Below, piece after piece: positions 1 to 64,000 of a stretch of 64,000 nt of DNA. Source of the DNA: Candidatus Bathyarchaeota archaeon (lineage in GTDB: Archaea > Thermoproteota > Bathyarchaeia > Bathyarchaeales > Bathycorpusculaceae); NCBI GenBank assembly GCA_026014735.1, contig JAOZHT010000002.1:310001-374000 (forward strand), given 5' to 3'. The position numbers were made by a program, and so were the translations under genes. The notes under the pieces were generated by a model, which was given only the letters and a program-made list of their open reading frames with translations, had not been told where the DNA came from and made no database searches. Numbering within the stretch: the first letter of the stretch is position 1; every line of letters begins with the position of its first letter.

Positions 1-551
1 CCAACGTAAAACCCACCCATAACGAAGCCAAAGCCCTCTTCATCGGCATCGCCTTTGACACACGCCACTTCGCCCTAGCCAATTCCCCCACGTTTGAAGT
101 CATCGCCAAACTGGTTGTGGAAGGCATCGACGCCCAGCAGACACTGGCAACCTTCGCCTTACCCATCGAACCCTCCGAACGAGTCGCCAAACTCAAAGCA
201 GCCAAACGCGCAAAAATGGTAAAAGTCGAAGGCTGGATAGTGGCGCTTTCCCACGTCAGCGCGTTTCAGGCGCCAGCAGCCAAGGCACTGGTGGATTTGG
301 GAGCACATATGGCAGCGGTTGCAGGCAAAAAAAACGGGAAACTTGAAATCAGCCTGCGCAGCACACGCCAATTCCAAGAGGGCACAGGAGTGCATTTGGG
401 CGTGGACATTGCCACTCCGCTAGGCGAGTACCTCTCAGGTGTTGGCGGTGGACACGCGATGGCGGCTGGGGTGAGCGGCAAGGGTGAAATCCAGGATGCG
501 CTCAAGCAGTGCCTGAAGCTTTTGAAGAAGAAAATGGTTAAACCCGAGTAG
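1..551 (+). CDS. DHH/DHHA1-family phosphoesterase, C-terminal part (5' end outside window)
   Basis: The frame is open from the first bases of the window, so the gene starts upstream; the GTG at 117 is internal. The visible part reads as the end of a DHH domain (DTRHFALANSPTFEVIAKL, near the window start) followed by a DHHA1 domain ending in the glycine-rich GGGHAMAAG signature. Families with this architecture (NrnA oligoribonuclease/pAp phosphatase, RecJ-like and GdpP-like enzymes) hydrolyse phosphodiester bonds in small nucleotides or single-stranded DNA. The metal-binding DHH motifs are outside the window, so the substrate cannot be judged. A 164-bp spacer separates it from the ECF operon, so it is probably a separate unit. 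Confidence 0.8.
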   Translation, partial: NVKPTHNEAKALFIGIAFDTRHFALANSPTFEVIAKLVVEGIDAQQTLATFALPIEPSERVAKLKAAKRAKMVKVEGWIVALSHVSAFQAPAAKALVDLGAHMAAVAGKKNGKLEISLRSTRQFQEGTGVHLGVDIATPLGEYLSGVGGGHAMAAGVSGKGEIQDALKQCLKLLKKKMVKPE

Positions 552-581
552 CATCAGCCCAAAGTAGCGATTAATGCTGTT

Positions 582-698
582 TAGAGGGTTTAGTTATGTA
601 TAGAGGGTTTAACGGAAATGCTTATTTAAGGTTAAAACTTATGAACTGAAAACCCCAAAACTGGGTAGCTACGCTTAAATTCAAACAACCACGCTTAA
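582..698 (+). promoter_or_regulatory. Paired direct repeats upstream of the ECF transporter operon
   Basis: Two short motifs are each repeated in tandem with a period of about 20 bp: TAGAGGGTTTA at 582-592 and 601-611, and ACGCTTAA at 671-678 and 691-698. A-T rich TATA-like stretches lie at about 619-627 (CTTATTTAA) and 674-680 (CTTAAAT). A period of two helical turns fits a dimeric regulator, but no regulator can be assigned and transcription starts are not known. Confidence 0.4.
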
Positions 699-715
699 GG
701 TGGATGGGCACACAA

Positions 716-1564
716 ATGGCTATAATCGAAACTAGAAACCTCACATACACCTATCCAGGAGCATCCAAACCCTCAATCAGCGATGTATCCATCAAGGTGG
801 AGAAAGGAGAGTTTGTGCTCATAACCGGCCCCAGCGGCTGCGGCAAAACCACGCTTTGCCGAACCTTCAACGGGTTAGTGCCGCATTTCTACAAGGGCGA
901 AATCAAAGGCGAAATCACTGTGGCAGGCATAAACACCCTAGACCACCACACCTACGAACTCGCCAAACACGTTGGGTTAGTTTTCCAGAACCCCGAAAAC
1001 CAGCTATTCGCATTATCCATCGAAAAAGACGTTGCATTCGGCCTTGAAAACGTAAGTTTGCCCCGTGCAGAGATGCGCAAGAAAGTGGATTGGGCACTAA
1101 ACCAAACAGGCATCTATGACATCCGCGAACGCAGCCCTCATGAAATCAGTGGGGGACAGCAGCAGCGGGTGGCGATTGCAGCGGTTTTAGCGATGGAACC
1201 CGACATCATTGTGCTTGATGAACCCACTTCTTTTCTGGATCCGCTGAGCGCCGAAAAAATCTTCGAAGTCATCTACCGCCTCAACAAGGAACAGGGCATA
1301 ACCGTGATTCTAGTCGAGCACCGCCTGGATTTAACCGCCAAATACACCGACCACCTCATCGTTATGGATCAGGGCACAGTGCGCTTAGAAGGTGACCCCA
1401 GACAGATTCTAAGCAACGAGGAAACAAGACTAATCGGCGTAGGCATCCCGAAAGCCACGCTGCTCTACCAGATGCTGCGCAAAGAAGGCTGGAACCTAAG
1501 CGACAAAACACCGCTGTCAAGCGAGGAACTGGCAGATCAACTTTTGGAGGCGCTATCGCCCTGA
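716..1564 (+). CDS. ecfA1: ECF transporter ATPase, first subunit (EcfA-type)
   Basis: ABC ATPase of the energy-coupling factor class, which powers uptake of vitamins or metal ions together with EcfT and a substrate-binding S protein. Visible motifs in order: Walker A GPSGCGKT (residues 38-45), Q-loop in FQNPENQLF, signature SGGQQQR, Walker B IIVLDEPTS and the H-loop in VEHR. The NPENQ Q-loop is typical of ECF and CbiO ATPases. A start at 704 is possible (reading MGTQMAII), but the AAGGTGG at 697-703 would touch it; ATG 716 gives the usual family N-terminus. The stop overlaps the next ATPase by four bases. The transported compound is unknown: no S component is visible, although the cobalamin genes in the window make cobalt or a corrin precursor possible. 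Confidence 0.9.
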   Translation: MAIIETRNLTYTYPGASKPSISDVSIKVEKGEFVLITGPSGCGKTTLCRTFNGLVPHFYKGEIKGEITVAGINTLDHHTYELAKHVGLVFQNPENQLFALSIEKDVAFGLENVSLPRAEMRKKVDWALNQTGIYDIRERSPHEISGGQQQRVAIAAVLAMEPDIIVLDEPTSFLDPLSAEKIFEVIYRLNKEQGITVILVEHRLDLTAKYTDHLIVMDQGTVRLEGDPRQILSNEETRLIGVGIPKATLLYQMLRKEGWNLSDKTPLSSEELADQLLEALSP

Positions 1565-2385
1565 TAGAAGCCCAAAACGTCCACTACAGCTACCCCAGCA
1601 AAGTCGAAGCCCTAAAAGGCGTCACACTCACAGTAAAAGACGGAGAATTCGTCGCCATCATGGGGCAGAACGGCGCAGGCAAATCCACCTTCGTTAAACA
1701 CTTCAATGGCCTGCTTAAGCCCTCATCGGGCACAGTCAAAATCGATTGGGTAGAAACCACCAAATCCTCCGTGGCATCGCTGGCACGCAACGTGGGCTTT
1801 GTCTTCCAAAACCCCGATCATCAACTCTTCAGCGAAACCGTCGAGGAAGAAATCAGTTTCGCCCTCAAAAACTTCGGCTTCGACACAAAAGTCATCGAAG
1901 ACCGCGTAACATGGGCACTCAACCTGCTCTCGCTCAGCCAGTACCGCAAGACCTCACCGTTTCTGCTCAGCGGCGGCGAACGCAAACGAGTAGCATTGGC
2001 TTCTGTTTTGGCATGGGACCCCAAAACGTTGATTCTTGATGAACCCACCATCGGCCAGGACCATGAGCAGAAAGAGAAGCTGCGCCAGTTCATTATGCAG
2101 ATGCAGACGCAGGGCAAAACCGTCGTCACCGTCACCCATGATGTGGAGTTCGTGGCGGAATGTAATCCCCGAGTGGTTTTGATGAAGGAGGGCAGAATCG
2201 TGGCGGATGGCGTGGGCTGCGAAATCCTCACTGACCCCGCGATGCTGGAGTTATCCTCGATTGTGCTGCCGCAGATTGCGCAGGTGTTCACGCGGCTTTC
2301 ATCGCTTGGATTGCCCAAAGACGTTATAGACATCTATCAGGCTAAGGCGCTTCTGCAGAAAACCAAGGAGAGACTGGGCAAATGA
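1561..2385 (+). CDS. ecfA2: ECF transporter ATPase, second subunit, apparent CTG start
   Basis: Second ABC ATPase of the module. Walker A GQNGAGKS, Q-loop FQNPDHQLF, signature LSGGERKR and Walker B LILDEPT are all present. The first ATG in frame (1660) lies inside Walker A and cannot be the start. The natural N-terminus, LIEAQNVHYSYP, begins at 1561 with CTG; no ATG, GTG or TTG lies in frame between it and about 1450. CTG 1561 overlaps the upstream TGA as CTGA, the same arrangement as the ATGA overlap at its own end with ecfT, and a GGAGG sits 10 nt upstream at 1546-1550. I therefore place the start at CTG; an ATG-to-CTG sequence error is the alternative. Confidence 0.85.
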   Translation: MIEAQNVHYSYPSKVEALKGVTLTVKDGEFVAIMGQNGAGKSTFVKHFNGLLKPSSGTVKIDWVETTKSSVASLARNVGFVFQNPDHQLFSETVEEEISFALKNFGFDTKVIEDRVTWALNLLSLSQYRKTSPFLLSGGERKRVALASVLAWDPKTLILDEPTIGQDHEQKEKLRQFIMQMQTQGKTVVTVTHDVEFVAECNPRVVLMKEGRIVADGVGCEILTDPAMLELSSIVLPQIAQVFTRLSSLGLPKDVIDIYQAKALLQKTKERLGK

Positions 2386-3164
2386 GTGTTTTCGACGGCT
2401 TAAAATACCGCAAGGTCACCTCGCCCATCCATAGCCTGGATCCACGCATAAAATTCGTCTACGTCATAGTCATCTTCATCGCAGCCATCATGTTCTACAA
2501 TGTCCTGCCCCTACTGGCCCTGTTTGTTATGCAGCTGCCGTTTGTTTTTTTGGCGCGGGTACAGCGGCAGTGGCTGCGTTCGCTAAGAGGCGCCGCTTTC
2601 CTAGCGACCTTCATCTTTGTGCTCAACGTAGGCACCACCTACCTCACCAACAACTACACCCTCACAGCGGCAAACATCGAGTTTGCCTTAAGCATGACGC
2701 TACGCTTTGTGGTGCTGGTGGAGTCGTTTAGCGTGTTTTTCCTCACCACCTCCCCCGATAACCTTGGGCTGGCGCTGGAGCAGTCACGGGTCCCCTACGA
2801 ATTCGCATTCGCCTTCACCACCGCAGTGCGGTTTGTGCCTGTGCTAGCAGAGGAAGCCCAAACCATAATGGACGCCCAGAAAGCCCGCGGATTGGAACTG
2901 GAAAAAGGCGGCTTGCTCAAACGCATCCGCAACTACATCCCCGTGCTTATTCCGCTTATTGTAAGCGCGATTCGGCGAAGCCTCGAATTGGCGGAGGCGA
3001 TGGAGTCACGGGCATGGGGCGCCTGCAAAAAACGCACCAACCTCTATTCGCTGCGGCTTCAAAGAGGCGACTATGTGCTGATTGTGATAAGCGCTTTGAT
3101 TTTGGCGGCTGCCATCTACATCTACGTCTTCGTAAGCATCCCCACGATAGTTAGCTTACTTTGA
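2382..3164 (+). CDS. ecfT: ECF transporter transmembrane component EcfT
   Basis: Membrane scaffold of an ECF transporter, linking the two ATPases to the S component. The protein has several hydrophobic segments and, in the cytoplasmic part, the two coupling-helix motifs of the family: KARGLE near residue 165 and ESRAWG near residue 208, with the Ala-Arg-Gly/Ala core that docks in the ATPase grooves. It starts inside the stop of the second ATPase (ATGA at 2382-2385). Its length of 260 residues is normal. No S-component gene follows, so this may be a shared (group II) module serving S proteins encoded elsewhere. Confidence 0.9.
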   Translation: MSVFDGLKYRKVTSPIHSLDPRIKFVYVIVIFIAAIMFYNVLPLLALFVMQLPFVFLARVQRQWLRSLRGAAFLATFIFVLNVGTTYLTNNYTLTAANIEFALSMTLRFVVLVESFSVFFLTTSPDNLGLALEQSRVPYEFAFAFTTAVRFVPVLAEEAQTIMDAQKARGLELEKGGLLKRIRNYIPVLIPLIVSAIRRSLELAEAMESRAWGACKKRTNLYSLRLQRGDYVLIVISALILAAAIYIYVFVSIPTIVSLL

Positions 3165-3253
3165 AGAATAGCTAATAAAAACTAAAGTTAAGCGTCATGC
3201 GCAATTGTAATATAGTCAGTCGAAAATAGGGTCTATCGATGGAGTGAGGTAAC

Positions 3254-3481
3254 TTGGAAAGGTTTATGAAACGAATACTTATCGACAAAGATGTTTTGGG
3301 CGGAAAACCAGTTATCAAAGGTACACGCATCCCAGTATACCTCATCATCGAACTGCTTGGAAACGGCTTAACTGAAAAAGAGGTCCTCTGGCAGTACCCA
3401 ACTCTTACAGAGGAAGACATCAAAGCTGCACTTCTTTATGCATCAAAGTGCATCGAAAACGAGGAAACAATAATCATCTAA
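3254..3481 (+). CDS. DUF433 antitoxin-like protein
   Basis: Small protein of the DUF433 family, known as the antitoxin partner of DUF5615 PIN-like toxins. The family core IDKDVLGGKPVIKGTRIPV is intact, followed by helices that resemble a winged/helix-turn-helix DNA-binding unit (LTEKEVLWQYPTLTEEDIKAAL). Two starts are possible: TTG 3254, just after GAGGT, or ATG 3266 after GGAAAGG; the second gives the commoner N-terminus MKRILIDKD. The toxin gene follows 11 nt later. Such antitoxins usually repress their own operon; I see no clear operator. Confidence 0.8.
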   Translation: MERFMKRILIDKDVLGGKPVIKGTRIPVYLIIELLGNGLTEKEVLWQYPTLTEEDIKAALLYASKCIENEETIII

Positions 3482-3492
3482 AGGGCTCACCC

Positions 3493-3855
3493 TTGCCTTC
3501 GCTGATTGTTGACGAAAACATCCCAAGAGAAGCAAGACAATGGTTAGTCAATAAGGGTTTTGAGGTAACAAGCGTTTCTCAAATAGACCTTAAAAGCGCT
3601 AAAGACTATGTGATAGCAAAATATGCCATGAAAAACAATTTGGCAATTCTCACTTTAGATAACCATTTTTCGCGCCTATACCGGATGCTGAAAAGCGACC
3701 AGTTGACAATAATCCTAATTAAAGCTAAACCGGCACTACCTGCAAGCATCGTAGAAGCCCTCGACTTAGCACACAAAAAAATAAACCTAAAAACCGCAAA
3801 AGGCAAACTGTTGATTATATCAAAAAATAAAATTCGAATAATCACTCAAGCCTAG
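3493..3855 (+). CDS. DUF5615 PIN-like toxin
   Basis: Partner of the DUF433 gene upstream. The start LPSLIVDENIPREARQWL is the standard beginning of DUF5615 proteins, with the acidic DEN motif that forms part of a PIN-like nuclease site; further acidic residues come in AKDYVIAKYA and LTLDNHF. I start it at TTG 3493, with AAAGGG about 8 nt upstream, rather than at the upstream ATG inside the antitoxin, because the extra residues do not belong to the family. Predicted to be an RNase toxin held in check by DUF433; target unknown. It is more AT-rich than the neighbouring metabolic genes, as is common for mobile toxin-antitoxin pairs. Confidence 0.75.
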   Translation: MPSLIVDENIPREARQWLVNKGFEVTSVSQIDLKSAKDYVIAKYAMKNNLAILTLDNHFSRLYRMLKSDQLTIILIKAKPALPASIVEALDLAHKKINLKTAKGKLLIISKNKIRIITQA

Positions 3856-3900
3856 GGAAACCCTTAAGCCCAAAAAAACAATTACAAAGCAGGGAATTTG

Positions 3901-4782
3901 ATGTCTGAGCACACCCGTTTTGGACCCGCAGGGGTACCGCCCATGTTCCGTTTGCTAGGCGCCACCACAGTGGACACGCCACGGCTCCTCCACGAAGAAG
4001 GCCTAGACGCGTTTGAGTATCAGGCTGTCCGCTGGGGCGCAAAACCGCAGATTAAGCAGGCAGACGCGGTGAAGCTGGGGGAAGAAGCACGTAGAAACGA
4101 TGTGCGGCTAAGCATGCATGGTAGCTACTTCATCAACCTCTCAGGCAAACGTGACGTTGTGGAAGCCAGCAAGCAGCGTCTCCTCGCCGGCGCAACCGCC
4201 GCAGACTGGATGGGTGCATACGTGATGGTGTTCCACACGGGCTTCTATGGCAAGTTCGAGAAGGAGTATGCGCTTAAAACCTGCATTGAGGCACTCAAGG
4301 AAGTCAGCGCGGAAATGAAGGCGCAGGGACTTAGGGTGAAACTGGGACCCGAAACCATGGGACGCAAATTCCAGGTCGGCACCATAGACGAAATCATAGC
4401 TATAAACCAGCAAGTTGAAGGCACCCAACTCGTGGTGGACTGGGGGCACCTGCATGCGCTACATCAGGGCACCTTCAAAAAGAAGGAGGATATGGCATCT
4501 GTTGCAGAGAAAATCGAGCGTGAACTCGGCACACAGGCGCTACGCAGCATGCATTGTCACTTCTCAAAAATCGAGTTTTCCGCGCAGGGCGAACGCAAAC
4601 ACCACACCCTTGATGAGGCAGGATTCGGACCAGATTTTCGGCTGCTGGCTGAGGTGATTTTGGATTTCGGGATGCATCCAACCATGATTTGTGAATCGCC
4701 GATTCTGGATGTAGATGCAAGAAAGATGCAAGATATCCTTAAGGAAGTATCAGGTTTGAAAACAGCCAATCGGACACCTTAG
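3901..4782 (+). CDS. Endonuclease IV-like TIM-barrel protein
   Basis: Member of the AP endonuclease family 2 (Nfo) / xylose isomerase-like TIM barrels. Most Nfo metal ligands have counterparts: LSMHGSY (His69 of E. coli Nfo), VFHTGFYG (His109), GPETMGR (Glu145), VDWGHLHA (Asp179/His182), MHCHFSK (His216) and ICESP (Glu261). The segment with the Asp229/His231 pair reads ERKHHTLDEAGFG, so one ligand may differ. Family members cut DNA 5' to abasic sites using three zinc ions. ATG 3901 is preferred over TTG 3898 because AGGGA lies five bases upstream. At 294 residues the length is normal. Base excision repair is likely, but a sugar-isomerase-like activity cannot be excluded. Confidence 0.75.
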   Translation: MSEHTRFGPAGVPPMFRLLGATTVDTPRLLHEEGLDAFEYQAVRWGAKPQIKQADAVKLGEEARRNDVRLSMHGSYFINLSGKRDVVEASKQRLLAGATAADWMGAYVMVFHTGFYGKFEKEYALKTCIEALKEVSAEMKAQGLRVKLGPETMGRKFQVGTIDEIIAINQQVEGTQLVVDWGHLHALHQGTFKKKEDMASVAEKIERELGTQALRSMHCHFSKIEFSAQGERKHHTLDEAGFGPDFRLLAEVILDFGMHPTMICESPILDVDARKMQDILKEVSGLKTANRTP

Positions 4783-4879
4783 TACTGCAGGGTGGATTGA
4801 GGCTAGCTGTTGCTGCAGCAGGAAAAATGCGGTAGCTGATTCGGATGCGTGTGAAAAATGCGGTTTCTAATATCACTTC

Positions 4880-4915
4880 TTAATTAACAACAAAAAGAAA
4901 AAGGGTATTGTTTAG
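4880..4915 (-). terminator. T-rich terminator of the first surface-protein gene
   Basis: On the minus strand the stop of the giant surface protein is followed by CCCTTTTTCTTTTTGTTG, an oligo-T run typical of archaeal intrinsic termination. There is no strong hairpin. Confidence 0.45.
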
Positions 4916-4922
4916 TTTGTGG

Positions 4923-7442
4923 TTAATGTCTTCTCTGCATCAAGATTACGAGTGCGCCTACGACTACTATGACGATTATGATTGCGATTGCCCACCACAT
5001 AACATACATTTCAGTAGCCCCTGCTGTTCCGTCTGGACCAAGTGTGGGGGTTGCTTGAGCTTCGATGACATTGAAACCTGTTTGAGCGTATGACGGCCAG
5101 TATCCGTGTGTTCCCTGGAATGTTGCAAAGACTGAATAAGCGCCTGAAATGTCGGGGGTCCATGTAAACGTGTAGAAGCCTGAGGCGTCCGTTGTTGTGG
5201 TGCCAATGTTTCGGTAGTTGTTGTTTGAATCTAAGACATCTAAGGATACTTCAACACCAGAAGCGTTCATCGGTTGCGGGAATTGCTTGTAAACGTATTT
5301 CATCCACTCGCTCATGCTTTCATCACTGACCACGGGCACTCCATTGGGGAACCGCATCATTATTCCAGCATCCTGTGAACCCGGCGAAATGTCGGTCACG
5401 TGGCCTTGGATGAGTACACCGCTGTTAAGCTGCAGGTTTCCTCCGTTAACAGTTATTGTGGTTTTAGTTGGGCCTCTTCCGATCGCGTAGATGCGTTGAT
5501 CGTAGGTGTCCATAGCTGCGATGATGCTGTCGCCCATGACTGCGTTGCCGCCCCAGCGTGTTGCACGGAACATGCCGTTTATCCTCCAGATTACGCTGCC
5601 ATCGGTTGCATTAAGGCAGATGAAGGGTCCGCCGCGGGGCAGAGGCTGCTCTGCAGAGTGCTCGACGGTTCCAATGTAGACTTTGCCGTCGGCTATGTTT
5701 GTTATCCAGCCCCACCAGTTGCTGCCAGTTACCGGTTCGTTGTATGGATCATACATATCGTAGGTCCATGCTGTGTCTCCCGTTGCCATGTCGTATGCGT
5801 ATACTATGCCTCCGACGCCTACAGAGTAGAGTTTGTCATAAGCAAAGTACCACGTGTGTTCTGCGTTGCCCCAGCCATACCAGTCCAGCCAGATTTCCGG
5901 TTCTGTTTGCCACTTGAAAGATCCGTCTTCCGTGCTAAAGCCATAGTGCGTGGTGAGTTCTTTAGACCATACGGAGATTATGCCGCCTTCGACGTTATCG
6001 CTTGCGCCGCCATAGTGCAGGGTGTTAAAGCCGTCGAACCATTCGGCCGGTGCAGGCCAGTTTCGGTCGAATATCATTGTTCCTCTTGATGCGGGGTCGA
6101 GATTCAAACCCCAGACTCTTACTTGCGTGAGGTTGTAGTCAACAGCCACGATTCTATCTTCAGGATATACTCGCAGGGTTGGTGCACCAAATGATGTGTC
6201 ATATGTTAATCCTGCTTGAAGGCTCACGTTCCACGAGTAAGCTCCAGGAACCGACGCGTTCACAGTCTGTTTATGTACAACGTTGCCCCAGCTTCCTCCA
6301 GAGAATCCAGTTGCTATTGTTTCCCCGGCTGCTGTTGAGTTCCAAAGCGCCAGCCACCGGTTATTTGGCCCGAATATGTACAGCAAGATTTCGCCGCTTG
6401 GACCCCTAACTTGAACGCCGCCCGAAGGCACGTTTGTCATGGTATATATCCATTCGCCCGTGAAGGGATCCATCGCTGTCCAGGTGCTGCCGGAGATTGT
6501 CCATAGGTATTCAAAGACGCCATCGGTGTTAAAGCTGTTAAAGTAGAGGATTTGGCCAAAGTTAATGTTCGTATTATTCCTAAACCATAGTTCTTCGCCT
6601 GTATGCAAATCAACTGCTCTCACTCCAGGTGTTTCAGTGGGGCCTCCAAAACCGGCGGGATTCACGTTATAGTATAGAATTCCGTACATTATGACTGAGT
6701 TCTGGAATTTGCCTTCGTATGCGTCTCCTGTTTCAGCGGATGCTGGCACTAACCCTTCGCCCCATAAGCCTCCGGTTAAGCCGCCAATAGTCATTTGCTT
6801 AGCCCACAGTACGTGAGCGGTTTCTGGTGCATCATCGTTGTATGGTGAATACGAATTAGGCGGTCTTTCCACCCAGTTTCCTGAAATAGAATACCAAGAT
6901 CTAAGTTGCGGGTCTATTGGGCGTGTCCAAAATTCAGTCGGAAGGGGTAAGTCTGGATATGCCGGCAGGGGTTCGGCTTGTACAACAAGTTGCATTGATA
7001 CGCTGCTTGCTAACATCACTGTGCCCGCCACTAAAGAGACTCCTCGTTCAGATGCAAACCACGTTTCCGTCACGTTCTGCTGCGGGAAGTAGGTTGTAAG
7101 CGTATAGTTCCCAACTATGGTAGGTGTAAATGTGGTGAAGCTTGCGCCTGTAGAGTCAGTTCTGAATGGACCCAAGGTTTCGTTATGGCCGTCGGGATAG
7201 GTGATTCCTACAGTTATTCCTACCCAGCCTAATTCCACGCTTCCTAATCCCTCAGAGATCCCATATCGAATCAACACTTGTTCGTTAACTCCGACGGGAT
7301 TAGGGACAGCATCGATTAACGGATAGGTTTTTATGCGTGTTGGCGCTTGCGCTGGTATCGTGGGGATTATCGTTATTGCTGAAGCTGCAAAGATCAGTAT
7401 TAGAATCATTCCGATTGTATTGGTTTTCCTCAAAACATACAC
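4923..7442 (-). CDS. Giant cell-surface PQQ-type beta-propeller protein (paralogue 1)
   Basis: Exported, membrane-anchored protein of 839 residues. It begins with a signal peptide (MILILIFAASAITIIPTIPA), then an Ig-like N-terminal domain (NPVGVNEQVLIRYG; TPTIVGNYTLTTYFPQQ), a long propeller with PQQ-like blades (TGEELWFRNN, TGDTAWTYDMYD, DGSVIWRING), a C-terminal Ig-like or regulatory domain (DASGFYTFTWTPDISGAY) and a final transmembrane helix with a basic tail (IIIVIVVVGALVILMQRRH). Many NxS/T sites suggest N-glycosylation. Two paralogues lie at 36-39 and 41-44 kb and share the whole layout and the HGYWPS-type C-terminal signature. The PQQ-like fold does not prove cofactor binding; an S-layer or adhesive role is more likely. 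Confidence 0.8.
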   Translation of the reverse strand: MYVLRKTNTIGMILILIFAASAITIIPTIPAQAPTRIKTYPLIDAVPNPVGVNEQVLIRYGISEGLGSVELGWVGITVGITYPDGHNETLGPFRTDSTGASFTTFTPTIVGNYTLTTYFPQQNVTETWFASERGVSLVAGTVMLASSVSMQLVVQAEPLPAYPDLPLPTEFWTRPIDPQLRSWYSISGNWVERPPNSYSPYNDDAPETAHVLWAKQMTIGGLTGGLWGEGLVPASAETGDAYEGKFQNSVIMYGILYYNVNPAGFGGPTETPGVRAVDLHTGEELWFRNNTNINFGQILYFNSFNTDGVFEYLWTISGSTWTAMDPFTGEWIYTMTNVPSGGVQVRGPSGEILLYIFGPNNRWLALWNSTAAGETIATGFSGGSWGNVVHKQTVNASVPGAYSWNVSLQAGLTYDTSFGAPTLRVYPEDRIVAVDYNLTQVRVWGLNLDPASRGTMIFDRNWPAPAEWFDGFNTLHYGGASDNVEGGIISVWSKELTTHYGFSTEDGSFKWQTEPEIWLDWYGWGNAEHTWYFAYDKLYSVGVGGIVYAYDMATGDTAWTYDMYDPYNEPVTGSNWWGWITNIADGKVYIGTVEHSAEQPLPRGGPFICLNATDGSVIWRINGMFRATRWGGNAVMGDSIIAAMDTYDQRIYAIGRGPTKTTITVNGGNLQLNSGVLIQGHVTDISPGSQDAGIMMRFPNGVPVVSDESMSEWMKYVYKQFPQPMNASGVEVSLDVLDSNNNYRNIGTTTTDASGFYTFTWTPDISGAYSVFATFQGTHGYWPSYAQTGFNVIEAQATPTLGPDGTAGATEMYVMWWAIAIIIVIVVVGALVILMQRRH

Positions 7443-7749
7443 CTTATTTTGTTGTTTCTTAAAACTTTTCTTTTTGGTTTCTTAAAAGAGAAAAACCGTC
7501 TTAGCCAAGCCTATCAAGGAGTAAAAAGACGGCTTCTCCACATAGCCCAACGTTAAATTTACTAATAAACAATTGTTAGTAACAAGAGTACAATCACATG
7601 TTTTGGCAAGCCGACAAGAACAACAGCAACCAGAAAAGAAGGCAAATAATAACAATTATGGGGAATCTAAATCATGATTATACAAGAAAACGCAGGCTAC
7701 ACATAACGAGTATCAGATTCAAAACAGCTTAGGCATCGCTAATTGAGCC
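7443..7749. other. Upstream region of surface protein 1 with two inverted repeats
   Basis: No gene seen. Two dyads stand out: CCGTCTT at 7496-7502 with AAGACGG at 7526-7532 (23-nt loop), and TTACTAA at 7559-7565 with TTAGTAA at 7576-7582 (10-nt loop). The first would fold in the leader of the surface-protein mRNA; the second could be an operator. The region is strongly AT-rich. Confidence 0.45.
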
Positions 7750-8916
7750 TTAGCTTTTGCTATAACAGGAGGGGCAAAGGAACTTCTTCAAAAATAGACC
7801 TTTGTCTTTTCCACACGCAGAGCAGACAATTTTATGGCAACCATCGCAATAGAAGAGCTTGTTCGCTTTTGTCTTCGTATTACATGTTGGGCATAATAAC
7901 AGGTCTTTCCAGACATTTCCCGAGGAGGCAAAGATTGTTTTTTCATGCCAGTAGCGGTCAGGCTCAAAAGCTGTTATATACCAAAACGGCACTTGCACAA
8001 GTTTCCCTTTTAGAAAGGAAATATCGTAGCGTCTTGGTACGTATAGCCTATCATACGCTCTTTGGCCATAATGTTGCTGATAAGTTATTGTGTTCTTCTT
8101 AATTATGAAATCAAGCGCTATTTCGTTTGCTTCTCGATAGTTTGAGATTTTAGGCTGACACATTTCTATGTCATACTTGTCTTCGGTATCAAGAGTATAA
8201 TCCAGCTCTTGAGTACGATCGATTTCTTGCGCTAACAGATTATCTTCAACAATCTGCCGACTCATTGCATCCATAACAAGAAAACCCTTATCTTCAAAAA
8301 AAAGAGGCGGAGACCTAACGGACCCCCTGAAGATGTATTCAAAGAAATAATATGGACAGTAAACTAGCCGGCCTCTATTAGGACTTTTAGTTTGGATAAG
8401 GCTATGAGCAAGCGGTAGACCATTCTTGATGAAGAATCTATTATTAGAAGACAATTCTTCAGTTGAGACACTACTTTTTTCATATTTTAGCCATAGCCGC
8501 ATAAAGTCTGTTTCTAACTGCTGAAATTCATTTTCTGTTTCAGATTGATTCAAGCTTTCAACGTTGGTATGTAATCCACTATACGTCAAGTTGGCTGAAC
8601 CTGAGACGCCAAATTTCTTGTCGAATAAGTAGATTTTTGCGTGAACAAATACTGCCTTACTACTTGCTTTATCATTCTCTAGTATCAAAAAATGAAGGTT
8701 AGGATTTTGGGCGGTTCTTAGAACATCAAGGGCTTGAAGGTTTGTATCAACCTTGCTTGTGATGAGCCTAACTTCAAGTCCCCGTCGGGATAGTTGAACT
8801 AAAAACTCTGCATACTGCTTGCTTAACCAAGGACTTACAACCCATACTGAGTCCTGTGCTTTTTCGAAAAGAGGTAAAAGCACGGACCCTGCATTCGTAC
8901 CGGAAAATGTTTTCAT
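7750..8916 (-). CDS. PLD-like (HKD) protein with C-terminal zinc ribbon
   Basis: Phospholipase D superfamily protein of 388 residues. The N-terminal domain carries a single HKD motif: HAKIYLFDKKFGVSGSANLT around residue 130, preceded by the family pattern VWVVSPWLSKQY. Single-HKD proteins usually dimerise to form one phosphodiesterase site; nuclease activity is common (Nuc, BfiI and helicase-associated PLDs). The C-terminus holds two or three zinc-binding CxxC pairs (CPTCNTK, CDGCHK, CSACGK, CPSC), suggesting nucleic acid binding. The long middle part matches nothing I recognise. The gene is AT-rich compared with its neighbours and stands alone, so it may be a transferred defence or repair nuclease. 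Confidence 0.7.
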   Translation of the reverse strand: MKTFSGTNAGSVLLPLFEKAQDSVWVVSPWLSKQYAEFLVQLSRRGLEVRLITSKVDTNLQALDVLRTAQNPNLHFLILENDKASSKAVFVHAKIYLFDKKFGVSGSANLTYSGLHTNVESLNQSETENEFQQLETDFMRLWLKYEKSSVSTEELSSNNRFFIKNGLPLAHSLIQTKSPNRGRLVYCPYYFFEYIFRGSVRSPPLFFEDKGFLVMDAMSRQIVEDNLLAQEIDRTQELDYTLDTEDKYDIEMCQPKISNYREANEIALDFIIKKNTITYQQHYGQRAYDRLYVPRRYDISFLKGKLVQVPFWYITAFEPDRYWHEKTIFASSGNVWKDLLLCPTCNTKTKANKLFYCDGCHKIVCSACGKDKGLFLKKFLCPSCYSKS

Positions 8917-9134
8917 TAATCAGTCCTCGATGGCAATTGAGTTAGCGATAGCATCATCACTACTGTGTTGTTTCAAGGCATTTAAAATTTTAGAATTATA
9001 GATAAGTAAAGAAGTTGGATAAGCTCCCACAATTAACCTTAAACCTTTTGATCGGGAACCGGATACATTTTATTCTTTTACTGATAAAAAATTTTATCAA
9101 AAACCCTAAAATCTAATCGTGCCTCTTTTCCGCT

Positions 9135-9860
9135 ATGGACTCTGGCCTGGAATTGCTGCATAAGGCACTCAAAGACGAGAAAAGAAGAAAAATCCTTAGC
9201 CTCCTCAAAGAAGGCAGCCTAAGCTACACCGAACTGATGAATGAACTGCAAATCAGCAACACAGGCAAACTCAACTATCACCTAAAAGCCCTCGGCGACC
9301 GGGTAGCCAAAAACGGGGATGGACGCTACATTTTAACGGATAAAGGCAAATACGCCGCAAATCTGCTCTGCGAAATCAAAGAGAAGAAGAGCCAAGCTCA
9401 AGCAGAAGCGCCGTTTCCAAGGGGCTACTTGATTGTGGCGAGCCTGTTCTCGGTTGCGGTTGTAGCGGTGGATTTTGGGCTGTTTCTTTGGGGGCAAATT
9501 GCGGCGGCGGAGCTTGCGGGGTACCTGTTGACGGCGGCATTGGGTTTTGCTTTTTTGGTTGCAGCTGAGAAGGTGCGGCTTAAGCGGGCGATGCTGCCGG
9601 CGAAGCGTCAGATGCTCGGCGCAGCGGTATCCATTGTTGCGGCGGGGGCGTTTGCGGGGGCGGTGGCGCTGTTCTTCGGGGGCGGCTTACTCATCGGGGC
9701 GCTGGGGCAAGCGGGGGTCAGAAGTGTTTTTCCGTCCTTTAATTCATGGATTATCTTTAGCTTCACATTGGGCGCACTCGTCGGGGCAGCAGTGGGCTAT
9801 GTGCTTTACAGAAAGAGCAGGTACTCGAAACCAGCTTACTATAACCTCTTCGAAGCATAA
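9135..9860 (+). CDS. Membrane-anchored winged-helix transcription regulator
   Basis: The N-terminal 85 residues form an ArsR-like winged helix of the type common in archaea (LKDEKRRKILSLLKEGSLSY, then ISNTGKLNYHLKAL and a wing ending in GRYILTDKG). After a short linker come about four hydrophobic helices from residue 95 onwards. It probably senses a membrane or envelope signal and acts on DNA at the membrane; target genes are unknown. It is divergent from the PLD gene across 218 bp. Start ATG 9135 fits the usual N-terminus. Single-gene unit. Confidence 0.75.
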   Translation: MDSGLELLHKALKDEKRRKILSLLKEGSLSYTELMNELQISNTGKLNYHLKALGDRVAKNGDGRYILTDKGKYAANLLCEIKEKKSQAQAEAPFPRGYLIVASLFSVAVVAVDFGLFLWGQIAAAELAGYLLTAALGFAFLVAAEKVRLKRAMLPAKRQMLGAAVSIVAAGAFAGAVALFFGGGLLIGALGQAGVRSVFPSFNSWIIFSFTLGALVGAAVGYVLYRKSRYSKPAYYNLFEA

Positions 9861-10028
9861 TCGAGGCCTTAAGGGGAATTTATCCTCTGGAGGTTCTTTG
9901 TGGCCGTAAGACGATTGGTTGAGGTTAATAGAGACGCCTTCCACTCTGGCATATAGCGTGCTCGATTGTCTTCTATGTTTAAACCGTGCACGGGTCAAGG
10001 GAATGGGAGGAAGCATATAATTTCTTTT

Positions 10029-10643
10029 TTAGGGATATCGCCCGTTATTGATCCCTACGTCGATGGGTAGATCGATACCAAAAAGAAGATAGGAATTCTC
10101 AGTTAGGTTGCCCCAAACATATTCGCCATCGCCCACTTGTCTTAAATCCATTTTGACCCTACAGTAAGCGCCACCAAGGTCATTTCCTTCGGTGCCTTTG
10201 AAAATAAGACGCGTGGTAACTTCGAGCCTATGTGACCTTTCGAAAAACGCCAAATTTTCTTTAAGACCGTGTAAACCGCCGACGTTACTTAGAGACAGCA
10301 ATTTAGAGCTATTCGGGGGGAAAATATAGGATTCGCTGTCGATGAAATCGATTCTATAGCCAATTATACCATATGTCTCCGTTATTGTTGCGCGGGTGAT
10401 AGCCATCTCTTTGTCGGATGTATTGGTGACGTTAACAAACAAGACACAGGCTATTAATTGCTTGTAGCTGATTCCAGAGTCGACAGACGTGTTCCAGACC
10501 TTAAAATACGCCTGGTTTACATCAATGTTAAGGTCATACTCTTGCCTTCTCGGCGACTGCGGTGTTGCAGATGTGCAAAATACACCCGTTATTACTATGG
10601 CAATGAGTACTACCGTGCTTACTAATAGAATCCAAGGCTTCAT
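10029..10643 (-). CDS. Small exported protein of unknown function
   Basis: Not recognised. It starts with a signal peptide or N-terminal anchor (WILLVSTVVLIAIVITGVFC), where the Cys at about residue 23 could be a lipid-attachment site. The remaining 180 residues look like one beta-sandwich domain (ACVLFVNVTNTSDKEMAIT; then SSKLLSLSNVGGLHG), with several NxT sites. This resembles DUF4352-like or other cell-surface sandwich domains only in general style. It is flanked by spacers and is not in an obvious operon. Confidence 0.6.
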   Translation of the reverse strand: MKPWILLVSTVVLIAIVITGVFCTSATPQSPRRQEYDLNIDVNQAYFKVWNTSVDSGISYKQLIACVLFVNVTNTSDKEMAITRATITETYGIIGYRIDFIDSESYIFPPNSSKLLSLSNVGGLHGLKENLAFFERSHRLEVTTRLIFKGTEGNDLGGAYCRVKMDLRQVGDGEYVWGNLTENSYLLFGIDLPIDVGINNGRYP

Positions 10644-10810
10644 TTTACCACCAATTGTTTTATTTTAAAAAAAATATAATTTAAGCTTTGCGACGATTTG
10701 CAGCACATGGCTTGATAATTAATACAGATTAAAAAAAATTAAAATTAAATGCATAAAGTGGATGAGAAGAGGCGGCAATCGGCGATAGAGCAAAACTGAT
10801 TGTGGCTTTT
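10644..10810. other. AT-rich spacer before dispersed element copy A
   Basis: No gene, RNA or clear dyad seen. It contains the promoter side of the small exported protein (oligo-A/T runs at about 10665-10685 and 10729-10750) and then leads into the repeated element. Confidence 0.4.
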
Positions 10811-11041
10811 TATAAGGGGAGGGAGGTGGTGGCTGAGCAACAGATGTTTGGGGTATATGGAAGCGTCAGCTGAATCTAACCATCGTCTCAGTTTAGGAGC
10901 AGTCGCATAGTTTCTGAATCTAAAACGCTGCAGTTGCCTAACCCGTCAATGGGCGTGTTAACATCTGCTGGGTTTTTGGTTGCCTAAGCTGCTTTTGTTG
11001 AGCCTATAAATAGAGGGGGGGTAGACGTGGCTGAGCAACAG
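10811..11041 (+). repeat. Dispersed TATA/G-tract element, copy A (long form)
   Basis: A 231-bp non-coding element. It opens with TATAAGGGGAGGGAGGT (10811-10827), has a variable middle of about 94 nt, then a core of 120 nt (10922-11041) that matches copy B (33580-33700, opposite strand) at roughly 92% by eye. The core contains a small hairpin CCCGTCAATGGG (10942-10953) and GTTGCCTAA twice, and ends in CCTATAAATAGAGGGGGGG followed by CGTGGCTGAGCAACAG. Both the left and right ends contain a TATA box, a G-tract and GTGGCTGAGCAACAG in the same direction. It abuts the cobY stop codon and its promoter-like ends point into cobY antisense. Confidence 0.75.
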
Positions 11042-11659
11042 TTACCTCTTTGTTTGCGCCGCAAGCATCTTTTCCGCCAGCTGCAGCTCCGAGACAGTGT
11101 TGATATTCACTGCCAGTTCCTCATCATCCATCAGGAAGATATCTTGGTCAAGCCACTCATCGCCGTAGCGTTTGCTGCCGTCGATAACGTTGATGCCTAC
11201 GGGAACCACGTCTTGGTCGTCAGCTTTGAAACTGTATTCGATGCACATGCCCAAACGCGCCTTAACCTGTAGCGGAACCGCCACCGTCAACGCGGGCTTG
11301 CCGCAGCGCATATACCGCTCCATCACCGCATCAATCATGCCGCCACGGACAAGCGGCAAATCCGCGGCTATAGCCAAAAACACACCTAGCCTAAGCGTCT
11401 GAACCGTGTAACCCATATCCGAAACGTAATCTTGTCCCGGAGTCTGGATGACTTCCACGCCAAGCTGCCGCATAAGCGCCGTTGTTTTAGGTGTAACAGC
11501 GGTTGTCGCTACAACAATTTTGTCAATTGACTTAGCCTCCTTAAGCGCCGCAAGCACATATTCGATGGCGGGTTTGCCGCAGACGGGAATAAGAGGCTTC
11601 TCCATAGGCAGCTTCATGCGGGTACCCTTGCCCCCCGCCATAACCACGGCAACTACCAT
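11042..11659 (-). CDS. cobY: Adenosylcobinamide-phosphate guanylyltransferase (CobY), copy 1
   Basis: Archaeal enzyme that transfers GMP from GTP to adenosylcobinamide phosphate, giving AdoCbi-GDP for the nucleotide loop of B12. MobA-like nucleotidyltransferase fold: VAVVMAGGKGTRM at the N-terminus binds the nucleotide, EKPLIPVCGKPAIEYV follows, and AADLPLV carries the metal-binding Asp. It overlaps cobS by 7 nt and is the last gene of dph6-cobT-cobS-cobY. A second cobS-cobY pair lies at 21.5-23 kb; the two CobY proteins look only about 30% identical, so this is an old duplication or separate acquisition. Confidence 0.85.
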   Translation of the reverse strand: MVVAVVMAGGKGTRMKLPMEKPLIPVCGKPAIEYVLAALKEAKSIDKIVVATTAVTPKTTALMRQLGVEVIQTPGQDYVSDMGYTVQTLRLGVFLAIAADLPLVRGGMIDAVMERYMRCGKPALTVAVPLQVKARLGMCIEYSFKADDQDVVPVGINVIDGSKRYGDEWLDQDIFLMDDEELAVNINTVSELQLAEKMLAAQTKR

Positions 11660-12432
11660 AACGCCACCGCCAAAAGCACAACGACGGCAACCAATCTTGA
11701 AAGCTCGTTGGTGGCGCCGAAAACGTCACCTGTCACGCCGTTAAAGTTGCGGTGAGCAAAAGCAACCATAACCAAACCCGTGATGACTGCGGCAAGCACC
11801 GCAAAGACGCCAATCCAGCCTAGCAGCGGCACCGCTATGCTAAAGGAAATCGCCAGCGCCGCCAGCAGCCGCCAGTTGCCTCCAGCGCCATGCATTGCTT
11901 GCAGAAACGGCGAGTTCATGCCTTCATGGACGGATTTGCCTGCCCAAGCCGCCACCACCATCGAAAGCTTCGCCGACAGCTCCACCACCAGCACCGCTGG
12001 GAAAATCAGGGGCACTGCGATGCCCAGGTAGATTACGCTGTCGCCCAGCGATGCAAAAGCGAAGGCTGTGATTAGGTAAGTTATCAAAGTTAAGCCGATG
12101 GCGCCTGCACCCGTAAGTTGGTCATGCATAACCTCAATCTTCTTTTCTGCGCTGCCATGCACCATGATGCCGTCGCCGAAATCCAGCAGTCCATCAGTGT
12201 GATGCAGCCCAGTCATCCAGAGCAGCAGCCCCAAAACCAAAGCGCCCACCACGAGGCTGGGCAGATACTCAATTGCAACCCACCCAAACAGGCCCGCCAG
12301 CAGCCCCAGCAGGGCGCCGATGAGGGGGAAAGCCCACATGTTGCGTGCGCAGTCCACCAGCAGGTGCTCGTCCATCTGCACTGGAAAAACGGTTAGGAAG
12401 GATAGGAGGTTTTTAAGTTGCCTAAGTACCAA
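11653..12432 (-). CDS. cobS: Adenosylcobinamide-GDP ribazoletransferase (CobS), copy 1
   Basis: Polytopic membrane enzyme that joins AdoCbi-GDP with alpha-ribazole (phosphate) to make cobalamin (phosphate). The family signatures are visible: SFLTVFPV near the N-terminus, LHHTDGLLDFGDG with the conserved acidic residues around residue 95, AKLSMV in the middle, and the C-terminal GVTGDVFGATNE. About six hydrophobic segments. Located 6 nt after cobT and overlapping cobY, so translation is probably coupled. It differs from copy 2 at 21.5 kb, though both keep all signatures. Confidence 0.9.
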   Translation of the reverse strand: MVLRQLKNLLSFLTVFPVQMDEHLLVDCARNMWAFPLIGALLGLLAGLFGWVAIEYLPSLVVGALVLGLLLWMTGLHHTDGLLDFGDGIMVHGSAEKKIEVMHDQLTGAGAIGLTLITYLITAFAFASLGDSVIYLGIAVPLIFPAVLVVELSAKLSMVVAAWAGKSVHEGMNSPFLQAMHGAGGNWRLLAALAISFSIAVPLLGWIGVFAVLAAVITGLVMVAFAHRNFNGVTGDVFGATNELSRLVAVVVLLAVALW

Positions 12433-12438
12433 GCGCGC

Positions 12439-13527
12439 TCACTTTTTCTGCATCAGTGAGGCATAATTACGTTCTATTTCCTTAAGAAGGATGCGCTTGT
12501 CAACCGCGCCGCCGCTCTTAGCCATCGCCGCTATGGAGGCTCCGCCTGCGCCCACGCCCTCCTTAACCAGCCCTGTCTCGTAGATTTGCAAACCCGGATA
12601 CTGGGAGACACCGAAATCTAGATCCGCAGCTAACACGGGAACCTCGCAGAATTGGCGGATGATGCCGCAGATGTCGCTGGTTTTATCGTGAGCTACCCAG
12701 CGGGTGGTGCCCACGGCAACGTTACATAAAGACTTTGGACTCAACGCATTAATGACTGCCAGAACAGCGGTCATCTGGGTGCCGCCCGCCATCAACACAG
12801 GCGCCTGCCGACTGCCGCCGATAACCAAGCCTGCAACAGCAGCCATCATCGGGTCACCTACAGCCGAAACCGCCTTGATAGGGTCGCCTCTGAAGCTGCC
12901 GAATTTCTCAGCTGCCGCCTTCAAACCAGCCGCAACCACCGCTTCCTTGAGGCTATGGGGATTCTGGGGAAGGGTGCTGCTGACTTTTCCATAGGCATCC
13001 ACGCCCATCGCGGTCAGCACGCCCAGCGCTGTGGTTGTGCCGCCGGGGATGGATTCGCCGATAACCAAGTAATCCGCGGCCTTGGCCAGCTGTTCACCGA
13101 CGACTTTGGCGCGTTCGATTACTTCTTCGACGTTGTCGACGGCGTCGCCGCTTCGTATGTCGCGTCCGGGGCTTCCGTTCACGTCAAGGTAGGGGATTTG
13201 GGGCTTCACTTTGACGCCGCCATTGACCACCAAGACGGGTATGTCGGCTAGATGCAGCGCCGAAGTAGTTATGAGCGCGGGGGTGGGGATGCCGTCGGGT
13301 GTGATGGGAACGCCCTGAATGCTTCGGCATCTGCCTAAAAGCAGAAGCTCAGCGTCCGCGGGAGGAGTGAAATCCGTAAAATCGGGGTTTGCGCCCGCCG
13401 CTGAAAGCCCAGGAATCTTGCCCGTTTCGGTGGTGGCTATGGTGGCGATGAAGAGGGGAGTTTTGCCTTCGATTTCATCTAGGAAGGCTTTTGCCTTCAA
13501 CTCGTTATTAGCAAATATAACATCCAT
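12439..13527 (-). CDS. cobT: Nicotinate-nucleotide-dependent phosphoribosyltransferase, archaeal CobT type
   Basis: Activates the lower-ligand base of B12 by moving phosphoribose from nicotinate mononucleotide. The protein belongs to the archaeal branch (TIGR00303-like) and not to short bacterial CobT: it has IPGLSAAGANPDFTDFTPPAD at residues 38-58 (internal), GESIPGGTTTALGVL around residue 158, AVGDPMMAAVAGLV, and VLMAGGTQMTAVLAV near 245. A C-terminal glycine-rich GVGAGGASIAAM segment ends it. It lies 12 nt after dph6 and just ahead of cobS-cobY. The base it prefers cannot be told from sequence. Confidence 0.85.
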   Translation of the reverse strand: MDVIFANNELKAKAFLDEIEGKTPLFIATIATTETGKIPGLSAAGANPDFTDFTPPADAELLLLGRCRSIQGVPITPDGIPTPALITTSALHLADIPVLVVNGGVKVKPQIPYLDVNGSPGRDIRSGDAVDNVEEVIERAKVVGEQLAKAADYLVIGESIPGGTTTALGVLTAMGVDAYGKVSSTLPQNPHSLKEAVVAAGLKAAAEKFGSFRGDPIKAVSAVGDPMMAAVAGLVIGGSRQAPVLMAGGTQMTAVLAVINALSPKSLCNVAVGTTRWVAHDKTSDICGIIRQFCEVPVLAADLDFGVSQYPGLQIYETGLVKEGVGAGGASIAAMAKSGGAVDKRILLKEIERNYASLMQKK

Positions 13528-13539
13528 GCTGGTTCAGCC

Positions 13540-14208
13540 TTACTTTGGGGTAACTTTCCACTTCTTGATTTCTAAGTACCCAAAGCCATTATCTAAGCGT
13601 TTCTTCTCCGCCTCAACAACCTCGACCTTCTGGCTAAAGCCAGGTCCATCGGTGATGACGGTGTGGTATTCGCCGCCTTCTCCGCATGGGTCCACGCCGG
13701 GTAATTTGAGGATGTCATCGTAGAATTGGCGATCCAACACGCGTCCCAGCCAATCCAAGCTGAGCTCGCGGTTGGTGCGCACGACGGTGGCTTTGAAGCC
13801 CGACTTGAGGTAGTCAAGGTAAATCTGTTTAGTATCCCCCATCCACAATGGCTTCACCGGTGTCAAACCAACTTCACGGCAGATCCTGCCCAGCCAACCT
13901 TCCTCGTGCCCCGCGACCTCATAGATGTCGCCTGTGACAAGGCCCTCTGCACCCTGCTTCTTGAAATCTGAAAGGACGGCTTTGAAGTCGGCTTCGTAGG
14001 TGGCTGGCGAGGTGGTTTTTTTTATGTGGGGTACCCCAATGGCTTTTGCTTGGGCGTCTAGGATGCCGGTGGGGATCATGTGGAAGTTGGATTTTTCCGG
14101 GTTCATCATCATCGTTAGGAGTGAGAGGACTTGGTGGCCTTGCTGGACTGCAAGGTAGTATGCGTAGGCGCTGTCTTTGCCGCCGCTCCATGAAGCTACA
14201 ACTTTCAT
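13540..14208 (-). CDS. dph6: Diphthine-ammonia ligase (Dph6)
   Basis: Final amidation step of diphthamide on elongation factor 2. The N-terminal ATP pyrophosphatase loop VASWSGGKDSAYA and the later signature DPCGEGGEYHTVITDGP, both diagnostic of Dph6/MJ0570, are intact, and the length of 222 residues is normal. It heads the operon with cobT, cobS and cobY; this link to B12 genes has no obvious functional reason and may be only co-location. Confidence 0.9.
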   Translation of the reverse strand: MKVVASWSGGKDSAYAYYLAVQQGHQVLSLLTMMMNPEKSNFHMIPTGILDAQAKAIGVPHIKKTTSPATYEADFKAVLSDFKKQGAEGLVTGDIYEVAGHEEGWLGRICREVGLTPVKPLWMGDTKQIYLDYLKSGFKATVVRTNRELSLDWLGRVLDRQFYDDILKLPGVDPCGEGGEYHTVITDGPGFSQKVEVVEAEKKRLDNGFGYLEIKKWKVTPK

Positions 14209-14465
14209 TGGTTTTTATCTCCTGAATGGTTTGGAACGTTTAAGCAGTAAATCAAGGTTTTTCTTGCCAAACATTTAGTTAACCTGCCCGCTGATAAAAC
14301 TTTGCTTGAATCTTGGGCGGTTTTCTTTATGTTTAGCAAATATTCACCCGACAATGGATGGTTTATCCATCATATTTCATATAAGGCTTACGGAAAAACC
14401 CCAGCGCCCCAACCAACCCTCAGAGACACAAAAAGGGAATTCCGCGGAAAAAACCGCATGCGCAT

Positions 14466-14879
14466 CTAAATGGTGGGGAAGAACGGCGACGGATACGCCA
14501 AACCGAAAAGCAAACCCACCACGATACTGAGCACCACAAAGATTATCCACGCCAATATCGCAATGAGGATCGCGCGTAGCCAACCCGTGTCAAAGCTTGC
14601 CTTATACACCCATATCCACGCCAGAAACGCCAGTAGGTAGGCGATTATGTAAGCAGTTGCTCCGATAAGTGCCCCCAGCAGAAGACTCGCAAGAACCATA
14701 ACGATAACGTAGATGATTGGCCCCGCCAGCGTCGCAAGCAATGCCTGCCCAAAGGTGGCTCTGCCGCCGGTGACGGCTTTCCCTGCAAGCCACACGGGAA
14801 TCGACGTTACAATCCAGATGATAATCAATTCAAGGATGAATAAAAGCAGACTTTCCAGAGACATACTCGCAAAATCCAA
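14466..14879 (-). CDS. Small four-helix membrane protein, unknown function
   Basis: 137 residues, nearly all hydrophobic, with about four transmembrane helices (LLLFILELIIIWIVTSIPVW; LLATLAGPIIYVIVMVLASL; ILAWIIFVVLSIVVGLLFGL among them). Conserved-looking loop GKAVTGGRATFGQA between helices 1 and 2. No family recognised with confidence. Flanked by about 257 bp and 150 bp without genes; at 14353-14369 in the downstream spacer there is a short dyad, ATGGAT/ATCCAT. Confidence 0.65.
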   Translation of the reverse strand: MDFASMSLESLLLFILELIIIWIVTSIPVWLAGKAVTGGRATFGQALLATLAGPIIYVIVMVLASLLLGALIGATAYIIAYLLAFLAWIWVYKASFDTGWLRAILIAILAWIIFVVLSIVVGLLFGLAYPSPFFPTI

Positions 14880-15029
14880 ACTTAAAACCTCTAAGAGTGT
14901 TCTGTTTAACGCGGTATTTATGGCTTGCTGGATTAGAGATGTGGCTAACGAGCTTGCCTAAGCAGACACCGCAGAAACCCACGCAACACTTAAAACACAC
15001 CTCTACCAGTAAACCCCAAGGTTAAAAAC

Positions 15030-15509
15030 ATGACAACAACCCCGCCGCTGCTTGAATACCTCGAAAAAAGAGGCATCACCCTGCAAAGCCTCATAGACAG
15101 CGCCCTAGAAATGTATGTGCCTCACCCCGGCATAGAAACCCCCCAGAAAGCCACCGAGCTACTCAAAGAGGAATTCCTCGATATACTCCAAGACGTCAAC
15201 GTCTCCACCCTTATCGTGGCGGCTTTCCATGCGCAGCAGGAAGCTGAAAACGGACGCATACCCGGCTTAACGGTGGAGCGCTTCATGGGCAGGCCCGGAT
15301 TGGTTGCGGATGAGCTTATCGGCATTGCAATCGCCACCTACATCGGCGGGTCACGGGGCATGTTTGAGTTTGTACGCTTCGACCAGGCAAAACCCGGCAT
15401 CCTGCGTGAGTTGCCGCCGCTTACAAACGACGCCATAGGCGCCTTGGTAGCTGGGGCATCCTCGAATGTTTATACTAAAGCCCTCAAATCCGCAGGCGCC
15501 ACCGCTTAG
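15030..15509 (+). CDS. cobZ: Alpha-ribazole phosphatase, CobZ type (PgpA-like)
   Basis: CobZ, characterised in Methanosarcina, removes the phosphate from alpha-ribazole phosphate (or cobalamin phosphate) in the nucleotide-loop pathway. The protein matches the PgpA-like CobZ pattern: VNVSTLIVAAF, then GLVADELIGIAIATYIGGSR and FVRFDQAKPGILRELPPL, followed by DAIGALVAGASSNVY. The acidic DE and D-x-x-KPG motifs of PgpA are kept. Membrane helices are weak, as in CobZ and unlike true phosphatidylglycerophosphatase. Placement close to dph6-cobT-cobS-cobY supports the B12 role; phosphatidylglycerol-phosphate hydrolysis is the alternative. Confidence 0.8.
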   Translation: MTTTPPLLEYLEKRGITLQSLIDSALEMYVPHPGIETPQKATELLKEEFLDILQDVNVSTLIVAAFHAQQEAENGRIPGLTVERFMGRPGLVADELIGIAIATYIGGSRGMFEFVRFDQAKPGILRELPPLTNDAIGALVAGASSNVYTKALKSAGATA

Positions 15510-15524
15510 AGTGGTTTTCCGCAA

Positions 15525-15533
15525 ATTATAAAA
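15525..15533 (+). promoter_or_regulatory. TATA box before the GT4 gene
   Basis: ATTATAAAA, 35 nt before ATG 15568; the distance fits an archaeal promoter with a very short leader. Confidence 0.55.
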
Positions 15534-15567
15534 CATGCGCGGTTGAGGGTTTATCCGTTGGTTAGGG

Positions 15568-16725
15568 ATGGTTCAAACCCGGCTCTGCATAGTCACGCAT
15601 ACGTTTCTGCCTCATGTGGGCGGCATAGAGAAGGTGACTAATGAGCAGAGCAAGCGGCTGCTGAAGTTGAATTATGCGCCGACGGTAGTGACTAACCGTA
15701 TTGGCACGCCCAAACGTTACAGCGTCGATGGGGTACCTGTGGAATGCTATGAATCCCTCAACACCGGTTTTCGCCTCGGCATCCCCTACTCGATTCCAAC
15801 CATAACCAGCTACCCCACCTTTGATAGAGCCGTAAAAACCAGCCAGCTTGTCCACGCCCACGGCCACCCCTACCTCACCTCGCTTGCCGCAGGCAAACTC
15901 GCCCGGTTCTACGGCAAACCCTTCGTGCTCACCCAGCATAACACCTTCATCGAATACAACAACATCTTCGACCACGTGGAACGCCTAAACGACTATTCGG
16001 TAGGCAAACAGAACCTCTCGGCCGCCGACAGAATCATCGCGATAAGCAGCGCCACCAAAGACTACGTGCTGCGGCTAGGCGCGAAGCCAAGTAAAGTTAA
16101 AGTCATCTACAACGGCGTTGACACCGCCCGCTTCAAGCCCCTGCCAGGAAAACGCGAACAAATCAGGCGTAAACATGGGATTGCGCGGGATGCAGTGGTG
16201 GTTTTGACGGTTCGGCGGCTAGTCTACAAGAACGGCATCGACACCCTGCTGGACTGCGCCAAAATCGCTGCGGAAAAGAACTCTAACATCGTGTTTTTGG
16301 CTGTCGGCAAGGGTCCTGACCTTGAAAATGTGCGTTTGGCGGTGGCGCAGATGGGGTTGGAGGCTAACTTTAAGCTGGCGGGGTTTGTCAGTGACGAAGA
16401 TTTGCCTGCATACTACAATGCTGCAGACATGTTTGTGTTGCCCTCCAAATCCGGGGAGGGATTGCCGCTGGTGGCGATGGAAGCCATGGCCTGCGGATTA
16501 CCTGTTGTGGCAACGGATGTTGGCGGCATAAAGGAAATTCTGCCGGCGGATTACGGCAAGCTTGTGGTGCCTAACCAGCCGGGTTTGCTGGCGGAGGCGG
16601 TTTTGGAGTTTGGGGAAGCGGATTTTTCTTCACGCGCCGCTGAGCTGCGGGCTCGGGTGGAGGAGCGGTTCAGCTGGGACGCAAACGTTGAAAGGCTTGT
16701 GGAAATATACGAAGAACTTATTTAA
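15568..16725 (+). CDS. Glycosyltransferase family 4
   Basis: GT-B fold glycosyltransferase that uses a nucleotide sugar to extend a glycan or lipid-linked sugar. N-terminal LCIVTHTFLPHVGGIEKVT and GHPYLTSLAAGKLAR are typical acceptor-side motifs; the C-terminal donor site reads VIYNGVDTARF, then GEGLPLVAMEAMACGLPVVATD with the Glu-rich EX7E motif. The length of 385 residues is standard. It is followed 45 nt later by a GT2 enzyme, probably in the same unit, suggesting surface polysaccharide or protein glycosylation. The sugar and acceptor are unknown. Confidence 0.85.
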   Translation: MVQTRLCIVTHTFLPHVGGIEKVTNEQSKRLLKLNYAPTVVTNRIGTPKRYSVDGVPVECYESLNTGFRLGIPYSIPTITSYPTFDRAVKTSQLVHAHGHPYLTSLAAGKLARFYGKPFVLTQHNTFIEYNNIFDHVERLNDYSVGKQNLSAADRIIAISSATKDYVLRLGAKPSKVKVIYNGVDTARFKPLPGKREQIRRKHGIARDAVVVLTVRRLVYKNGIDTLLDCAKIAAEKNSNIVFLAVGKGPDLENVRLAVAQMGLEANFKLAGFVSDEDLPAYYNAADMFVLPSKSGEGLPLVAMEAMACGLPVVATDVGGIKEILPADYGKLVVPNQPGLLAEAVLEFGEADFSSRAAELRARVEERFSWDANVERLVEIYEELI

Positions 16726-16770
16726 CCATGATGCGGAAACAATATAGCCCTTTAAGATGGATGTTAGCTG

Positions 16771-17508
16771 ATGACGTCAAAAGTTGAATTGGTCTCGGTC
16801 GTCATTCCGACACTCAACGAAGCGGGAACGATACTTGATGCCATTAACACAATCGACAGGTACACCACTTACCCCAAAGAAATCATCATAGTGGACGGCA
16901 ACTCCACGGATGGCACCATAGATTTAGTTAACAAAACTGGGAAATGCCGCTTAATCATCGAGCCCAGACGTGGCTACGGCTTGGCGTTGCGGACAGGTAT
17001 GAAAAACGCCAAAGGCAACATCCTCATCATGGTTGACGCCGACGGCACCTACGAGTTCAAGCACATCGACCGTCTTGTCAGCCGCTTAGTTGAGAAGGAC
17101 GCAGATATGGTTTTGGCTACACGCATGTATGACCCCAAAAAAGCCATGGGATTCCTTAACTTCCTAGGCAACAAAGCCATAACCTTCACCTATGACTTCT
17201 TCTACAGCCAGTTCCTCAGCGACACCCAATCGGGTTTCCGCGCCATCGACCGAAGCAAATATGACAGCGTAAACTTTAAGGAAACCGACATGCCCTTCGC
17301 AACCGAGATGCTTATCCAATTCGCCAGGGAAGGCTATAACATGGTTGAGATACCCACAACCTATAAGGCTCGAACTTACGGGGTCACCAAACTCAGGCCA
17401 TTCCAGTCGGGTATTCGGATTTTCACCACTATATTTAAGGGGTTCTTGGATGCAAAAACGTTTAGGGTCTGCTATGCACATTGGAAAGCGAATCGGTTTA
17501 AGCGATGA
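16771..17508 (+). CDS. Glycosyltransferase family 2, polyprenyl-phosphate sugar transferase type
   Basis: DPM1/AglD-like GT2 that loads a sugar onto a polyprenyl (dolichyl) phosphate. Visible: SVVIPTLNEAGTILDAI, IIIVDGNSTDGT (nucleotide-sugar site), MVDADGTYE (DXD-like metal site) and DTQSGFRAIDR. No C-terminal membrane helices, so it is the soluble form. The last bases overlap the following DUF1616-like gene. Confidence 0.85.
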   Translation: MTSKVELVSVVIPTLNEAGTILDAINTIDRYTTYPKEIIIVDGNSTDGTIDLVNKTGKCRLIIEPRRGYGLALRTGMKNAKGNILIMVDADGTYEFKHIDRLVSRLVEKDADMVLATRMYDPKKAMGFLNFLGNKAITFTYDFFYSQFLSDTQSGFRAIDRSKYDSVNFKETDMPFATEMLIQFAREGYNMVEIPTTYKARTYGVTKLRPFQSGIRIFTTIFKGFLDAKTFRVCYAHWKANRFKR

Positions 17509-17974
17509 AGCCGGCGTTGCAGTCGCCGTTTTTGCAGCGCTCATCATCGTAGCTTTCTGCATTGCAGGGTACTACCTGATTTATAGACCTCAACCTGAAC
17601 CCTACAACAGCATCTACATCTTAGACGCAAACAAGCAAACCACCGACTACGCCCACACCCTAATCCATAACCAAAACAGCACTTTCAGTGTCTACGTTGG
17701 CGTCGAAAACCATATGGGCGGCACCGGCACCCGCAACTATGAAGTGCAGACCAAAATCACCCAAACCTACAGTGGCTCACCCACAAACGCCACCCCAGTA
17801 GACACTTACGATGTGACGTTGGCGGACGGCGAGACCGACCTGCATCAGGTCACCGTAACCTTGAACACTCCGGGCAGCTACACTGTGGTCTTTGAGCTTT
17901 ACCGAGTCGGCGATGAGGGCGTATTGGATTTTAGGGGCTACAACTATTGCCTGCTGGACATTGAGGTAATTTAG
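17450..17974 (+). CDS. Membrane-anchored DUF1616 C-terminal-type domain protein
   Basis: One N-terminal transmembrane segment (VAVAVFAALIIVAFCIAGYY) followed by an extracellular beta domain with PYNSIYILDANKQTTDY and FSVYVGVENHMGG, which matches the soluble C-terminal half of DUF1616 proteins. Normal DUF1616 proteins carry N-terminal membrane helices as well; that half seems to exist as a separate gene at 50673-51089. I choose ATG 17450 (AAGGGG upstream), overlapping the GT2 gene by 59 nt; ATG 17474 is an alternative. The position after two glycosyltransferases suggests an envelope role. Confidence 0.65.
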   Translation: MQKRLGSAMHIGKRIGLSDEAGVAVAVFAALIIVAFCIAGYYLIYRPQPEPYNSIYILDANKQTTDYAHTLIHNQNSTFSVYVGVENHMGGTGTRNYEVQTKITQTYSGSPTNATPVDTYDVTLADGETDLHQVTVTLNTPGSYTVVFELYRVGDEGVLDFRGYNYCLLDIEVI

Positions 17975-18065
17975 TCACCGAAGACCCTGTCAGCAGTATT
18001 CCGCGTCAGTGGAGCCATTGCGTGCTGTTTTAAGATAAAGCAAACGCGTATCTTCTTGTTAACTA

Positions 18066-18092
18066 AAAAGTAGAAAGACCCATTAGGGGGTC
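18066..18092 (-). terminator. Hairpin plus T-run terminator of the lipid operon
   Basis: Just past the Tes-like stop on the minus strand: GACCC (paired bases 18088-18092) and GGGTC (18077-18081) with a 6-nt loop, then TTTCTACTTTTT. This is a clear hairpin with a U-rich tail. Confidence 0.6.
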
Positions 18093-18108
18093 GCTGATAG
18101 GTGCGTTT

Positions 18109-19662
18109 CTATTTTTTCTTGATTTTTTTGTTCGGCACAGATAAGGGGATCGGTTTGACTTGGCTTTCCACCGATGCCATATTTGCCGCAGGGGCTTGTT
18201 TCTGTTTTTCAGCGTAGGCTTTTTCGATGGCGACGCGGTGCACGTTGTTGTAGGCGCAGAACGGAATGATTTTCTTGTCAGGTGTAATGTAGTGGACGAC
18301 GCATCGGCGGACGCGGTTAACGTCGAAGTTGTAACTATCCATAAACGCCATGCAGCCTAAAAGGAATATGCGTCGGCGGATTTTGCCCAGCGACTTATAC
18401 GTTGGGTCCATATGCATCGAGAGGATGCTCTTCATCAACGTGAAGGTTCCGACTTCCTTGGTGACCAGCAGCATATTCATCGATATCATGGCGCCCATAA
18501 ACAGGGGAGCAAGCAGCTGAACCCTGCTTTTTGATTCTGCATGCTCAGCGGTTTTGCGGATGGTGTTAAAGAAGCGTTCAAAGTTAACGAAGCGGTTAAT
18601 CGGGTACATCTTGCCCGTGTGGGGAGAAACATAAACCCAGTTAACGATGCCGCATTGTGGGCTGCAGCTGAAAAGCGGCCAGGGCTTCTGCATGAATTGC
18701 CGCATAATCTTAATCGGCGAAGTCATCACTGACATCGGGTAGAGGTCTGTGCTTTTGATTTCCCCGTTAGTTTGGCGCTCAACGTCTTCGGCGAAGCTCC
18801 ATTCACGGAAGTTCTCGCGGAAGGGGTTTTCGGTTGCTCGACCGGTGAAGGCTATGGGTTGGAAGATTAATCCGCGGACGATGTCAGTGTTTTTGGCGGC
18901 GAAGCGGATCATGTCGCCGACTTCCTCGTCGTTGAGGCTTTTCATCAGCGTGTTTACAAGGATAACTTCCATGTCGAATTTGCGGCAGACATCGATGGTG
19001 CGTAGTTTATAGTTTAAAAGTTCTCTGCCACGGATCTTCTTGTTAAAGTCCTCGTGGAAGCTATCAAAGGACAGGTAAACGATGTTTAAGCCAGCGTTTT
19101 TGAACCGCTCTGCCAACGCGGGGTCGTCTGCGATCTTCATGCCGTTAGTAGCCAGAATCGTCATGAACTTGAGTTTATGCGCTGCAGCAATGATTTCAGG
19201 CATATCCTCACGCTCACAGGGTTCCCCGCCAGAAAACAGAATTGCCGGTGGCTTAGGGTTGGCTTTAGCGGCGAATTCTAGCATGTCAAGGAGTGCCTGT
19301 TTGGTGGGTTCATAATCGGTTGATTCCTGATTGGGGAAGGTTGAGAAGCACACGGCACAGCGGAGGTTGCAGCGTTTGGTTACGTCGATGACTCCTATGA
19401 CGGTTCCTGAGGCGTGGTTTTTGCAGGTTTCACAGACGTATGGGCAACCCTCGGGGTTTTTGGGTGCTTTGAGGTCGCCTAGGTATTGGAACTGATCGTA
19501 TTTGCTCATGTGGTCAAAGATGGGTTGGCTTTGCCAGTGGGTGGCTTTGAATTCCCCGTGGTCGGGGCATTGCTTGGTGATTTGGATTTTGCCGTTTACA
19601 GTGTTAAGTTGGGCATCGATTTTCTTTTGGCATTCAGGACAGATGCTTTTGGTTTCACTCAC
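18109..19662 (-). CDS. tes: Tetraether lipid synthase-like radical SAM protein (Tes family)
   Basis: Radical SAM enzyme of the COG1964/MJ0619 family; Tes joins two archaeol chains tail to tail to give tetraether (GDGT) membrane lipids. Cysteine layout agrees: N-terminal CPEC (C8, C11) with CPDHG at C32, like the rubredoxin-type iron site; an auxiliary CPYVCETCKNH (C73, C77, C80); and the SAM cluster CNLRCAVC (C98, C102, C105) preceded by GVIDVTKR. FSGGEP follows. Length 517 is near that of MJ0619. The start overlaps the stop of the UbiA-family prenyltransferase by 4 nt, and that partner is an ether-lipid enzyme, which supports the call strongly. Another lipid-directed reaction remains possible. 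Confidence 0.78.
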   Translation of the reverse strand: MSETKSICPECQKKIDAQLNTVNGKIQITKQCPDHGEFKATHWQSQPIFDHMSKYDQFQYLGDLKAPKNPEGCPYVCETCKNHASGTVIGVIDVTKRCNLRCAVCFSTFPNQESTDYEPTKQALLDMLEFAAKANPKPPAILFSGGEPCEREDMPEIIAAAHKLKFMTILATNGMKIADDPALAERFKNAGLNIVYLSFDSFHEDFNKKIRGRELLNYKLRTIDVCRKFDMEVILVNTLMKSLNDEEVGDMIRFAAKNTDIVRGLIFQPIAFTGRATENPFRENFREWSFAEDVERQTNGEIKSTDLYPMSVMTSPIKIMRQFMQKPWPLFSCSPQCGIVNWVYVSPHTGKMYPINRFVNFERFFNTIRKTAEHAESKSRVQLLAPLFMGAMISMNMLLVTKEVGTFTLMKSILSMHMDPTYKSLGKIRRRIFLLGCMAFMDSYNFDVNRVRRCVVHYITPDKKIIPFCAYNNVHRVAIEKAYAEKQKQAPAANMASVESQVKPIPLSVPNKKIKKK

Positions 19663-20564
19663 AGCAAGAGCACTCCAGCGATTCCTTCAACTATAAGCGC
19701 AAGGGGCAGCAGCATCATAGACATGGTTACGATGCGCTCGTATTTGCGTATACTTGCAACTGTAGTTGCGGAGGTAAACAAACGTGCAGCAGAGTAGATA
19801 AGCAGCACGCTCCAAAGCAGAATTAATGGAAGATAATAAACCGAGAATCCGCCGATGAAGTAGGGCAGGGGCGCAAGCAACCCGGTTAAGAGGAAAAAGA
19901 CGCCACCGACTTTGGCTGCGCTTATGTTGCCGATTTTCTGGGGCAACGTGGGGTAACCAACTTTGGCGTCGCCTTCCACGCTGAAAATGTCGCGAAGAAC
20001 GTTGCCGCCGATGGTGCCAAACGCGATGGGGTAGAGGCTAAGCGAGGCAAGGGTAATGGTGTCCTGTACTGTTGCTTGTCCATAGATGAATGCTGTTCCG
20101 GTTAAAACGCCCATCAGGAGGTTAGCTGCGAAACCTGACTTGCGCTTGATCAGATAGGAGTAAACCAGAAGCAGCAGGGAATCTATGGCGATTATGGCGA
20201 AGGCAACCCAGTTAATGAGGACAGAAATGACTAATCCCAATGCAAAGAAAACAGCTGAAATGACGATGGCGTGCTTGTAAGATAAGCTGCCTGAAGGAAT
20301 GGGGCGTTTGGGTTTTATGACTGCGTCGCTTATGCGGTCATAGTAGTCGTTTATGGCGAATCCGCCTGATGCAATAAAAGAAAGCGAGAGAAAAGTCATC
20401 AGCAACACCACAGCCACATTGAGTGGACCCAGCAGGGTGGAGACGTCGCCGAAGTTTCCTTTAAGGATGGCAAACGCGGTTAGGACAGCTAAGCCGCCAG
20501 TCATCATCCAGTAGGGTAAACGTAGAAGAGCAACAAGTCCTCGTATCGGCGAGGAATGGCTCAT
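19659..20564 (-). CDS. UbiA-family prenyltransferase, probable digeranylgeranylglyceryl phosphate synthase
   Basis: Membrane prenyltransferase with about eight helices. First Asp-rich motif: INDYYDRISD near residue 72; second: GNVLRDIFSVEGDAKVG near residue 190, both binding prenyl diphosphate through magnesium. Archaeal DGGGP synthases add the second geranylgeranyl chain to geranylgeranylglyceryl phosphate to make the diether core. The 4-nt overlaps on both sides (epimerase upstream, Tes-like downstream) define an operon and favour lipid over quinone or haem O synthesis. Some archaeal UbiA paralogues use other acceptors, so the exact substrate is inferred. Confidence 0.75.
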   Translation of the reverse strand: MSHSSPIRGLVALLRLPYWMMTGGLAVLTAFAILKGNFGDVSTLLGPLNVAVVLLMTFLSLSFIASGGFAINDYYDRISDAVIKPKRPIPSGSLSYKHAIVISAVFFALGLVISVLINWVAFAIIAIDSLLLLVYSYLIKRKSGFAANLLMGVLTGTAFIYGQATVQDTITLASLSLYPIAFGTIGGNVLRDIFSVEGDAKVGYPTLPQKIGNISAAKVGGVFFLLTGLLAPLPYFIGGFSVYYLPLILLWSVLLIYSAARLFTSATTVASIRKYERIVTMSMMLLPLALIVEGIAGVLLL

Positions 20565-21496
20565 ATCTGTATTTTCCTGTCAGCTATGACTTCTTTGATG
20601 CTTTCTTCCAGGGTGACTTTAGGGGTCCAGTGGAGCTCTTTTTTGGCTTTGGAGATGTCAAACCAGATTGTGGTTACATCACCCTGCCATGAGACGCCAG
20701 TGGTGGTTATTTTTGTGCGTTTCTTTAGGTTGAGGATTTGCAGGATTAAGTCTGCGAGTTCAAGCACAGAAGTGGTTTTTCCTAATCCGAGGTTGTAGAC
20801 TTCGCCCTTGACGTCTGCTCTTTCGCCGAGTTGGATAAGGGCTGCGACAACATCGGATACGTGGACGAAGTCGCGGCTGTTGTTGCCTGTTCCCAGTATC
20901 TCGAGTTTATCGGGGTTTTTTGCCAGTTTGTCTAGGAAGTCGTGGATGACTCCGTGGCATCGTAGGCCATAGACATTGGCGAATCGGGTGATTACGATGT
21001 CTAAGCCGTATTGTTCACGGTACATTTGGCAGTATTCTTCGCCGATGACTTTGCTTAAGCCATAGCATGAGAAGGGGTGGAAACCGTATGATTCCGGTGT
21101 AGGAAACACGGTGGGGTTGCCGTATACGGCTGCTGAGGAGGCAAAGACCACTTTTGCGTCGTCTTTGCGGGCTTTCTCTAGCACATGGAGGGTGCCTTTG
21201 GCGTTGGTTTCGAAGTCCGCGAGGGGATTCTCCATGGAGTAGCCTACCACCACTTGGGCTGCCAGGTGATAGATGAGGTCCTGTTTTGGCTGCGCGCAGA
21301 GCGTTTTTAGGTCCAGTATGTCGCCTTTTACGAATTTCGCCTTGGGGACATCGGTGATGTTCTGCATGGTTCCGCTGGAGAGGTTATCATAAATGGTCAA
21401 GTTATCGGTTAACTGAGAGAGTCTGCTGCATAGGTGATACCCTATGAATCCTGCTCCACCAGTCACCAGTATGTTTCTGTTTTTAAGGTCAGCCAT
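20561..21496 (-). CDS. NAD-dependent nucleotide-sugar epimerase/dehydratase
   Basis: Extended short-chain dehydrogenase of the GalE type. NAD-binding ILVTGGAGFIGYHL at the N-terminus, FASSAAVYGNP with the catalytic Ser region, and the YxxxK pair in SCYGLSKV. 311 residues is normal. Likely acts on a UDP- or other NDP-sugar. It is first in the operon with the UbiA enzyme and the Tes homologue, so the sugar may end up on a lipid head group; this is inference. Divergent from cobS copy 2 with only 50 bp between. Confidence 0.85.
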   Translation of the reverse strand: MADLKNRNILVTGGAGFIGYHLCSRLSQLTDNLTIYDNLSSGTMQNITDVPKAKFVKGDILDLKTLCAQPKQDLIYHLAAQVVVGYSMENPLADFETNAKGTLHVLEKARKDDAKVVFASSAAVYGNPTVFPTPESYGFHPFSCYGLSKVIGEEYCQMYREQYGLDIVITRFANVYGLRCHGVIHDFLDKLAKNPDKLEILGTGNNSRDFVHVSDVVAALIQLGERADVKGEVYNLGLGKTTSVLELADLILQILNLKKRTKITTTGVSWQGDVTTIWFDISKAKKELHWTPKVTLEESIKEVIADRKIQI

Positions 21497-21511
21497 CCCA
21501 GGTCACGACAA

Positions 21512-21522
21512 AGCCTATATTC
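21512..21522. promoter_or_regulatory. Shared bidirectional TATA region between lipid operon and cobS-cobY copy 2
   Basis: CCTATATTCTC lies in the 50-bp gap. It reads as TATA-like on both strands (CTATATT / AATATAGG) and sits about 25-30 nt from each start codon, so both operons may use leaderless or near-leaderless transcripts from one site. Confidence 0.45.
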
Positions 21523-21546
21523 TCTTTCGGCAGAGTTTGTAGATAT

Positions 21547-22386
21547 ATGTCGCCGATGAAAGCTATAAAAACTTTTAGGGATTTGCTGTCTTTCCTAACC
21601 ATCATCCCAGTTGGGGGAAAAGAGGACTTCATATTCACCACTGCATCAAACATGTGGCTTTTCCCCGTCATCGGCGGCTTCATCGGGCTGCTAGCTGGAC
21701 TGTACTATATGGCTTCAAGCGCATTAGTGGGATATCTGCTTAATCTGGCCACGGTTTACCTGTCATTGCCCACGCTTTTCTTGGGAACAGCCATTCCCGC
21801 AGCCATGACGCTGGCGTTTCTTTTGGTCATCACTGGCTTGCAGCACTTCGACGGCTTAATCGACCTTGGCAACGCTCTGGGCCTACGCAACCTCCATGAC
21901 CGCAAAATGAAGGCGCACGCATGGACAGTGTCATATGCAGGCGCAGTGTTGGCTTTGGCAGTGGAGTTTCTGGCGTTCCTGGGATTATTTTTGATTAATC
22001 CGCTTTACGGGTTTGCCGCGATTGTGCTAGCAGAGGTCTCTGCGAAGCTATCGATGGTCACCATCGTCTGGATAGGTAAACCCTCGCATAAGGGCTTAGG
22101 CTCGATTTTCCTTGCCAAAGCCAAAAAACCCCTCAACGCTGCAGCTTACGCCTTTTCGGCGCTGATTGTCTTTGCCGCCTTTTACTTCACAGGCAACACA
22201 CTTCTGGGGTTAGCGTCAGTGGGGTTAGTCTTCGCCAGTGTACCCGTGGCGTTTGCCATGAGCAGGGTTTCCAACAGCGTTTTCGGCGGGGTTTCAGGCG
22301 ACATGATTGGGGCAACCAACGAGGTGGCAAGGATGGTTGCGTTGCTGGCTTTTGCGGGGCTGCTTTGGGGGCTGACGCTTTGGTGA
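21547..22386 (+). CDS. cobS: Adenosylcobinamide-GDP ribazoletransferase (CobS), copy 2
   Basis: Second CobS. Signatures: LLSFLTIIPVGG, LQHFDGLIDLGNALG with the acidic residues, AEVSAKLSMV and GGVSGDMIGATNEVARM. About seven hydrophobic segments. The stop TGA overlaps the GTG of cobY as GTGA. Compared with copy 1 it is clearly diverged along its whole length, so it is not a fresh duplicate. Two cobS-cobY pairs in one genome region could serve different lower ligands or different growth conditions. ATG 21556 is an alternative start. Confidence 0.88.
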   Translation: MSPMKAIKTFRDLLSFLTIIPVGGKEDFIFTTASNMWLFPVIGGFIGLLAGLYYMASSALVGYLLNLATVYLSLPTLFLGTAIPAAMTLAFLLVITGLQHFDGLIDLGNALGLRNLHDRKMKAHAWTVSYAGAVLALAVEFLAFLGLFLINPLYGFAAIVLAEVSAKLSMVTIVWIGKPSHKGLGSIFLAKAKKPLNAAAYAFSALIVFAAFYFTGNTLLGLASVGLVFASVPVAFAMSRVSNSVFGGVSGDMIGATNEVARMVALLAFAGLLWGLTLW

Positions 22387-23000
22387 TTTCCGCGTTGATT
22401 ATGGCTGGCGGCAGAGGCAGCCGCATGGGGTTGCCTACGGAAAAGCCGATGCTGCCGTTTCTGGGCAAGCCTCTACTGGACTGGGTTGCCCAAGCCGTAA
22501 AGTCAGCCAGCAAAGTCGGCGAGTTCTACGTGATAACCAGTCCCAACACTCCCCAAACCGAGTTGCACTGCCAAAAGATGGGCTACAGGTTTGTGCGCAC
22601 CGACGCCAACGGCTACCATAACGATCTGCGGCAGGCAGTGACCAAGCTGGGCTGGATGGGACCGATTTTAACGATGCCGTCTGATGTGCCAGCCATCACC
22701 GGAGCGGTTCTGGATTGGGTAGTCGGCGAGTTTGAGGTCTGCGGCAAAGATTTCTTGGCGGTGTTTGTGCCCATCGAGAAGCGCCTGAGCCTTGGATTGT
22801 CGATTTCCAGCACCGACGAGTATGGGGGCGTGTGGTATGCGGTTTCAGGCGTCAACGTCATCAACGGAGCCAAAGTGCTCGGTGAAGGCAAAGTGGAGAC
22901 TGCAGCGATAATCACGGAGGAAACCGAAGTGGTCCTCAACGTGAATACAACTACGGACTTAGAAATCGCCAGGCAACTTATGCAGAAAAACCAGCCGTAG
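22383..23000 (+). CDS. cobY: Adenosylcobinamide-phosphate guanylyltransferase (CobY), copy 2
   Basis: Second CobY. N-terminal ISALIMAGGRGSRM and TEKPMLPFLGKPLLDWV are the nucleotide-binding and transferase motifs; TMPSDVPAI is the metal-site region. I start it at GTG 22383, which overlaps the cobS stop by four bases and gives the family's normal N-terminus; the upstream start at 22365 adds residues inside cobS. The gene is followed 30 nt later by the TATA/G-tract motif that also follows cobY copy 1. Confidence 0.82.
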   Translation: MISALIMAGGRGSRMGLPTEKPMLPFLGKPLLDWVAQAVKSASKVGEFYVITSPNTPQTELHCQKMGYRFVRTDANGYHNDLRQAVTKLGWMGPILTMPSDVPAITGAVLDWVVGEFEVCGKDFLAVFVPIEKRLSLGLSISSTDEYGGVWYAVSGVNVINGAKVLGEGKVETAAIITEETEVVLNVNTTTDLEIARQLMQKNQP

Positions 23001-23309
23001 TGCCGAGGCTCTGACGTGTGATTTTCTCTCTATCCCCCCTTATTTATACTCTAGGCGACTGCCTGGCGAATGCTATGGGGACTGTGCGTTTGCTTGGCTG
23101 GGTCAGAGGGGAGGCGGCGGGTGTTTATTGAGACGTTTCGCCGCTGTGCACCTGCAGGCGAGGGGTTTTGGTCTGCTTGCTTTCTTATTTGGCGCCGTTT
23201 TCTTTTTCAACATTAATTTCTTTATCTTGCGTTCAAGCGGTTTTAGAGAAATCTTTATGCACCCTCACGCTCCAAATAAACACCCAAGACTAACTCGGAG
23301 CACCCCACA
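23001..23309. other. Spacer with element D and the promoter of the radical SAM/DUF362 operon
   Basis: No convincing gene. The first 55 bp contain the TATA/G-tract relative (element D, minus strand). A TATA-like TCTTTATGC at about 23250 lies roughly 55 nt before the GTG at 23310. A 61-codon TTG-started frame here covers the promoter and is not supported. Confidence 0.4.
23029..23055 (-). repeat. TATA/G-tract motif, copy D (short, divergent)
   Basis: On the minus strand: GAGTATAAATAAGGGGGGAT followed by AGAGAG. It shares the TATAAATA and the G-tract spacing of copies A-C, but I do not see the CTGAGCAACAG tail or the 120-nt core. Like copy A it lies just after a cobY stop and points back into that gene. 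Confidence 0.45.
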
Positions 23310-24737
23310 GTGAGCATCCTAAGCCACGAAACATTCTGGAACGCCATCGTATCCATGCCCATGACCAAGCGGATGCTCCAGCTTTCACTCAAAAAATGCC
23401 CCGGCTGCGGCAGAACCGTGTTGGAGGCGGCGCTGGATGACTACGGCGGCAGAACCGACCGCAGATGCGAAAAATGCAGCAGCCTCTACAGCCAAATCAT
23501 CGCTTTCTGGATAGAGTTCCTGCGCCGCGCACTGGGTTTTAAGCGTGCCAAAGTCGAGAAGCTGCTAACTGACCGCTATGCACGCAACGCCGTGCTTAAC
23601 CTGGTTGAGTCTTTCGCGTATTTCGGCATTAAGAAGCCGATGTCTCTTGTTGCGCCTTTCCTTGTAGTTTGGGACTTCACGCATCGCTGCAATTTGCGGT
23701 GCAAACACTGCTACAGCAACAGCGGCGAACCCGACGCAGACGAATTAACCACCCAGCAGGCGCTAAAGGTCGTTGACCAGCTTGCCGACGCCCACGTGAC
23801 CGCTCTGGCTTTCAGCGGCGGCGAACCCCTCACTCGACCCGACTTCTTCACCGTAGCAAAACATGCCTCTGACCGAGGCCTATACGTGTCCCTTGCCTCC
23901 AACGGCACGCTTCTCAGCAAGGAAAACGTAGCTAAAATCAAAGCTGCAGGCGTCAACTACATCGACATCTCCATCGACGGCGCAACAGCCAAAACCCACG
24001 ATGACTTCCGAGGTGTCCCCGGAGCCTACGACCGCGCCGTTGCAGGGCTCAAGAACTGCATAGAAGCTGATATCTGCGCCTGCATCGCCACCACCGTGGG
24101 CAAAAACAACATGTCAGAGCTACCGGGCATCATTGACTTAGCCGAGGAACTGGGCGTGGAGCGGTTCACCTACTTCAACTTCATACCCGCTGGACGCGGC
24201 AAACAGCATGCTGACCAGGACCTCTCCGCGCAGGAACGCGAGGACGTAATGCGTTACCTGCTTAACCGCATGTCGGCAGGCTGCAAAACCACCATCCTCG
24301 CCACCGCCCCGCAGCTTGCACGGGTTGCCGCGCAGTGCCAAGGCGAATCAGGCACCGGCGAAGTCACCATGGCGCTGGCGCACATGCAAACCGTCAAAGT
24401 CACCAAAAAAGCCGTGCCGCTGGGCGAGTTCATAGGCGGCTGCGGCGCTGGACGGCTCTACTGCGCCATTTCCCCACGCGGCGACGTACGCCCCTGCGTG
24501 TTCCTACCGGTGGATGTGGGCAACCTAAAAGAACGCACCTTCCGCGACATCTGGCTAAACGCCCCGCTGTTCAATGCCTTCCGAAACCGAGACAACCTCA
24601 AAGGCAGCTGCAGCAAATGCACCTACAAGTACATCTGCGGCGGATGCAGAGCCCGGAGCGCGGCTTATCATAACGGCGACACCCTCAACGGCGACCCCGG
24701 GTGCCTGCAGGGAGTGAAGAATAGAAATGGCGCCTAA
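23310..24737 (+). CDS. Radical SAM/SPASM protein with N-terminal zinc ribbon
   Basis: Radical SAM enzyme. The N-terminal 50 residues hold CPGCGR and CEKCSS, a likely zinc ribbon or rubredoxin-like site. Then WDFTHRCNLRCKHCYSNSGE provides the SAM cluster, followed by FSGGEPLTRPDF. The C-terminal part has the SPASM-type cysteines (GRLYCAISPRGDVRPCVF; CSKCTYKYICGGCRAR) for auxiliary clusters. Proteins of this shape modify peptides or haem precursors (AhbC/AhbD are archaeal relatives), but I cannot choose. It starts with GTG and overlaps the DUF362 gene by 11 nt, so the two probably work together. Confidence 0.8.
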   Translation: MSILSHETFWNAIVSMPMTKRMLQLSLKKCPGCGRTVLEAALDDYGGRTDRRCEKCSSLYSQIIAFWIEFLRRALGFKRAKVEKLLTDRYARNAVLNLVESFAYFGIKKPMSLVAPFLVVWDFTHRCNLRCKHCYSNSGEPDADELTTQQALKVVDQLADAHVTALAFSGGEPLTRPDFFTVAKHASDRGLYVSLASNGTLLSKENVAKIKAAGVNYIDISIDGATAKTHDDFRGVPGAYDRAVAGLKNCIEADICACIATTVGKNNMSELPGIIDLAEELGVERFTYFNFIPAGRGKQHADQDLSAQEREDVMRYLLNRMSAGCKTTILATAPQLARVAAQCQGESGTGEVTMALAHMQTVKVTKKAVPLGEFIGGCGAGRLYCAISPRGDVRPCVFLPVDVGNLKERTFRDIWLNAPLFNAFRNRDNLKGSCSKCTYKYICGGCRARSAAYHNGDTLNGDPGCLQGVKNRNGA

Positions 24738-25680
24738 AGCGGTCAAAATCAGCCGTGCAGCAGACGATGTAGGCGACATCATAAAAGAAGCCATCAGCAA
24801 AGCGGGGCTACGCGGGAAAAAGTGCATTTACATTAAGCCTAACCTGAGCCACCCTGAGTATCTCCCCGGCGTCGTCACCAGCCCCGACGTCATCCGCCAG
24901 GTTGTGTCGCAGCTGCGCGATGGCAACAGCGAGGTTGTGGTGGGTGAATCCAACGGCATCAACTATCCCTGCTGGAGCGCTTTTGAGGGAACCGGCGCCA
25001 AGGCAGCCGTGGAATCCGCAGGCGGCACCGCAGTCAACCTCAGCGAGGATAAGGTGGTGGAAGTTAAATTCCCAACCAGCGGACCATTAAAGCGGCTGTA
25101 TTTGCCCAAAGTGGTGGTGGACGCCGACGCCATCGTCGATTTGCCCCTGATGAAAACCCATGAGTTCATGACTTACACTGGGGCGCTCAAAAACCTCTTC
25201 GGCTGCATCCCCAGCAACCGCCGCATCTACCTTCACCCGTATCTGCCCGAAGTCTTCTATCGCCTCTACACCGTCCTAAAACCCGACTTAACCATCATGG
25301 ATGCACGCATAGGCATCGAAGGCAACGGACCCACCAAGGGCAAACCCAAGAAGATGGGGTTGTTCCTCACGGGCAACGACGCGTTGGCGGTGGATATCGT
25401 GGCTGCGCAGGTTATGAGGCTTGACTGGAAGAAAACCTACCTTAAATACGTCGCTGACCGCGCGGGCTTTGATGGCGACGCTGTGCAGGTTGAGGGGTTG
25501 CCGGTGGAGTCGGTTGCGAAGCGTTTTGAGCTGCCAAACATCGACTTGCCCGTTAAGATGCAGATGATGATTTACCAGCATGAATACGCGACTAAGCTGA
25601 TGTTCTGCTCACTCGACATTATCCATCTGTTCCAGAGGATAACGAAGGCATACCGTAAAGAACCAATCCAGCTCGTATAG
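24727..25680 (+). CDS. DUF362 family protein
   Basis: DUF362 domain protein of 317 residues without the ferredoxin cysteines often fused to this domain. Conserved parts: YIKPNLSHPEYLPGVVTSPD near the N-terminus, VVVGESNG, LPLMKTHEFMTYTGALKNLFG in the middle and MDARIGIEGNGPTKGKPK towards the end. Function of DUF362 is not established; it often occurs beside iron-sulphur or radical SAM proteins, as here. Confidence 0.8.
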   Translation: MAPKAVKISRAADDVGDIIKEAISKAGLRGKKCIYIKPNLSHPEYLPGVVTSPDVIRQVVSQLRDGNSEVVVGESNGINYPCWSAFEGTGAKAAVESAGGTAVNLSEDKVVEVKFPTSGPLKRLYLPKVVVDADAIVDLPLMKTHEFMTYTGALKNLFGCIPSNRRIYLHPYLPEVFYRLYTVLKPDLTIMDARIGIEGNGPTKGKPKKMGLFLTGNDALAVDIVAAQVMRLDWKKTYLKYVADRAGFDGDAVQVEGLPVESVAKRFELPNIDLPVKMQMMIYQHEYATKLMFCSLDIIHLFQRITKAYRKEPIQLV

Positions 25681-25718
25681 CAAGTGCTAAATTATATGTT
25701 CCCTTAACAATCCCAAAG

Positions 25719-26378
25719 ATGGTACCTATGGGGAATCTGACTCCTGAGAATCTGGAAAAACTCTCAAAGCTAAATAAGAATATTAAAACGCTTATTTCAC
25801 AAGAACCCGAACTGGATAATATCCTTTGTTTAAATAGCAAGCTTAATGGGGTATTTGGTGAAGCAATCGGCTTAGCAAAACTTTACGAAATTTACAAATC
25901 TGATGCTTGTTACGAATGGGAAGGAAAGCAGAAGAAAGGGTACGATATACAAATTTCCAAAAACGGTAAAAAAACCCGATTCCAAATTAAAATGTCTGTA
26001 GCCGAAGAATTTGTCTTCAGAGTCATTAAAGTAGCTAATTTAAACGCAGACAAAATACGGGGAGAGTGCGAAATTCCAATTTTTGATGAAATTGGGGGTG
26101 CCATAAGAAAAGCTATTGATGAAGCTGAGACAGATGTTTGGCTATTAATTCACAATAAAAAAGATGAACCAAAATTTTATTGGATCAATAAAGAAGACAT
26201 GGCGAAGATAGTCATTGAGCATTATAAAAATGCAGTAATCAACAGAAACCACATAGGCAAAAATTACCATCAATACATTGAAAAAGATAATGTTTACCGA
26301 CCACATATCATACAAAGAGAAGATGGTAAACTTCTAGAAGAATGTAATAAGATAGGTCAGGTTAGAGCTTCCTCGTAG
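25719..26378 (+). CDS. AT-rich orphan with a PD-(D/E)XK-like nuclease pattern
   Basis: No family recognised. The middle shows the spacing of a restriction-endonuclease-like fold: GVFGEAIGLAKLYEIY (Glu), then KKGYDIQIS (Asp), then TRFQIKMS (Q-x-K in place of D/E-x-K). The N-terminal 40 residues look helical. The gene is much more AT-rich than all neighbours and has AAA/ATT-rich codon use, suggesting recent transfer. It ends inside the 3' end of a convergent glycosyltransferase (22-nt overlap). Possible solitary restriction or defence nuclease; no methylase is beside it. Confidence 0.55.
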   Translation: MVPMGNLTPENLEKLSKLNKNIKTLISQEPELDNILCLNSKLNGVFGEAIGLAKLYEIYKSDACYEWEGKQKKGYDIQISKNGKKTRFQIKMSVAEEFVFRVIKVANLNADKIRGECEIPIFDEIGGAIRKAIDEAETDVWLLIHNKKDEPKFYWINKEDMAKIVIEHYKNAVINRNHIGKNYHQYIEKDNVYRPHIIQREDGKLLEECNKIGQVRASS

Positions 26379-27556
26379 ACTTTCATGGCGTCTTTCACCA
26401 CAATGCGCCAGTCCAGTTCCCGTTCCACCGTCTCCCGCGCCGCGGCCCCCATCTGCGCCGCCTCCGCTGGGTGCTCCAGGTGATAGAGGATGGCCTCGGA
26501 GAACAATTTGGAGTTGAAGGGCGCTACGAGCAGGCCGTTTTTGCCAGTCTGGATGGTTTCGGGTATGCCGCCCACGGTTGTGGTGACTACTGGCAGCCCA
26601 GTTGAGAGTGCCTCCAAAACTGCGAAGGGATGATGCTCATAAAACGTGCTAAACGCAAACACGTCCGCTGCCTGATAGAGCTTGGGCAGGTCTTTGTCGG
26701 GGGTGTAGCCTGTGAAGACGATGTTGCCCATTACGCCTAGGCGGGTGGCGTGGGCGATGAGTTTCTGCATTTCGTCGCTTTGCCCCTTGCCCGAGATGAT
26801 GAATTTGGCGCGGGGGAACCGCTTGACGACGGCGGGCATGCTCTCGATGAGGGTGAAGAGGCCCTTGCGCGCGTATAGGCGCCCCACTGAGACGATGGCG
26901 AGGTCGTCGGGTTTTAGCCCAAACTGCGCCTTAACCTTGGCTTTGTCGTCGGTGGGCTGGAACTTGTTTATGTCTACTCCGTTGTGGATAACGCGGATTC
27001 TGTGGGCGGGGATCTTGTAGTAGTTGGTGAGTTCCCATTTGGTGAAGTGGCTGACCGCGATGATTTTGCGGGCGCGGTGAATCATGCCTTCCTCGAAGAA
27101 ACGCAGCATACGGTTTAAGCTGACGAGCACCTTTTCGTTGGCGTTAAGCCGCATAAAGGGTTCGCCGCGGATGGCTTCGGCTTCGCCTTTCCATGTGGAG
27201 TGGACGGTGCAGACAAGCGTTTTGCCATAGTTGGCTGGAACCGCAAAGTTGGGCGTCAGGGGCAACTGGGGATGCATGATGTCTATGTTGGCGGTTTCTT
27301 TGATGCTTTGGAGTTTGCGGTTGCTGTTGCCGGCTAGAATGAAGGATTTTACTGCGGGCATTTTGGGGCTTTTAAGGAAGGATACGTCGAGTTGGGGGTT
27401 GACATGGACGTCTCTGGTTTGGTTGCTGCCAGTGACGACATGAATTCTGTAGCCGTTTTTGAGGAGCTGATTGCTAAGGTAGTAGACGTAGCTGCCTGTG
27501 CCGCCGGTGAGGGGCCAGTATTCGGGGCTGATGAAGCAGACTTTAGGCGCCGTCAA
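26357..27556 (-). CDS. Glycosyltransferase family 4
   Basis: GT-B enzyme of 399 residues. N-terminal VCFISPEYWPLTGGTGSYVY, middle VIHNGVDINKFQP, donor-site segment FSTFYEHHPFAVLEALSTGL with the EX7E motif, then VVTTTVGGIPETI. Last gene of a three-glycosyltransferase operon (29245 down to 26357), overlapping its upstream neighbour by 4 nt. Probably builds a surface polysaccharide or glycoprotein glycan. Confidence 0.85.
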   Translation of the reverse strand: MTAPKVCFISPEYWPLTGGTGSYVYYLSNQLLKNGYRIHVVTGSNQTRDVHVNPQLDVSFLKSPKMPAVKSFILAGNSNRKLQSIKETANIDIMHPQLPLTPNFAVPANYGKTLVCTVHSTWKGEAEAIRGEPFMRLNANEKVLVSLNRMLRFFEEGMIHRARKIIAVSHFTKWELTNYYKIPAHRIRVIHNGVDINKFQPTDDKAKVKAQFGLKPDDLAIVSVGRLYARKGLFTLIESMPAVVKRFPRAKFIISGKGQSDEMQKLIAHATRLGVMGNIVFTGYTPDKDLPKLYQAADVFAFSTFYEHHPFAVLEALSTGLPVVTTTVGGIPETIQTGKNGLLVAPFNSKLFSEAILYHLEHPAEAAQMGAAARETVERELDWRIVVKDAMKVYEEALT

Positions 27557-28542
27557 CGGTTCCGCCCCCTCAGATAGTTAACGGTGGCTGCTACTGCGCC
27601 AGCAAACCACGCCGCGGACCGCACATAGTAGAGCACCACCAGTCGCATAGCGGACCTGTCATGGAAAGAGGCGGAGATTTTGGCGGCTGAGTAAACAAAG
27701 TAGAGCAGCATCGCAAGAAGAATCAGCCCAGTTCCAACCCACAGGAGCCGAAGCAGCGGCACAATACCCAACACAAAAAGGGCAAGAGCGGAAAGCAGCA
27801 GCAGCGGCTGGATATTCATGCCCACATCGGTGATTTCGTCGCCCCGCGCCAGACGCCCATGCCGCAGGTAGAGGCGAAGCGTGTTTTTGCCGTATTGGCG
27901 CTGCTGCCGATAAAACGCCTTCAGCGTGGGACGGTTGTAGTGGTAGCAGACCGCGGCGGGTTCATAGGCGATTCTGTAGCCGAGTTTGCTGAGGCGGAAG
28001 CCGAAGTCAGTGTCGTATTGGCTGGGGAAATCCTCCGCCCACCCGCCTACCTCATCCACCACCGATTTTTTAAGCAGCAGATTCATGGTGGCTATGCGCC
28101 CGGTGTATTTGCCGATGCGGCGGTAGCGGGTTTTCAGTTCGTAGCCGATGCTGCGCGCCCAGGGGTTGGTGTGGTTCCAGGTTTCGATGCTGCCGCTCAC
28201 ACCAGCCACCTGCGGCTCGCTGAGGCGAGGGACAAGTTTTTTGAGCCAATCCCGCTGCACCTTCGCGTCTGAGTCGATGAAGCAAAAAACGGGGTGAGAA
28301 GCGATTTTTTGGGCGTAGTTGTAGGCTGCGGGGCAGTTCAGGGGTAAAGAAACCACTTTTATGGGAAACTGCTGGGCAATCTGCACCGTGGAGTCCTTGC
28401 TTACCCCATCCATCACGATAACCTCCAAGAAGCCCTCTGGGTAATCCAGCGCCAAAACTGACCGGAGACATTCCCCTATGGTGTCCTGGTTGTTGTAGGA
28501 TGCCACTATGATGGAGACTTTTGGAAGCGAAGTTTCCGCCAC
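27553..28542 (-). CDS. Membrane glycosyltransferase family 2
   Basis: GT2 catalytic domain followed by hydrophobic helices at the C-terminus (LLLLSALALFVLGIVPLLRL; LILLAMLLYFVYSAAKI). Motifs: VSIIVASYNNQDTIGECLRS, EVIVMDGVSKDST, CFIDSDAKVQ (metal-binding DSD) and DTDFGFRLSKLGYRI. Similar proteins make or export extracellular polysaccharides. Middle gene of the GT operon: 4 nt after the upstream GT2 and overlapping the downstream GT4. Confidence 0.85.
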   Translation of the reverse strand: MAETSLPKVSIIVASYNNQDTIGECLRSVLALDYPEGFLEVIVMDGVSKDSTVQIAQQFPIKVVSLPLNCPAAYNYAQKIASHPVFCFIDSDAKVQRDWLKKLVPRLSEPQVAGVSGSIETWNHTNPWARSIGYELKTRYRRIGKYTGRIATMNLLLKKSVVDEVGGWAEDFPSQYDTDFGFRLSKLGYRIAYEPAAVCYHYNRPTLKAFYRQQRQYGKNTLRLYLRHGRLARGDEITDVGMNIQPLLLLSALALFVLGIVPLLRLLWVGTGLILLAMLLYFVYSAAKISASFHDRSAMRLVVLYYVRSAAWFAGAVAATVNYLRGRNR

Positions 28543-28546
28543 GTCT

Positions 28547-29245
28547 CTATCCCCTCAGATACGCCACAACGATTGAAAGCAGAATTTTTGAGCCATCCAC
28601 CATCGGATCCACGCCGGAGCGGCCGTAGGTGCGCTGCTCAAAAGTGATGGGTACCTCGGCTACGCGAAAGCCAGTTTTGGCGGTTTTCACCAGCATCTCA
28701 GATTCTATTTCATACTCATCGGACTTTAGCCTTTTGCCAATCAGCACCGACCGCTTCATGGCTCGGTAGCCGCTTTGACTGTCGGTGATGGCGACTCCGG
28801 TGATAAGCTGGATGAGGCTGTTGAAGATGCGTACGCCGAATTTGTTGAGTTGGCGGGCTTCCACCCGTTTATGGTTCATGTAGCGGCTGCCGATAACCAA
28901 GTCAGCTTGGTCAGATAGCACGGGCGCAAGCACCTCGCCGAGTTCCTCGGGCCAATGGGACCCATCAGAATCTATCGTTACGATTATGTCGCCTTGGGCT
29001 TTAAGAAACCCCGCCCGCAGCGCGCAGCCCTTACCTAGATGCTGCCTTAAACTCAAAACCCTCACGCCCCGGCGCTTGGCAACCAGCAGCGAGCGGTCAT
29101 AGGAGTGGTCGTCGACCACGATGACTTCGCTTTGTAACCCCGTTTTCTTTGCCGCCGCCATGGTGCGGTCAATGATGTTGCCTATGGTTAATTCCTCGTT
29201 GTAAACGGGAATTATGATGGAGAGCAGCATTTGACGTCGGCTCAT
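28547..29245 (-). CDS. Polyprenyl-phosphate-sugar transferase-like GT2
   Basis: DPM1-type GT2 of 232 residues: LSIIIPVYNEELTIGNII, EVIVVDDHSYDRS, VTIDSDGSHWPEE and TDSQSGYRAMKR. Likely loads a hexose on dolichyl phosphate for use by membrane transferases (GT-C enzymes occur at 52.6-57.3 kb). First gene of the three-gene GT operon; divergent from a membrane protein gene. Confidence 0.85.
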   Translation of the reverse strand: MSRRQMLLSIIIPVYNEELTIGNIIDRTMAAAKKTGLQSEVIVVDDHSYDRSLLVAKRRGVRVLSLRQHLGKGCALRAGFLKAQGDIIVTIDSDGSHWPEELGEVLAPVLSDQADLVIGSRYMNHKRVEARQLNKFGVRIFNSLIQLITGVAITDSQSGYRAMKRSVLIGKRLKSDEYEIESEMLVKTAKTGFRVAEVPITFEQRTYGRSGVDPMVDGSKILLSIVVAYLRG

Positions 29246-29270
29246 TTTATTTAAGAAGCCAATGGAAGAC

Positions 29271-29278
29271 CTTATAAA
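29271..29278 (+). promoter_or_regulatory. TATA box for the membrane protein-cobD unit
   Basis: CTTATAAA lies 50 nt before ATG 29328 and inside the longer reading frame that would start at 29262, which argues for the later start. Confidence 0.5.
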
Positions 29279-29327
29279 GTTTGGCTACCCCAACCATGTA
29301 ACCAATCAAACGGGCAAGTCGGGAAAG

Positions 29328-29864
29328 ATGCAGACCACAAACAAAGGGCAAGGCCAAATAGACCGCAAAGTATGGTTTTCCATGTGGTTCCTAGGCGCCG
29401 TTGTCACGTTTGGCGTGGCGTTTTTTCCCATGTTCCATCGCCTCGTCGAGGGCAGAAACCGTCACCTGCAGAAAGAGGCAGAAATGGAGCAGAAAGTCGC
29501 CGCTTACCTGCAAAGCAAAGGCAAACCCGCCCCGCCCACCAGTCAACCCTACAAGCCCCGTAACTCGAAGCTGTGGGCTGCAAGCATCATCCTGGTTGTG
29601 CCCGCGTTTGTCATCGTTTATTTGCTTACGCGGGATTTAGCCAGGCATGAGCAGAGCCAGGATGCCTTCCTCGCTGCTGCATTGCCAAGCCGCGTTTTCA
29701 TGCCCCAGACAATACCGTTAACCACATATGTAGCGGTAACAATAGCCACGTTAGGTGTAGGTGGCGTGTACTGGCTATACAAGCTGGTTAACCTCTACAA
29801 CGCCCACTACAAAGCAGACCTGCAAGCAGAAAAAGAGCTGGGCAGGCTACTGGAGGAAAAATAG
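29328..29864 (+). CDS. Integral membrane protein of unknown function upstream of cobD
   Basis: About 178 residues with three hydrophobic segments (WFLGAVVTFGVAFFPMF; LWAASIILVVPAFVIVYLLT; TYVAVTIATLGVGGVYWLY) and a charged linker. The C-terminal half resembles small DUF4234-like membrane proteins only loosely. I start it at ATG 29328 because a TATA box lies within the longer frame from 29262. The stop TAG shares its G with the GTG of cobD, so the two are translationally linked. A cobalamin-related role is a guess from position. Confidence 0.6.
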   Translation: MQTTNKGQGQIDRKVWFSMWFLGAVVTFGVAFFPMFHRLVEGRNRHLQKEAEMEQKVAAYLQSKGKPAPPTSQPYKPRNSKLWAASIILVVPAFVIVYLLTRDLARHEQSQDAFLAAALPSRVFMPQTIPLTTYVAVTIATLGVGGVYWLYKLVNLYNAHYKADLQAEKELGRLLEEK

Positions 29865-30979
29865 TGTCAAGCACATGTAAAAAACGCAGATTCATCAGCC
29901 ACGGCGGCGACATCTGGGGCTTTAGCAGAAAACACAGCATCCCCCTAGAAGAAGTGCTTGAATTCAGCGGACCCATCAACTTCATGGGGCCACCCCCCAA
30001 AGCCGTCCAAGCCGTCAAAGACAACGCGCGACTCATCAAATTCTACCCCGACCCCAACCCCGTTGAGTTCAAAGAGGCAATCGCAAAGTACGTGGGGCAC
30101 GGCGTAGACGCAGAGAACGTGCTTTTGGGCAACGGCTCAATCGAGCTCATCTACATGATAACCGAGGCTTTGCCGCAGAAGTTTAAGGCAGTTATTCCAG
30201 TGCCCTCCTTCTCGGAGTACGAGAAAGCGGCGCTGCGAGTCGGCGGCGAAGTCACCTTTGTCCAGTTACCCCCCGACTTCTCCATGGACAACCAGAAAAT
30301 CAAGGCAGCCGTAACCGAGGACACCAAAATCGTCTGCATCTGCAACCCCCATAGCCCCTCAGGCAGACTCTACACTAAAGACGAAGTGATGGATTTAGTG
30401 GATTTCTGCCAAAAGAAAGACATCATCTTCAGCATTGACGAGAACTACATTGAATTCGCAGCGGAAGGCGACGCCAACACCGTCGCGGGTATGGTGCGGG
30501 AATACGAGAACCTCTTTGTCATCCGCAGTGTCACCAAATTCTATGGTTTAGCGGGCTTGCGTTTCGGCTACGCCATCGCCGCAACCAACCTCATCGACAA
30601 ACTCGAAACCGTCCGGCAACCCTGGAGCATCAACGGCTTAGTTCAAGTCGCCACGCTGGGCGCGTTTAGCGACACCGAATTCATCGAGAACACCAAAGAA
30701 ACCATCACCAAAAACCGCGCTGCACTCGCCAAGGCATTGAGCGAAATCGAGGGCCTACAGGTGCATCCCTCAACCACCAACTTCCTGCTGGTGAAAATCC
30801 TAAACCGCAAAGTCACCTCAACCATCCTAAAAGAGCTACTTGCCAAAGAACGCATCCTGGTCCGCGACTGCTGCACCTTCATGGGCATGGATGACAGCTA
30901 CATCCGCGTCACGGTACGCTCAGCCAAAGACAACCAAATACTTGTCGACAAAATCAAGGACATATTCGCAGCCAATTAA
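29864..30979 (+). CDS. cobD: L-threonine-O-3-phosphate decarboxylase (CobD)
   Basis: PLP enzyme of the HisC/aminotransferase fold that makes (R)-1-amino-2-propanol phosphate, the linker used by CbiB. Similarity to Salmonella CobD is strong throughout: HGGDIWGFSRKHSIPLEEVL at the N-terminus (CobD-specific, absent in HisC), EFSGPINFMG, YPDPNP, VLLGNGSIELIYMI, CNPHSPSGRL, SVTKFYGLAGLRFGYA with the PLP lysine, and RVTVRSAKDN near the end. GTG start. It converges with the aldo-keto reductase gene (4-nt overlap of stops). Confidence 0.85.
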   Translation: MSSTCKKRRFISHGGDIWGFSRKHSIPLEEVLEFSGPINFMGPPPKAVQAVKDNARLIKFYPDPNPVEFKEAIAKYVGHGVDAENVLLGNGSIELIYMITEALPQKFKAVIPVPSFSEYEKAALRVGGEVTFVQLPPDFSMDNQKIKAAVTEDTKIVCICNPHSPSGRLYTKDEVMDLVDFCQKKDIIFSIDENYIEFAAEGDANTVAGMVREYENLFVIRSVTKFYGLAGLRFGYAIAATNLIDKLETVRQPWSINGLVQVATLGAFSDTEFIENTKETITKNRAALAKALSEIEGLQVHPSTTNFLLVKILNRKVTSTILKELLAKERILVRDCCTFMGMDDSYIRVTVRSAKDNQILVDKIKDIFAAN

Positions 30980-32064
30980 CTTTCTTTAAATTTTTTCAAG
31001 CGTTTCTGGATTGGCAGTTTGTAGGAGCATTTGCGTTCGCATTCCCCGCAGTCAATGCACACGTCAGCTTTGACTTCTAAGCCGCCGTAGAGCCGCTGTG
31101 CCCACTGTTTTAAGCCGTAGATTTCGGCGAAGTCTTGGAATCTTAGGGCGGCGGGTATGTTGATGTTTCGGGGGCAGGGCAGGCATGCAGCGCAGTCGCG
31201 GCACCAGTCCCCAGTGAGGTCTGCACCAAAGCGCCGCTGCTCCTCTGCGGTTAATCCATGGTAGTTTGCGCCTGCTTGGGCGGCAACCTCCACCTCGCCG
31301 ACGCTGCGCAACCCCGGAATAACTGAGGCGATGTCCTGTGAGAGGGCAAACCGCAAAAGACTCTCCACCTGCGCCTCCGCCGACTCGCCCAGCAGCGCCT
31401 TGAGTTCGGGTTCCTGCGAGACCAGCGAAAGCGAAGGCTGATAGAGGCAGGTGATTAAATTCGAGGTTTTCGCCGACAGCGGCTTCATAGCCACCACCCC
31501 AACGTCATGCGCTTTTGCAACGGGCAGCAGCACCTCCAGCGCCTGCCGCGTCACCACATTAAGAGGCACCAGCACCGTGTCAAACTCGCCGCTTGCCACC
31601 GCCTCCGCCAGCACTGCCGGCTTATGCCCCGTGATGCCCACGAAATCCACCAAGCCCTCACGGCGCGCCTCCTTGCAAGTCTGCAGCGAACCATCCTCAC
31701 CCATGGCTTTGCGCAGGGTTTTTTGGTCGTCGATGCCGTGGAGCTGGAGGATGTCAAGGTGGTCGGTGCGCAGGTTCTTGAGGCTGACTTTAAAATCATC
31801 CATCGATTCCCGTTTGGTGCGGCTGCCCGTTTTGGTGGCGATTACGCATCTGCCTCGGACATTCTCGAGTGCTGCGCCGATTTTTTCCTCACTGTCTCCA
31901 TCCCAGCGTGCAGTATCAAAATAGTTAATGCCTAACTCGAAGGCGCGGCGCACCACCGCCACGGCTTGCTCGACGGGAACCTCAGCTATCCAGGTGCCGC
32001 CAAACCCCACCTGCGACACCGCCAGGTTGGTTCTGCCCAGCCGCCGCTTATCCACCGCCCTCAC
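30976..32064 (-). CDS. Aldo-keto reductase with C-terminal ferredoxin-type cysteines, catalytic Tyr missing
   Basis: TIM-barrel aldo-keto reductase (about 270 residues) followed by a cysteine-rich tail, CRDCAACLPCPRNINIP and CIDCGECERKC, that would bind one or two iron-sulphur clusters. Of the catalytic tetrad, Asp50 (FDTA), Lys78 (ATKTG) and His109 (QLHG) are in place, but the Tyr expected in the DTARGYGDSE pattern is Asp55 (DTARWDGDSE). The change rests on codons GAT at that site and the frame is sound. It follows the B12-radical SAM gene with no gap. It may be a redox protein with altered chemistry, or a non-catalytic partner of the radical SAM enzyme. Confidence 0.8.
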   Translation of the reverse strand: MRAVDKRRLGRTNLAVSQVGFGGTWIAEVPVEQAVAVVRRAFELGINYFDTARWDGDSEEKIGAALENVRGRCVIATKTGSRTKRESMDDFKVSLKNLRTDHLDILQLHGIDDQKTLRKAMGEDGSLQTCKEARREGLVDFVGITGHKPAVLAEAVASGEFDTVLVPLNVVTRQALEVLLPVAKAHDVGVVAMKPLSAKTSNLITCLYQPSLSLVSQEPELKALLGESAEAQVESLLRFALSQDIASVIPGLRSVGEVEVAAQAGANYHGLTAEEQRRFGADLTGDWCRDCAACLPCPRNINIPAALRFQDFAEIYGLKQWAQRLYGGLEVKADVCIDCGECERKCSYKLPIQKRLKKFKES

Positions 32065-33483
32065 CTAAGCGGTTCCGCTGGCTTTGCGTGTGCCATGGAA
32101 AATGCGGGTTTTGGCGAAGTTCAAGAAGCCCTCGCGTTTGGCTCGCTTGTAAATCTGCCGTGGCGTCATATGGAACTCCTTAAAGAAGCGGCGCTGAATC
32201 GCCTGGAGGTCCTCGTAGGTGTACTCGTCGCTTTTGACGCTGAGCAGGTACTCGTCGAGTTTAGTGTATTTGCCGCTCTCAAGCAGCTCGTTGTAGAGTT
32301 TGCTGTCGGGGTAGGCGATGAAGGTGTTGAATTGGCACCAGTCAGGGTCAAGTTTCTTAGCGAATTTAAGTGAGGCTTCCATGTCCGCGAGGGTTTCGTC
32401 GGGCAAGCCCAGCATGAAGCTGCAGGCGGTTTTGATGCCGTGCTTCTTGGCAAGCTTAAACGCGGTTTGCACCTGCTCGGGCGTGGTGTTTCTGCCGATG
32501 CGTTTGAGAATCCGCGGCGACGCCGACTCCACGCCAAACCAGATGGTCCGGCAGCCCGCTTTGCTCATCAGCCCCAAAAGCTCATCGGTCACCAGGTCCA
32601 CTCGGGTGTCACAGACCCATTCCAGATTCAGCTTTTTCTCTATCATGAGGTTGCAGAGCTCAACGGTTTTCTCCTTGCGGAGCGTAAAGTTGTCGTTGAT
32701 GAAGTAGATGCCCCGTGTGCCATATCGGCTTTTCAAATCCTCGATTTCGCCGATTACCCGCTTTGGGCTGAAGCCGCGCCAGGTGTTACCCCAGAGCTTG
32801 CGGGTCTCGCAGAAGCCGCAGCTAAACACGCAGCCCCTGCTGATGCTCATGACGTCGGCGGGTTTGGCGTCTAGGAACTCGATGGTGCGGTCATATTGCT
32901 CCAGCGGCAAAAGGTGCCGTGCAGGATAGGGGATTTCATCCATGTCCTGGATGTAAACGGGGGGGTTTTTGATGTTGCCATCTTTGCCCCGCATGCCCAC
33001 GCCGGGGATGGAGGCGATCTGAGCGGTGTTGCCGCCTGCGATTGCGTCTGCGAGTTGGGTTATGGCGCGTTCGCCCTCGCCCATCACTACATAATCGATT
33101 TCGGGATGCGCTAGGAGGCTGTCGGGTTTGTAGGAGGCATGCCATCCGCCCACCACGATTTTGATGTCGGGGTTCACTTCCTTGATGGCGCGGCTGGTTT
33201 CCACGCATCTTGGGTAGGTGGCGCTGCCGCAGGTGATGCCCACAATCTGCGGTTGGAGCTTGCTGATTAGCTGCTTGACTTCCTCGACGGGTTTCTTTAG
33301 GAGGTAATTATCGAGCATGTGCACGTTGTAGCCTGCCTTCTCCAGCGCGGCTGCAACATACATCAATCCGATGGGGGGTAGGCGTTTGCCCAAAATCCAC
33401 GCGGCGTTCTCGGCGGGGGCAGTGGTCATTAAAAGAACCGTGGGTTTAGCTGCAGAATTTGGGGGGTGGGTTTTGGGGGGCAT
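32065..33483 (-). CDS. B12-binding radical SAM protein (1 of 6)
   Basis: Cobalamin-dependent radical SAM enzyme: N-terminal Rossmann-type B12 domain (RLPPIGLMYVAAALEKAGYNV; VGITCGSATYPRC; VVGGWHASYKPD) and a radical SAM domain with SRGCVFSCGFCETRK around residue 220, then IYFINDNFTLRKE. Such enzymes methylate unreactive carbons or do other radical chemistry, including lipid and hopanoid modification. Substrate unknown. Co-transcribed with the aldo-keto reductase; element B with a TATA box lies about 100 nt upstream in the same direction. More distant from the other five than they are from each other. Confidence 0.85.
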   Translation of the reverse strand: MPPKTHPPNSAAKPTVLLMTTAPAENAAWILGKRLPPIGLMYVAAALEKAGYNVHMLDNYLLKKPVEEVKQLISKLQPQIVGITCGSATYPRCVETSRAIKEVNPDIKIVVGGWHASYKPDSLLAHPEIDYVVMGEGERAITQLADAIAGGNTAQIASIPGVGMRGKDGNIKNPPVYIQDMDEIPYPARHLLPLEQYDRTIEFLDAKPADVMSISRGCVFSCGFCETRKLWGNTWRGFSPKRVIGEIEDLKSRYGTRGIYFINDNFTLRKEKTVELCNLMIEKKLNLEWVCDTRVDLVTDELLGLMSKAGCRTIWFGVESASPRILKRIGRNTTPEQVQTAFKLAKKHGIKTACSFMLGLPDETLADMEASLKFAKKLDPDWCQFNTFIAYPDSKLYNELLESGKYTKLDEYLLSVKSDEYTYEDLQAIQRRFFKEFHMTPRQIYKRAKREGFLNFAKTRIFHGTRKASGTA

Positions 33484-33579
33484 GGTTTTGCCTCTGATAT
33501 TTTAGGTTTGATGAGATGCGGCTCTTATAGCTTTAACGGAAGCAGGCGCAGAAAACCCAAACCCATGAAGGTTGATGTT

Positions 33580-33749
33580 CTGTTGCTCAGCCACGTCTAC
33601 CCCCCCTCTATTTATAGGCTCAACAAAAGCAGTTTAGGCAACCGAAAACCCCTGCAGATGTTAACATGCCCATTGACGGGTTGGGCAGCTGCAGCGTTTT
33701 AAGTACAGGAACTGTGCAGTTGCTCTGCAGAGACCTCCCTCCCCTTATA
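33580..33749 (-). repeat. Dispersed TATA/G-tract element, copy B (long form)
   Basis: About 170 bp, inverted relative to copy A. Read on the minus strand it opens with TATAAGGGGAGGGAGGT (identical to copy A), has a short variable middle of about 32 nt, and then the conserved 121-nt core (33700 down to 33580), with the same CCCGTCAATGGG hairpin and CCTATAAATAGAGGGGGGGG before CGTGGCTGAGCAACAG. Its right end faces the B12-radical SAM gene starting at 33483, so it might act as that operon's promoter; in copy A the same end runs antisense into cobY, so promoter function alone does not explain the conservation. Confidence 0.75.
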
Positions 33750-33771
33750 TTAAGCCGCAAAAGGGGCTGGG

Positions 33772-34584
33772 CTATTTTTTGGCTATCCAGTAACTCATTT
33801 CGGGCTGACAAAGCAGACGGTACATGGGAAACAGCGGGTTGGGGGTCCAGGTGGCGGTTTGGTAGTAGTCGGTGCGCTGGTAGGCGCTGAAGCCCTCGGA
33901 ATGGAAGACTTCGGCGATGGCTTGGTGGTTTATGGCGTGGTCTTTTTTGTGCCAGAAATCAGAGAGCGTGTAGTCGATGTTTGGGACGTGTAGGCCGGTG
34001 AGTTGGAAGTAGAGGCCGTTGATGATTGGGTTTGAGTGGAAATAGAGGTCCTTGACGAGGTTGGTTAAGCCGCTGTGCTCGCTGCGCCAATACGCGGGGG
34101 AAGCCTCATGGTCAATGTAGACTACGCCGCCCCGGCGCAAATAACCGCAGAGGGTATGCAGCGCCGCGACATAGTCGGGCAGATGATGCAGCACACTGTA
34201 GAAGGAAACCAAATCAAAGCTCTCCGCCTCAAAACTAAGCTCCTCAATGGGCGAGTTAATCACGGTAAGCTTGCCGGGCAAATAGGAGGCGTATTTCTTT
34301 TCAAGGATACTGCACATTTCAGGGGAAATATCCGTCGCCGTCACAGAGTAGCCCAGCTTTAGGAGTTTACCCGTGAGGTTGCCGGTGCCGGCGCCCACAT
34401 CAAGCGCCCGCTTCTGGTTTCCGCTGATTTGAGCGGTGACAGCTGCAAGTTTGCTGGTTATGCGTTTCTGCTCTTTGCGGCTGTAGACTTCGGGGTGTAG
34501 AAGTTGGTAGTACTGGGCTTCGTGCTTGTGCACTTCGATGTTTGCCTGATGGATTTGCTCTTTGAAGGTTTGGTTGACTTGCAA
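33772..34584 (-). CDS. Class I SAM-dependent methyltransferase
   Basis: Rossmann-fold methyltransferase of 270 residues. Motif I ALDVGAGTGNLTGKL, motif II VTATDISPEM, and FDLVSFYSVLHHLPD at motif IV. The N-terminal 50 residues are helical and may cap the site. Substrate unknown; UbiE-like or glycan/lipid methylation is possible. The stop lies just beyond element B, and the gene reads towards it. Confidence 0.8.
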   Translation of the reverse strand: MQVNQTFKEQIHQANIEVHKHEAQYYQLLHPEVYSRKEQKRITSKLAAVTAQISGNQKRALDVGAGTGNLTGKLLKLGYSVTATDISPEMCSILEKKYASYLPGKLTVINSPIEELSFEAESFDLVSFYSVLHHLPDYVAALHTLCGYLRRGGVVYIDHEASPAYWRSEHSGLTNLVKDLYFHSNPIINGLYFQLTGLHVPNIDYTLSDFWHKKDHAINHQAIAEVFHSEGFSAYQRTDYYQTATWTPNPLFPMYRLLCQPEMSYWIAKK

Positions 34585-34874
34585 GTGGATACCTGCCCAG
34601 AGTTGGAGTGTGTGGTGTATGTTTGTTTTCCGAATTAATATATCGTTTCTATCTACGCGGGTTTACTTGAAAAGGGCGCTGCGGGGAAGTTTCATCGGGG
34701 TGTTTGCTGGTTTGGTACGTCTAACTTGACCACCGCATAATTTGCCGCTTTGCTGGATGTGTCCGCTTCTTAACTCAAAAAAAGAGATGTGTTTCACCGT
34801 TTTTTTGCATATTTTTTCCCAGAAAGATTTATTACCCAACAGCAAACAATTTTTTCTCCTCAAAGGGTCATCTC

Positions 34875-35930
34875 GTGCCAAGCAACAACAAAATAGACGA
34901 AATCGATGCAAGAATACTCCAGCGGCTCCTTCTCGAATCCCGAACTACTTTTACAGATATTGCGCATGAATGCGACATAACAGTTGGAGCCGTAAGAATG
35001 CGGTATAAGCGTCTATGGCGCGAAGGAATAATAAACGGGGAAGTAATGCTCGTAAACCCCCATTGCCTGGGCTACCGCCACATCATCGACCTCGGCATCT
35101 TCACGAAAGCCGCGGATGAACAAGAAGTCTTAGCGTACCTAGATACGAAACCCTACATATCCGACGTCATTAAACACATGGGCAAATACACATACTTCGG
35201 AAAAACAGCCCTAAAAGACCTAAATCAGCTTTCAAAAATCGTTGAGGACCTCGAAGAAAACAGCAAAATCATACGTGTGGAACCGCTGATTTGGGCAGAA
35301 GCAGTAAACGTAGAGTTTCCACATAACTTAATCATAAAACCCCTAAAACATAAAACGGAACCTGCAAGAAGCCAAAGACCAGCCTCAACCGACCTGGATA
35401 AGGCCTTCACAGATTTTGATGAAATCGACCTCAAAATCGCAACTGTACTATCCCGGCAGTCCAGGACTCCCTTTAGGCAGATAGCTAGCGACCTTGGCTT
35501 ATCAACCAAGACAGTTATCCAAAGATACAATAGGCTTCGAAAGAACCTGCTTACTTTATCCTCAGCTACACTTGATTTAAGCAAACTAGGATACGAAGCC
35601 CTCATAAACCTCTACGTTACGGTAAACAACCGAAGCAAGCTCAACGAGATATACAGCAGCTTACTCAAGTTACCCAACGTTATAGTCATCATAAGACTCA
35701 TCGGCAACTATGACTTATACATCGGCCTAGTCGTCGCTGACTTTGGAGAACTCTTTGCAACTCGAGCGGAAATAAAAAAGATTCCAGGGATGGAAACTGT
35801 AGAAGCATTCGTGGTTCCAGCGCCCAAGTCGTGGCCGCTAAACCTGTTTAGTTCCCTCCTCGAGGGTAATGTGATGCGGCCTAAGCATTGGACAGTTAAC
35901 TCTAACATAAAACAAGCCAACCCGCCTTAA
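34875..35930 (+). CDS. Tandem double Lrp/AsnC-family regulator
   Basis: 351 residues made of two full Lrp-like halves. Half one: IDEIDARILQRLLLESRTTF followed by ITVGAVRMRYKRLWREGII (helix-turn-helix) and a RAM-like beta domain to about residue 150. Half two starts near residue 175 with FDEIDLKIATVLSRQSRTPF, STKTVIQRYNRLR and a RAM domain ending in GMETVEAFVVP. Fused two-unit Lrp proteins are known in some archaea but unusual; the fusion would give a pseudo-dimer with two different DNA-reading heads. GTG start; TATA-like TTTATTACC about 45 nt upstream. Targets unknown; it faces the surface protein gene at 36-39 kb. Confidence 0.8.
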   Translation: MPSNNKIDEIDARILQRLLLESRTTFTDIAHECDITVGAVRMRYKRLWREGIINGEVMLVNPHCLGYRHIIDLGIFTKAADEQEVLAYLDTKPYISDVIKHMGKYTYFGKTALKDLNQLSKIVEDLEENSKIIRVEPLIWAEAVNVEFPHNLIIKPLKHKTEPARSQRPASTDLDKAFTDFDEIDLKIATVLSRQSRTPFRQIASDLGLSTKTVIQRYNRLRKNLLTLSSATLDLSKLGYEALINLYVTVNNRSKLNEIYSSLLKLPNVIVIIRLIGNYDLYIGLVVADFGELFATRAEIKKIPGMETVEAFVVPAPKSWPLNLFSSLLEGNVMRPKHWTVNSNIKQANPP

Positions 35931-36114
35931 GAGAACTTGCATTTTTGTTTGGGAAGAATTTTGGGGTTTGCTGAGGCTCTGGGCAACTTAGGAGAAAGAT
36001 GAGTGGAACACGACAACTATAGCAGGTTATCGTTAACTTCCTCCAGAGCCTTTTCAGCCCCATTCTGTTCTTCCATGACTAAAAAAGGGAAGGGGAAATT
36101 GTGTTTTTGCTGTT

Positions 36115-38817
36115 TTATGGACGTTTATTGACCATGAGCATGATCACTGCGCCAACGAGAACGATGGCGATTATGATTGCTGCTACTGCGGGCAGGAAGT
36201 ACTGGTCAACGACGGATGCTGGTGGTGCCTCTGTGGGTGCTGGTGTTGCTGATGATTCTCCGACATTAACGTGGGTAGCGGCTGTTGAAGGCCAATACGC
36301 GTTAGTGCCAGCGAACGATGCGTAGATTGCGTAGTCGCCTGGAACGTTTGGTGTTGCCCAAGTATAGTGGAAAGTGCCGTATGCGTCGCTGGTTGCATCG
36401 CCTAAAGTGATGTAGTTGCCGTTAGGGTCGACTGCGTAGAGTGAAACGGTGACGCCTTGGAAGTCCATCGGTAGTGGTTTCTGCTGGTAGACATATCCCA
36501 TCCAGTTTTCCATGCTCTTGTCAGATGCCAATGGAACACCGTTGGGGAAGCGGGCTGCTTGCTCATTCTGAGTTGTGCCGGAAGCGATGTCTTTGACTGT
36601 GCCCTGGATAACGATGCTGTTGCCTGCTGCTACAGAGGTGAGTGGTGCGTCAACAGTGATTGCGCTTGGTCCGCGGCCGACAACGTAGATTTCGTTGCTG
36701 TAGCCGTTAAACCAGGTTGAGTAGCCGTCAGCCATGGCGTAGCTCATTGCGAAGAATTCGCCGACGTATGAGTTGAGTTTCCAGATTTCTGAGCCGTCTG
36801 TGCCGTTGATTGCACGTGATACTGAGCCCTTGTAGATTGGGGTGCTGACTGTGTGTTCTGTGGTGACTGTGTAGAGGGTTCCGTCGCTGCCGACTGCGTT
36901 GATAAAGGTTGGGTAGACACCGTAGGCGTTGTAGAAGCCAGCGCTTGTGCTGTTGCCTTCGCCGCCGTTGCCGTAGGTCCATAGTAAGTCGCCTGTGCAG
37001 AGGTCGTATGCATAGAGGATGCCGCCTAATTGTGCACTGTAGAGTTTGCCGTTGTCAGTGACGCCGTTAATGTATGGTAATGCGGGGTTGCCGTAGTAGT
37101 CAAAGGCTGTTTGGCTCTCGGTTGGACCCCAGATTTTTGCTCCAGTGTCCATGTTGTAGCCTACCCACTGCATAGTTTCTTTGTAAGCTTCAACGAAGAC
37201 GCGTGATTCATAGTCAACTGGGCCGCTGATGACAGTGATGTTTCCTGCTGGTGCAGTAACTGTGTTACGCCACATTACTGTGCCGATTGCGCCTTTAGAG
37301 GCGTTTAGGTTGACAGCAAAGTAGGTGTAGGGTGTTGAGCTTGTGACGCCGAATTGGCTGGTTGCTAAGCCTGGGAAGGTGCCGTTCATGCAGATCATTA
37401 CGTCGCCGTATTTAGCTGAAAGCACTGTGAAGCCGGGGTTAGTGGTGGGACCAAACATGCCCATAGTTGTAACCATTGGGATAGCGTTTGCCCAAGGTAT
37501 GGATATGTTATAGTCATAGCGAGTGCTTGCTCCGCCGTCGATGACGCCGCTTGCCGCTGGGCTTAAGCCAGTGCCGCTTTGTCCGTTCTGGAAGCCTGAG
37601 CCTGACCACAGGTTAGTTGAGTTCCACTGCATTAATCGCCAGTTTGGATTAGTTTCGTTGCCAATGTTCTGCATGACATACTTGAGTTGTTCGCCCCATG
37701 GACCCATAACGGGTGGAGACACTGCTGCGCCTGCGGGTGAACCGCCGCCGAACAGAGATGCTCCGGAGGGAACGTTGGTTACGTTGAATAGTGGTGTGCC
37801 TGTGTCTGCGTCATATGCCTGTGCAAAGTTTGCGGTGAAGAGGATTGCTGGATAAACGCCGTGCTGGTTAGGGTCTTGTACATCCCAGAGTAATGCGAAT
37901 GATGGTTGAGGTATGTTCTTTGACCAGAGTAATTGACCGGTGCGTAAATCAACACAGTTAAGTGGTCCACTGTTGGTGCCAGTGAACGAGACGGGGTCGT
38001 TGTAGTAGAGTTTGCCGTTAACGATAATTGGGTTTGAGTATCTTTGGTTGTATGCTGAGCCTTCAAATTCTGTGTCGCCTTGAATTTCAAAGTTGTTTCC
38101 GCCTGCAACACCGCCTGACTGCAGTGACTTAGTCCACATGATGTGGCCGGTAAGGGGACCAACGGCGTCGCCGGGGTTTCTCATTGCCCATGCATTAGAC
38201 CAGACACCGTAGCCGGCTGCGCCTGTGCCCAACCAGTTAGATGAGATACTCCACCAGTCAGTGTTCTCTCCGTAGATTGGACGAGTCCAATATTCTGTTG
38301 GGAGGGGATAACTGGTGATGGGGTTGGGTAAGGGTTCTTCCTGGACGGTCAAGGTTGTTTTGGCGTGGCTTGGCAGGTAGGTGTCGTTGACGAAGGCTGA
38401 GGCGGGGTTGTGGCTGTAGGTGTTGTAGTCTTGGCCTGGGAAGTCAAAGTCGAAGGTGTAGTTGCCAACCTGGGTTGGAGTGAAGGCATAGAATTGTGAT
38501 GAGGTAGTGTCGATTACGGTTTCGAAAATTTCCGTTTCGATGTGACCATCTGGGAATGTTATGGTTAGGTTGTAGTTGTGGAATCTCCAGTCGTTGGTTA
38601 AAGCGATGGAGGGGTCAAAGGTTTTGTCGAGCCACATCAGTACGCTGACTTTTTGGTTAACGCCGACGGGGTTAGGTGAAACGTTGATGAAAGCGTAGGT
38701 CGGTATGTCCCATGCGGGATCGTGCGCCGTGGTGGTTGGTAATAGAACCATGGATGCACTCATTGAAATTATGAGGAACAATGCTATTGAAATTGCTGCT
38801 AATTTTTTCTGTAACAA
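36115..38817 (-). CDS. Giant cell-surface PQQ-type beta-propeller protein (paralogue 2)
   Basis: About 900 residues with the same layout as paralogues 1 and 3: signal peptide (IALFLIISMSASMVLLP, then TTTAHDP), Ig-like domain, propeller blades (TGQLLWSKN, TGAKIWGPTES, TGDLLWTYGN, DGSEIWKLNS), a C-terminal sandwich domain (YGTFHYTWATPNVPGDYAIY) and a terminal membrane helix (AAIIIAIVLVGAVIMLMV). I place the start at TTG 38817, about 11 nt after TAGGAG, the same arrangement as paralogue 3; ATG 38850 is an alternative and the longer frame to 39066 runs through the promoter. A TATA-like TCCTATATATC lies about 50 nt upstream on the minus strand. Likely cell-envelope protein, heavily NxS/T rich. Confidence 0.8.
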   Translation of the reverse strand: MLQKKLAAISIALFLIISMSASMVLLPTTTAHDPAWDIPTYAFINVSPNPVGVNQKVSVLMWLDKTFDPSIALTNDWRFHNYNLTITFPDGHIETEIFETVIDTTSSQFYAFTPTQVGNYTFDFDFPGQDYNTYSHNPASAFVNDTYLPSHAKTTLTVQEEPLPNPITSYPLPTEYWTRPIYGENTDWWSISSNWLGTGAAGYGVWSNAWAMRNPGDAVGPLTGHIMWTKSLQSGGVAGGNNFEIQGDTEFEGSAYNQRYSNPIIVNGKLYYNDPVSFTGTNSGPLNCVDLRTGQLLWSKNIPQPSFALLWDVQDPNQHGVYPAILFTANFAQAYDADTGTPLFNVTNVPSGASLFGGGSPAGAAVSPPVMGPWGEQLKYVMQNIGNETNPNWRLMQWNSTNLWSGSGFQNGQSGTGLSPAASGVIDGGASTRYDYNISIPWANAIPMVTTMGMFGPTTNPGFTVLSAKYGDVMICMNGTFPGLATSQFGVTSSTPYTYFAVNLNASKGAIGTVMWRNTVTAPAGNITVISGPVDYESRVFVEAYKETMQWVGYNMDTGAKIWGPTESQTAFDYYGNPALPYINGVTDNGKLYSAQLGGILYAYDLCTGDLLWTYGNGGEGNSTSAGFYNAYGVYPTFINAVGSDGTLYTVTTEHTVSTPIYKGSVSRAINGTDGSEIWKLNSYVGEFFAMSYAMADGYSTWFNGYSNEIYVVGRGPSAITVDAPLTSVAAGNSIVIQGTVKDIASGTTQNEQAARFPNGVPLASDKSMENWMGYVYQQKPLPMDFQGVTVSLYAVDPNGNYITLGDATSDAYGTFHYTWATPNVPGDYAIYASFAGTNAYWPSTAATHVNVGESSATPAPTEAPPASVVDQYFLPAVAAIIIAIVLVGAVIMLMVNKRP

Positions 38818-39165
38818 AGTTTTTTTCTCTCCTAAATTTCGGTAACCCATGTAACGAGCTAGAGATATATAGGATTTTCCTTTTTTCCGCCTGTAACTAC
38901 ACAAATAGTAAACCTTCAAAAAAAAATATACACAATATTTCCGAAAAAATGAAATATTTAACCTGAATGAAACCCTAAAATACTGCTTAAAAATGCACAA
39001 AATCAATCGCAAAAACCAAGAACGGGCTAAAAAATGCAAAAACAACCGCACATATAGCACCAACACCGCCTAATTGCATAAACCCCAACGGTTCCAATTT
39101 CCAACCTTTAAAGCGAAACGATTTAAGCATCAAACCCACCCTTCAAGAGCAACAGGGAACCATAC
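38818..39165. other. Divergent promoter region between surface protein 2 and a B12-radical SAM gene
   Basis: No gene supported; the long frame running through here is AT-rich and lacks the family N-terminus. Minus-strand TATA at about 38866-38875 serves the surface gene. Plus-strand GATTTAAGC at 39120-39128 lies about 40 nt before ATG 39166 of the radical SAM gene. Confidence 0.45.
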
Positions 39166-40551
39166 ATGAAACCCCACGTAACTCTAGTTAACCCCGCTGC
39201 CCCCACTGGAGCCGCAATGCACATGCCCTTTGCACTGCTCGGCATAGGATACTTAGCGGCGGTTTTAGAGAAAAACAACTACCAAGTAGACGTCATCGAC
39301 TGCCAAGTCCTGAACCTTTCAATGGATGAATTTCGGAGTGAAATCGCTAAACGCAAACCCAACATAGTCGGCGTAACCTCCTCAACCCTCACTTACAAGA
39401 CAGGGCTCAAATTAGTCAAGATAGCACGGGAAGTCTGCCCCAACTGCGTAACCATCGCAGGCGGCGCACATGTTACCTTCTGGGATGACCATGCCCTCGA
39501 GGAATGCCCTGAACTTGACATCGTGGTTAGAAGAGAAGCTGAAGATACCCTGCTGGAGCTTGTGCAGCGCATCGAGGCAGGTAAGGACACCTCGGATGTT
39601 GTGGGTACAACCTGCCGGAAGGGCGGCAAAATCCAACGCAACCCCGACCGCCCCTACATCGAAGACCTCGACAGCCTGCCGTTTCCCGCGCGGCACCTCT
39701 GGCCCATGGAGAAATTCAGCCAATACGAAGACGTCCTCTACTTGGCGATGAGCCGAGGCTGCGTGTACTGGTGTGAGTTCTGCTGCACCGTACGAATGCA
39801 TGGACGCAAATTCCGTATGCGCAGCGCCAAAAACGTTGCTGATGAACTTGAATTTCTCTATAAAACCTATGGGAAAACCAAATTCACCTTCTGCGATGAC
39901 GCCTTCACCGTTGATCAGCAGTTGGTTGAGGATCTCTGCGGGGAAATCCATAGAAGAGGCTTAAAGATCGAGTGGAACTGCGGTTCACGCGTGGACTTAG
40001 TTACAAAGGAGTTGCTTAAGAAAATGAAGGATGCTGGATGCGTCTCCTTCTGGTTTGGCGCGGAATCAGGAACCCAGCAGGTCCTCGACGCAATGAAGAA
40101 AGGCATCACGCCTGAGTTAACAGAGAAAGTTATCGGTTGGGTCCGCGAAGTCGGCTTAAAGCCTACCCCAAACGTTATCTTGGGTTTCCCCGGTGAAACC
40201 AAAGAGAGCGCATGGAAAACAATCAAGTTCATCGAGAAAATTGCGCCTGACGCCGTCGGATTCTACAACGTCGCCACCCCCTTCCCCGGCACACCACTCT
40301 ATGACCAAGTCAAAGAGAACGGTTGGCTACGCGTCACAGACTTTGACAAATACGACACTACCCGACCCATCTTTGAAACGCCGCAGCTCAGCATGAAGGA
40401 GTTGGGAAAGCTCCGTGAAGGCGCCTTCCATCACTATTACCTGCGAAGGGCATATTTTATGGCTAAGGAAAGACGCTTTAAGCTGTCTACCGCCATGGTT
40501 GTCGGCATGCATTTGGTTGCGAACATAAAGTTGAAGCTAAGAAGACAGTGA
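39166..40551 (+). CDS. B12-binding radical SAM protein (2 of 6)
   Basis: 461 residues. B12 domain at the N-terminus (VTLVNPAAPTGAAMHMPFAL; LGIGYLAAVLEKNNYQVDVI; VTIAGGAHVTFWDD), radical SAM cluster C199-x3-C203-x2-C206 in MSRGCVYWCEFCCTV, then FCDDAFTVDQ, SRVDLVTKELLKKM and VILGFPGET. The C-terminal region GTPLYDQVKENGWLRV is shared with members 4 and 5. Cobalamin-radical SAM methylases and GDGT ring synthases (Grs) are in this superfamily; substrate not determinable. It lies between two giant surface protein genes. Confidence 0.85.
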   Translation: MKPHVTLVNPAAPTGAAMHMPFALLGIGYLAAVLEKNNYQVDVIDCQVLNLSMDEFRSEIAKRKPNIVGVTSSTLTYKTGLKLVKIAREVCPNCVTIAGGAHVTFWDDHALEECPELDIVVRREAEDTLLELVQRIEAGKDTSDVVGTTCRKGGKIQRNPDRPYIEDLDSLPFPARHLWPMEKFSQYEDVLYLAMSRGCVYWCEFCCTVRMHGRKFRMRSAKNVADELEFLYKTYGKTKFTFCDDAFTVDQQLVEDLCGEIHRRGLKIEWNCGSRVDLVTKELLKKMKDAGCVSFWFGAESGTQQVLDAMKKGITPELTEKVIGWVREVGLKPTPNVILGFPGETKESAWKTIKFIEKIAPDAVGFYNVATPFPGTPLYDQVKENGWLRVTDFDKYDTTRPIFETPQLSMKELGKLREGAFHHYYLRRAYFMAKERRFKLSTAMVVGMHLVANIKLKLRRQ

Positions 40552-40679
40552 AGTAGTATCTGACCAATGGTAAAAAATCCGTGATCAGTTGACCGTAGGC
40601 TACACCCTGTGATTCACTGTTTCTCACTTATACCGCTTGCCCGCAAAAGCTGGCAAACAAAAAAGAGAACAAAATCGGG

Positions 40680-40695
40680 TTTTTTTTAAAAAAAA
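40680..40695. terminator. Palindromic T8A8 bidirectional terminator
   Basis: TTTTTTTTAAAAAAAA between the convergent ends of the radical SAM gene and surface protein 3; gives a U-run on either strand. Confidence 0.6.
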
Positions 40696-40722
40696 GGAAA
40701 GGGGTTGTCAGTTTTGTTTTGC

Positions 40723-43533
40723 TTAGCGTTTTCTGAAGAGGAGCGCCACCAGAATGAGGACGATGATGATGAGGACTAAGAGCGCGACGAAGGCAGGTAT
40801 GAAGTATTGATCAGCTACGGAGCCGCCTCCAGTTGGCGTCTCGGTTGGTCCATGTGTGCCGGTTGAATCGACTGCGAATGCGGTCTCTGCGGTTGATGGC
40901 CAGTATCCGTTGTTGCCAGCGAATGTCGCCAGAACCATGTATTTGCCCTCGATGTCAGGAACCCATTGCATAACGTATGTTCCCGTTGCGTCTGTGGTTG
41001 CTGTGCCGATGTTTCTAAAGTTGTTGTTTGCATCAACTACGCTTATCATGACTTCGACGCCTGTGAAGTTGGTGGGCATGGGTTTCTGCTGGTACACATA
41101 AGCCATCCATTCAGACATGGATGCGTCGGATGACACTGGAACACCATTGGGGAACCGCGCTGCCTGCTCCTGCTGGTTGGTGCCTGCTGCGATATCAGTT
41201 ACTCTGCCGCTGATAATTAATGAGCCGCCTAAGCCAAAGCCGGTGCTTGGCGCGTTAACCGTGATTGCTGAGGGGCCTCTGCCGACGACGTAGATGGAGT
41301 TGTCATAGCTGTTAAACCAGGTTGCATAGCCGTCTGCGGCTGCAAAACTGGAGGTGGTGAACTCGGTTACGTATGATGAGAGTGTCCAGATTTGTTCGCC
41401 TGTTGTTGCGTTAATCGCTCGTGTAAGGGCGCCCTTGAAGAGGGGGGTTTCAACCGTGTGCTCAGATGTGACAAGGTAGACTACGTCGTTGCCGATTGCG
41501 TTGACAAATGTGGGGTAGTTGCCTGGAACCTGGAAGCCGCTGTTAGTGCTGTTGTCTTCGCCGCCGTTACCGTAAGTCCAAAGCACATCGCCAGTAAGTG
41601 TGTCGTAGCAGTAAACTATGCCAGCGTATGCACTGCTGTACATTCTGCCGTAAGCAAAGGTGTTAGCTAAGCTGCCTGAAGCTTGGCTACCGTAGTAGTC
41701 AAAGTCCGCCTGAGGTGTTGATGGCCCCCAAAGTTTCGCGCCGGTGTCTAGGTTGTAGCCAATGAAGTTCTGGGTTTCACGGAGGTTCTCCACGAAGACG
41801 CGGTTCACGGGGTCAATGCCTGCTTGCAGAACTGTCAAGTTACCAGCGGGCGGCTGCACTGTGTTGCTCCATAGAATGCTGCCGACGGTTCCTCTGGATG
41901 CGTTGAGGTTGATAGCGAAGTATGTGTAGGGGCTGAAGCCTAAATTGCCCATGAAGGTTGCGCCTTGAGAGGGTAACGAGCCGTTGTAGAGCAGCATAAT
42001 GTCATTGTATATCGCTCCGACTACCGTGACCGATGTCATGGGGTTGCGCCAGGAGACTGGGACGCTCCAGTCAAAGCGGTTCTGCGCGTTACTTGCGTTG
42101 TTGACGCCGCCGTTGACCTGCAATGTTGAGCCGTAAGGTACAACTTGGTTTGCTTGCCCGGTTGAGAGTGTTGCGGTGGTGCCGGTTCTCGGAATTGGGA
42201 ATGTTGTTATGAGTGCTTGTACGTTGGGGTTACCCATGTAGGTAGCGTTGATGATTGAAGGCGACAGTAAGCTTCCGCCGGTGTAGGGGTTGGTTCCGAA
42301 GTTCCATAGTTTAGTTGAGTTCCACTGTGCCAGGTAATAGCTGGGATTAGCAGCTGTGCCGTTGTTTGCAAAGACATAGCGTATCTGTTCACCGTTTGGA
42401 CCCATAACAGCTGTTCCTGTAGGCACGCCGGTTACGTTGAATAGCGGTTCACCGGTGAAGCCGTCGAATAGCCGGGCAAAGTTGGCTGTGCATAGTATCG
42501 ATGGGTAGACACCGTGTTGGTTGGGATCTTCGTGGTCCCAGACAAGGGCAAGAGAAAGCGGAGGAACATCGCTTCGAGACCAGAGTTTTTCTCCGGTACG
42601 CAAATCAACGCAAACGGTTGGTCCGCTGTTGTAGCCTGTAAAGGATATTGGCTCTGTGTAGTAGATTCTGCCGTCGACGATGATGGGGTTTTGGTATCGC
42701 TGGTTATAGGCTGACCCTTCAAAGTATACGTTGCCAGGGATAGTGAATTTGTCGCCGCCGACAACTCCCGCGTTAGTTAATGGTTTAGTCCACATGATGT
42801 GGCTGGTTAATGGTCCTATGGTGTCGCCTGCATAGAAGACTGCGCCGTTGCCGCCAAGGTTGTAGCTGACAGTGAAGGCGCCGTAGCCGGGAGCACCTGT
42901 TCCCAGCCAGTTGTTAGATATTGTCCACCAGAAGGTGTTTTCGCCGTAGATGGGGCGGGTCCAGTATTCAGAGGGTAAAGGATAGCTGTCTGGGTAAGTG
43001 AAGATGGGGTCTTCTTGAACCACCAGAGTTGTATTTGCTGAGCTTGGAAGATAGTAGTCGTTGACTAGAATCGAGGTGGGGTTGTAGGCTCCGCCGCTTG
43101 AGTTGTAGGCTTGCCCGGGGAAGTTGAAGGTAAAGGTGTATGTTCCAACCATCGAGGGCGTAAACAAGTAGCTTTGAGATGAAGTGGTGTCTGCGATGGT
43201 TGCGAAGGTTTGAGAGGTGTTTGTGCCGTCAGGAGCCGTGATGGTTAACATGAAGTTGTGGAATCTATATTCATTGTTTACTGCTGCATAGGCGATTCCT
43301 GTTGCATTATCGTTGGGATAGTACCCGTAGACTCTGTTAAGCCACATGTAGATGAGGGTTGATTGGTTGAGTCCGATGGGGTTAGGTAACGCTGCGATGT
43401 AGGCGTTTGTTGTGAGTTGCTGTGGGGGATTGTGGGCGCTTGCGGTCGGTAGCAGCATGGTTGAGGCTGCGATTGAAGTTACTAAAATCAAACTGACGAA
43501 AATAGCTGTTGCTTTATTCGAAGAAAAATGCAT
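40723..43533 (-). CDS. Giant cell-surface PQQ-type beta-propeller protein (paralogue 3)
   Basis: 936 residues. Signal peptide (AIFVSLILVTSIAASTMLLP ending TASAHNPP), N-terminal Ig-like domain (NPIGLNQSTLIYMWLNRVYG), propeller blades (TGEKLWSRSD, TGAKLWGPST, TGDVLWTYGN, TGEQIWTLSS), C-terminal sandwich domain (TGTYVMQWVPDIEGKYMVLA) and a terminal membrane helix with RKR tail. It is closest to paralogue 2 and shares long runs with it. ATG 43533 is preceded by TAGGAG with 13 nt between. The three copies differ mostly in loop length within the propeller, as expected for exposed surfaces under diversifying selection. Confidence 0.82.
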   Translation of the reverse strand: MHFSSNKATAIFVSLILVTSIAASTMLLPTASAHNPPQQLTTNAYIAALPNPIGLNQSTLIYMWLNRVYGYYPNDNATGIAYAAVNNEYRFHNFMLTITAPDGTNTSQTFATIADTTSSQSYLFTPSMVGTYTFTFNFPGQAYNSSGGAYNPTSILVNDYYLPSSANTTLVVQEDPIFTYPDSYPLPSEYWTRPIYGENTFWWTISNNWLGTGAPGYGAFTVSYNLGGNGAVFYAGDTIGPLTSHIMWTKPLTNAGVVGGDKFTIPGNVYFEGSAYNQRYQNPIIVDGRIYYTEPISFTGYNSGPTVCVDLRTGEKLWSRSDVPPLSLALVWDHEDPNQHGVYPSILCTANFARLFDGFTGEPLFNVTGVPTGTAVMGPNGEQIRYVFANNGTAANPSYYLAQWNSTKLWNFGTNPYTGGSLLSPSIINATYMGNPNVQALITTFPIPRTGTTATLSTGQANQVVPYGSTLQVNGGVNNASNAQNRFDWSVPVSWRNPMTSVTVVGAIYNDIMLLYNGSLPSQGATFMGNLGFSPYTYFAINLNASRGTVGSILWSNTVQPPAGNLTVLQAGIDPVNRVFVENLRETQNFIGYNLDTGAKLWGPSTPQADFDYYGSQASGSLANTFAYGRMYSSAYAGIVYCYDTLTGDVLWTYGNGGEDNSTNSGFQVPGNYPTFVNAIGNDVVYLVTSEHTVETPLFKGALTRAINATTGEQIWTLSSYVTEFTTSSFAAADGYATWFNSYDNSIYVVGRGPSAITVNAPSTGFGLGGSLIISGRVTDIAAGTNQQEQAARFPNGVPVSSDASMSEWMAYVYQQKPMPTNFTGVEVMISVVDANNNFRNIGTATTDATGTYVMQWVPDIEGKYMVLATFAGNNGYWPSTAETAFAVDSTGTHGPTETPTGGGSVADQYFIPAFVALLVLIIIVLILVALLFRKR

Positions 43534-43752
43534 AATTTTCTTTTTTCTCCTAAAAATTCTGTTATTACTAGTAGCGATTGCCCTTTAATAAAATTAACGC
43601 ACTAGAAGGCAGGAGCACAGTTCTTTTGTCAAATAGACGCCTTTTGTTGCCCCTTATCGCCAACTCGGCTCATATATGCCTGGGTTTCCTCCGCTCTTCG
43701 GGTGTCATGCAGGGCTCAGGTACCGTAATCGATATAAACCGAATACCCAAGT

Positions 43753-44784
43753 ATGCAAGCAATGCTCGACCTCTACATTGGATTGACCCAAAACGCCATC
43801 AACATAGCCGCTGCCCTCGCCATGCTCGTTACAGCCGTGCTACTAGCAGCCGCAATCGGAGACCCCTCCCCCAACTACCCCGACCGGCTAGCGTTTAAAC
43901 TGCACCCCACCGTGCTGATGGGCAACTTCACACGGAAAATCGAACCGCATTTCAGAAACCCCAACTCTGCAACCGAAAAGTTTCTGGGTGCGCTTTTGGG
44001 TTTAACGGTTATCGCGGTGTTTGCGCTGCCCGTTTTTTTTGCGCTCTGGGCAATCTACTTGTTTCTACCCTTATACCTTAACTTGCTCGTCTATGCAGTC
44101 GTCGGCGTGGTGCTGCTAAAGATGACCCTATGCATCAAGCTTGAAACAGACTGGGCTAAAGCCGCAGCCAAAGCCATAGATGCAAACGATATTGATGAAG
44201 CAAAAAAGTACAGTCACTTCTCAAGGCGGGACTCACGGGGGCTGAACGGCAGCCAAATCGCCAGCGCCGTCATCGAATCCATGTCCGAGAACCTCATCGA
44301 CTTTAAACTCTCACCCATGATGTCCTTTGCGCTCTTCGGCGTCACAGGCGCCATCGCCTTCCGCGCTATAAACACGCTTGATGGCATGGTGGGCTTCAAA
44401 AACAAGCAGTACATCAACCTGGGATGGTTCAGCGCAAACCTAGATAACTTGGTGAATTATGTGCCTACGCGGCTGACGGCACTGCTTATGATTGCTGCAG
44501 CGGCGCTTCTGGGGATGGACGCAAAAAACGCATGGCGCATGGCTCGCCGGGACCACAAAAAAACGCCCAGCCGCAACCACGGTTGGCCCATGGCGGCGGT
44601 TGCCGGCGCCCTACGCATCCAGCTTGAAAAACCAGGGCAATACATACTTGCTGACGCACAAGAACCCTTGACTGGCAAAAAGATTCTGGGGGCGCTTCGC
44701 ATCCGCGACGTGACGATTGTGCTGTGGGGGCTGCTTTGTGTGGCGGTGCTTGTGGTGGTGCGGCTGTTTTGGATGCCGATTTAG
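43753..44784 (+). CDS. cbiB: Adenosylcobinamide-phosphate synthase (CbiB)
   Basis: Membrane enzyme that attaches aminopropanol phosphate (made by CobD) to adenosylcobyric acid. Family motifs: AAIGDPSPNYPDRLAFKLHP and VLMGNFTRKIEP near the N-terminus, SHFSRRDSRGLNGSQIASAV, then SMSENLIDFKLSPMM and AINTLDGMVGFKNKQYINLG. The length of 343 is usual. A TATA box GATATAAAC at 43731-43739 sits only 14-22 nt before ATG 43753, which fits leaderless translation from the next ATG (43762) better; the N-terminus is therefore uncertain by three residues. Confidence 0.9.
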   Translation: MQAMLDLYIGLTQNAINIAAALAMLVTAVLLAAAIGDPSPNYPDRLAFKLHPTVLMGNFTRKIEPHFRNPNSATEKFLGALLGLTVIAVFALPVFFALWAIYLFLPLYLNLLVYAVVGVVLLKMTLCIKLETDWAKAAAKAIDANDIDEAKKYSHFSRRDSRGLNGSQIASAVIESMSENLIDFKLSPMMSFALFGVTGAIAFRAINTLDGMVGFKNKQYINLGWFSANLDNLVNYVPTRLTALLMIAAAALLGMDAKNAWRMARRDHKKTPSRNHGWPMAAVAGALRIQLEKPGQYILADAQEPLTGKKILGALRIRDVTIVLWGLLCVAVLVVVRLFWMPI

Positions 44785-44836
44785 TGCAAAGTATTAATCA
44801 CACAGGCAAAGTAAAATGTGCTAAAGGGTGCCGCAG

Positions 44837-46285
44837 ATGCGTGTCCTACTCATAAATCCACCGCGCATTCAGCCTAAAGCATGGGGGAGACCAAACGTTT
44901 TTCCACCCATAGTGCTGGCGACGGTGGCGGCGGTTCTGGAGAAGAAGCATGCGGTATCCATAATCGACGCGCCCACGGAGGGATGGGAGAACCTGACGGA
45001 ACTCGACGAATCCAAGTACCGCGTTGGCTTGAGCGCAGAGACGATTGCCTCCCGAGTAGCAGCGTGGAAGCCTGATGTAGCAGTTTTGGAGATTCCGTTT
45101 TCAGGGTGGTCCAGAACCGCGTTTGAGGTTGCAGCCACCGTCAAAGGCGTTAACCCAGAAATAGCCGTGGTGCTGTTTGGGCTGCACCCGTCCTCTCAGC
45201 CCAGGGAATGCCTACAGAATAGTAATGTAGATTTTGTGGTAATCGGGGAACCCGAAACCACCATCAATGAGCTAACCGATGCGCTTTCGGAGAAGAAAAC
45301 CGAATTCGGCGATATCAAAGGAATAGGCTACCGCAAAGAGGGCAAGCCGGTTTTAACAGGCAAACGCGCGGCAACTGAAGATTTAGATACGCTGCCCTTC
45401 CCGGCAAGGCACCTGTTGCCCATGAAGGTCTACGGCGAAGCTGTGAAGCAGAATCCGCTGCGAGGCGAAATCAGCAAGCCCTACACCATCGTCATCACCA
45501 GCCGCGGTTGCCCCTACAACTGCGTGTTCTGCTCCAACTGCATCGTTTGGGGCAAAAAGTGGCGTCCACGCAGCCCAAAGAATGTGGTGGATGAGCTTGA
45601 GCAGGTAGTGAAGGTTTTCGGCATCAAACAGGTGGATTTCTCCGATGACAACCTCACCTTGGATAGGCAAAGGATGATACAGATATGCGACTTAATCATC
45701 CAGCGTGGACTGCGCTTTGAGTGGTTCACGCCTAATGGCATCCGCGCCGACACCCTCGACGAGGCCTTACTGCGCAGGATGAAGGAGGCGGGCTGCAAGA
45801 AAATCCGCATCGCGCCCGAATCAGGCGTACAGCGCGTGGTGGATGAGGTCATCAGGAAGAATCAGGACCTTGGAAAGGTGGAGGAGGCGGTTGTCGCAGC
45901 TAAAAAGGTGGGTTTGAAGGTAGGCTGCTTTTTTGTCATGGGCTTAATCGGCGAAACCAAAGCCGACATCGAAGAAACCATCCGGTTCGCCTACAAACTC
46001 CGCAGTTTAGGCGCGGACACATTCATCTTCAGCATCGCTATGCCGCTTTACGGCACCACCTTTTTTGAGCAAGCACGCGACCACGGCTACCTCAAAGAGG
46101 GCTTCTGTGATTTTGCGTTGGCGGCGACTGAGCCGCTGGTGGAGACGGAGGAGTTTTCGGCATCGGATCTGCAGGAGCTCTGTATGCGGGCAAACATGGT
46201 GAATCCCACCTTTACCAGGGGGAAGATGCTGCGGGCGATGCGGCATCCGGTTAAGACGGCGAAGATGCTGCTTAAAAAGAAATGA
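44837..46285 (+). CDS. B12-binding radical SAM protein (3 of 6)
   Basis: 482 residues. B12 domain: MRVLLINPPRIQPKAWGRP, VLATVAAVLEKKHAVSII, VVLFGLHPSSQPRE. Radical SAM cluster in TSRGCPYNCVFCSNC around residue 225, then VDFSDDNLTLDRQRM. A start at ATG 44837, 8 nt after AAGGGTG, fits the family; the GTG at 44828 is less likely. The C-terminus (MVNPTFTRGKMLRAMRHPVK) differs from members 2, 4 and 5, so it probably has another substrate. It may be co-transcribed with cbiB (about 50 nt apart), a neat link between cofactor synthesis and use. Confidence 0.85.
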   Translation: MRVLLINPPRIQPKAWGRPNVFPPIVLATVAAVLEKKHAVSIIDAPTEGWENLTELDESKYRVGLSAETIASRVAAWKPDVAVLEIPFSGWSRTAFEVAATVKGVNPEIAVVLFGLHPSSQPRECLQNSNVDFVVIGEPETTINELTDALSEKKTEFGDIKGIGYRKEGKPVLTGKRAATEDLDTLPFPARHLLPMKVYGEAVKQNPLRGEISKPYTIVITSRGCPYNCVFCSNCIVWGKKWRPRSPKNVVDELEQVVKVFGIKQVDFSDDNLTLDRQRMIQICDLIIQRGLRFEWFTPNGIRADTLDEALLRRMKEAGCKKIRIAPESGVQRVVDEVIRKNQDLGKVEEAVVAAKKVGLKVGCFFVMGLIGETKADIEETIRFAYKLRSLGADTFIFSIAMPLYGTTFFEQARDHGYLKEGFCDFALAATEPLVETEEFSASDLQELCMRANMVNPTFTRGKMLRAMRHPVKTAKMLLKKK

Positions 46286-46333
46286 GGCGCTCCGCTGCTG
46301 TCAGGGGTTGCTGTGTGTTGTTGAAATCCTTAA

Positions 46334-46351
46334 GTACTACGCTGGTACTAC
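46334..46351 (+). promoter_or_regulatory. Tandem GTACTAC operator-like repeat before a toxin-antitoxin pair
   Basis: GTACTAC occurs at 46334-46340 and again at 46345-46351, an 11-bp (one helical turn) period, 19 nt before the antitoxin start. This fits autoregulation by the AbrB-type antitoxin. Confidence 0.5.
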
Positions 46352-46369
46352 TGAATTATTGTGTGATCC

Positions 46370-46660
46370 ATGCAAGACGAAGTGAAGGTTACTAGAAAAT
46401 ACCAAGTCACCATACCTGAAAGCGTCCGCGCCGAACTAGGCGTAAAAATCGGCGACAAACTCATAGTCAAATCCGAAAATAAACGCATAATCATGGAAGC
46501 CCCCAAACGCATCAAAAACCCCTCCGACTCACTATACTGCCTCTTCGGTAAACCCCTAAACGTTGACGCAGTCAAACTTGTAGAGCAATCCTGGGAAACC
46601 AACTCCAAGCCAGAGCAGCTAAAGAAAATAAGCGGCAAAGAAAAGGAAGATCAAGCTTGA
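46370..46660 (+). CDS. AbrB/MazE-type (SpoVT domain) antitoxin
   Basis: Swapped-hairpin DNA-binding protein: VTRKYQVTIPESVRAELGVK followed by GDKLIVKSENKRIIME is the standard AbrB fold at residues 5-45. The C-terminal 50 residues are charged and likely bind the toxin. It overlaps the PIN toxin by four bases (TTGA). Such antitoxins neutralise VapC and repress their own promoter. Confidence 0.8.
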   Translation: MQDEVKVTRKYQVTIPESVRAELGVKIGDKLIVKSENKRIIMEAPKRIKNPSDSLYCLFGKPLNVDAVKLVEQSWETNSKPEQLKKISGKEKEDQA

Positions 46661-47079
46661 GCTACTACGTTGACACAAACATTTTCGTCTACTCCGCGCT
46701 GGCGCATCCCCTCTATGGGGAAACCTGCAAACGAATAATAGACGACATACAAAACCTCAAAATCAAGGCCTTCTGCGGTTTTCTAGTTCCCATAGAGCTT
46801 CTCGGCGCGTTAGCACGAATAGACCCCGAAAAAGCCGCTGTTGCAGTAGAAGCATTTTTCTCGCTACCCATAAACATGATACCGATAGACGAGGATATCA
46901 TGCAGAATGCAGCTAAACTAACGCTTGAATCAGGCGTCAGCTATGACTGCGTGCACGCGGCATGTATGCACAACAAGGGTTTGGAAACAATAATAACTGA
47001 AGATGCAACGGATTGGAAGAAAATAAAGAAATTCAAAATCATCCGACCGCTTGAATACAAAAAACTAGTTAACCCCTAA
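46657..47079 (+). CDS. vapC: VapC-type PIN-domain toxin
   Basis: PIN RNase of 140 residues. Acidic site: YYVDTNIFVYSAL at the N-terminus, PIELLGAL in the middle, SYDCVHAACM and TEDATDWKKI at the end supply the Asp/Glu residues of VapC toxins. TTG start within the antitoxin stop. Predicted to cleave a specific RNA (often a tRNA or rRNA) when the antitoxin is lost. Sits between two B12-radical SAM genes. Confidence 0.8.
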   Translation: MSYYVDTNIFVYSALAHPLYGETCKRIIDDIQNLKIKAFCGFLVPIELLGALARIDPEKAAVAVEAFFSLPINMIPIDEDIMQNAAKLTLESGVSYDCVHAACMHNKGLETIITEDATDWKKIKKFKIIRPLEYKKLVNP

Positions 47080-47203
47080 GTGACCCGAATTACCCCAAAT
47101 AAACTAAAACTTTACCGTAACTCCAGCGCATCTTTAGCTGCCTCTTCCAGGCGAATTTACCTCTAAGCTGCAATCAGCGTTTTCTAGGTCGCTTTACGTA
47201 AAC

Positions 47204-47211
47204 ATTATATG
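47204..47211 (+). promoter_or_regulatory. TATA box of the fourth B12-radical SAM gene
   Basis: ATTATATG in AACATTATATGG, 42-49 nt before TTG 47253. The fifth radical SAM gene has the same AACATTATA context at the same distance. Confidence 0.55.
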
Positions 47212-47252
47212 GTGTTTCAGCGTCTAACCCTTTCTACAAGGGCGAAGCATAC

Positions 47253-48638
47253 TTGAAGATTACACTCCTCAATCCACCCTATCCCCCAAACGCGCATAGT
47301 CACCCACCGTTCATTCCGTTGGGGCTAGCATATCTTGGCGCCATCGCCGAGCAGGCAGGACACCAAGTCACAGTCATAGACTGCCAAGGCGAACACCTCA
47401 GCTACGAGGGCTTCCGCAGCCGCATAGCCGCGGTGCCATCAGACGTTATCGGCGTAACCTCAACTACGCTGCTCTACAACAGCGCCAAAACCCTCATAGA
47501 AATCAGCCGCCAAGCACACCCTAACGCAATAACCATGTTCGGCGGCAGCCACGTGAGCTTCTGGGACGAAAATGCCATCAACGAATCAGCCGCCATCGAC
47601 GTAATCGTACGCAAAGAAGGCGAAACAACCTTCCTTGAGCTTCTTCAGCGCATCGAAGCAAAAAAGAGCCTTGAAGGCATCCTGGGCACAACCGTGCGCT
47701 CCAAAGACGGCAAAATCCAGCGTAACCCCGACCGCCCCTTCCTCCACGACCTCGACTCGTTGCCCTCACCTGCCTACCACCTGTTGCCGCTGGACAGCTA
47801 CCACCGCATGGGCAAAACCATCTTCCCCATCGTCACCAGCCGAGGATGTGTGCAGTGGTGTGACTTCTGCAGCACCGTACGCATGTTCGGCAGAGGCTAC
47901 CGCGTCCGCAGCCCCAAAAAAGTCGTGGACGACATGGAGAACCTTCATAAAAAATACGGCGAAAGCCAATTCACATTCTACGATGACGCCTTCACCATAA
48001 ACCGCAAACATACCCTGGAAATGTGCGCTGACATCAAAGCCCGAGGGCTGCATGTGGAGTGGGACTGCGAAACCCGCGTGGACTGCGTCGATGCAGAGTT
48101 GCTGGAGAAGATGCGGGATGCAGGCTGCATTACGATTTGGTTTGGCGTGGAATCGGGCTCTGAGAAGATGCTGGGCAAGATGCATAAGAGCATTAACCGC
48201 GACCAGGTGCGTTCGGCTTTCAAGATGGCGCAGAAAGCAGGCATGATGACTATCGCGTCGGCAGTCATAGGCTTCCCCGGAGAAACCGAGGAGACCGCGT
48301 GGGAAACCATCAACTTCATCAATTCGCTTAACCCCGACGACATCGGCTGCTACGTCGCCACACCCTACCCCGGCACCCCCATGTACGACGAAGTCGTCAA
48401 GAACGGCTGGCTACGCGTCACCGACTTCAACAAATACGACACCGCCACCCCCACCTTCGAAACCCCCGAACTCAGCATGGAGAAAATCCGCGAAATCAAA
48501 TACAAGGCGCACCAGAAATTCTATTTGCGCCCCGCTTACGTGTTTAAGATGATGCGTAAAGGTGGCACCTATGGACGCAGCGGACTGAAGACTTCGGCGG
48601 CGTATGCACTGCGGGCCATGCACATAAAACTCTCCTAA
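47253..48638 (+). CDS. B12-binding radical SAM protein (4 of 6)
   Basis: 461 residues, TTG start giving MKITLLNPPYPPNAHSHPPF. B12 domain: LGLAYLGAIAEQAGHQVTVI, TMFGGSHVSFWDENA. Radical SAM cluster: TSRGCVQWCDFCSTVRMFGR near residue 205, then FYDDAFTINRK, GCITIWFGVESGSEKML, AVIGFPGETEETAW. Very close to member 5 in protein and, in places, in DNA. The C-terminal tail (KFYLRPAYVFKMMRKGG) is basic and amphipathic, as if to touch a membrane, which is compatible with a lipid substrate but does not show one. Confidence 0.85.
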   Translation: MKITLLNPPYPPNAHSHPPFIPLGLAYLGAIAEQAGHQVTVIDCQGEHLSYEGFRSRIAAVPSDVIGVTSTTLLYNSAKTLIEISRQAHPNAITMFGGSHVSFWDENAINESAAIDVIVRKEGETTFLELLQRIEAKKSLEGILGTTVRSKDGKIQRNPDRPFLHDLDSLPSPAYHLLPLDSYHRMGKTIFPIVTSRGCVQWCDFCSTVRMFGRGYRVRSPKKVVDDMENLHKKYGESQFTFYDDAFTINRKHTLEMCADIKARGLHVEWDCETRVDCVDAELLEKMRDAGCITIWFGVESGSEKMLGKMHKSINRDQVRSAFKMAQKAGMMTIASAVIGFPGETEETAWETINFINSLNPDDIGCYVATPYPGTPMYDEVVKNGWLRVTDFNKYDTATPTFETPELSMEKIREIKYKAHQKFYLRPAYVFKMMRKGGTYGRSGLKTSAAYALRAMHIKLS

Positions 48639-48726
48639 CACGCGTCCTTTTCTTTTTTTAACAGTTACTTTTTGATTGTACAAACCTATATATGCCGTAT
48701 TAATTTCCTATTAGTGTGGTGATAAT

Positions 48727-48954
48727 ATGGTAAAAGCAATAGTATCAATTGACGACAGAACAAACCGCATACTCAACATACTCAAAGCCAAGTATGGCCT
48801 CAAAGACAAAAGTCAAGCGATAAATTTAATGGCACAGCAGTTCGAAGAATGCGTCATGGAGCCAGAGCTAAGACCAGAATTTATCGAAAGCTTGAAGGCT
48901 TCAGAAACTGAGAAAACCGTGAAGGTCAAAGACTTCGCTAAAAGGTACGCATAG
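48727..48954 (+). CDS. DUF2683-like antitoxin
   Basis: 75-residue protein. N-terminal MVKAIVSIDDRTNRILNILK then GLKDKSQAINLMAQQFEE forms a ribbon-helix-helix-like unit; the charged C-terminal ELRPEFIESLKASE is expected to wrap the toxin. Archaeal DUF2683/RelB-like proteins pair with RelE/ParE toxins. TATA-like CCTATATATG about 40 nt upstream. Toxin gene follows after 9 nt. Confidence 0.75.
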   Translation: MVKAIVSIDDRTNRILNILKAKYGLKDKSQAINLMAQQFEECVMEPELRPEFIESLKASETEKTVKVKDFAKRYA

Positions 48955-48963
48955 CGTGATTAC

Positions 48964-49224
48964 TTGTATTCTCTTGAAGTAGTCGAGAAAGTAGACCGAA
49001 TATTCAAGAAAATAGCAAAGAAAGATTCGGCCCAGTTTGACGCTCTCGCCAAGAAAGTAAACGCTATACTAGAAAATCCTCAGCAGTTCAAACCACTTAG
49101 GTCTCCTATGCAGCATATGCGCCGAGTTCATGTAGGTTCTTTTGTGCTTGTTTTCGATGTAGACGAAACTAGGAAGGTAGTTACAATAAGAAGATATGAG
49201 CACCATGATAGCGCCTACAAGTAA
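48964..49224 (+). CDS. RelE/ParE-superfamily toxin
   Basis: 86 residues with the RelE fold pattern: LEVVEKVDRIFKKIAKKDSA, then QFKPLRSPMQHMRRVHVGSF and VTIRRYEHHDSAYK, including the basic residues and the C-terminal Arg-Tyr-x-His segment used for mRNA cutting in this family. TTG start at 48964. Pair with the upstream DUF2683-like antitoxin. Placed between members 4 and 5 of the radical SAM set. Confidence 0.75.
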   Translation: MYSLEVVEKVDRIFKKIAKKDSAQFDALAKKVNAILENPQQFKPLRSPMQHMRRVHVGSFVLVFDVDETRKVVTIRRYEHHDSAYK

Positions 49225-49286
49225 GGGTGCTATTGGGTATCTGCATTTATCTGGTTCTTTGAATATATGCCCCCCTTTAAGAAAAC

Positions 49287-49294
49287 ATTATAAT
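49287..49294 (+). promoter_or_regulatory. TATA box of the fifth B12-radical SAM gene
   Basis: ATTATAAT in AACATTATAATC, 41-48 nt before ATG 49335; GGAAAGGG serves as ribosome-binding site. Confidence 0.55.
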
Positions 49295-49334
49295 CTAATC
49301 CAGCGTTAACCCATTCAAACGGAAAGGGCAAGCA

Positions 49335-50714
49335 ATGAAAATCACCTTAGTTAACCCGCCATACCCCCCAAGCGTACATTCACACCCCGCGTTTATGCCG
49401 CTGGGAATAGGCTACCTTGGAGCGGTGGCAGAGAAAGCAGGACACAAAGTCACCGTCATCGACTGCCAAGCCGAAAAACTAACGCAGGAAACCTTCCGGA
49501 CCCGCCTAGCCGAGACCCCCTCAGACATCGTCGGCGTCACAGCCACCACGCTTCTCTACAAGTCTGCCATGCAACTCATCACCACCTCCAAGCAGGTGCA
49601 TCCAGAGGCAACCACGGTGCTGGGCGGCTCACATGGCACGTTTTGGGATGAGAACGCCCTCAAAGAGTTCCCAGCCCTCGACATGGTCGTGCGGCGTGAG
49701 GGCGAGGAAACCTTCATTGAACTCGCTGAGAAACTTGAAAGCCACGGCAGACTCAAAGCGGTTTTAGGCATTACCTTCCGCGACGGCGACAAAATCGTCC
49801 GCAACCCCGATCGCCCCTTCATAGCCGACCTTGACGCGTTGCCCTTTCCTGCTCACCACCTTTTCCCGCTGGAGAAGCTGCGGCATAACGGCAAAATCAT
49901 TTTTCCGCTGGTAAGCAGCCGCGGATGCGTCTTCTGGTGTGACTTCTGCAGCACCGTACGCATGTTCGGCAGAGGCTATCGCATGCGCAGCGCCGAAAAC
50001 GTGGTGGATGAGATGCAGCTTATCCATGATAAGTATGGCGTGGATCAAGTTACCTTCTATGATGACGCATTTAGCGTGGACCGAGCCCGGATTGTGAAGA
50101 TCTGCCGGGAGCTTCGTACGCGGGGTTTGCGTTTGAAGTGGGACTGCGGCACCCGCGTGGACATGGTGGACCGCGAACTCATGACGACCATGCGTGACGC
50201 TGGATGCTTCGCTGTCTGGCTGGGCGTGGAATCAGGCTCAGAGGCCATCTTGGGCGCCATGAATAAAAACATCAAGATCGAGCAGACCAAGCTGGCATAC
50301 AAGACAGCGCATCAAGTTGGGCTTATGACGATTGCTAACGTGGTGCTGGGCTTCCCCGGCGAAACCGAGCAGACCGCCCGCCAAACCATAAAGCTTGTAA
50401 AGGAACTCAGCCCCGACGACGTGGGCTTCTACATAGCCACACCCTACCCCGGCACCCCCATGTACGACGAAGTCGTCAAGAACGGCTGGCTGAGAGTAGA
50501 TGACTTTGACAGGTTCGACACGGCAGGCCCAACCTTTGAGACACCGATGCTTAGCATGGAGAAGGTGGCGGAGCTGCGTGCTAAAGCCTACCAAGAATTC
50601 TATCTGCGCCCCAGCTACGTCATAAAGATGATGCGGCACGGCGGCGTCTATGGGATCGCTGCGGTGAAGACTTCAGGTGCTTACCTGCTGCGGTACCTGC
50701 ATCTGAGGCACTGA
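49335..50714 (+). CDS. B12-binding radical SAM protein (5 of 6)
   Basis: 459 residues. Same architecture as member 4: MKITLVNPPYPPSVHSHPAF, LGIGYLGAVAEKAGHKVTVI, VLGGSHGTFWDENA; cluster SSRGCVFWCDFCSTVRMFGR; FYDDAFSVDRARIV; VVLGFPGETEQTAR. I estimate roughly 60-65% protein identity to member 4, and two stretches of over 40 identical bases at the radical SAM cluster and near the C-terminus. Probable tandem duplicate with later gene conversion. Substrate unknown. Confidence 0.85.
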   Translation: MKITLVNPPYPPSVHSHPAFMPLGIGYLGAVAEKAGHKVTVIDCQAEKLTQETFRTRLAETPSDIVGVTATTLLYKSAMQLITTSKQVHPEATTVLGGSHGTFWDENALKEFPALDMVVRREGEETFIELAEKLESHGRLKAVLGITFRDGDKIVRNPDRPFIADLDALPFPAHHLFPLEKLRHNGKIIFPLVSSRGCVFWCDFCSTVRMFGRGYRMRSAENVVDEMQLIHDKYGVDQVTFYDDAFSVDRARIVKICRELRTRGLRLKWDCGTRVDMVDRELMTTMRDAGCFAVWLGVESGSEAILGAMNKNIKIEQTKLAYKTAHQVGLMTIANVVLGFPGETEQTARQTIKLVKELSPDDVGFYIATPYPGTPMYDEVVKNGWLRVDDFDRFDTAGPTFETPMLSMEKVAELRAKAYQEFYLRPSYVIKMMRHGGVYGIAAVKTSGAYLLRYLHLRH

Positions 50715-51089
50715 GGGCTCCTTGAGTTTACGGATAAACGCAGCCGCCGCTAAGGCAAGCACGGTTACACTGAGCGAAACAGTTATGGATATGAAGTTTA
50801 TGCCGATGGGTGAGAGCCCCAGGAACAATCCGATTAGCCCCGCTAAACCCAGGCTTAACGCGACGGAGAGCACGATGGATTCGATGAGGTCCAGGCGGTT
50901 TTTGCCTAAAAACAGCAGGTTTACTAGGCAGTAGCCGGGCAAGAAAACAACAAAGATGAAGGCAAGGACAGCGCGGATGTAAACGAAGATGCTGTCGCTT
51001 GGGATAAGATAAGTTATCAATAACGTTGCTGCTGTGAAGGCTACGATGATTTCAAACCATCTTTGCGGCTTCACGGTTTTTACCTTCAA
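50673..51089 (-). CDS. DUF1616 N-terminal-type membrane protein
   Basis: 138 residues with four hydrophobic helices. The stretch RAVLAFIFVVFLPGYCLVNL and DLIESIVLSVALSLGLAGLI matches the N-terminal membrane half of DUF1616 proteins, which normally continue into a soluble beta domain. Here the protein stops after a short tail; a free-standing C-terminal-like half is at 17450-17974. The 3' end overlaps the end of the convergent radical SAM gene by 42 nt. Possible envelope or glycosylation role. Confidence 0.65.
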   Translation of the reverse strand: MKVKTVKPQRWFEIIVAFTAATLLITYLIPSDSIFVYIRAVLAFIFVVFLPGYCLVNLLFLGKNRLDLIESIVLSVALSLGLAGLIGLFLGLSPIGINFISITVSLSVTVLALAAAAFIRKLKEPSVPQMQVPQQVST

Positions 51090-51112
51090 AAAAATAAAGA
51101 AAGGAAGAAAGT

Positions 51113-52024
51113 TTACATGAACGCCTTGTAGATTGGGTGTGTTTCTTCGAGTGGTCTGGTTCCAAGGTCAGCTGCTGCAGATGCGATGTATGTGTCAGTG
51201 ATTGCGACTGCTGGGAAGACCCATTCTGCCTGCTCGGCTGGACCGATCATGAGCCAGTTGGCGCCTGCCATCTGCATGATGGTGTTAGTTGAGCAGACTG
51301 TGCCTTTGCGGAACTCTTTAGCGATGTTTGCTTTAACCCAACCCATGGTTGTGACAACGTTGCCGCTGCCTAATCCGACTGGGTGACCATACTTCTCTTT
51401 CATGATGGGTATGGCACGAACGGATGTGCCCATGTCTGGTTCGAACGCTGGAATGGCTGTGTCGATGAGCGGTTTAGTGATGCCGCCTTTCTCTGCGAGC
51501 GCTAATGCTTCAACGATGACGTTCATTTTGCCTTCAAGAGTTGTGTCTTTTGGATCATCAGCAAGCACAATGGACATCTTGATGCCGCTTTCCTTAAGGT
51601 TGGCAAGTTCAGCATCGGTGACGCCCTTGTAGACTGAGTTGTAGAGGCATCTGTCGGTTAAGCCCATCTTCTTTGCCAAGTTTGCAGCTGCCATGCGGGT
51701 CTTAGGGCTCATTGCGTCGAGCATGAGTGGTGCATCGGTGTGTTGTGGGACGAAGTCGATGTATTTCTCGAAGGCTGTCTCAGTCGTTCCGACTATGTCA
51801 AGAGCGAATGGGACGCCGGTTATGTCGCTTTGGGTTTGGCATGTGTTAATGATTTGTTCTGCAGCCTTTGCATCGAAGATACCTTTGTTTGCGTCCTGAA
51901 CCATCTTCTGGCCTAGCCAAAAGATAGAGCCAATCAAGAAAGTTGGTAATTCTCCCGGTTGACCGCCTACTTTAACTTTCCCAAGCGTGTAGATTTTCTG
52001 TTCTGTGCCGAATTTAAAGGACAT
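51113..52024 (-). CDS. MtrH-family methyltransferase
   Basis: TIM-barrel methyltransferase of the MtrH family (303 residues), which moves a methyl group between tetrahydromethanopterin (or a similar pterin) and a corrinoid protein. Signatures: KVKVGGQPGELPTFLIGSIF near residue 20, QSDITGVPFALDIVG, DRCLYNSVYKG, PLIDTAIPAFEPDMGTSVRA. No other Mtr subunits (A-G) are in the window, so this is a soluble, stand-alone type, as in methyltransferase sets of non-methanogenic archaea. It follows the corrinoid protein gene by 18 nt; the two should form one methyl-transfer pair. Confidence 0.85.
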   Translation of the reverse strand: MSFKFGTEQKIYTLGKVKVGGQPGELPTFLIGSIFWLGQKMVQDANKGIFDAKAAEQIINTCQTQSDITGVPFALDIVGTTETAFEKYIDFVPQHTDAPLMLDAMSPKTRMAAANLAKKMGLTDRCLYNSVYKGVTDAELANLKESGIKMSIVLADDPKDTTLEGKMNVIVEALALAEKGGITKPLIDTAIPAFEPDMGTSVRAIPIMKEKYGHPVGLGSGNVVTTMGWVKANIAKEFRKGTVCSTNTIMQMAGANWLMIGPAEQAEWVFPAVAITDTYIASAAADLGTRPLEETHPIYKAFM

Positions 52025-52042
52025 TATTCCACTTCTGATGGA

Positions 52043-52468
52043 TTATTTCTTGATCGCTTTCTTTGCGAGCTCTGGAGCTTCTTCCTTGTTCTTGCCGAAG
52101 AGTGCACCGAGGGCATCAGCGTCTTCTTTTTTAACGGCTGCGCCGCCCATGATGATGCCGACTTTGTCTTTGAGGCCTGCTGCCTTGAGAAGTTCGTCTA
52201 GTTTTGCAAGGTTGTTCTTTGCTGGGACAGTGTTAACTGAGATTGCGATGAGGTTTGCGTTGTTTTCTTTTACTTTGTCGATGAATACTTGTGGAGCAAC
52301 GCTTTTTCCGACGTCAATGGTTTTGAATCCTGCGCGTTTTAGTGACCGGCGAACTGCTTCTTTCGCTGTGTCATGCATGTCTGGTTCGATGTTGCCGATA
52401 ACGATTATGCCTAATGGATTCTCTGGTTCTGGTGGTTCTTTTTCCATCATAGATTTAAGCCACGACAT
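52043..52468 (-). CDS. Minimal corrinoid (B12-binding) protein, partner of MtrH
   Basis: 141 residues that consist only of the Rossmann-type B12-binding domain. The cobalt-ligand motif reads DMHDTA (His32), so His is present, but the Gly of the usual DxHxxG is Ala. Later elements fit: FKTIDVGKSVAPQVFIDKVK, LIAISVNTVPA (in place of S-x-L) and VGIIMGGAAVK. The usual N-terminal four-helix cap of methyltransferase corrinoid proteins is missing. It probably carries the methyl group for the MtrH-like enzyme encoded just downstream; no substrate-specific MtxB gene is nearby. Confidence 0.8.
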   Translation of the reverse strand: MSWLKSMMEKEPPEPENPLGIIVIGNIEPDMHDTAKEAVRRSLKRAGFKTIDVGKSVAPQVFIDKVKENNANLIAISVNTVPAKNNLAKLDELLKAAGLKDKVGIIMGGAAVKKEDADALGALFGKNKEEAPELAKKAIKK

Positions 52469-52485
52469 TTAAACACCTTTTTTCC

Positions 52486-52531
52486 TTTTTTATACTCTGG
52501 GCTTTTTATACTCGAATTTCATATTTAACCT
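52486..52531. promoter_or_regulatory. Divergent promoter with duplicated TATA motif
   Basis: On the minus strand GAGTATAAAAA occurs twice, 17 bp apart (52486-52496 and 52503-52513), upstream of the corrinoid-MtrH operon. On the plus strand CATATTTAACC (about 52520-52530) serves the GT-C-like operon. Two tandem TATA copies suggest two start sites or a strong promoter. Confidence 0.5.
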
Positions 52532-52574
52532 TTTACCAACAATTCCCACGTAAGCATATTAAGCGTGAAAGTAA

Positions 52575-54974
52575 ATGCCTAAAGTTATTCCCTCGCATGT
52601 GTTGCTGTTGTTGCTGTTTGCGTTTGCATTCAGCTACCGTTTGCTTCTTATGCTTTGGGCTGGTTACCCGCCGGGCGCCGATATAGGTTTGCATAACAGC
52701 GTGATTCATTCGATTGTTGGCGTGGGAAACGTGGATTTTCTCTATAATTTCTATCATATTGGCGGTGGGGTGTCGCTGACTTTTCCAGGCTACCACATCT
52801 TTACTTCAGCAGTAATCTTGATGACTGGGTTACCTGAGTATCTTGCGCAGGCCGCGGTGGTTTCCCTGTTTTCTGCAGTCATAGTGCTCTGTGCTTTCTT
52901 GGTCACCAAGAAGGTTTGGACGGCATCGGCGGCGTTGATTGTTGCTTTTTTGGCGGCGATTTCCCGTTTTGACGTAGAGATGCTTATGTGGGCAGGTTAC
53001 CCCAACGTGTTAACCCTGATGCTTATACCGTTAACCTTCTATCTGTACCTGGAAAAGGACCGCTTCTCTAGTGTGCCCTTTTATGTTTCCACCTCGCTAT
53101 TGGCAGCTTCGATATTTCTGACTCATTCCTTAAGCGCCGTCATGTTTGTCGGGGTGCTGGCGCCGGTGGTATTACTTGTTCTGCTCTGGCCTAAAACCAT
53201 GGGGGCCTCTAGGAAAAACATACTTTACCGCTGGATACTGCCCCTTGTTTTCGGCGCAGCCCTGGTTTCGCCGTTCCTGATTCAGGCGGTTCCAACATAC
53301 CTTCAAGAGTACGGTTCAGCCGAAATAACCAACGCAACCCTAGCCAGCAGAATCCTCCCCTACTGGATAGTGCTGCCTCTTTTCCTCATCGTGGTAGGTT
53401 TCTTTGCTTTCTCCGTAAAGTACCAAAAGAAAATCGTGACGCTACCGACATTGCTGTTTGCCATGTGGGTTTTTGTTCCGCTGATCTGCACGCAGGGCTA
53501 CCTGGTTGGGGCACCGGTTGATTATAATCGTTTCCTCTATTTTCTGATACTGCCTGTTTTGGTGTTCATCGCGGTTCTGATTGACCATGGCTCCGAAACC
53601 TTCGCCTATGCCATCGACAAGAACCGAGGCAAAATCAACTTTGAAAGATACAAAATCCGGGTCAACCGACGCTTTGAGGGGATCCAGCGGAAACTGGAGG
53701 GGGCATCCAAAAAATTAGCTGTTGCCGCCACCCAAAAGAGGCTGTATAGCTTTTTTATCCTGTTCTTTCTGCTGCTCTCGTTTGTGGCGCTGCCCATCTT
53801 TGCAACTCCTTCCCTAAACTTTGGTCAGACACTCCAGAGCTACTACCAAACTATGGATAATCCTAAGTGGGAGGCGATGCAGTGGATTAAGCAGAATACA
53901 TCGGAGGGTTCGGTGCTTGTGGCTGATGCATTGTATGGCTGGTGGCTAGGCGGGTTTACGCAGCAGCCAACTTTGAGTGCTGTGGAACCAGCGTATCTGA
54001 CGGTTAAGCGAGAAGTAGATAATGCCACATTTGCCCGAAATCTACTTGACACCGATTATATTGTTGATAATGGTTTGATTCAAGTCAGGGATGACGGTTA
54101 CCTTTCAAGGCATAATCCAGAGATATTAGTTAAGCAAAACTGGACTTATGCGGATTATTCCTTCTTCACTTTTAGCAGCCAAGATTTCACGGTAGATTAC
54201 AACGTTGACGGAATACATAATACAAGTTCTGTTAAATTGGTTGATCTCCCAACGAAGGAGACTCGACTTGAGAATTACGGGGATCACTTAGACATAGTTG
54301 TTATTCAGGGAAACGAGTTCTTTAACTACACTCGCACAACCACCCTCTATGGTGGATTAGAATTTGTAACTGTTTCCTCAACCCTTCAAGCGATAACTCC
54401 AGGGGTAACCTTCGCATCGGTAGATATGACAATTCAAACCACAGGGCTTCAAGTTCAGGCACCCTATGATGACGAAGCGACAATCGGGATAGTGGAGACT
54501 GGCACAAAGGATTTCGGTCAGCTGATTTTCAAAACAACACCGTTCTATGCAGATATTGCATATGCAAGTAAGGACTCAGAGGTCGTAAAAGGCGTTAATC
54601 TGCATTACCTATTCAATGGAGCTTCAGAAGCCAAAATAGACATTTCAGCTATTGCCTACTCAGCAACCAATGAACAACGCTACTACGACAATGTAGATGA
54701 AAGAAATACTTTTTTTTCCCAAAAAATGGCTGAAAACCTTAACGCAGACTTGAAACCGACCATGGCATCTTTTGACGTTTTTGACTACAAAGAGGAACTT
54801 AAAAACCGCAGCGTCTCATATGTGGTTCTGTCAGTCAGCCAAGATTCTAACCCTGATAAGACAGAATTAGATATTCAAGCCAAATTCGCTCTCGACCCCC
54901 TGTTTAGCCGCGTATTTAATAACCAAGAAGTCGCAATCTTTCAAGTTAACAGACACCTGCAAGGGACAGGGTGA
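52575..54974 (+). CDS. Large GT-C-like membrane protein with extracellular C-terminal domain (first of pair)
   Basis: 799 residues. The N-terminal 330 residues hold about ten membrane helices; the first outer loop, WAGYPPGADIGLHNSVIHSI, has the acidic/His pattern of GT-C glycosyltransferases (ArnT/Pmt-like, family 39 style). After a basic cytoplasmic linker (about residues 345-390) one more helix leads into a long outer region rich in beta-strand and NxS/T sites. GT-C enzymes move a sugar from a polyprenyl phosphate to protein or lipid. The stop overlaps the next gene as GTGA. Sequence-based proof of catalysis is lacking. Confidence 0.65.
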   Translation: MPKVIPSHVLLLLLFAFAFSYRLLLMLWAGYPPGADIGLHNSVIHSIVGVGNVDFLYNFYHIGGGVSLTFPGYHIFTSAVILMTGLPEYLAQAAVVSLFSAVIVLCAFLVTKKVWTASAALIVAFLAAISRFDVEMLMWAGYPNVLTLMLIPLTFYLYLEKDRFSSVPFYVSTSLLAASIFLTHSLSAVMFVGVLAPVVLLVLLWPKTMGASRKNILYRWILPLVFGAALVSPFLIQAVPTYLQEYGSAEITNATLASRILPYWIVLPLFLIVVGFFAFSVKYQKKIVTLPTLLFAMWVFVPLICTQGYLVGAPVDYNRFLYFLILPVLVFIAVLIDHGSETFAYAIDKNRGKINFERYKIRVNRRFEGIQRKLEGASKKLAVAATQKRLYSFFILFFLLLSFVALPIFATPSLNFGQTLQSYYQTMDNPKWEAMQWIKQNTSEGSVLVADALYGWWLGGFTQQPTLSAVEPAYLTVKREVDNATFARNLLDTDYIVDNGLIQVRDDGYLSRHNPEILVKQNWTYADYSFFTFSSQDFTVDYNVDGIHNTSSVKLVDLPTKETRLENYGDHLDIVVIQGNEFFNYTRTTTLYGGLEFVTVSSTLQAITPGVTFASVDMTIQTTGLQVQAPYDDEATIGIVETGTKDFGQLIFKTTPFYADIAYASKDSEVVKGVNLHYLFNGASEAKIDISAIAYSATNEQRYYDNVDERNTFFSQKMAENLNADLKPTMASFDVFDYKEELKNRSVSYVVLSVSQDSNPDKTELDIQAKFALDPLFSRVFNNQEVAIFQVNRHLQGTG

Positions 54975-57280
54975 GCACAATAGCGTTGCTTGATGGCTTA
55001 CAAAACAAGAAGCAAATCGAAGTTGCCTTCATAGCGGTTTTCTCAGTGCTCATCTTCGCCATATTCTACGTGCTCGTATCCATGAACGGCGTGGTTTTAG
55101 GCAACGACCCCGCGGTGCATCTGGAGAAAGCCCAGATTTTCCTAAACACAGGCCAAATCTCGCTGGCTAACATCGGCTGGACTCCTCCACTCTACCAGAT
55201 TGTGCTGGCTATGCTGATTTCCCTAAGCGGTGCCTCAGCGGTTGCTCAGTACATCGTGCTGGTTAGGGTTTTTGCGGTGGTTGTGGATTGGCTGCTGTTT
55301 ATGGCGGTTTATTTGATGGCTACCAAGTTCTTCGGCAGAAAAGTCGGCGTCGTCGCTTCGGTTCTGCTGTTGATGTCTTTTCCAACTTTCGAGATGAACG
55401 CCTTCGGCGGCTACACGACGGTTCTGGCGTTGGCGTTTCTGTTTCTGGTTCTGCTTTACACTCCGTTGGCGGTGAATAAGCTGGGGTATTTGGCGGTGGC
55501 GTTTTTTGCGGCGTTTGGGCTGGTGCTTTCGCATCAGTTGGCGGCGTTTTTAGCGGTTTTCATTATGCCGCCGGTGCTGCTGTATATGCTGATTAAGTCA
55601 AAGGGCAAAAACCTCAAGGTGGTAATGGCGCTTGCTTTAGGCGGCGGCATAGCGTTTTTCCTCTACTATTTCCAAGCCATGGCCGGCTACCTCGATGTAG
55701 TAATTGATTACGTGTTTTTCGCCATCAAAGCCTACGCTTACCAGATTCCCTACACTAGCTTTGGAGCCTTTATGATTGATTACGGCTTTGTTTTCTTCTT
55801 TGCAGTGGCAGGCATCGGCATCTCATATTACCTGCTTAGGAAAAGGGGGAAACCGCTGTACTTTTTGATTCTGATTCTAAGTTTCGCGGTTCCGCTTTTC
55901 TTTGCGGAATCCTACCTTTTCGGGTTGTTTATGCCTTTCCAGTGGTTCATGTATTACGTTACTCCACCAATTGCGATTTTAGCCGCGGTTGCCATCGTAT
56001 TCTGTGCCGAGAAACTTCTGGTTTACTATAGCAGTCACCGTTTGATTTTCCGCAAGATGTGGGTTCGGGCGATGGTGGTTTTGGTTGTGGTGGCGTTGGC
56101 GGCTATGCTGGTTTATCGGGGTGATGTTGTGTATGGTAAAATCATGGAGGCCAGCGTTTTTTACTCGACCACCGACGTGAAAGCCTATGATGCAGGTGTG
56201 TGGCTAAAAGAAAACTATCCTGAACCAGCCAACGTGACTGTGACGCGGATTCCAGGTTTCTGGTTCCAGGAGTTCTCGGGTAAAAACGTGACGGCGCAAA
56301 CTGACCATACTGTGCAGCGTAATGAAGTGGCGGAGTCAATTCTGAGTTTATCCTATGAAATTGAGCAGCCTCAGACGCTACTGAAAGCCTACGAAGCCAA
56401 AGGCGCCATATACGATGAAACCTACGTTTCCTTCGATCAGGTTTGGAACCGCGTTTCCTACACGTCGGGCGCAGGCGACTTTGTCATGTTCAGCCTAAAT
56501 GGCGTGGACTATAACATTGCGCTGTCAAGCATGCACCGCATAACAGTATTCAACTCATCCGCAAACCCCAAATCCATCTCGTTCATCTTCACCAACCAGT
56601 ACGTTGCAGTTACAAAAACCATCCAAGTCGCCGACGATCAATACCCCTTCACGGTTTCCTGGACTCTAACTCCTCTGCAGGCCACCCTATCCAACGCTTC
56701 GCTTTACCTGAGCACCCTTATGGATTTAGCCTTCAAGTTTGACCGAGTACAGATTCCGGGTTTGTATGATTGGATTAGCCCTTGGGATGCGCCTAGCCAA
56801 CTTAAAACCGTCAGCCCCGACGGGTGGGTTGCAGCCGCCTTTGCTGGCGCGCATTTGACGGATAATTATCTGGGACTCTACGATGAAGCCGATGATGTGG
56901 CGGTGGCGTTCCGCTTCAATGAGCTGCCAGAATGGGGCAACGTCGGCGCACTAAACACCAGCTACATCGATGCTGTGCGTTTCGGCTACGGCTTTGGCGA
57001 TTTAGCAGCTAACCAGTCTGCAGGCTGCTCCTATGAGGTTCTGTCGCTTTCCAAAAGCACCTATCCCACGTTGTCGCCTCAAGCCGTGGAGGGCCTGTTT
57101 GATTTGAAGCCAGCTAAATTCGCGGTCTCCGCTCGAGACTACATGGATTACATAAATGAAAACGACATCCGCTTCATAGTTTACGACAAAAACCAGCTTG
57201 ACACCACAATCATCCATAGCAAGCTGCTCCAGCAAATCTTCAGCAACGACCGATACGTCATCTTTAAAATCCTACGCTGA
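54971..57280 (+). CDS. Large GT-C-like membrane protein with extracellular C-terminal domain (second of pair)
   Basis: 769 residues. About ten to twelve helices over residues 20-390, with outer-loop NDPAVHLEKAQIFLNTG (Asp and His as in GT-C enzymes) and GWTPPLYQIV; then a large outer domain with beta-strand and DQYPFTVSWTLTPLQATLSN. It is a distant relative of the upstream gene and is translated from GTG inside its stop, so the two probably form a heteromer or act in series. The GT2 enzymes elsewhere in the window could supply dolichyl-phosphate sugars. Confidence 0.65.
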   Translation: MSTIALLDGLQNKKQIEVAFIAVFSVLIFAIFYVLVSMNGVVLGNDPAVHLEKAQIFLNTGQISLANIGWTPPLYQIVLAMLISLSGASAVAQYIVLVRVFAVVVDWLLFMAVYLMATKFFGRKVGVVASVLLLMSFPTFEMNAFGGYTTVLALAFLFLVLLYTPLAVNKLGYLAVAFFAAFGLVLSHQLAAFLAVFIMPPVLLYMLIKSKGKNLKVVMALALGGGIAFFLYYFQAMAGYLDVVIDYVFFAIKAYAYQIPYTSFGAFMIDYGFVFFFAVAGIGISYYLLRKRGKPLYFLILILSFAVPLFFAESYLFGLFMPFQWFMYYVTPPIAILAAVAIVFCAEKLLVYYSSHRLIFRKMWVRAMVVLVVVALAAMLVYRGDVVYGKIMEASVFYSTTDVKAYDAGVWLKENYPEPANVTVTRIPGFWFQEFSGKNVTAQTDHTVQRNEVAESILSLSYEIEQPQTLLKAYEAKGAIYDETYVSFDQVWNRVSYTSGAGDFVMFSLNGVDYNIALSSMHRITVFNSSANPKSISFIFTNQYVAVTKTIQVADDQYPFTVSWTLTPLQATLSNASLYLSTLMDLAFKFDRVQIPGLYDWISPWDAPSQLKTVSPDGWVAAAFAGAHLTDNYLGLYDEADDVAVAFRFNELPEWGNVGALNTSYIDAVRFGYGFGDLAANQSAGCSYEVLSLSKSTYPTLSPQAVEGLFDLKPAKFAVSARDYMDYINENDIRFIVYDKNQLDTTIIHSKLLQQIFSNDRYVIFKILR

Positions 57281-57815
57281 TGCGATGCCTCTTTTTTCCC
57301 ATTGGGAAACTTAAAGCTGTGCAGTTGCGTGCGGCGTTGCCATCATAAATTCTGTGTAAGCTGTTTTTCTTTAGTAGTTGTTGTGGGGGACCCCTCTTTA
57401 CACAACAACAACTTACGGTTTATGTAAAACAATGCTTTTTGGCGTCAGGCGTAATGGCATATTGCAGATTGGTTGTGGAGCAACCCACAAGCAGAACACA
57501 AAGATTTGATCCACAAACCATAGAGACATAGCCCAGACGTCTGCTGCTCCACCGCTACCTCCCCCCCTCTATATATAGAGTCAACGAAGAGTGGCTTGTA
57601 TGTTTATTCGTTTTTGGTGCTTGGTTGATTCCCGTAGAGATAAAAGGGTTTTCGTCTAGGTCTCATGACTAAGCCAAGTAAAGGTTTTTTCCTGATCAAT
57701 TACACCCAAAGTGCCAGAAAACCGGGGTTGCCTAGATGCTTCTTTTAGGTGAACATCTGCTGCTCTCGGAACCACCAAAAAGCTCTGACGAACCAGAAAA
57801 GAGCGATGCCAATAG
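57281..57815. other. Structured non-coding spacer with hairpins and element C
   Basis: 535 bp without a supported gene. Features: a 9-bp stem GTTGTTGTG (57377-57385) with CACAACAAC (57401-57409) whose 15-nt loop begins with GGGGACCCC; a second hairpin TTGTGG-AGCAAC-CCACAA at about 57469-57486; and element C at 57541-57590, minus strand. A T-run (CTCTTTTTTCCC, about 57291-57300) after the GT-C gene could terminate it. The density of stems suggests a transcribed RNA. Confidence 0.45.
57541..57590 (-). repeat. Dispersed TATA/G-tract element, copy C (partial)
   Basis: On the minus strand: CTTCGTTGACTCTATATAT, AGAGGGGGGGAGGT, then GTGGAGCAGCAG. This aligns with the right end of copies A and B (CTTTTGTTGAGCCTATAAAT, AGAGGGGGGG, GTGGCTGAGCAACAG) through TATA, G-tract and tail. 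The 70 nt further upstream of the core do not match. Confidence 0.55.
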
Positions 57816-58715
57816 TTATGCGGCAGGTTTTCTACGTGTATAAGCGATAATTGCAACCAAGGCGACGATGGTGCCTAATGCGATAATCAGGCTAATCTCT
57901 GTCAAGTCTAAACCTGCGTCCTGCGTTGTTATGCCCAACTGAGGCTGAGGCTCTGGCTGGCTAAAATTAGCTGAGTCGTCCTCGGCTTGTGGCGACTGAT
58001 ACGGGGTTGGATCAACTGTTGCTGTGGAGGTTTCGCTGCCTATTCGGATGGTTTTTGTGTCGCTCCAATCGCTTGGGGTGCCTTCAAAATAGAGATTGTA
58101 TGTTGTATTGTAGCCTAACATCATTGCTCCTAGGCTGCCTTCATGCTGTATCCTGATGCTGCCAGATAATCCTTGAACCTGAACATCCATTAAGCCTTCC
58201 AGCGGGATATTTGAAGGAATGTACAACGTTAGGGTTGTGTACTGGGAATCTGAGGCTACGTAGGGCGGAGTATCGGCTGGAGTGCCATGTATGCTGTAGC
58301 CGTTAACCCTATCGCTTGGGTTAAATGGGAAGTAGCTCCATTGGTCCGAATAGTGCCCCTTGTAGCGAAGGTTATAGTAGGAGATCGAGGGGTCATTCTT
58401 CACGGTTACCTCTATGGTTCTTTGGTCAACGCGGTAGCCGGGAATCGTTGATGTGGTTACTTCCCCCGTGTAGGGGTCGGTTGAGGAGCTTGAAGAGGAG
58501 GGCACATCATAGGAGTGGTCAACGTATCGCAGGGTGAATTCTGATGTAGAGGGCTTAGGCGGTTTTGGGGCAAAAGTCGGGTCAGGTATTGTTGGGGTAC
58601 TAGATGGACTAGGCGTTGGCGAGGTTTGGGCACTAGTCGGCTGAGCCATAACTAAAATGGACCCTAATAAGAAAACAATTGCCAGCACAGGGAGGCTTTT
58701 CTTTAGATGTCGCAT
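57816..58715 (-). CDS. Anchored surface protein with Ser/Thr/Pro-rich stalk
   Basis: 299 residues: signal peptide (SLPVLAIVFLLGSILVMA), a Ser/Thr/Pro-rich stretch (SPTPSPSSTPTIPDPTFAPK) suitable for O-glycosylation, one beta-sandwich domain with several Tyr-rich strands (ISYYNLRYKGHYSDQWSYF), a second linker (QSPQAEDDSANFSQPEPQPQ) and a C-terminal helix with basic tail (LIIALGTIVALVAIIAYTRR). Not recognised as a named family. The architecture suits a receptor or adhesin on the archaeal surface. Confidence 0.65.
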   Translation of the reverse strand: MRHLKKSLPVLAIVFLLGSILVMAQPTSAQTSPTPSPSSTPTIPDPTFAPKPPKPSTSEFTLRYVDHSYDVPSSSSSSTDPYTGEVTTSTIPGYRVDQRTIEVTVKNDPSISYYNLRYKGHYSDQWSYFPFNPSDRVNGYSIHGTPADTPPYVASDSQYTTLTLYIPSNIPLEGLMDVQVQGLSGSIRIQHEGSLGAMMLGYNTTYNLYFEGTPSDWSDTKTIRIGSETSTATVDPTPYQSPQAEDDSANFSQPEPQPQLGITTQDAGLDLTEISLIIALGTIVALVAIIAYTRRKPAA

Positions 58716-58849
58716 ACATGCCAGTAAAAGTTTGGCGAATAAAAGGTTTTTAGTTCACATTTGTTGACAGAAGTTAGTCAATGTTTCTTGACAAGCAGCC
58801 AAAACCACCAAAAATGCGCCAACAACACCCCAACCATCCTTGAGGTCAC

Positions 58850-60403
58850 TTAGGGATAATCTGCTAGGGTTACAACCATCACTCGCCCATTGAGGACAAC
58901 TAAGTCAACAGTTACCTCGCTGATTTTTTCAGGTAAAACCGAGTCAAGGTCCGCTGAAAGAACCGTTAAATCCGCCAGTTTGCCCTCTTCAACCGAACCC
59001 TTCAGCGTTTCCTCGCCTGAGCAGTAGGCGGCGTTTAGCGTGTAGAGTTGAAGTGCTTCATCAACGCTGAGCCTCTGTTCAGGGTAAGCTTTCCGCGTCA
59101 CCAGTTCCTGAACGCCCAAAAGCGCGCTCAGCGGTTCCATGGGGCAGTCTGAACCCGCCGCGACCCTGATGCCTGCGTCGAGGAGGGTTTTGATGGGATG
59201 CAGCCAGCTTGCGCGGTCGCCGAGGCGCTGCTCTGCAGTCCAGACGTTAAATTCGGTTGAGATAACTTTAGGCTGCACTGTGACGATGGCGCCGGAGGCT
59301 TTTAGTTGGGTAAGCAACTGGGGGTTTAGGACGGCGGCTTGCTCTATGCGGACGCGATGGTTGCCTGCCGAGTTTTCTATGGCCTCGAGCACGGCGGCGA
59401 TTGCCCTGTCGCCCATCGCGTGGATAACAGGCTGCACACCAAACCCCACCGCATTTTTAATTGACTGTTCAAGCTGCGCCTCGGTGAGGAGGAGTTTGCC
59501 CTGGTTAGCTGGCTCGTCACTGTAGGGTTCAACCATCGCGGCTTCCTTGGAGTCAAGGTAGCCGTCTGCCACAATGAAGCAGCCGCCCACATGCAGCATC
59601 GGGGTTTGGGGGAAATCCGATGTTTGGGGCAGCATCGCCTCAGGCACAACCACGTTAACCCTGAAAGGCAACTTGCCTTGTTCGTGGAGCTTTCTGATTA
59701 AGGGTAACTCGGATTCGGAGATGACAAGCCAATGGATGCCTGTTATGCCTGCCTCCGCGATTTTCTGGCACGCCACCGCCGCCGCATCAAGCAGCTCCTC
59801 TGGGCTGGGCTCGGGAACCGCCTGCCAAATCAGCGAGGTAGCCGCGTCCCGCAGAATACCAGTGGGGTTGCCCGCGGGGGTTTTGTCGATGGCGCCGCCG
59901 CTTGGAGGTGCCGTCTGCCCGTTTACGCCTGCGAGTTTGAGGGCTGGGGTGTTGACTGCGCAGGTCATGGCGGCTTCCCGGTAGAGCACCACGGGGTTGT
60001 CGGGTGCCGCCGCGTCTAAATCCTCTGCGGATGGCATATGATGTTCTTGGAAACGGTTTTCGTTCCAGCCTTGCCCAATTATCCATCTGCCCACAGGCGT
60101 TCTCTGGGCTTTCTCCCTGAGCAGCCGCTGCAAATCCGCGATTGATTTTGCGGAGGTGAGGTCAAGCCACATGAGGCAGCGTCCATAATCGGCGACGTGG
60201 ATATGGGTATCGATGAAGCCGGGCACAACGGTTTTGCCGCCTAAGTCTAGCACCCGGGTGGTTGGGGCGATGAATGATTGGATTTGCCTGTTGGAGCCCA
60301 CTTTTATGATGCGGGTTGATTTGACGGCGAGGGCTTGGGCGGTGGGCTGGGCTGGATTTTGGGTTTTTATGTTCACGTTAATTATTGCAAGGTCCGCCGA
60401 CAA
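58850..60403 (-). CDS. Amidohydrolase family protein, YtcJ-like
   Basis: Metal-dependent hydrolase of the amidohydrolase 3 (YtcJ/LAF) type, 517 residues. Motifs: GKTVVPGFIDTHIHVADYG (HxH metal site), WIIGQGWNENRF, GGCFIVADGYLDSKEAAM, VQPVIHAMGDRAI (His), RIEQAAVL and AAGSDCPMEPLSALLGV (metal Asp). Members remove formyl or other groups from N-substituted amides; natural substrates are mostly unknown. Monocistronic; divergent from the sixth radical SAM gene. Confidence 0.85.
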   Translation of the reverse strand: MSADLAIINVNIKTQNPAQPTAQALAVKSTRIIKVGSNRQIQSFIAPTTRVLDLGGKTVVPGFIDTHIHVADYGRCLMWLDLTSAKSIADLQRLLREKAQRTPVGRWIIGQGWNENRFQEHHMPSAEDLDAAAPDNPVVLYREAAMTCAVNTPALKLAGVNGQTAPPSGGAIDKTPAGNPTGILRDAATSLIWQAVPEPSPEELLDAAAVACQKIAEAGITGIHWLVISESELPLIRKLHEQGKLPFRVNVVVPEAMLPQTSDFPQTPMLHVGGCFIVADGYLDSKEAAMVEPYSDEPANQGKLLLTEAQLEQSIKNAVGFGVQPVIHAMGDRAIAAVLEAIENSAGNHRVRIEQAAVLNPQLLTQLKASGAIVTVQPKVISTEFNVWTAEQRLGDRASWLHPIKTLLDAGIRVAAGSDCPMEPLSALLGVQELVTRKAYPEQRLSVDEALQLYTLNAAYCSGEETLKGSVEEGKLADLTVLSADLDSVLPEKISEVTVDLVVLNGRVMVVTLADYP

Positions 60404-60503
60404 GCATAAGCCTCCAGAGCGTATTGGGCGCTAGTTGGGGGCTTGCCATAAAAAACCTTCCGCTCCCACCCCGCCGGGCCGCCGCTGCCCGATTTGCATA
60501 AAA

Positions 60504-60513
60504 CATAATAAAG
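60504..60513 (+). promoter_or_regulatory. TATA box of the sixth B12-radical SAM gene
   Basis: CATAATAAAG lies 45-54 nt before GTG 60558 and within the longer frame from 60435, supporting the later start. Confidence 0.5.
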
Positions 60514-60557
60514 CGCGCCGCCGTGTTTCTGAGTATTACCAACCTTGGGGACTATCT

Positions 60558-62024
60558 GTGAAGGCACGTGTAGCGCTCGTTAATCCACCCTACCCAGTGG
60601 AGGCTCCGCAGGCCATTTTTCTGCCCTTGGGCATCAGCTACTTAACTGCGGTTCTCGAGGAGAAAGGCTACCACGTGGACGTTGTGGACTGCCAAACCAC
60701 CCATCCCAGCCAGCAGGAGCTTGAAGAGAAGTTCCGCAGCCTAAACAGCGACATCGTCGGCGTAACAGCCGCCACGCTTACCTACAACCCCGCCCTTGAG
60801 ATTCTAAGAGCCGCCAAAACCGCGCTGCCAAACGCAGTCACGATGATTGGGGGACCCCACGTCACCGTCATGGACCAGCAGACCTTCAGTGAAAGCAGCC
60901 ACGTCGACGTGGTGGTGCGCAGCGAAGGCGAGCAAACCATGCTGGAACTCGCCGGGCTCATCTCAGAAGGCAACTCAGGCGGGTTCGGCGACGTTTTAGG
61001 CATAACTTTTAGGCAAAACGGCAAAGTCCAGCGCAACCTCGACCGCCCCTTCATGCAAGACATCGACCAGCTTCCCCACCCAGCCCACAAGCACTTTGAC
61101 ATAGGCAAATACCGCATCCTAAACAAAACCTACCTCCCAATAATCACCAGCCGCGGCTGCCCCTTCCACTGCACATTCTGTGCAGGCTACAAGATGTGCG
61201 GACGAGGCTTCCGTGCACGCAGCCCCACAAAAGTCGTCGATGAGCTGGAGTGGCTAAGGGATGATTTAGGCGGCGGCGCCTTTGCCTTCTACGATGACAC
61301 CTTCACCTTCGACGTGCCCCGTGCAGTCGCCATATGCGATGAGATGCGTAGGCGCAAGTTTGATTTGCCTTGGGACTGCCGCACCCGCGTCGACAAGGTC
61401 TCGCTTAGCCTGATGGAGAAGCTGCATAGCGCCGGCTGCGAGCTGGTGCATTTCGGCGTCGAATCCGGCAGCCAGCAGATGCTTAACTTGATGCGTAAAG
61501 GCACCACGGTGGAGCAGAACGCGCAGGCAATCAAGTGGGCAAAACAGGCCGGTGTGTCCGTGGCGATTTCGCTGGTCATCGGCTACCCCACGGAAACAGC
61601 CCAGCAGCTTCAGCAAACCATCGACTTCATCTATAAAACTAAACCCGACTACGTCTACATGTGTGAGGCAGTGCCGTATCCGGGCACCGAACTCTACGAG
61701 TTCACAAAGAGCTTAGGCTTGGAGCTTGCTAAGGACTGGAGCCTCTACCATGAACAAACCCAAGTATTCGAAAACAAGCTTTTGCCACTCGAGAAACTCA
61801 ACCAGACCAAAAAGGAGTTCTACGACCGCTACCTCTCCTACTCCTTCTTTATCAGCAAAAAAATGAAAAGCGACTTCTACAGCCAAATCATGGCCCGTAG
61901 CGCCCTAAACCACCTTGTCGCCAACAACCGCGCCGCAAAATGGGCAATCCATCACCTCTACCACCCCAAAGTCAGCCCCGGCGGACACAGCACCCCAAGC
62001 AAGGAGCAGCAGAAGAAGCCATGA
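60558..62024 (+). CDS. B12-binding radical SAM protein (6 of 6)
   Basis: 488 residues from GTG 60558 (TTGGGG seven bases upstream), giving VKARVALVNPPYPVEAPQAI. The longer frame from 60435 adds 41 Pro/Arg-rich residues that do not belong to the family and spans a TATA box. B12 domain: LGISYLTAVLEEKGYHVDVV, TMIGGPHVTVMDQQTF; cluster TSRGCPFHCTFCAGYKMCGR; FYDDTFTFDVPRAV; LVIGYPTET. The C-terminus carries YSFFISKKMKSDFYSQIMAR. It overlaps the methyltransferase gene by four bases, an operon pairing not seen for the other five. Confidence 0.85.
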   Translation: MKARVALVNPPYPVEAPQAIFLPLGISYLTAVLEEKGYHVDVVDCQTTHPSQQELEEKFRSLNSDIVGVTAATLTYNPALEILRAAKTALPNAVTMIGGPHVTVMDQQTFSESSHVDVVVRSEGEQTMLELAGLISEGNSGGFGDVLGITFRQNGKVQRNLDRPFMQDIDQLPHPAHKHFDIGKYRILNKTYLPIITSRGCPFHCTFCAGYKMCGRGFRARSPTKVVDELEWLRDDLGGGAFAFYDDTFTFDVPRAVAICDEMRRRKFDLPWDCRTRVDKVSLSLMEKLHSAGCELVHFGVESGSQQMLNLMRKGTTVEQNAQAIKWAKQAGVSVAISLVIGYPTETAQQLQQTIDFIYKTKPDYVYMCEAVPYPGTELYEFTKSLGLELAKDWSLYHEQTQVFENKLLPLEKLNQTKKEFYDRYLSYSFFISKKMKSDFYSQIMARSALNHLVANNRAAKWAIHHLYHPKVSPGGHSTPSKEQQKKP

Positions 62025-62734
62025 TGCGGGCGATGACTCGGCAACTGGCGGGCATCCGCTACCTGCTTTCACATCCCCATCAGCTTAAATGGGTGGTTAC
62101 CCGAGAAATCTATTTTGGGCAACGCAAAAAGAGCAAGCGCAAATGGGTGGAGTGGCAAAAATACGATGCTAACATGCATATCATGATGATGGCGTCGCAT
62201 CCCGAGGCCATGAGCGTTAACACGTTGAACCTTGACCGCCTCAGAATCTTTCAGGATATGGTGGGAGGCATGGGCGCGGACCTGAAAATCCTCGATGTAG
62301 GCTGCGGAGACGGCGTAATCAGCGAACCCCTCATCAAAGCGGGGCATTTTGTTGCCGCGGTGGATTTGCCCACGGTTGCCACATCCGCGCAGCAGAGCAA
62401 GGTATCGGCGGTTATGGCGGGTGATGCGGAGACGTTGGCGTTTGGCGACGGCAGCTTCGATTTAGTTATTGCCTCGGAGGTGCTGGAGCATCTTTGGGCG
62501 CCGGAATGCTTCATCGACGAAGCCTACCGAACCCTCAAGGCAAAGGGCAGCCTCATCATCGAGACCCCCGAGGGCATGGCTGGGCTAAACTACGATTCAC
62601 ACATGAACTTCTACACCGTTGAGAAGCTTCAGAAACTGCTTTCGCCCCGCTTCAGCATGCTCAAAGTGGAGAGGCTGGCGGCGACGGGATCCGCGCAGAC
62701 CCCAACTATCATTGTGCTCTTCAAAAAAGCTTAG
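62021..62734 (+). CDS. SAM-dependent methyltransferase coupled to B12-radical SAM gene
   Basis: Class I methyltransferase of 237 residues, start at ATG 62021 inside the upstream stop (ATGA). Motif I LKILDVGCGDGVISEPLI, motif II FVAAVDLPT, AGDAETLAFGDGSFDLVIAS and SEVLEHLWAPECFIDEAY as in methyltransferase type 11 proteins. Basic N-terminal segment (YFGQRKKSKRKWVEWQKYD) may bind membranes or nucleic acids. Co-expression with a B12-radical SAM enzyme suggests sequential tailoring of one product. Confidence 0.82.
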   Translation: MMRAMTRQLAGIRYLLSHPHQLKWVVTREIYFGQRKKSKRKWVEWQKYDANMHIMMMASHPEAMSVNTLNLDRLRIFQDMVGGMGADLKILDVGCGDGVISEPLIKAGHFVAAVDLPTVATSAQQSKVSAVMAGDAETLAFGDGSFDLVIASEVLEHLWAPECFIDEAYRTLKAKGSLIIETPEGMAGLNYDSHMNFYTVEKLQKLLSPRFSMLKVERLAATGSAQTPTIIVLFKKA

Positions 62735-64000
62735 CCCGTAACTTTGCATTGCCGTTTTTCTTCGCGTGTCTGGCTCCGACCGATGTAAGCTATCATCAGC
62801 GCCAAAACCACCACGGCGACCACCACGATTATGGCTAGGGCAGGGTCGATTTGGAGGTCAAAGTTGTTCTGTGGCGCAGCTGCGGTGGAGTTTTCGGCTA
62901 AGCAGTAGACGTTCCAGTCGTGGTTGCCGATGTAGATTTTGCCGTCGTAGAGCGAAGGCGAAGACCAGCTGCCCGAGGGCAGGGTGTAGTTGTCGAGTTT
63001 GGTGCCCTTGTCGGCTGCGTCGAGGATGAACATGTGGCGTTGGCTAGTCATTAAATAGATTTTGCCCGCCGCATAAGAGAGGGAAGTATACAGTTCATCG
63101 CCGGTAAAGAAGCTCCATTCTATGTCGCCCGTGGCGGCGTCCAGCGTGGTTATGCTGTATTTGTTGATTATGTAGAGGTCGCCGTCCACGTAGAGGGGGC
63201 AGGAAACGATGAATTCCGCGGCGTCGGGCTCCGTGAATGTCCATGCGACTTCGCCGGTTTCTGCGTTTACGCCGTAGTAGGTGCGTAGGTCCGCGGGGAC
63301 AAACACCATGCCGCCTGCAACGGAGGGGGAGCCCATCATTTCGGTGCCGCCGGTGAACTGATGCTCATAGGGGATTGGCAGAGCCCAAATCATGCTGCCG
63401 ACTGCGGCGTCAAGCTTGAAGAGGACACCTGTGCCGGGGGCCTCCGAGGTAAAGTAAACTGCGCCGTCAGATACAGCGGGGGAGGAGAGGATGAAGCCGT
63501 CGGTGTTGTATTTCCAGACGATGTCGCCGCTGTCCGCGTTGAGCGCATAGAGGTAGCCATCTAACGAGCCGACGTAGACGATGCCATCCACCACTGCGGG
63601 GGAGGATTTGAGCACCAGCGAACCATAGGTGTACTCGACGTCGCCGTTAACGAAGGTTTTCCATTGCATCTCGCCGGTTTGGGCGTCTATGCAGTAGACG
63701 TAGCCGTCGTCGCCGCCCGTGTAGACTTTGCCGTCTGCCACCGCGGGGGAGGAAACGATGTAGTCGTTGGTTTTGAATTTCCAAACCAAGGCGCCGCTGT
63801 CCGCGTCGAGCGCATAGAGGTAGGTGTCCTGTGAGCCCACGTAGACTACGCCGTCTACGATGCTGGGGGAAGAGATGACTGCGCCGGCGGTGCTGTAGTT
63901 CCAGGCGAGAGTGAAGTTTGAGGGGCCACTGGCTGCGGTTGAGGAATGCGAGGGGTCACGGCGCCACATGCTCCAGTTTCCATCTGATGTGCCAGTTGAT
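62731..64000 (-). CDS. PQQ-type beta-propeller membrane-anchored protein (5' end outside window)
   Basis: The frame continues beyond the window edge: residues before the ATG at 63969 read STGTSDGNWS, then MWRRDPSHSS, the usual entry to a PQQ-like propeller, so that ATG is internal. Seven or eight repeats with the pattern SSPxVxDGxVYVGSxDGYLYALDADSG and xVWKF follow. The C-terminus has a membrane helix (LAIIVVVAVVVLALMIAYI) and a basic cytoplasmic tail. Unlike the three giant surface proteins it is a simple propeller without terminal sandwich domain in view. The stop converges on the methyltransferase gene with a 4-nt overlap. PQQ-like folds of this kind often act as scaffolds and do not prove quinone binding. 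Confidence 0.8.
   Translation of the reverse strand, partial: STGTSDGNWSMWRRDPSHSSTAASGPSNFTLAWNYSTAGAVISSPSIVDGVVYVGSQDTYLYALDADSGALVWKFKTNDYIVSSPAVADGKVYTGGDDGYVYCIDAQTGEMQWKTFVNGDVEYTYGSLVLKSSPAVVDGIVYVGSLDGYLYALNADSGDIVWKYNTDGFILSSPAVSDGAVYFTSEAPGTGVLFKLDAAVGSMIWALPIPYEHQFTGGTEMMGSPSVAGGMVFVPADLRTYYGVNAETGEVAWTFTEPDAAEFIVSCPLYVDGDLYIINKYSITTLDAATGDIEWSFFTGDELYTSLSYAAGKIYLMTSQRHMFILDAADKGTKLDNYTLPSGSWSSPSLYDGKIYIGNHDWNVYCLAENSTAAAPQNNFDLQIDPALAIIVVVAVVVLALMIAYIGRSQTREEKRQCKVTG

Follow-up and report, generated by a model that had tools for sequence, protein, structure and literature searches.

The window, a 64,000-nucleotide stretch of the genome of a Bathycorpusculum-like bathyarchaeon (contig JAOZHT010000002.1), contains a conserved operon that pairs a divergent Tes-family radical SAM protein (Tes2) with its own UbiA-family prenyltransferase (UbiA2) and a sugar epimerase. 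From the sequences, we tentatively propose, at a confidence just short of even, that this module specifies a lineage-specific second ether-lipid pathway whose product is a separate ether glycolipid, either membrane-spanning or macrocyclic. Because a canonical Tes (Tes1, at G000:C4:224291; 656 bits, NCBIfam) sits elsewhere in the genome, the operon protein, to which Tes1 is 38% identical, is a second, divergent Tes. Of the four UbiA genes in the genome, one, away from the operon, is DGGGPS-like, and Tes1 and DGGGPS-like genes are retained in Tes2-bearing genomes. The operon is therefore not the core lipid pathway of the organism. The earlier note had read it as joining core assembly to head-group supply; the operon is indeed conserved, but the genes for the ordinary core lie elsewhere.

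The three genes run on the minus strand in the order epimerase (20561..21496, 311 residues), UbiA2 (19659..20564, 301 residues), and Tes2 (18109..19662, 517 residues). Four-base overlaps between them had been claimed, and both junctions read as such in the sequence, with stop/start overlaps of ATGA at 20561–20564 and of GTGA at 19659–19662, where the GTG start of Tes2 overlaps the UbiA2 stop. For 54 Tes2 loci the contig extends upstream. UbiA2 is immediately 5′ of Tes2 at every one of these, a 4-nt NTGA overlap joins the two at 46, and the epimerase is present at 51, which together argue that the UbiA2–Tes2 pairing is not due to chance. No UbiA was found near canonical tes at any of 25 loci examined. 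Three of the 54 loci lack the epimerase, so its tie to the module is weaker than that between UbiA2 and Tes2; the coupling of all three genes is thus real and conserved, but looser at the epimerase than had been supposed.

Tes2 was found in two bathyarchaeial families only, and the cultivated Bathyarchaeum tardum bears the module. We found no description of two Tes proteins or of a UbiA–Tes operon in Bathyarchaeia in the open-licence literature, in agreement with the earlier statement that the arrangement is not known from described systems. The MA_1484–1486 genes (GGR–ferredoxin–Tes) likewise link Tes to another enzyme of the lipid core, but the partner there is a reductase rather than a UbiA, and no sugar epimerase is described (PMC8941075). 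Methanosarcina acetivorans also has a second Tes-family gene, MA_1114, beside a working Tes (PMC8941075); the Methanosarcina Tes homologues that we sampled, MA_1114 not being among those placed, group with the canonical proteins in the tree, and no UbiA lies close to their genes.

Tes2 has the metal sites of Tes. The rubredoxin-like site is C8-x2-C11-x20-C32-x2-H35, the N-terminal cluster ligands are C73/C77/C80/H83, the radical SAM motif is C98-x3-C102-x2-C105, and the C-terminal cluster is held by C337/C454/C469 and M438; Y458 is also kept. Each of these residues aligns with MJ0619 (PDB 7tol), M438 and Y458 being the equivalents of Met439 and Tyr459, and all are invariant in 31 of 31 Tes2 proteins, which bears out the rubredoxin-like, auxiliary, and SAM cysteines noted earlier. 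The AF2 model (pLDDT 85.6) matches 7tol end to end (Foldseek E 9e-48; TM 0.83/0.87, 0.87 by target), with 37% identity in the fold alignment and a phmmer E-value of 1.9e-109, so that the structural comparison suggested in the earlier note gives Tes2 the fold of Tes/GDGT-MAS, the family of MJ0619, MA_1486, and Saci_0703. Its pass of the NCBIfam Tes model is narrow (NF045702; 459 bits, cut-off 450). In the tree, Tes2 forms a clade of its own (SH-aLRT 100) that excludes every canonical Tes sampled, whereas Tes1 of the same genomes groups with methanogen Tes and MjTes; the Tes2 gene also invariably follows that of its own UbiA; orthology of Tes2 with canonical archaeal Tes is contradicted. Fixed differences occupy 10 alignment columns (31 Tes2, 22 canonical Tes) and include Ala for His440, Asn for Thr342, and Ile for Thr193. 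As these are few, Tes2 may act on ordinary archaeol. Several Tes2 matches report one internal stop; the reading frames called at those loci are full length.

UbiA2 is a predicted all-helical protein (PF01040, 109.5 bits) that scores 162/154 bits against the NCBIfam archaeal DGGGPS-type models. Its scores against the haem O synthase CyoE/CtaB model (53 bits, cut-off 210), ubiA_proteo (44 bits, cut-off 275), and ubiA_other (51 bits, cut-off 181) are all below cut-off, and we rejected a quinone or haem enzyme on these grounds; membership in those groups had been raised at the outset as the outcome that would count against a lipid role. The nearest folds to its AF2 model (pLDDT 93.1) are likewise those of DGGGPS (7bpu/6m31; for 7bpu, E 1e-12, TM 0.85 by target), followed by 4tq3 at E 1e-6. 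In Mj DGGGPS numbering, UbiA2 keeps the equivalents of motif 1 N62/D66/D70, of motif 3 D180/D187, and of Y125. UbiA enzymes group by acceptor, and the D183A substitution strongly reduces MjDGGGPS activity (PMC9385802). At positions 176, 179, and 183, E, K, and D stand in all DGGGPS rows compared, whereas all 40 UbiA2 proteins carry N, R, and S (S195 at the D183 position). Chlorophyll synthase, an active prenyltransferase, has Ser or Ala in place of D183 in our alignment, so this change need not abolish or redirect UbiA2 activity. UbiA2 forms its own clade (100/99, second tree), and its deeper joins, including that with DGGGPS, differ between the two trees made. The comparison with DGGGP synthases proposed earlier is therefore mixed: these are the closest enzymes by score and fold, but UbiA2 is a clade of its own that lacks the E176/K179/D183 signature, and it is only 27% identical to the DGGGPS-like protein of the window genome.

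The epimerase is an extended SDR with a YxxxK motif (SCYGLSK in the sequence) and is nearest GalE, resembling UDP-glucose 4-epimerase (PF01370, 187 bits; best PDB match A. fulgidus GalE-1, 3ehe, E 3.8e-56; GalE equivalog 172.6 bits, under the cut-off of 262.3). In the pathway that we favor, UbiA2 would transfer a prenyl chain, probably geranylgeranyl, to an acceptor that is probably not GGGP, and the chains would then be saturated by the ordinary reductase of the cell. Like Tes, Tes2 would use radical SAM chemistry to take hydrogen from the methyl ends of the saturated chains, which it would then couple through its C-terminal 4Fe-4S cluster; the core so formed would be membrane-spanning or macrocyclic. 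The epimerase would supply an NDP-sugar that the neighboring glycosyltransferases GT4 and GT2 could place on the module lipid. We infer these substrates, the product, the sugar transfer, the order of steps, and their chemistry from the genes. No match to GGGPS (PF01884) was found in the window genome; replacement of a missing GGGPS by UbiA2 was considered and rejected, as most Tes2-bearing genomes, including those of Bathyarchaeaceae, have GGGPS.

It is conceivable, if rather unlikely, that Tes2 and UbiA2 are isoenzymes whose product is the GDGT core also made by Tes1 and DGGGPS, but in different conditions or at a different place in the membrane. The retention of all Tes catalytic residues in the same fold and the closeness of UbiA2 to the DGGGPS fold would fit this idea. 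Weak paralogues of the Tes reaction do exist, since expression of MA_1114 gave only a trace of macrocyclic archaeol (PMC8941075). The DGGGPS signature, however, is missing from every UbiA2, both proteins stand on long separate stems, and they are constantly paired with each other and not with other core genes.

The surroundings of the operon would fit a sugar-bearing product. On the plus strand lie GT4 (15568..16725; PF00534/PF13439), GT2, an AglJ- or dolichol-phosphate sugar synthase-like enzyme (16771..17508; PF00535), and a DUF1616 protein whose N-terminal segment is hydrophobic (17471..17974; PF07760, 48.7 bits). GT2 scores 154 bits against the AglJ model, under the cut-off of 325, and its best PDB match is DPMS (5mlz, E 2.6e-9). 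Of 30 full loci, 28 have GT4 close to Tes2, 28 have the DUF1616 protein there, and 26 have GT2; in Bathyarchaeaceae, GT4 lies upstream on the same strand as DUF1616–SDR–UbiA2–Tes2. Neither these genes nor CobS2 and NTPT2 (below) were present around canonical tes at the 14 loci examined. The module could accordingly furnish a dedicated tetraether or diether anchor for a lipoglycan or other lipid-anchored surface glycan built by GT4, GT2, and DUF1616, and B. tardum does have an S-layer and, as its outermost layer, a sheath made of protein or polysaccharide (PMC10477458). We consider this unlikely: DUF1616 proteins are multi-copy in the class and occur in Tes2-lacking genomes too, for which reason we also rejected DUF1616 as a module marker, and no oligosaccharyltransferase, flippase, or polymerase was recognized among the conserved neighbors.

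On the other side, CobS2 (21547..22386, plus strand), a divergent CobS-family protein, is transcribed away from the epimerase, 50 bp off its start, and is overlapped by NTPT2 (22365..23000, plus strand), a MobA/CobY-like nucleotidyltransferase (PF12804; 126.8 bits against TIGR00454, under cut-off) that lies no more than 7 kb from Tes2 in 29 of 30 full loci. CobS2 scores 110.1 bits against TIGR00317 (cut-off 110), and where CobS1 has the GDG motif, with its conserved Asp, CobS2 reads GNA. Its clade is distinct from that of CobS1 and has members at Bathyarchaeaceae Tes2 loci as well; it is present in 10 of 10 Tes2-bearing and 0 of 16 Tes2-lacking genomes. Because it forms a separate clade and tracks Tes2, we keep CobS2 as a possible part of the module and dropped, in its case, our first impression that the cobamide neighbors reflect mere gene order. 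A more speculative reading, to which we give little credence, is that the locus holds all the genes for a bathyarchaeial core lipid of a class not yet described: UbiA2 would use a non-GGGP acceptor, Tes2 would join the chains, the epimerase and glycosyltransferases would provide sugar, and CobS2 and NTPT2, as part of the same conjecture a pair diverged from cobamide assembly, would activate and transfer a phosphorylated head group.

That Tes2 catalyzes another radical reaction on UbiA2-made lipids, such as bridging of two chains, ring formation, or methylation, seems improbable. Ala439, specific to the Tes2 clade, is next to the labile Met that binds the C-terminal cluster, at a position occupied by His in 22 of 22 canonical Tes, but Tes2 matches Tes in both its ligand set and its fold. 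Gms (GMGT synthase), the enzyme known to bridge chains, carries a C-terminal SPASM domain (PMC11186832); a Pfam domain search gave no SPASM match in Tes2, and we rejected the identification of Tes2 as Gms.

Work on sediment and climate proxies uses Tes homologues in genomes to recognize GDGT producers, and Bathyarchaeia are abundant sediment archaea. Because Tes2 with its own UbiA accompanies ordinary Tes, a tes match in Bathyarchaeia is not necessarily a sign of the ordinary core lipid. The module is a concrete candidate for the source of lineage-specific bathyarchaeial lipids, and enriched B. tardum could provide a test.

Prenylation by UbiA2 of a corrinoid or haem intermediate, in the manner of chlorophyll synthase and with the operon as part of the cobamide genes, is very improbable: UbiA2 shares the D-x2-S-x3-D motif 3 of that enzyme (ChlG, 9sau), a single UbiA2 + ChlG clade is not rejected (p-AU 0.48), CobS1, CobT, and CobZ lie near the module besides CobS2, and CobS1 is commoner in Tes2-bearing genomes (10/10 versus 3/16), but the ChlG score is 80 bits, under cut-off and well below the DGGGPS-type scores, fold also favors DGGGPS, the context is not photosynthetic, and Tes2 has the fold of a lipid enzyme. 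The gene order of the module was perhaps inherited as a block with the cobamide genes. The two other UbiA proteins of the window genome have branches too long for placement in the first tree.

The central finding is that the operon's Tes homologue (Tes2) and UbiA prenyltransferase (UbiA2) are a second set in this genome (2.9 Mb, 99% complete; nearest named relatives Candidatus Bathycorpusculum and other Bathyarchaeota). Three ORFs with Pfam and NCBIfam family matches run head to tail on the minus strand: an epimerase-type SDR (20561-21496), UbiA2 (19659-20564), and Tes2 (18109-19662). The junctions (SDR/UbiA2 and UbiA2/Tes2) read ATGA and GTGA in the sequence, and the 4-nt overlaps claimed in the earlier note thus hold. 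A Tes model search of the genome returned two members sharing 38% identity: the canonical enzyme at C4:224291 (656 bits) and Tes2 (459 bits, barely above the 450-bit cutoff). There are four UbiA genes, one of them DGGGPS-like (locus L050; 40% identity to the Methanocaldococcus jannaschii enzyme, MjDGGGPS, over 241 tree columns). We tentatively favor, as the best account, a second ether-lipid pathway leading to a distinct lipid that spans the membrane or is macrocyclic and that probably carries sugar. That the second set comprises isoenzymes of the ordinary pathway seems unlikely; MA_1114 is a precedent for weak Tes paralogues (PMC8941075).

Judged by sequence, Tes2 is a separate subfamily. A tree unites the 31 Tes2 in a single clade (SH-aLRT 100) that includes no canonical bathyarchaeial Tes, methanogen Tes, or MjTes; its position outside all of these rests on midpoint rooting. 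Across 251 class genomes, 60 full-length Tes2 score at least 742 bits and all others at most 484, contig-edge fragments excepted, and Tes2 is restricted to Bathycorpusculaceae and Bathyarchaeaceae. No Tes2 was found outside Bathyarchaeota in a scan of ~85,000 species, whose reach was that of the two peptide patterns used.

Elsewhere in the genome, the DGGGPS-like UbiA (L050:9222-10109) shares only 36% identity with its counterpart in a congener and sides in trees with MjDGGGPS and haloarchaeal DGGGPS, not other bathyarchaeial ones; from its sequence, gene replacement is possible. At L049:8975-10882, two UbiA genes adjoin in divergent transcription: a PRK12871 family member (368 bits) and a second gene with no NCBIfam match at E 1e-15. 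GGGP synthase (PF01884), present in 217 of the 251 class genomes, has no match in this genome or in seven others of the genus.

Wherever the contig extends upstream of Tes2 (54 loci), UbiA2 is the adjoining gene; its stop overlaps an ATG, GTG, or TTG in 46 of the 54, and the SDR precedes UbiA2 in 51. In the three loci lacking the SDR (L122, L123, and L133), CobS2, a divergent CobS, adjoins UbiA2. No UbiA was found in the flanks, some of them short, of 25 canonical tes loci from the same scan. The earlier note knew the arrangement from no described system. Linkage as such is not new because Tes is linked with another core enzyme in GGR-ferredoxin-Tes (PMC8941075); no description of the UbiA-Tes2 pairing, the subfamily split, or the epimerase was found in the searchable papers.

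In 30 full-flank loci, the neighbors of Tes2 include CobS2 (30/30), the nucleotidyltransferase NTPT2 (29/30), DUF1616 (28/30), GT4 (28/30), and GT2 (26/30), and in Bathyarchaeaceae GT4, DUF1616, SDR, UbiA2, and Tes2 follow one another on a single strand. None of these five neighbors occurs near 14 canonical tes loci, a contrast that is partly taxonomic because all 14 are from methanogens and other Euryarchaeota. A lipid serving as anchor for a surface glycan is a rather doubtful reading.

CobS2 forms a clade distinct from CobS1, the CobS found with CobT, and includes the CobS beside Tes2 in Bathyarchaeaceae. Two CobS copies occur in 10 of 10 genomes with Tes2 and none or one, all CobS1-like in score, in 16 of 16 without; the genomes are related, so this count is not an independent test. 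Block inheritance is possible because Tes2 bearers also have CobS1 more often. In the window, CobS2 (21547-22386), which tracks Tes2 across genomes and whose Asp motif is changed from GDG to GNA, overlaps the CobY/MobA-like NTPT2 (22365-23000; the pair spans 21547-23000). Close to the lipid module lie the cobamide nucleotide-loop genes CobS1, CobT, and CobZ (11653-15509); CobS1 is far commoner in Tes2 bearers than in non-bearers.

PMC9433317 describes MJ0619 with a rubredoxin-like iron and N-terminal, radical SAM, and C-terminal clusters. All their ligands are invariant in the 31 aligned Tes2, bearing out the cysteines noted earlier; for the C-terminal cluster, the three cysteines are assigned from the alignment and Met alone from that description. 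The Met439 and Tyr459 equivalents are also invariant. An AF2 model (pLDDT 85.6, 44 sequences), the structure prediction that the earlier note proposed, matches the MJ0619 structure 7tol (E 9e-48, 502 columns). Tes2 and canonical Tes carry different fixed residues at few positions; one of them is Ala439, beside the labile Met, which is His in 22 of 22 canonical Tes. Sequence and model suggest that Tes2 would perform radical C-C joining of saturated chains; another radical reaction is improbable.

UbiA2 is nearest DGGGPS by scores and by fold, and the grouping with quinone or haem enzymes that would have spoken against the earlier note was not seen. In the phylogeny UbiA2 is its own clade (support 100/99), and E176, K179, and D183 of DGGGPS motif 3 are Asn, Arg, and Ser in 40 of 40 UbiA2. 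UbiA2 is neither a quinone nor a haem enzyme, nor a proven DGGGPS. D183A strongly impairs MjDGGGPS, and UbiA enzymes group according to acceptor (PMC9385802). We infer with moderate confidence, from sequence, that the UbiA2 acceptor has probably changed relative to DGGGPS. The AU test does not reject a topology in which UbiA2 and chlorophyll synthase are joined (p-AU 0.48), and Ser likewise occupies the D183 position in the PDB 9sau chlorophyll synthase. Tetrapyrrole prenylation is highly improbable.

For the favored second ether-lipid pathway, Bathyarchaeum tardum, which bears the module (L131), is a test organism. Its description, in which the word "lipid" is absent, reports enrichment growth at 37 °C and an S-layer and sheath (PMC10477458). 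Also in the window, an AhbD/NirJ-type radical SAM/SPASM protein, below all cutoffs shown, overlaps a DUF362 protein (23310-25680); such a protein is close to Tes2 in 13 of 30 loci.
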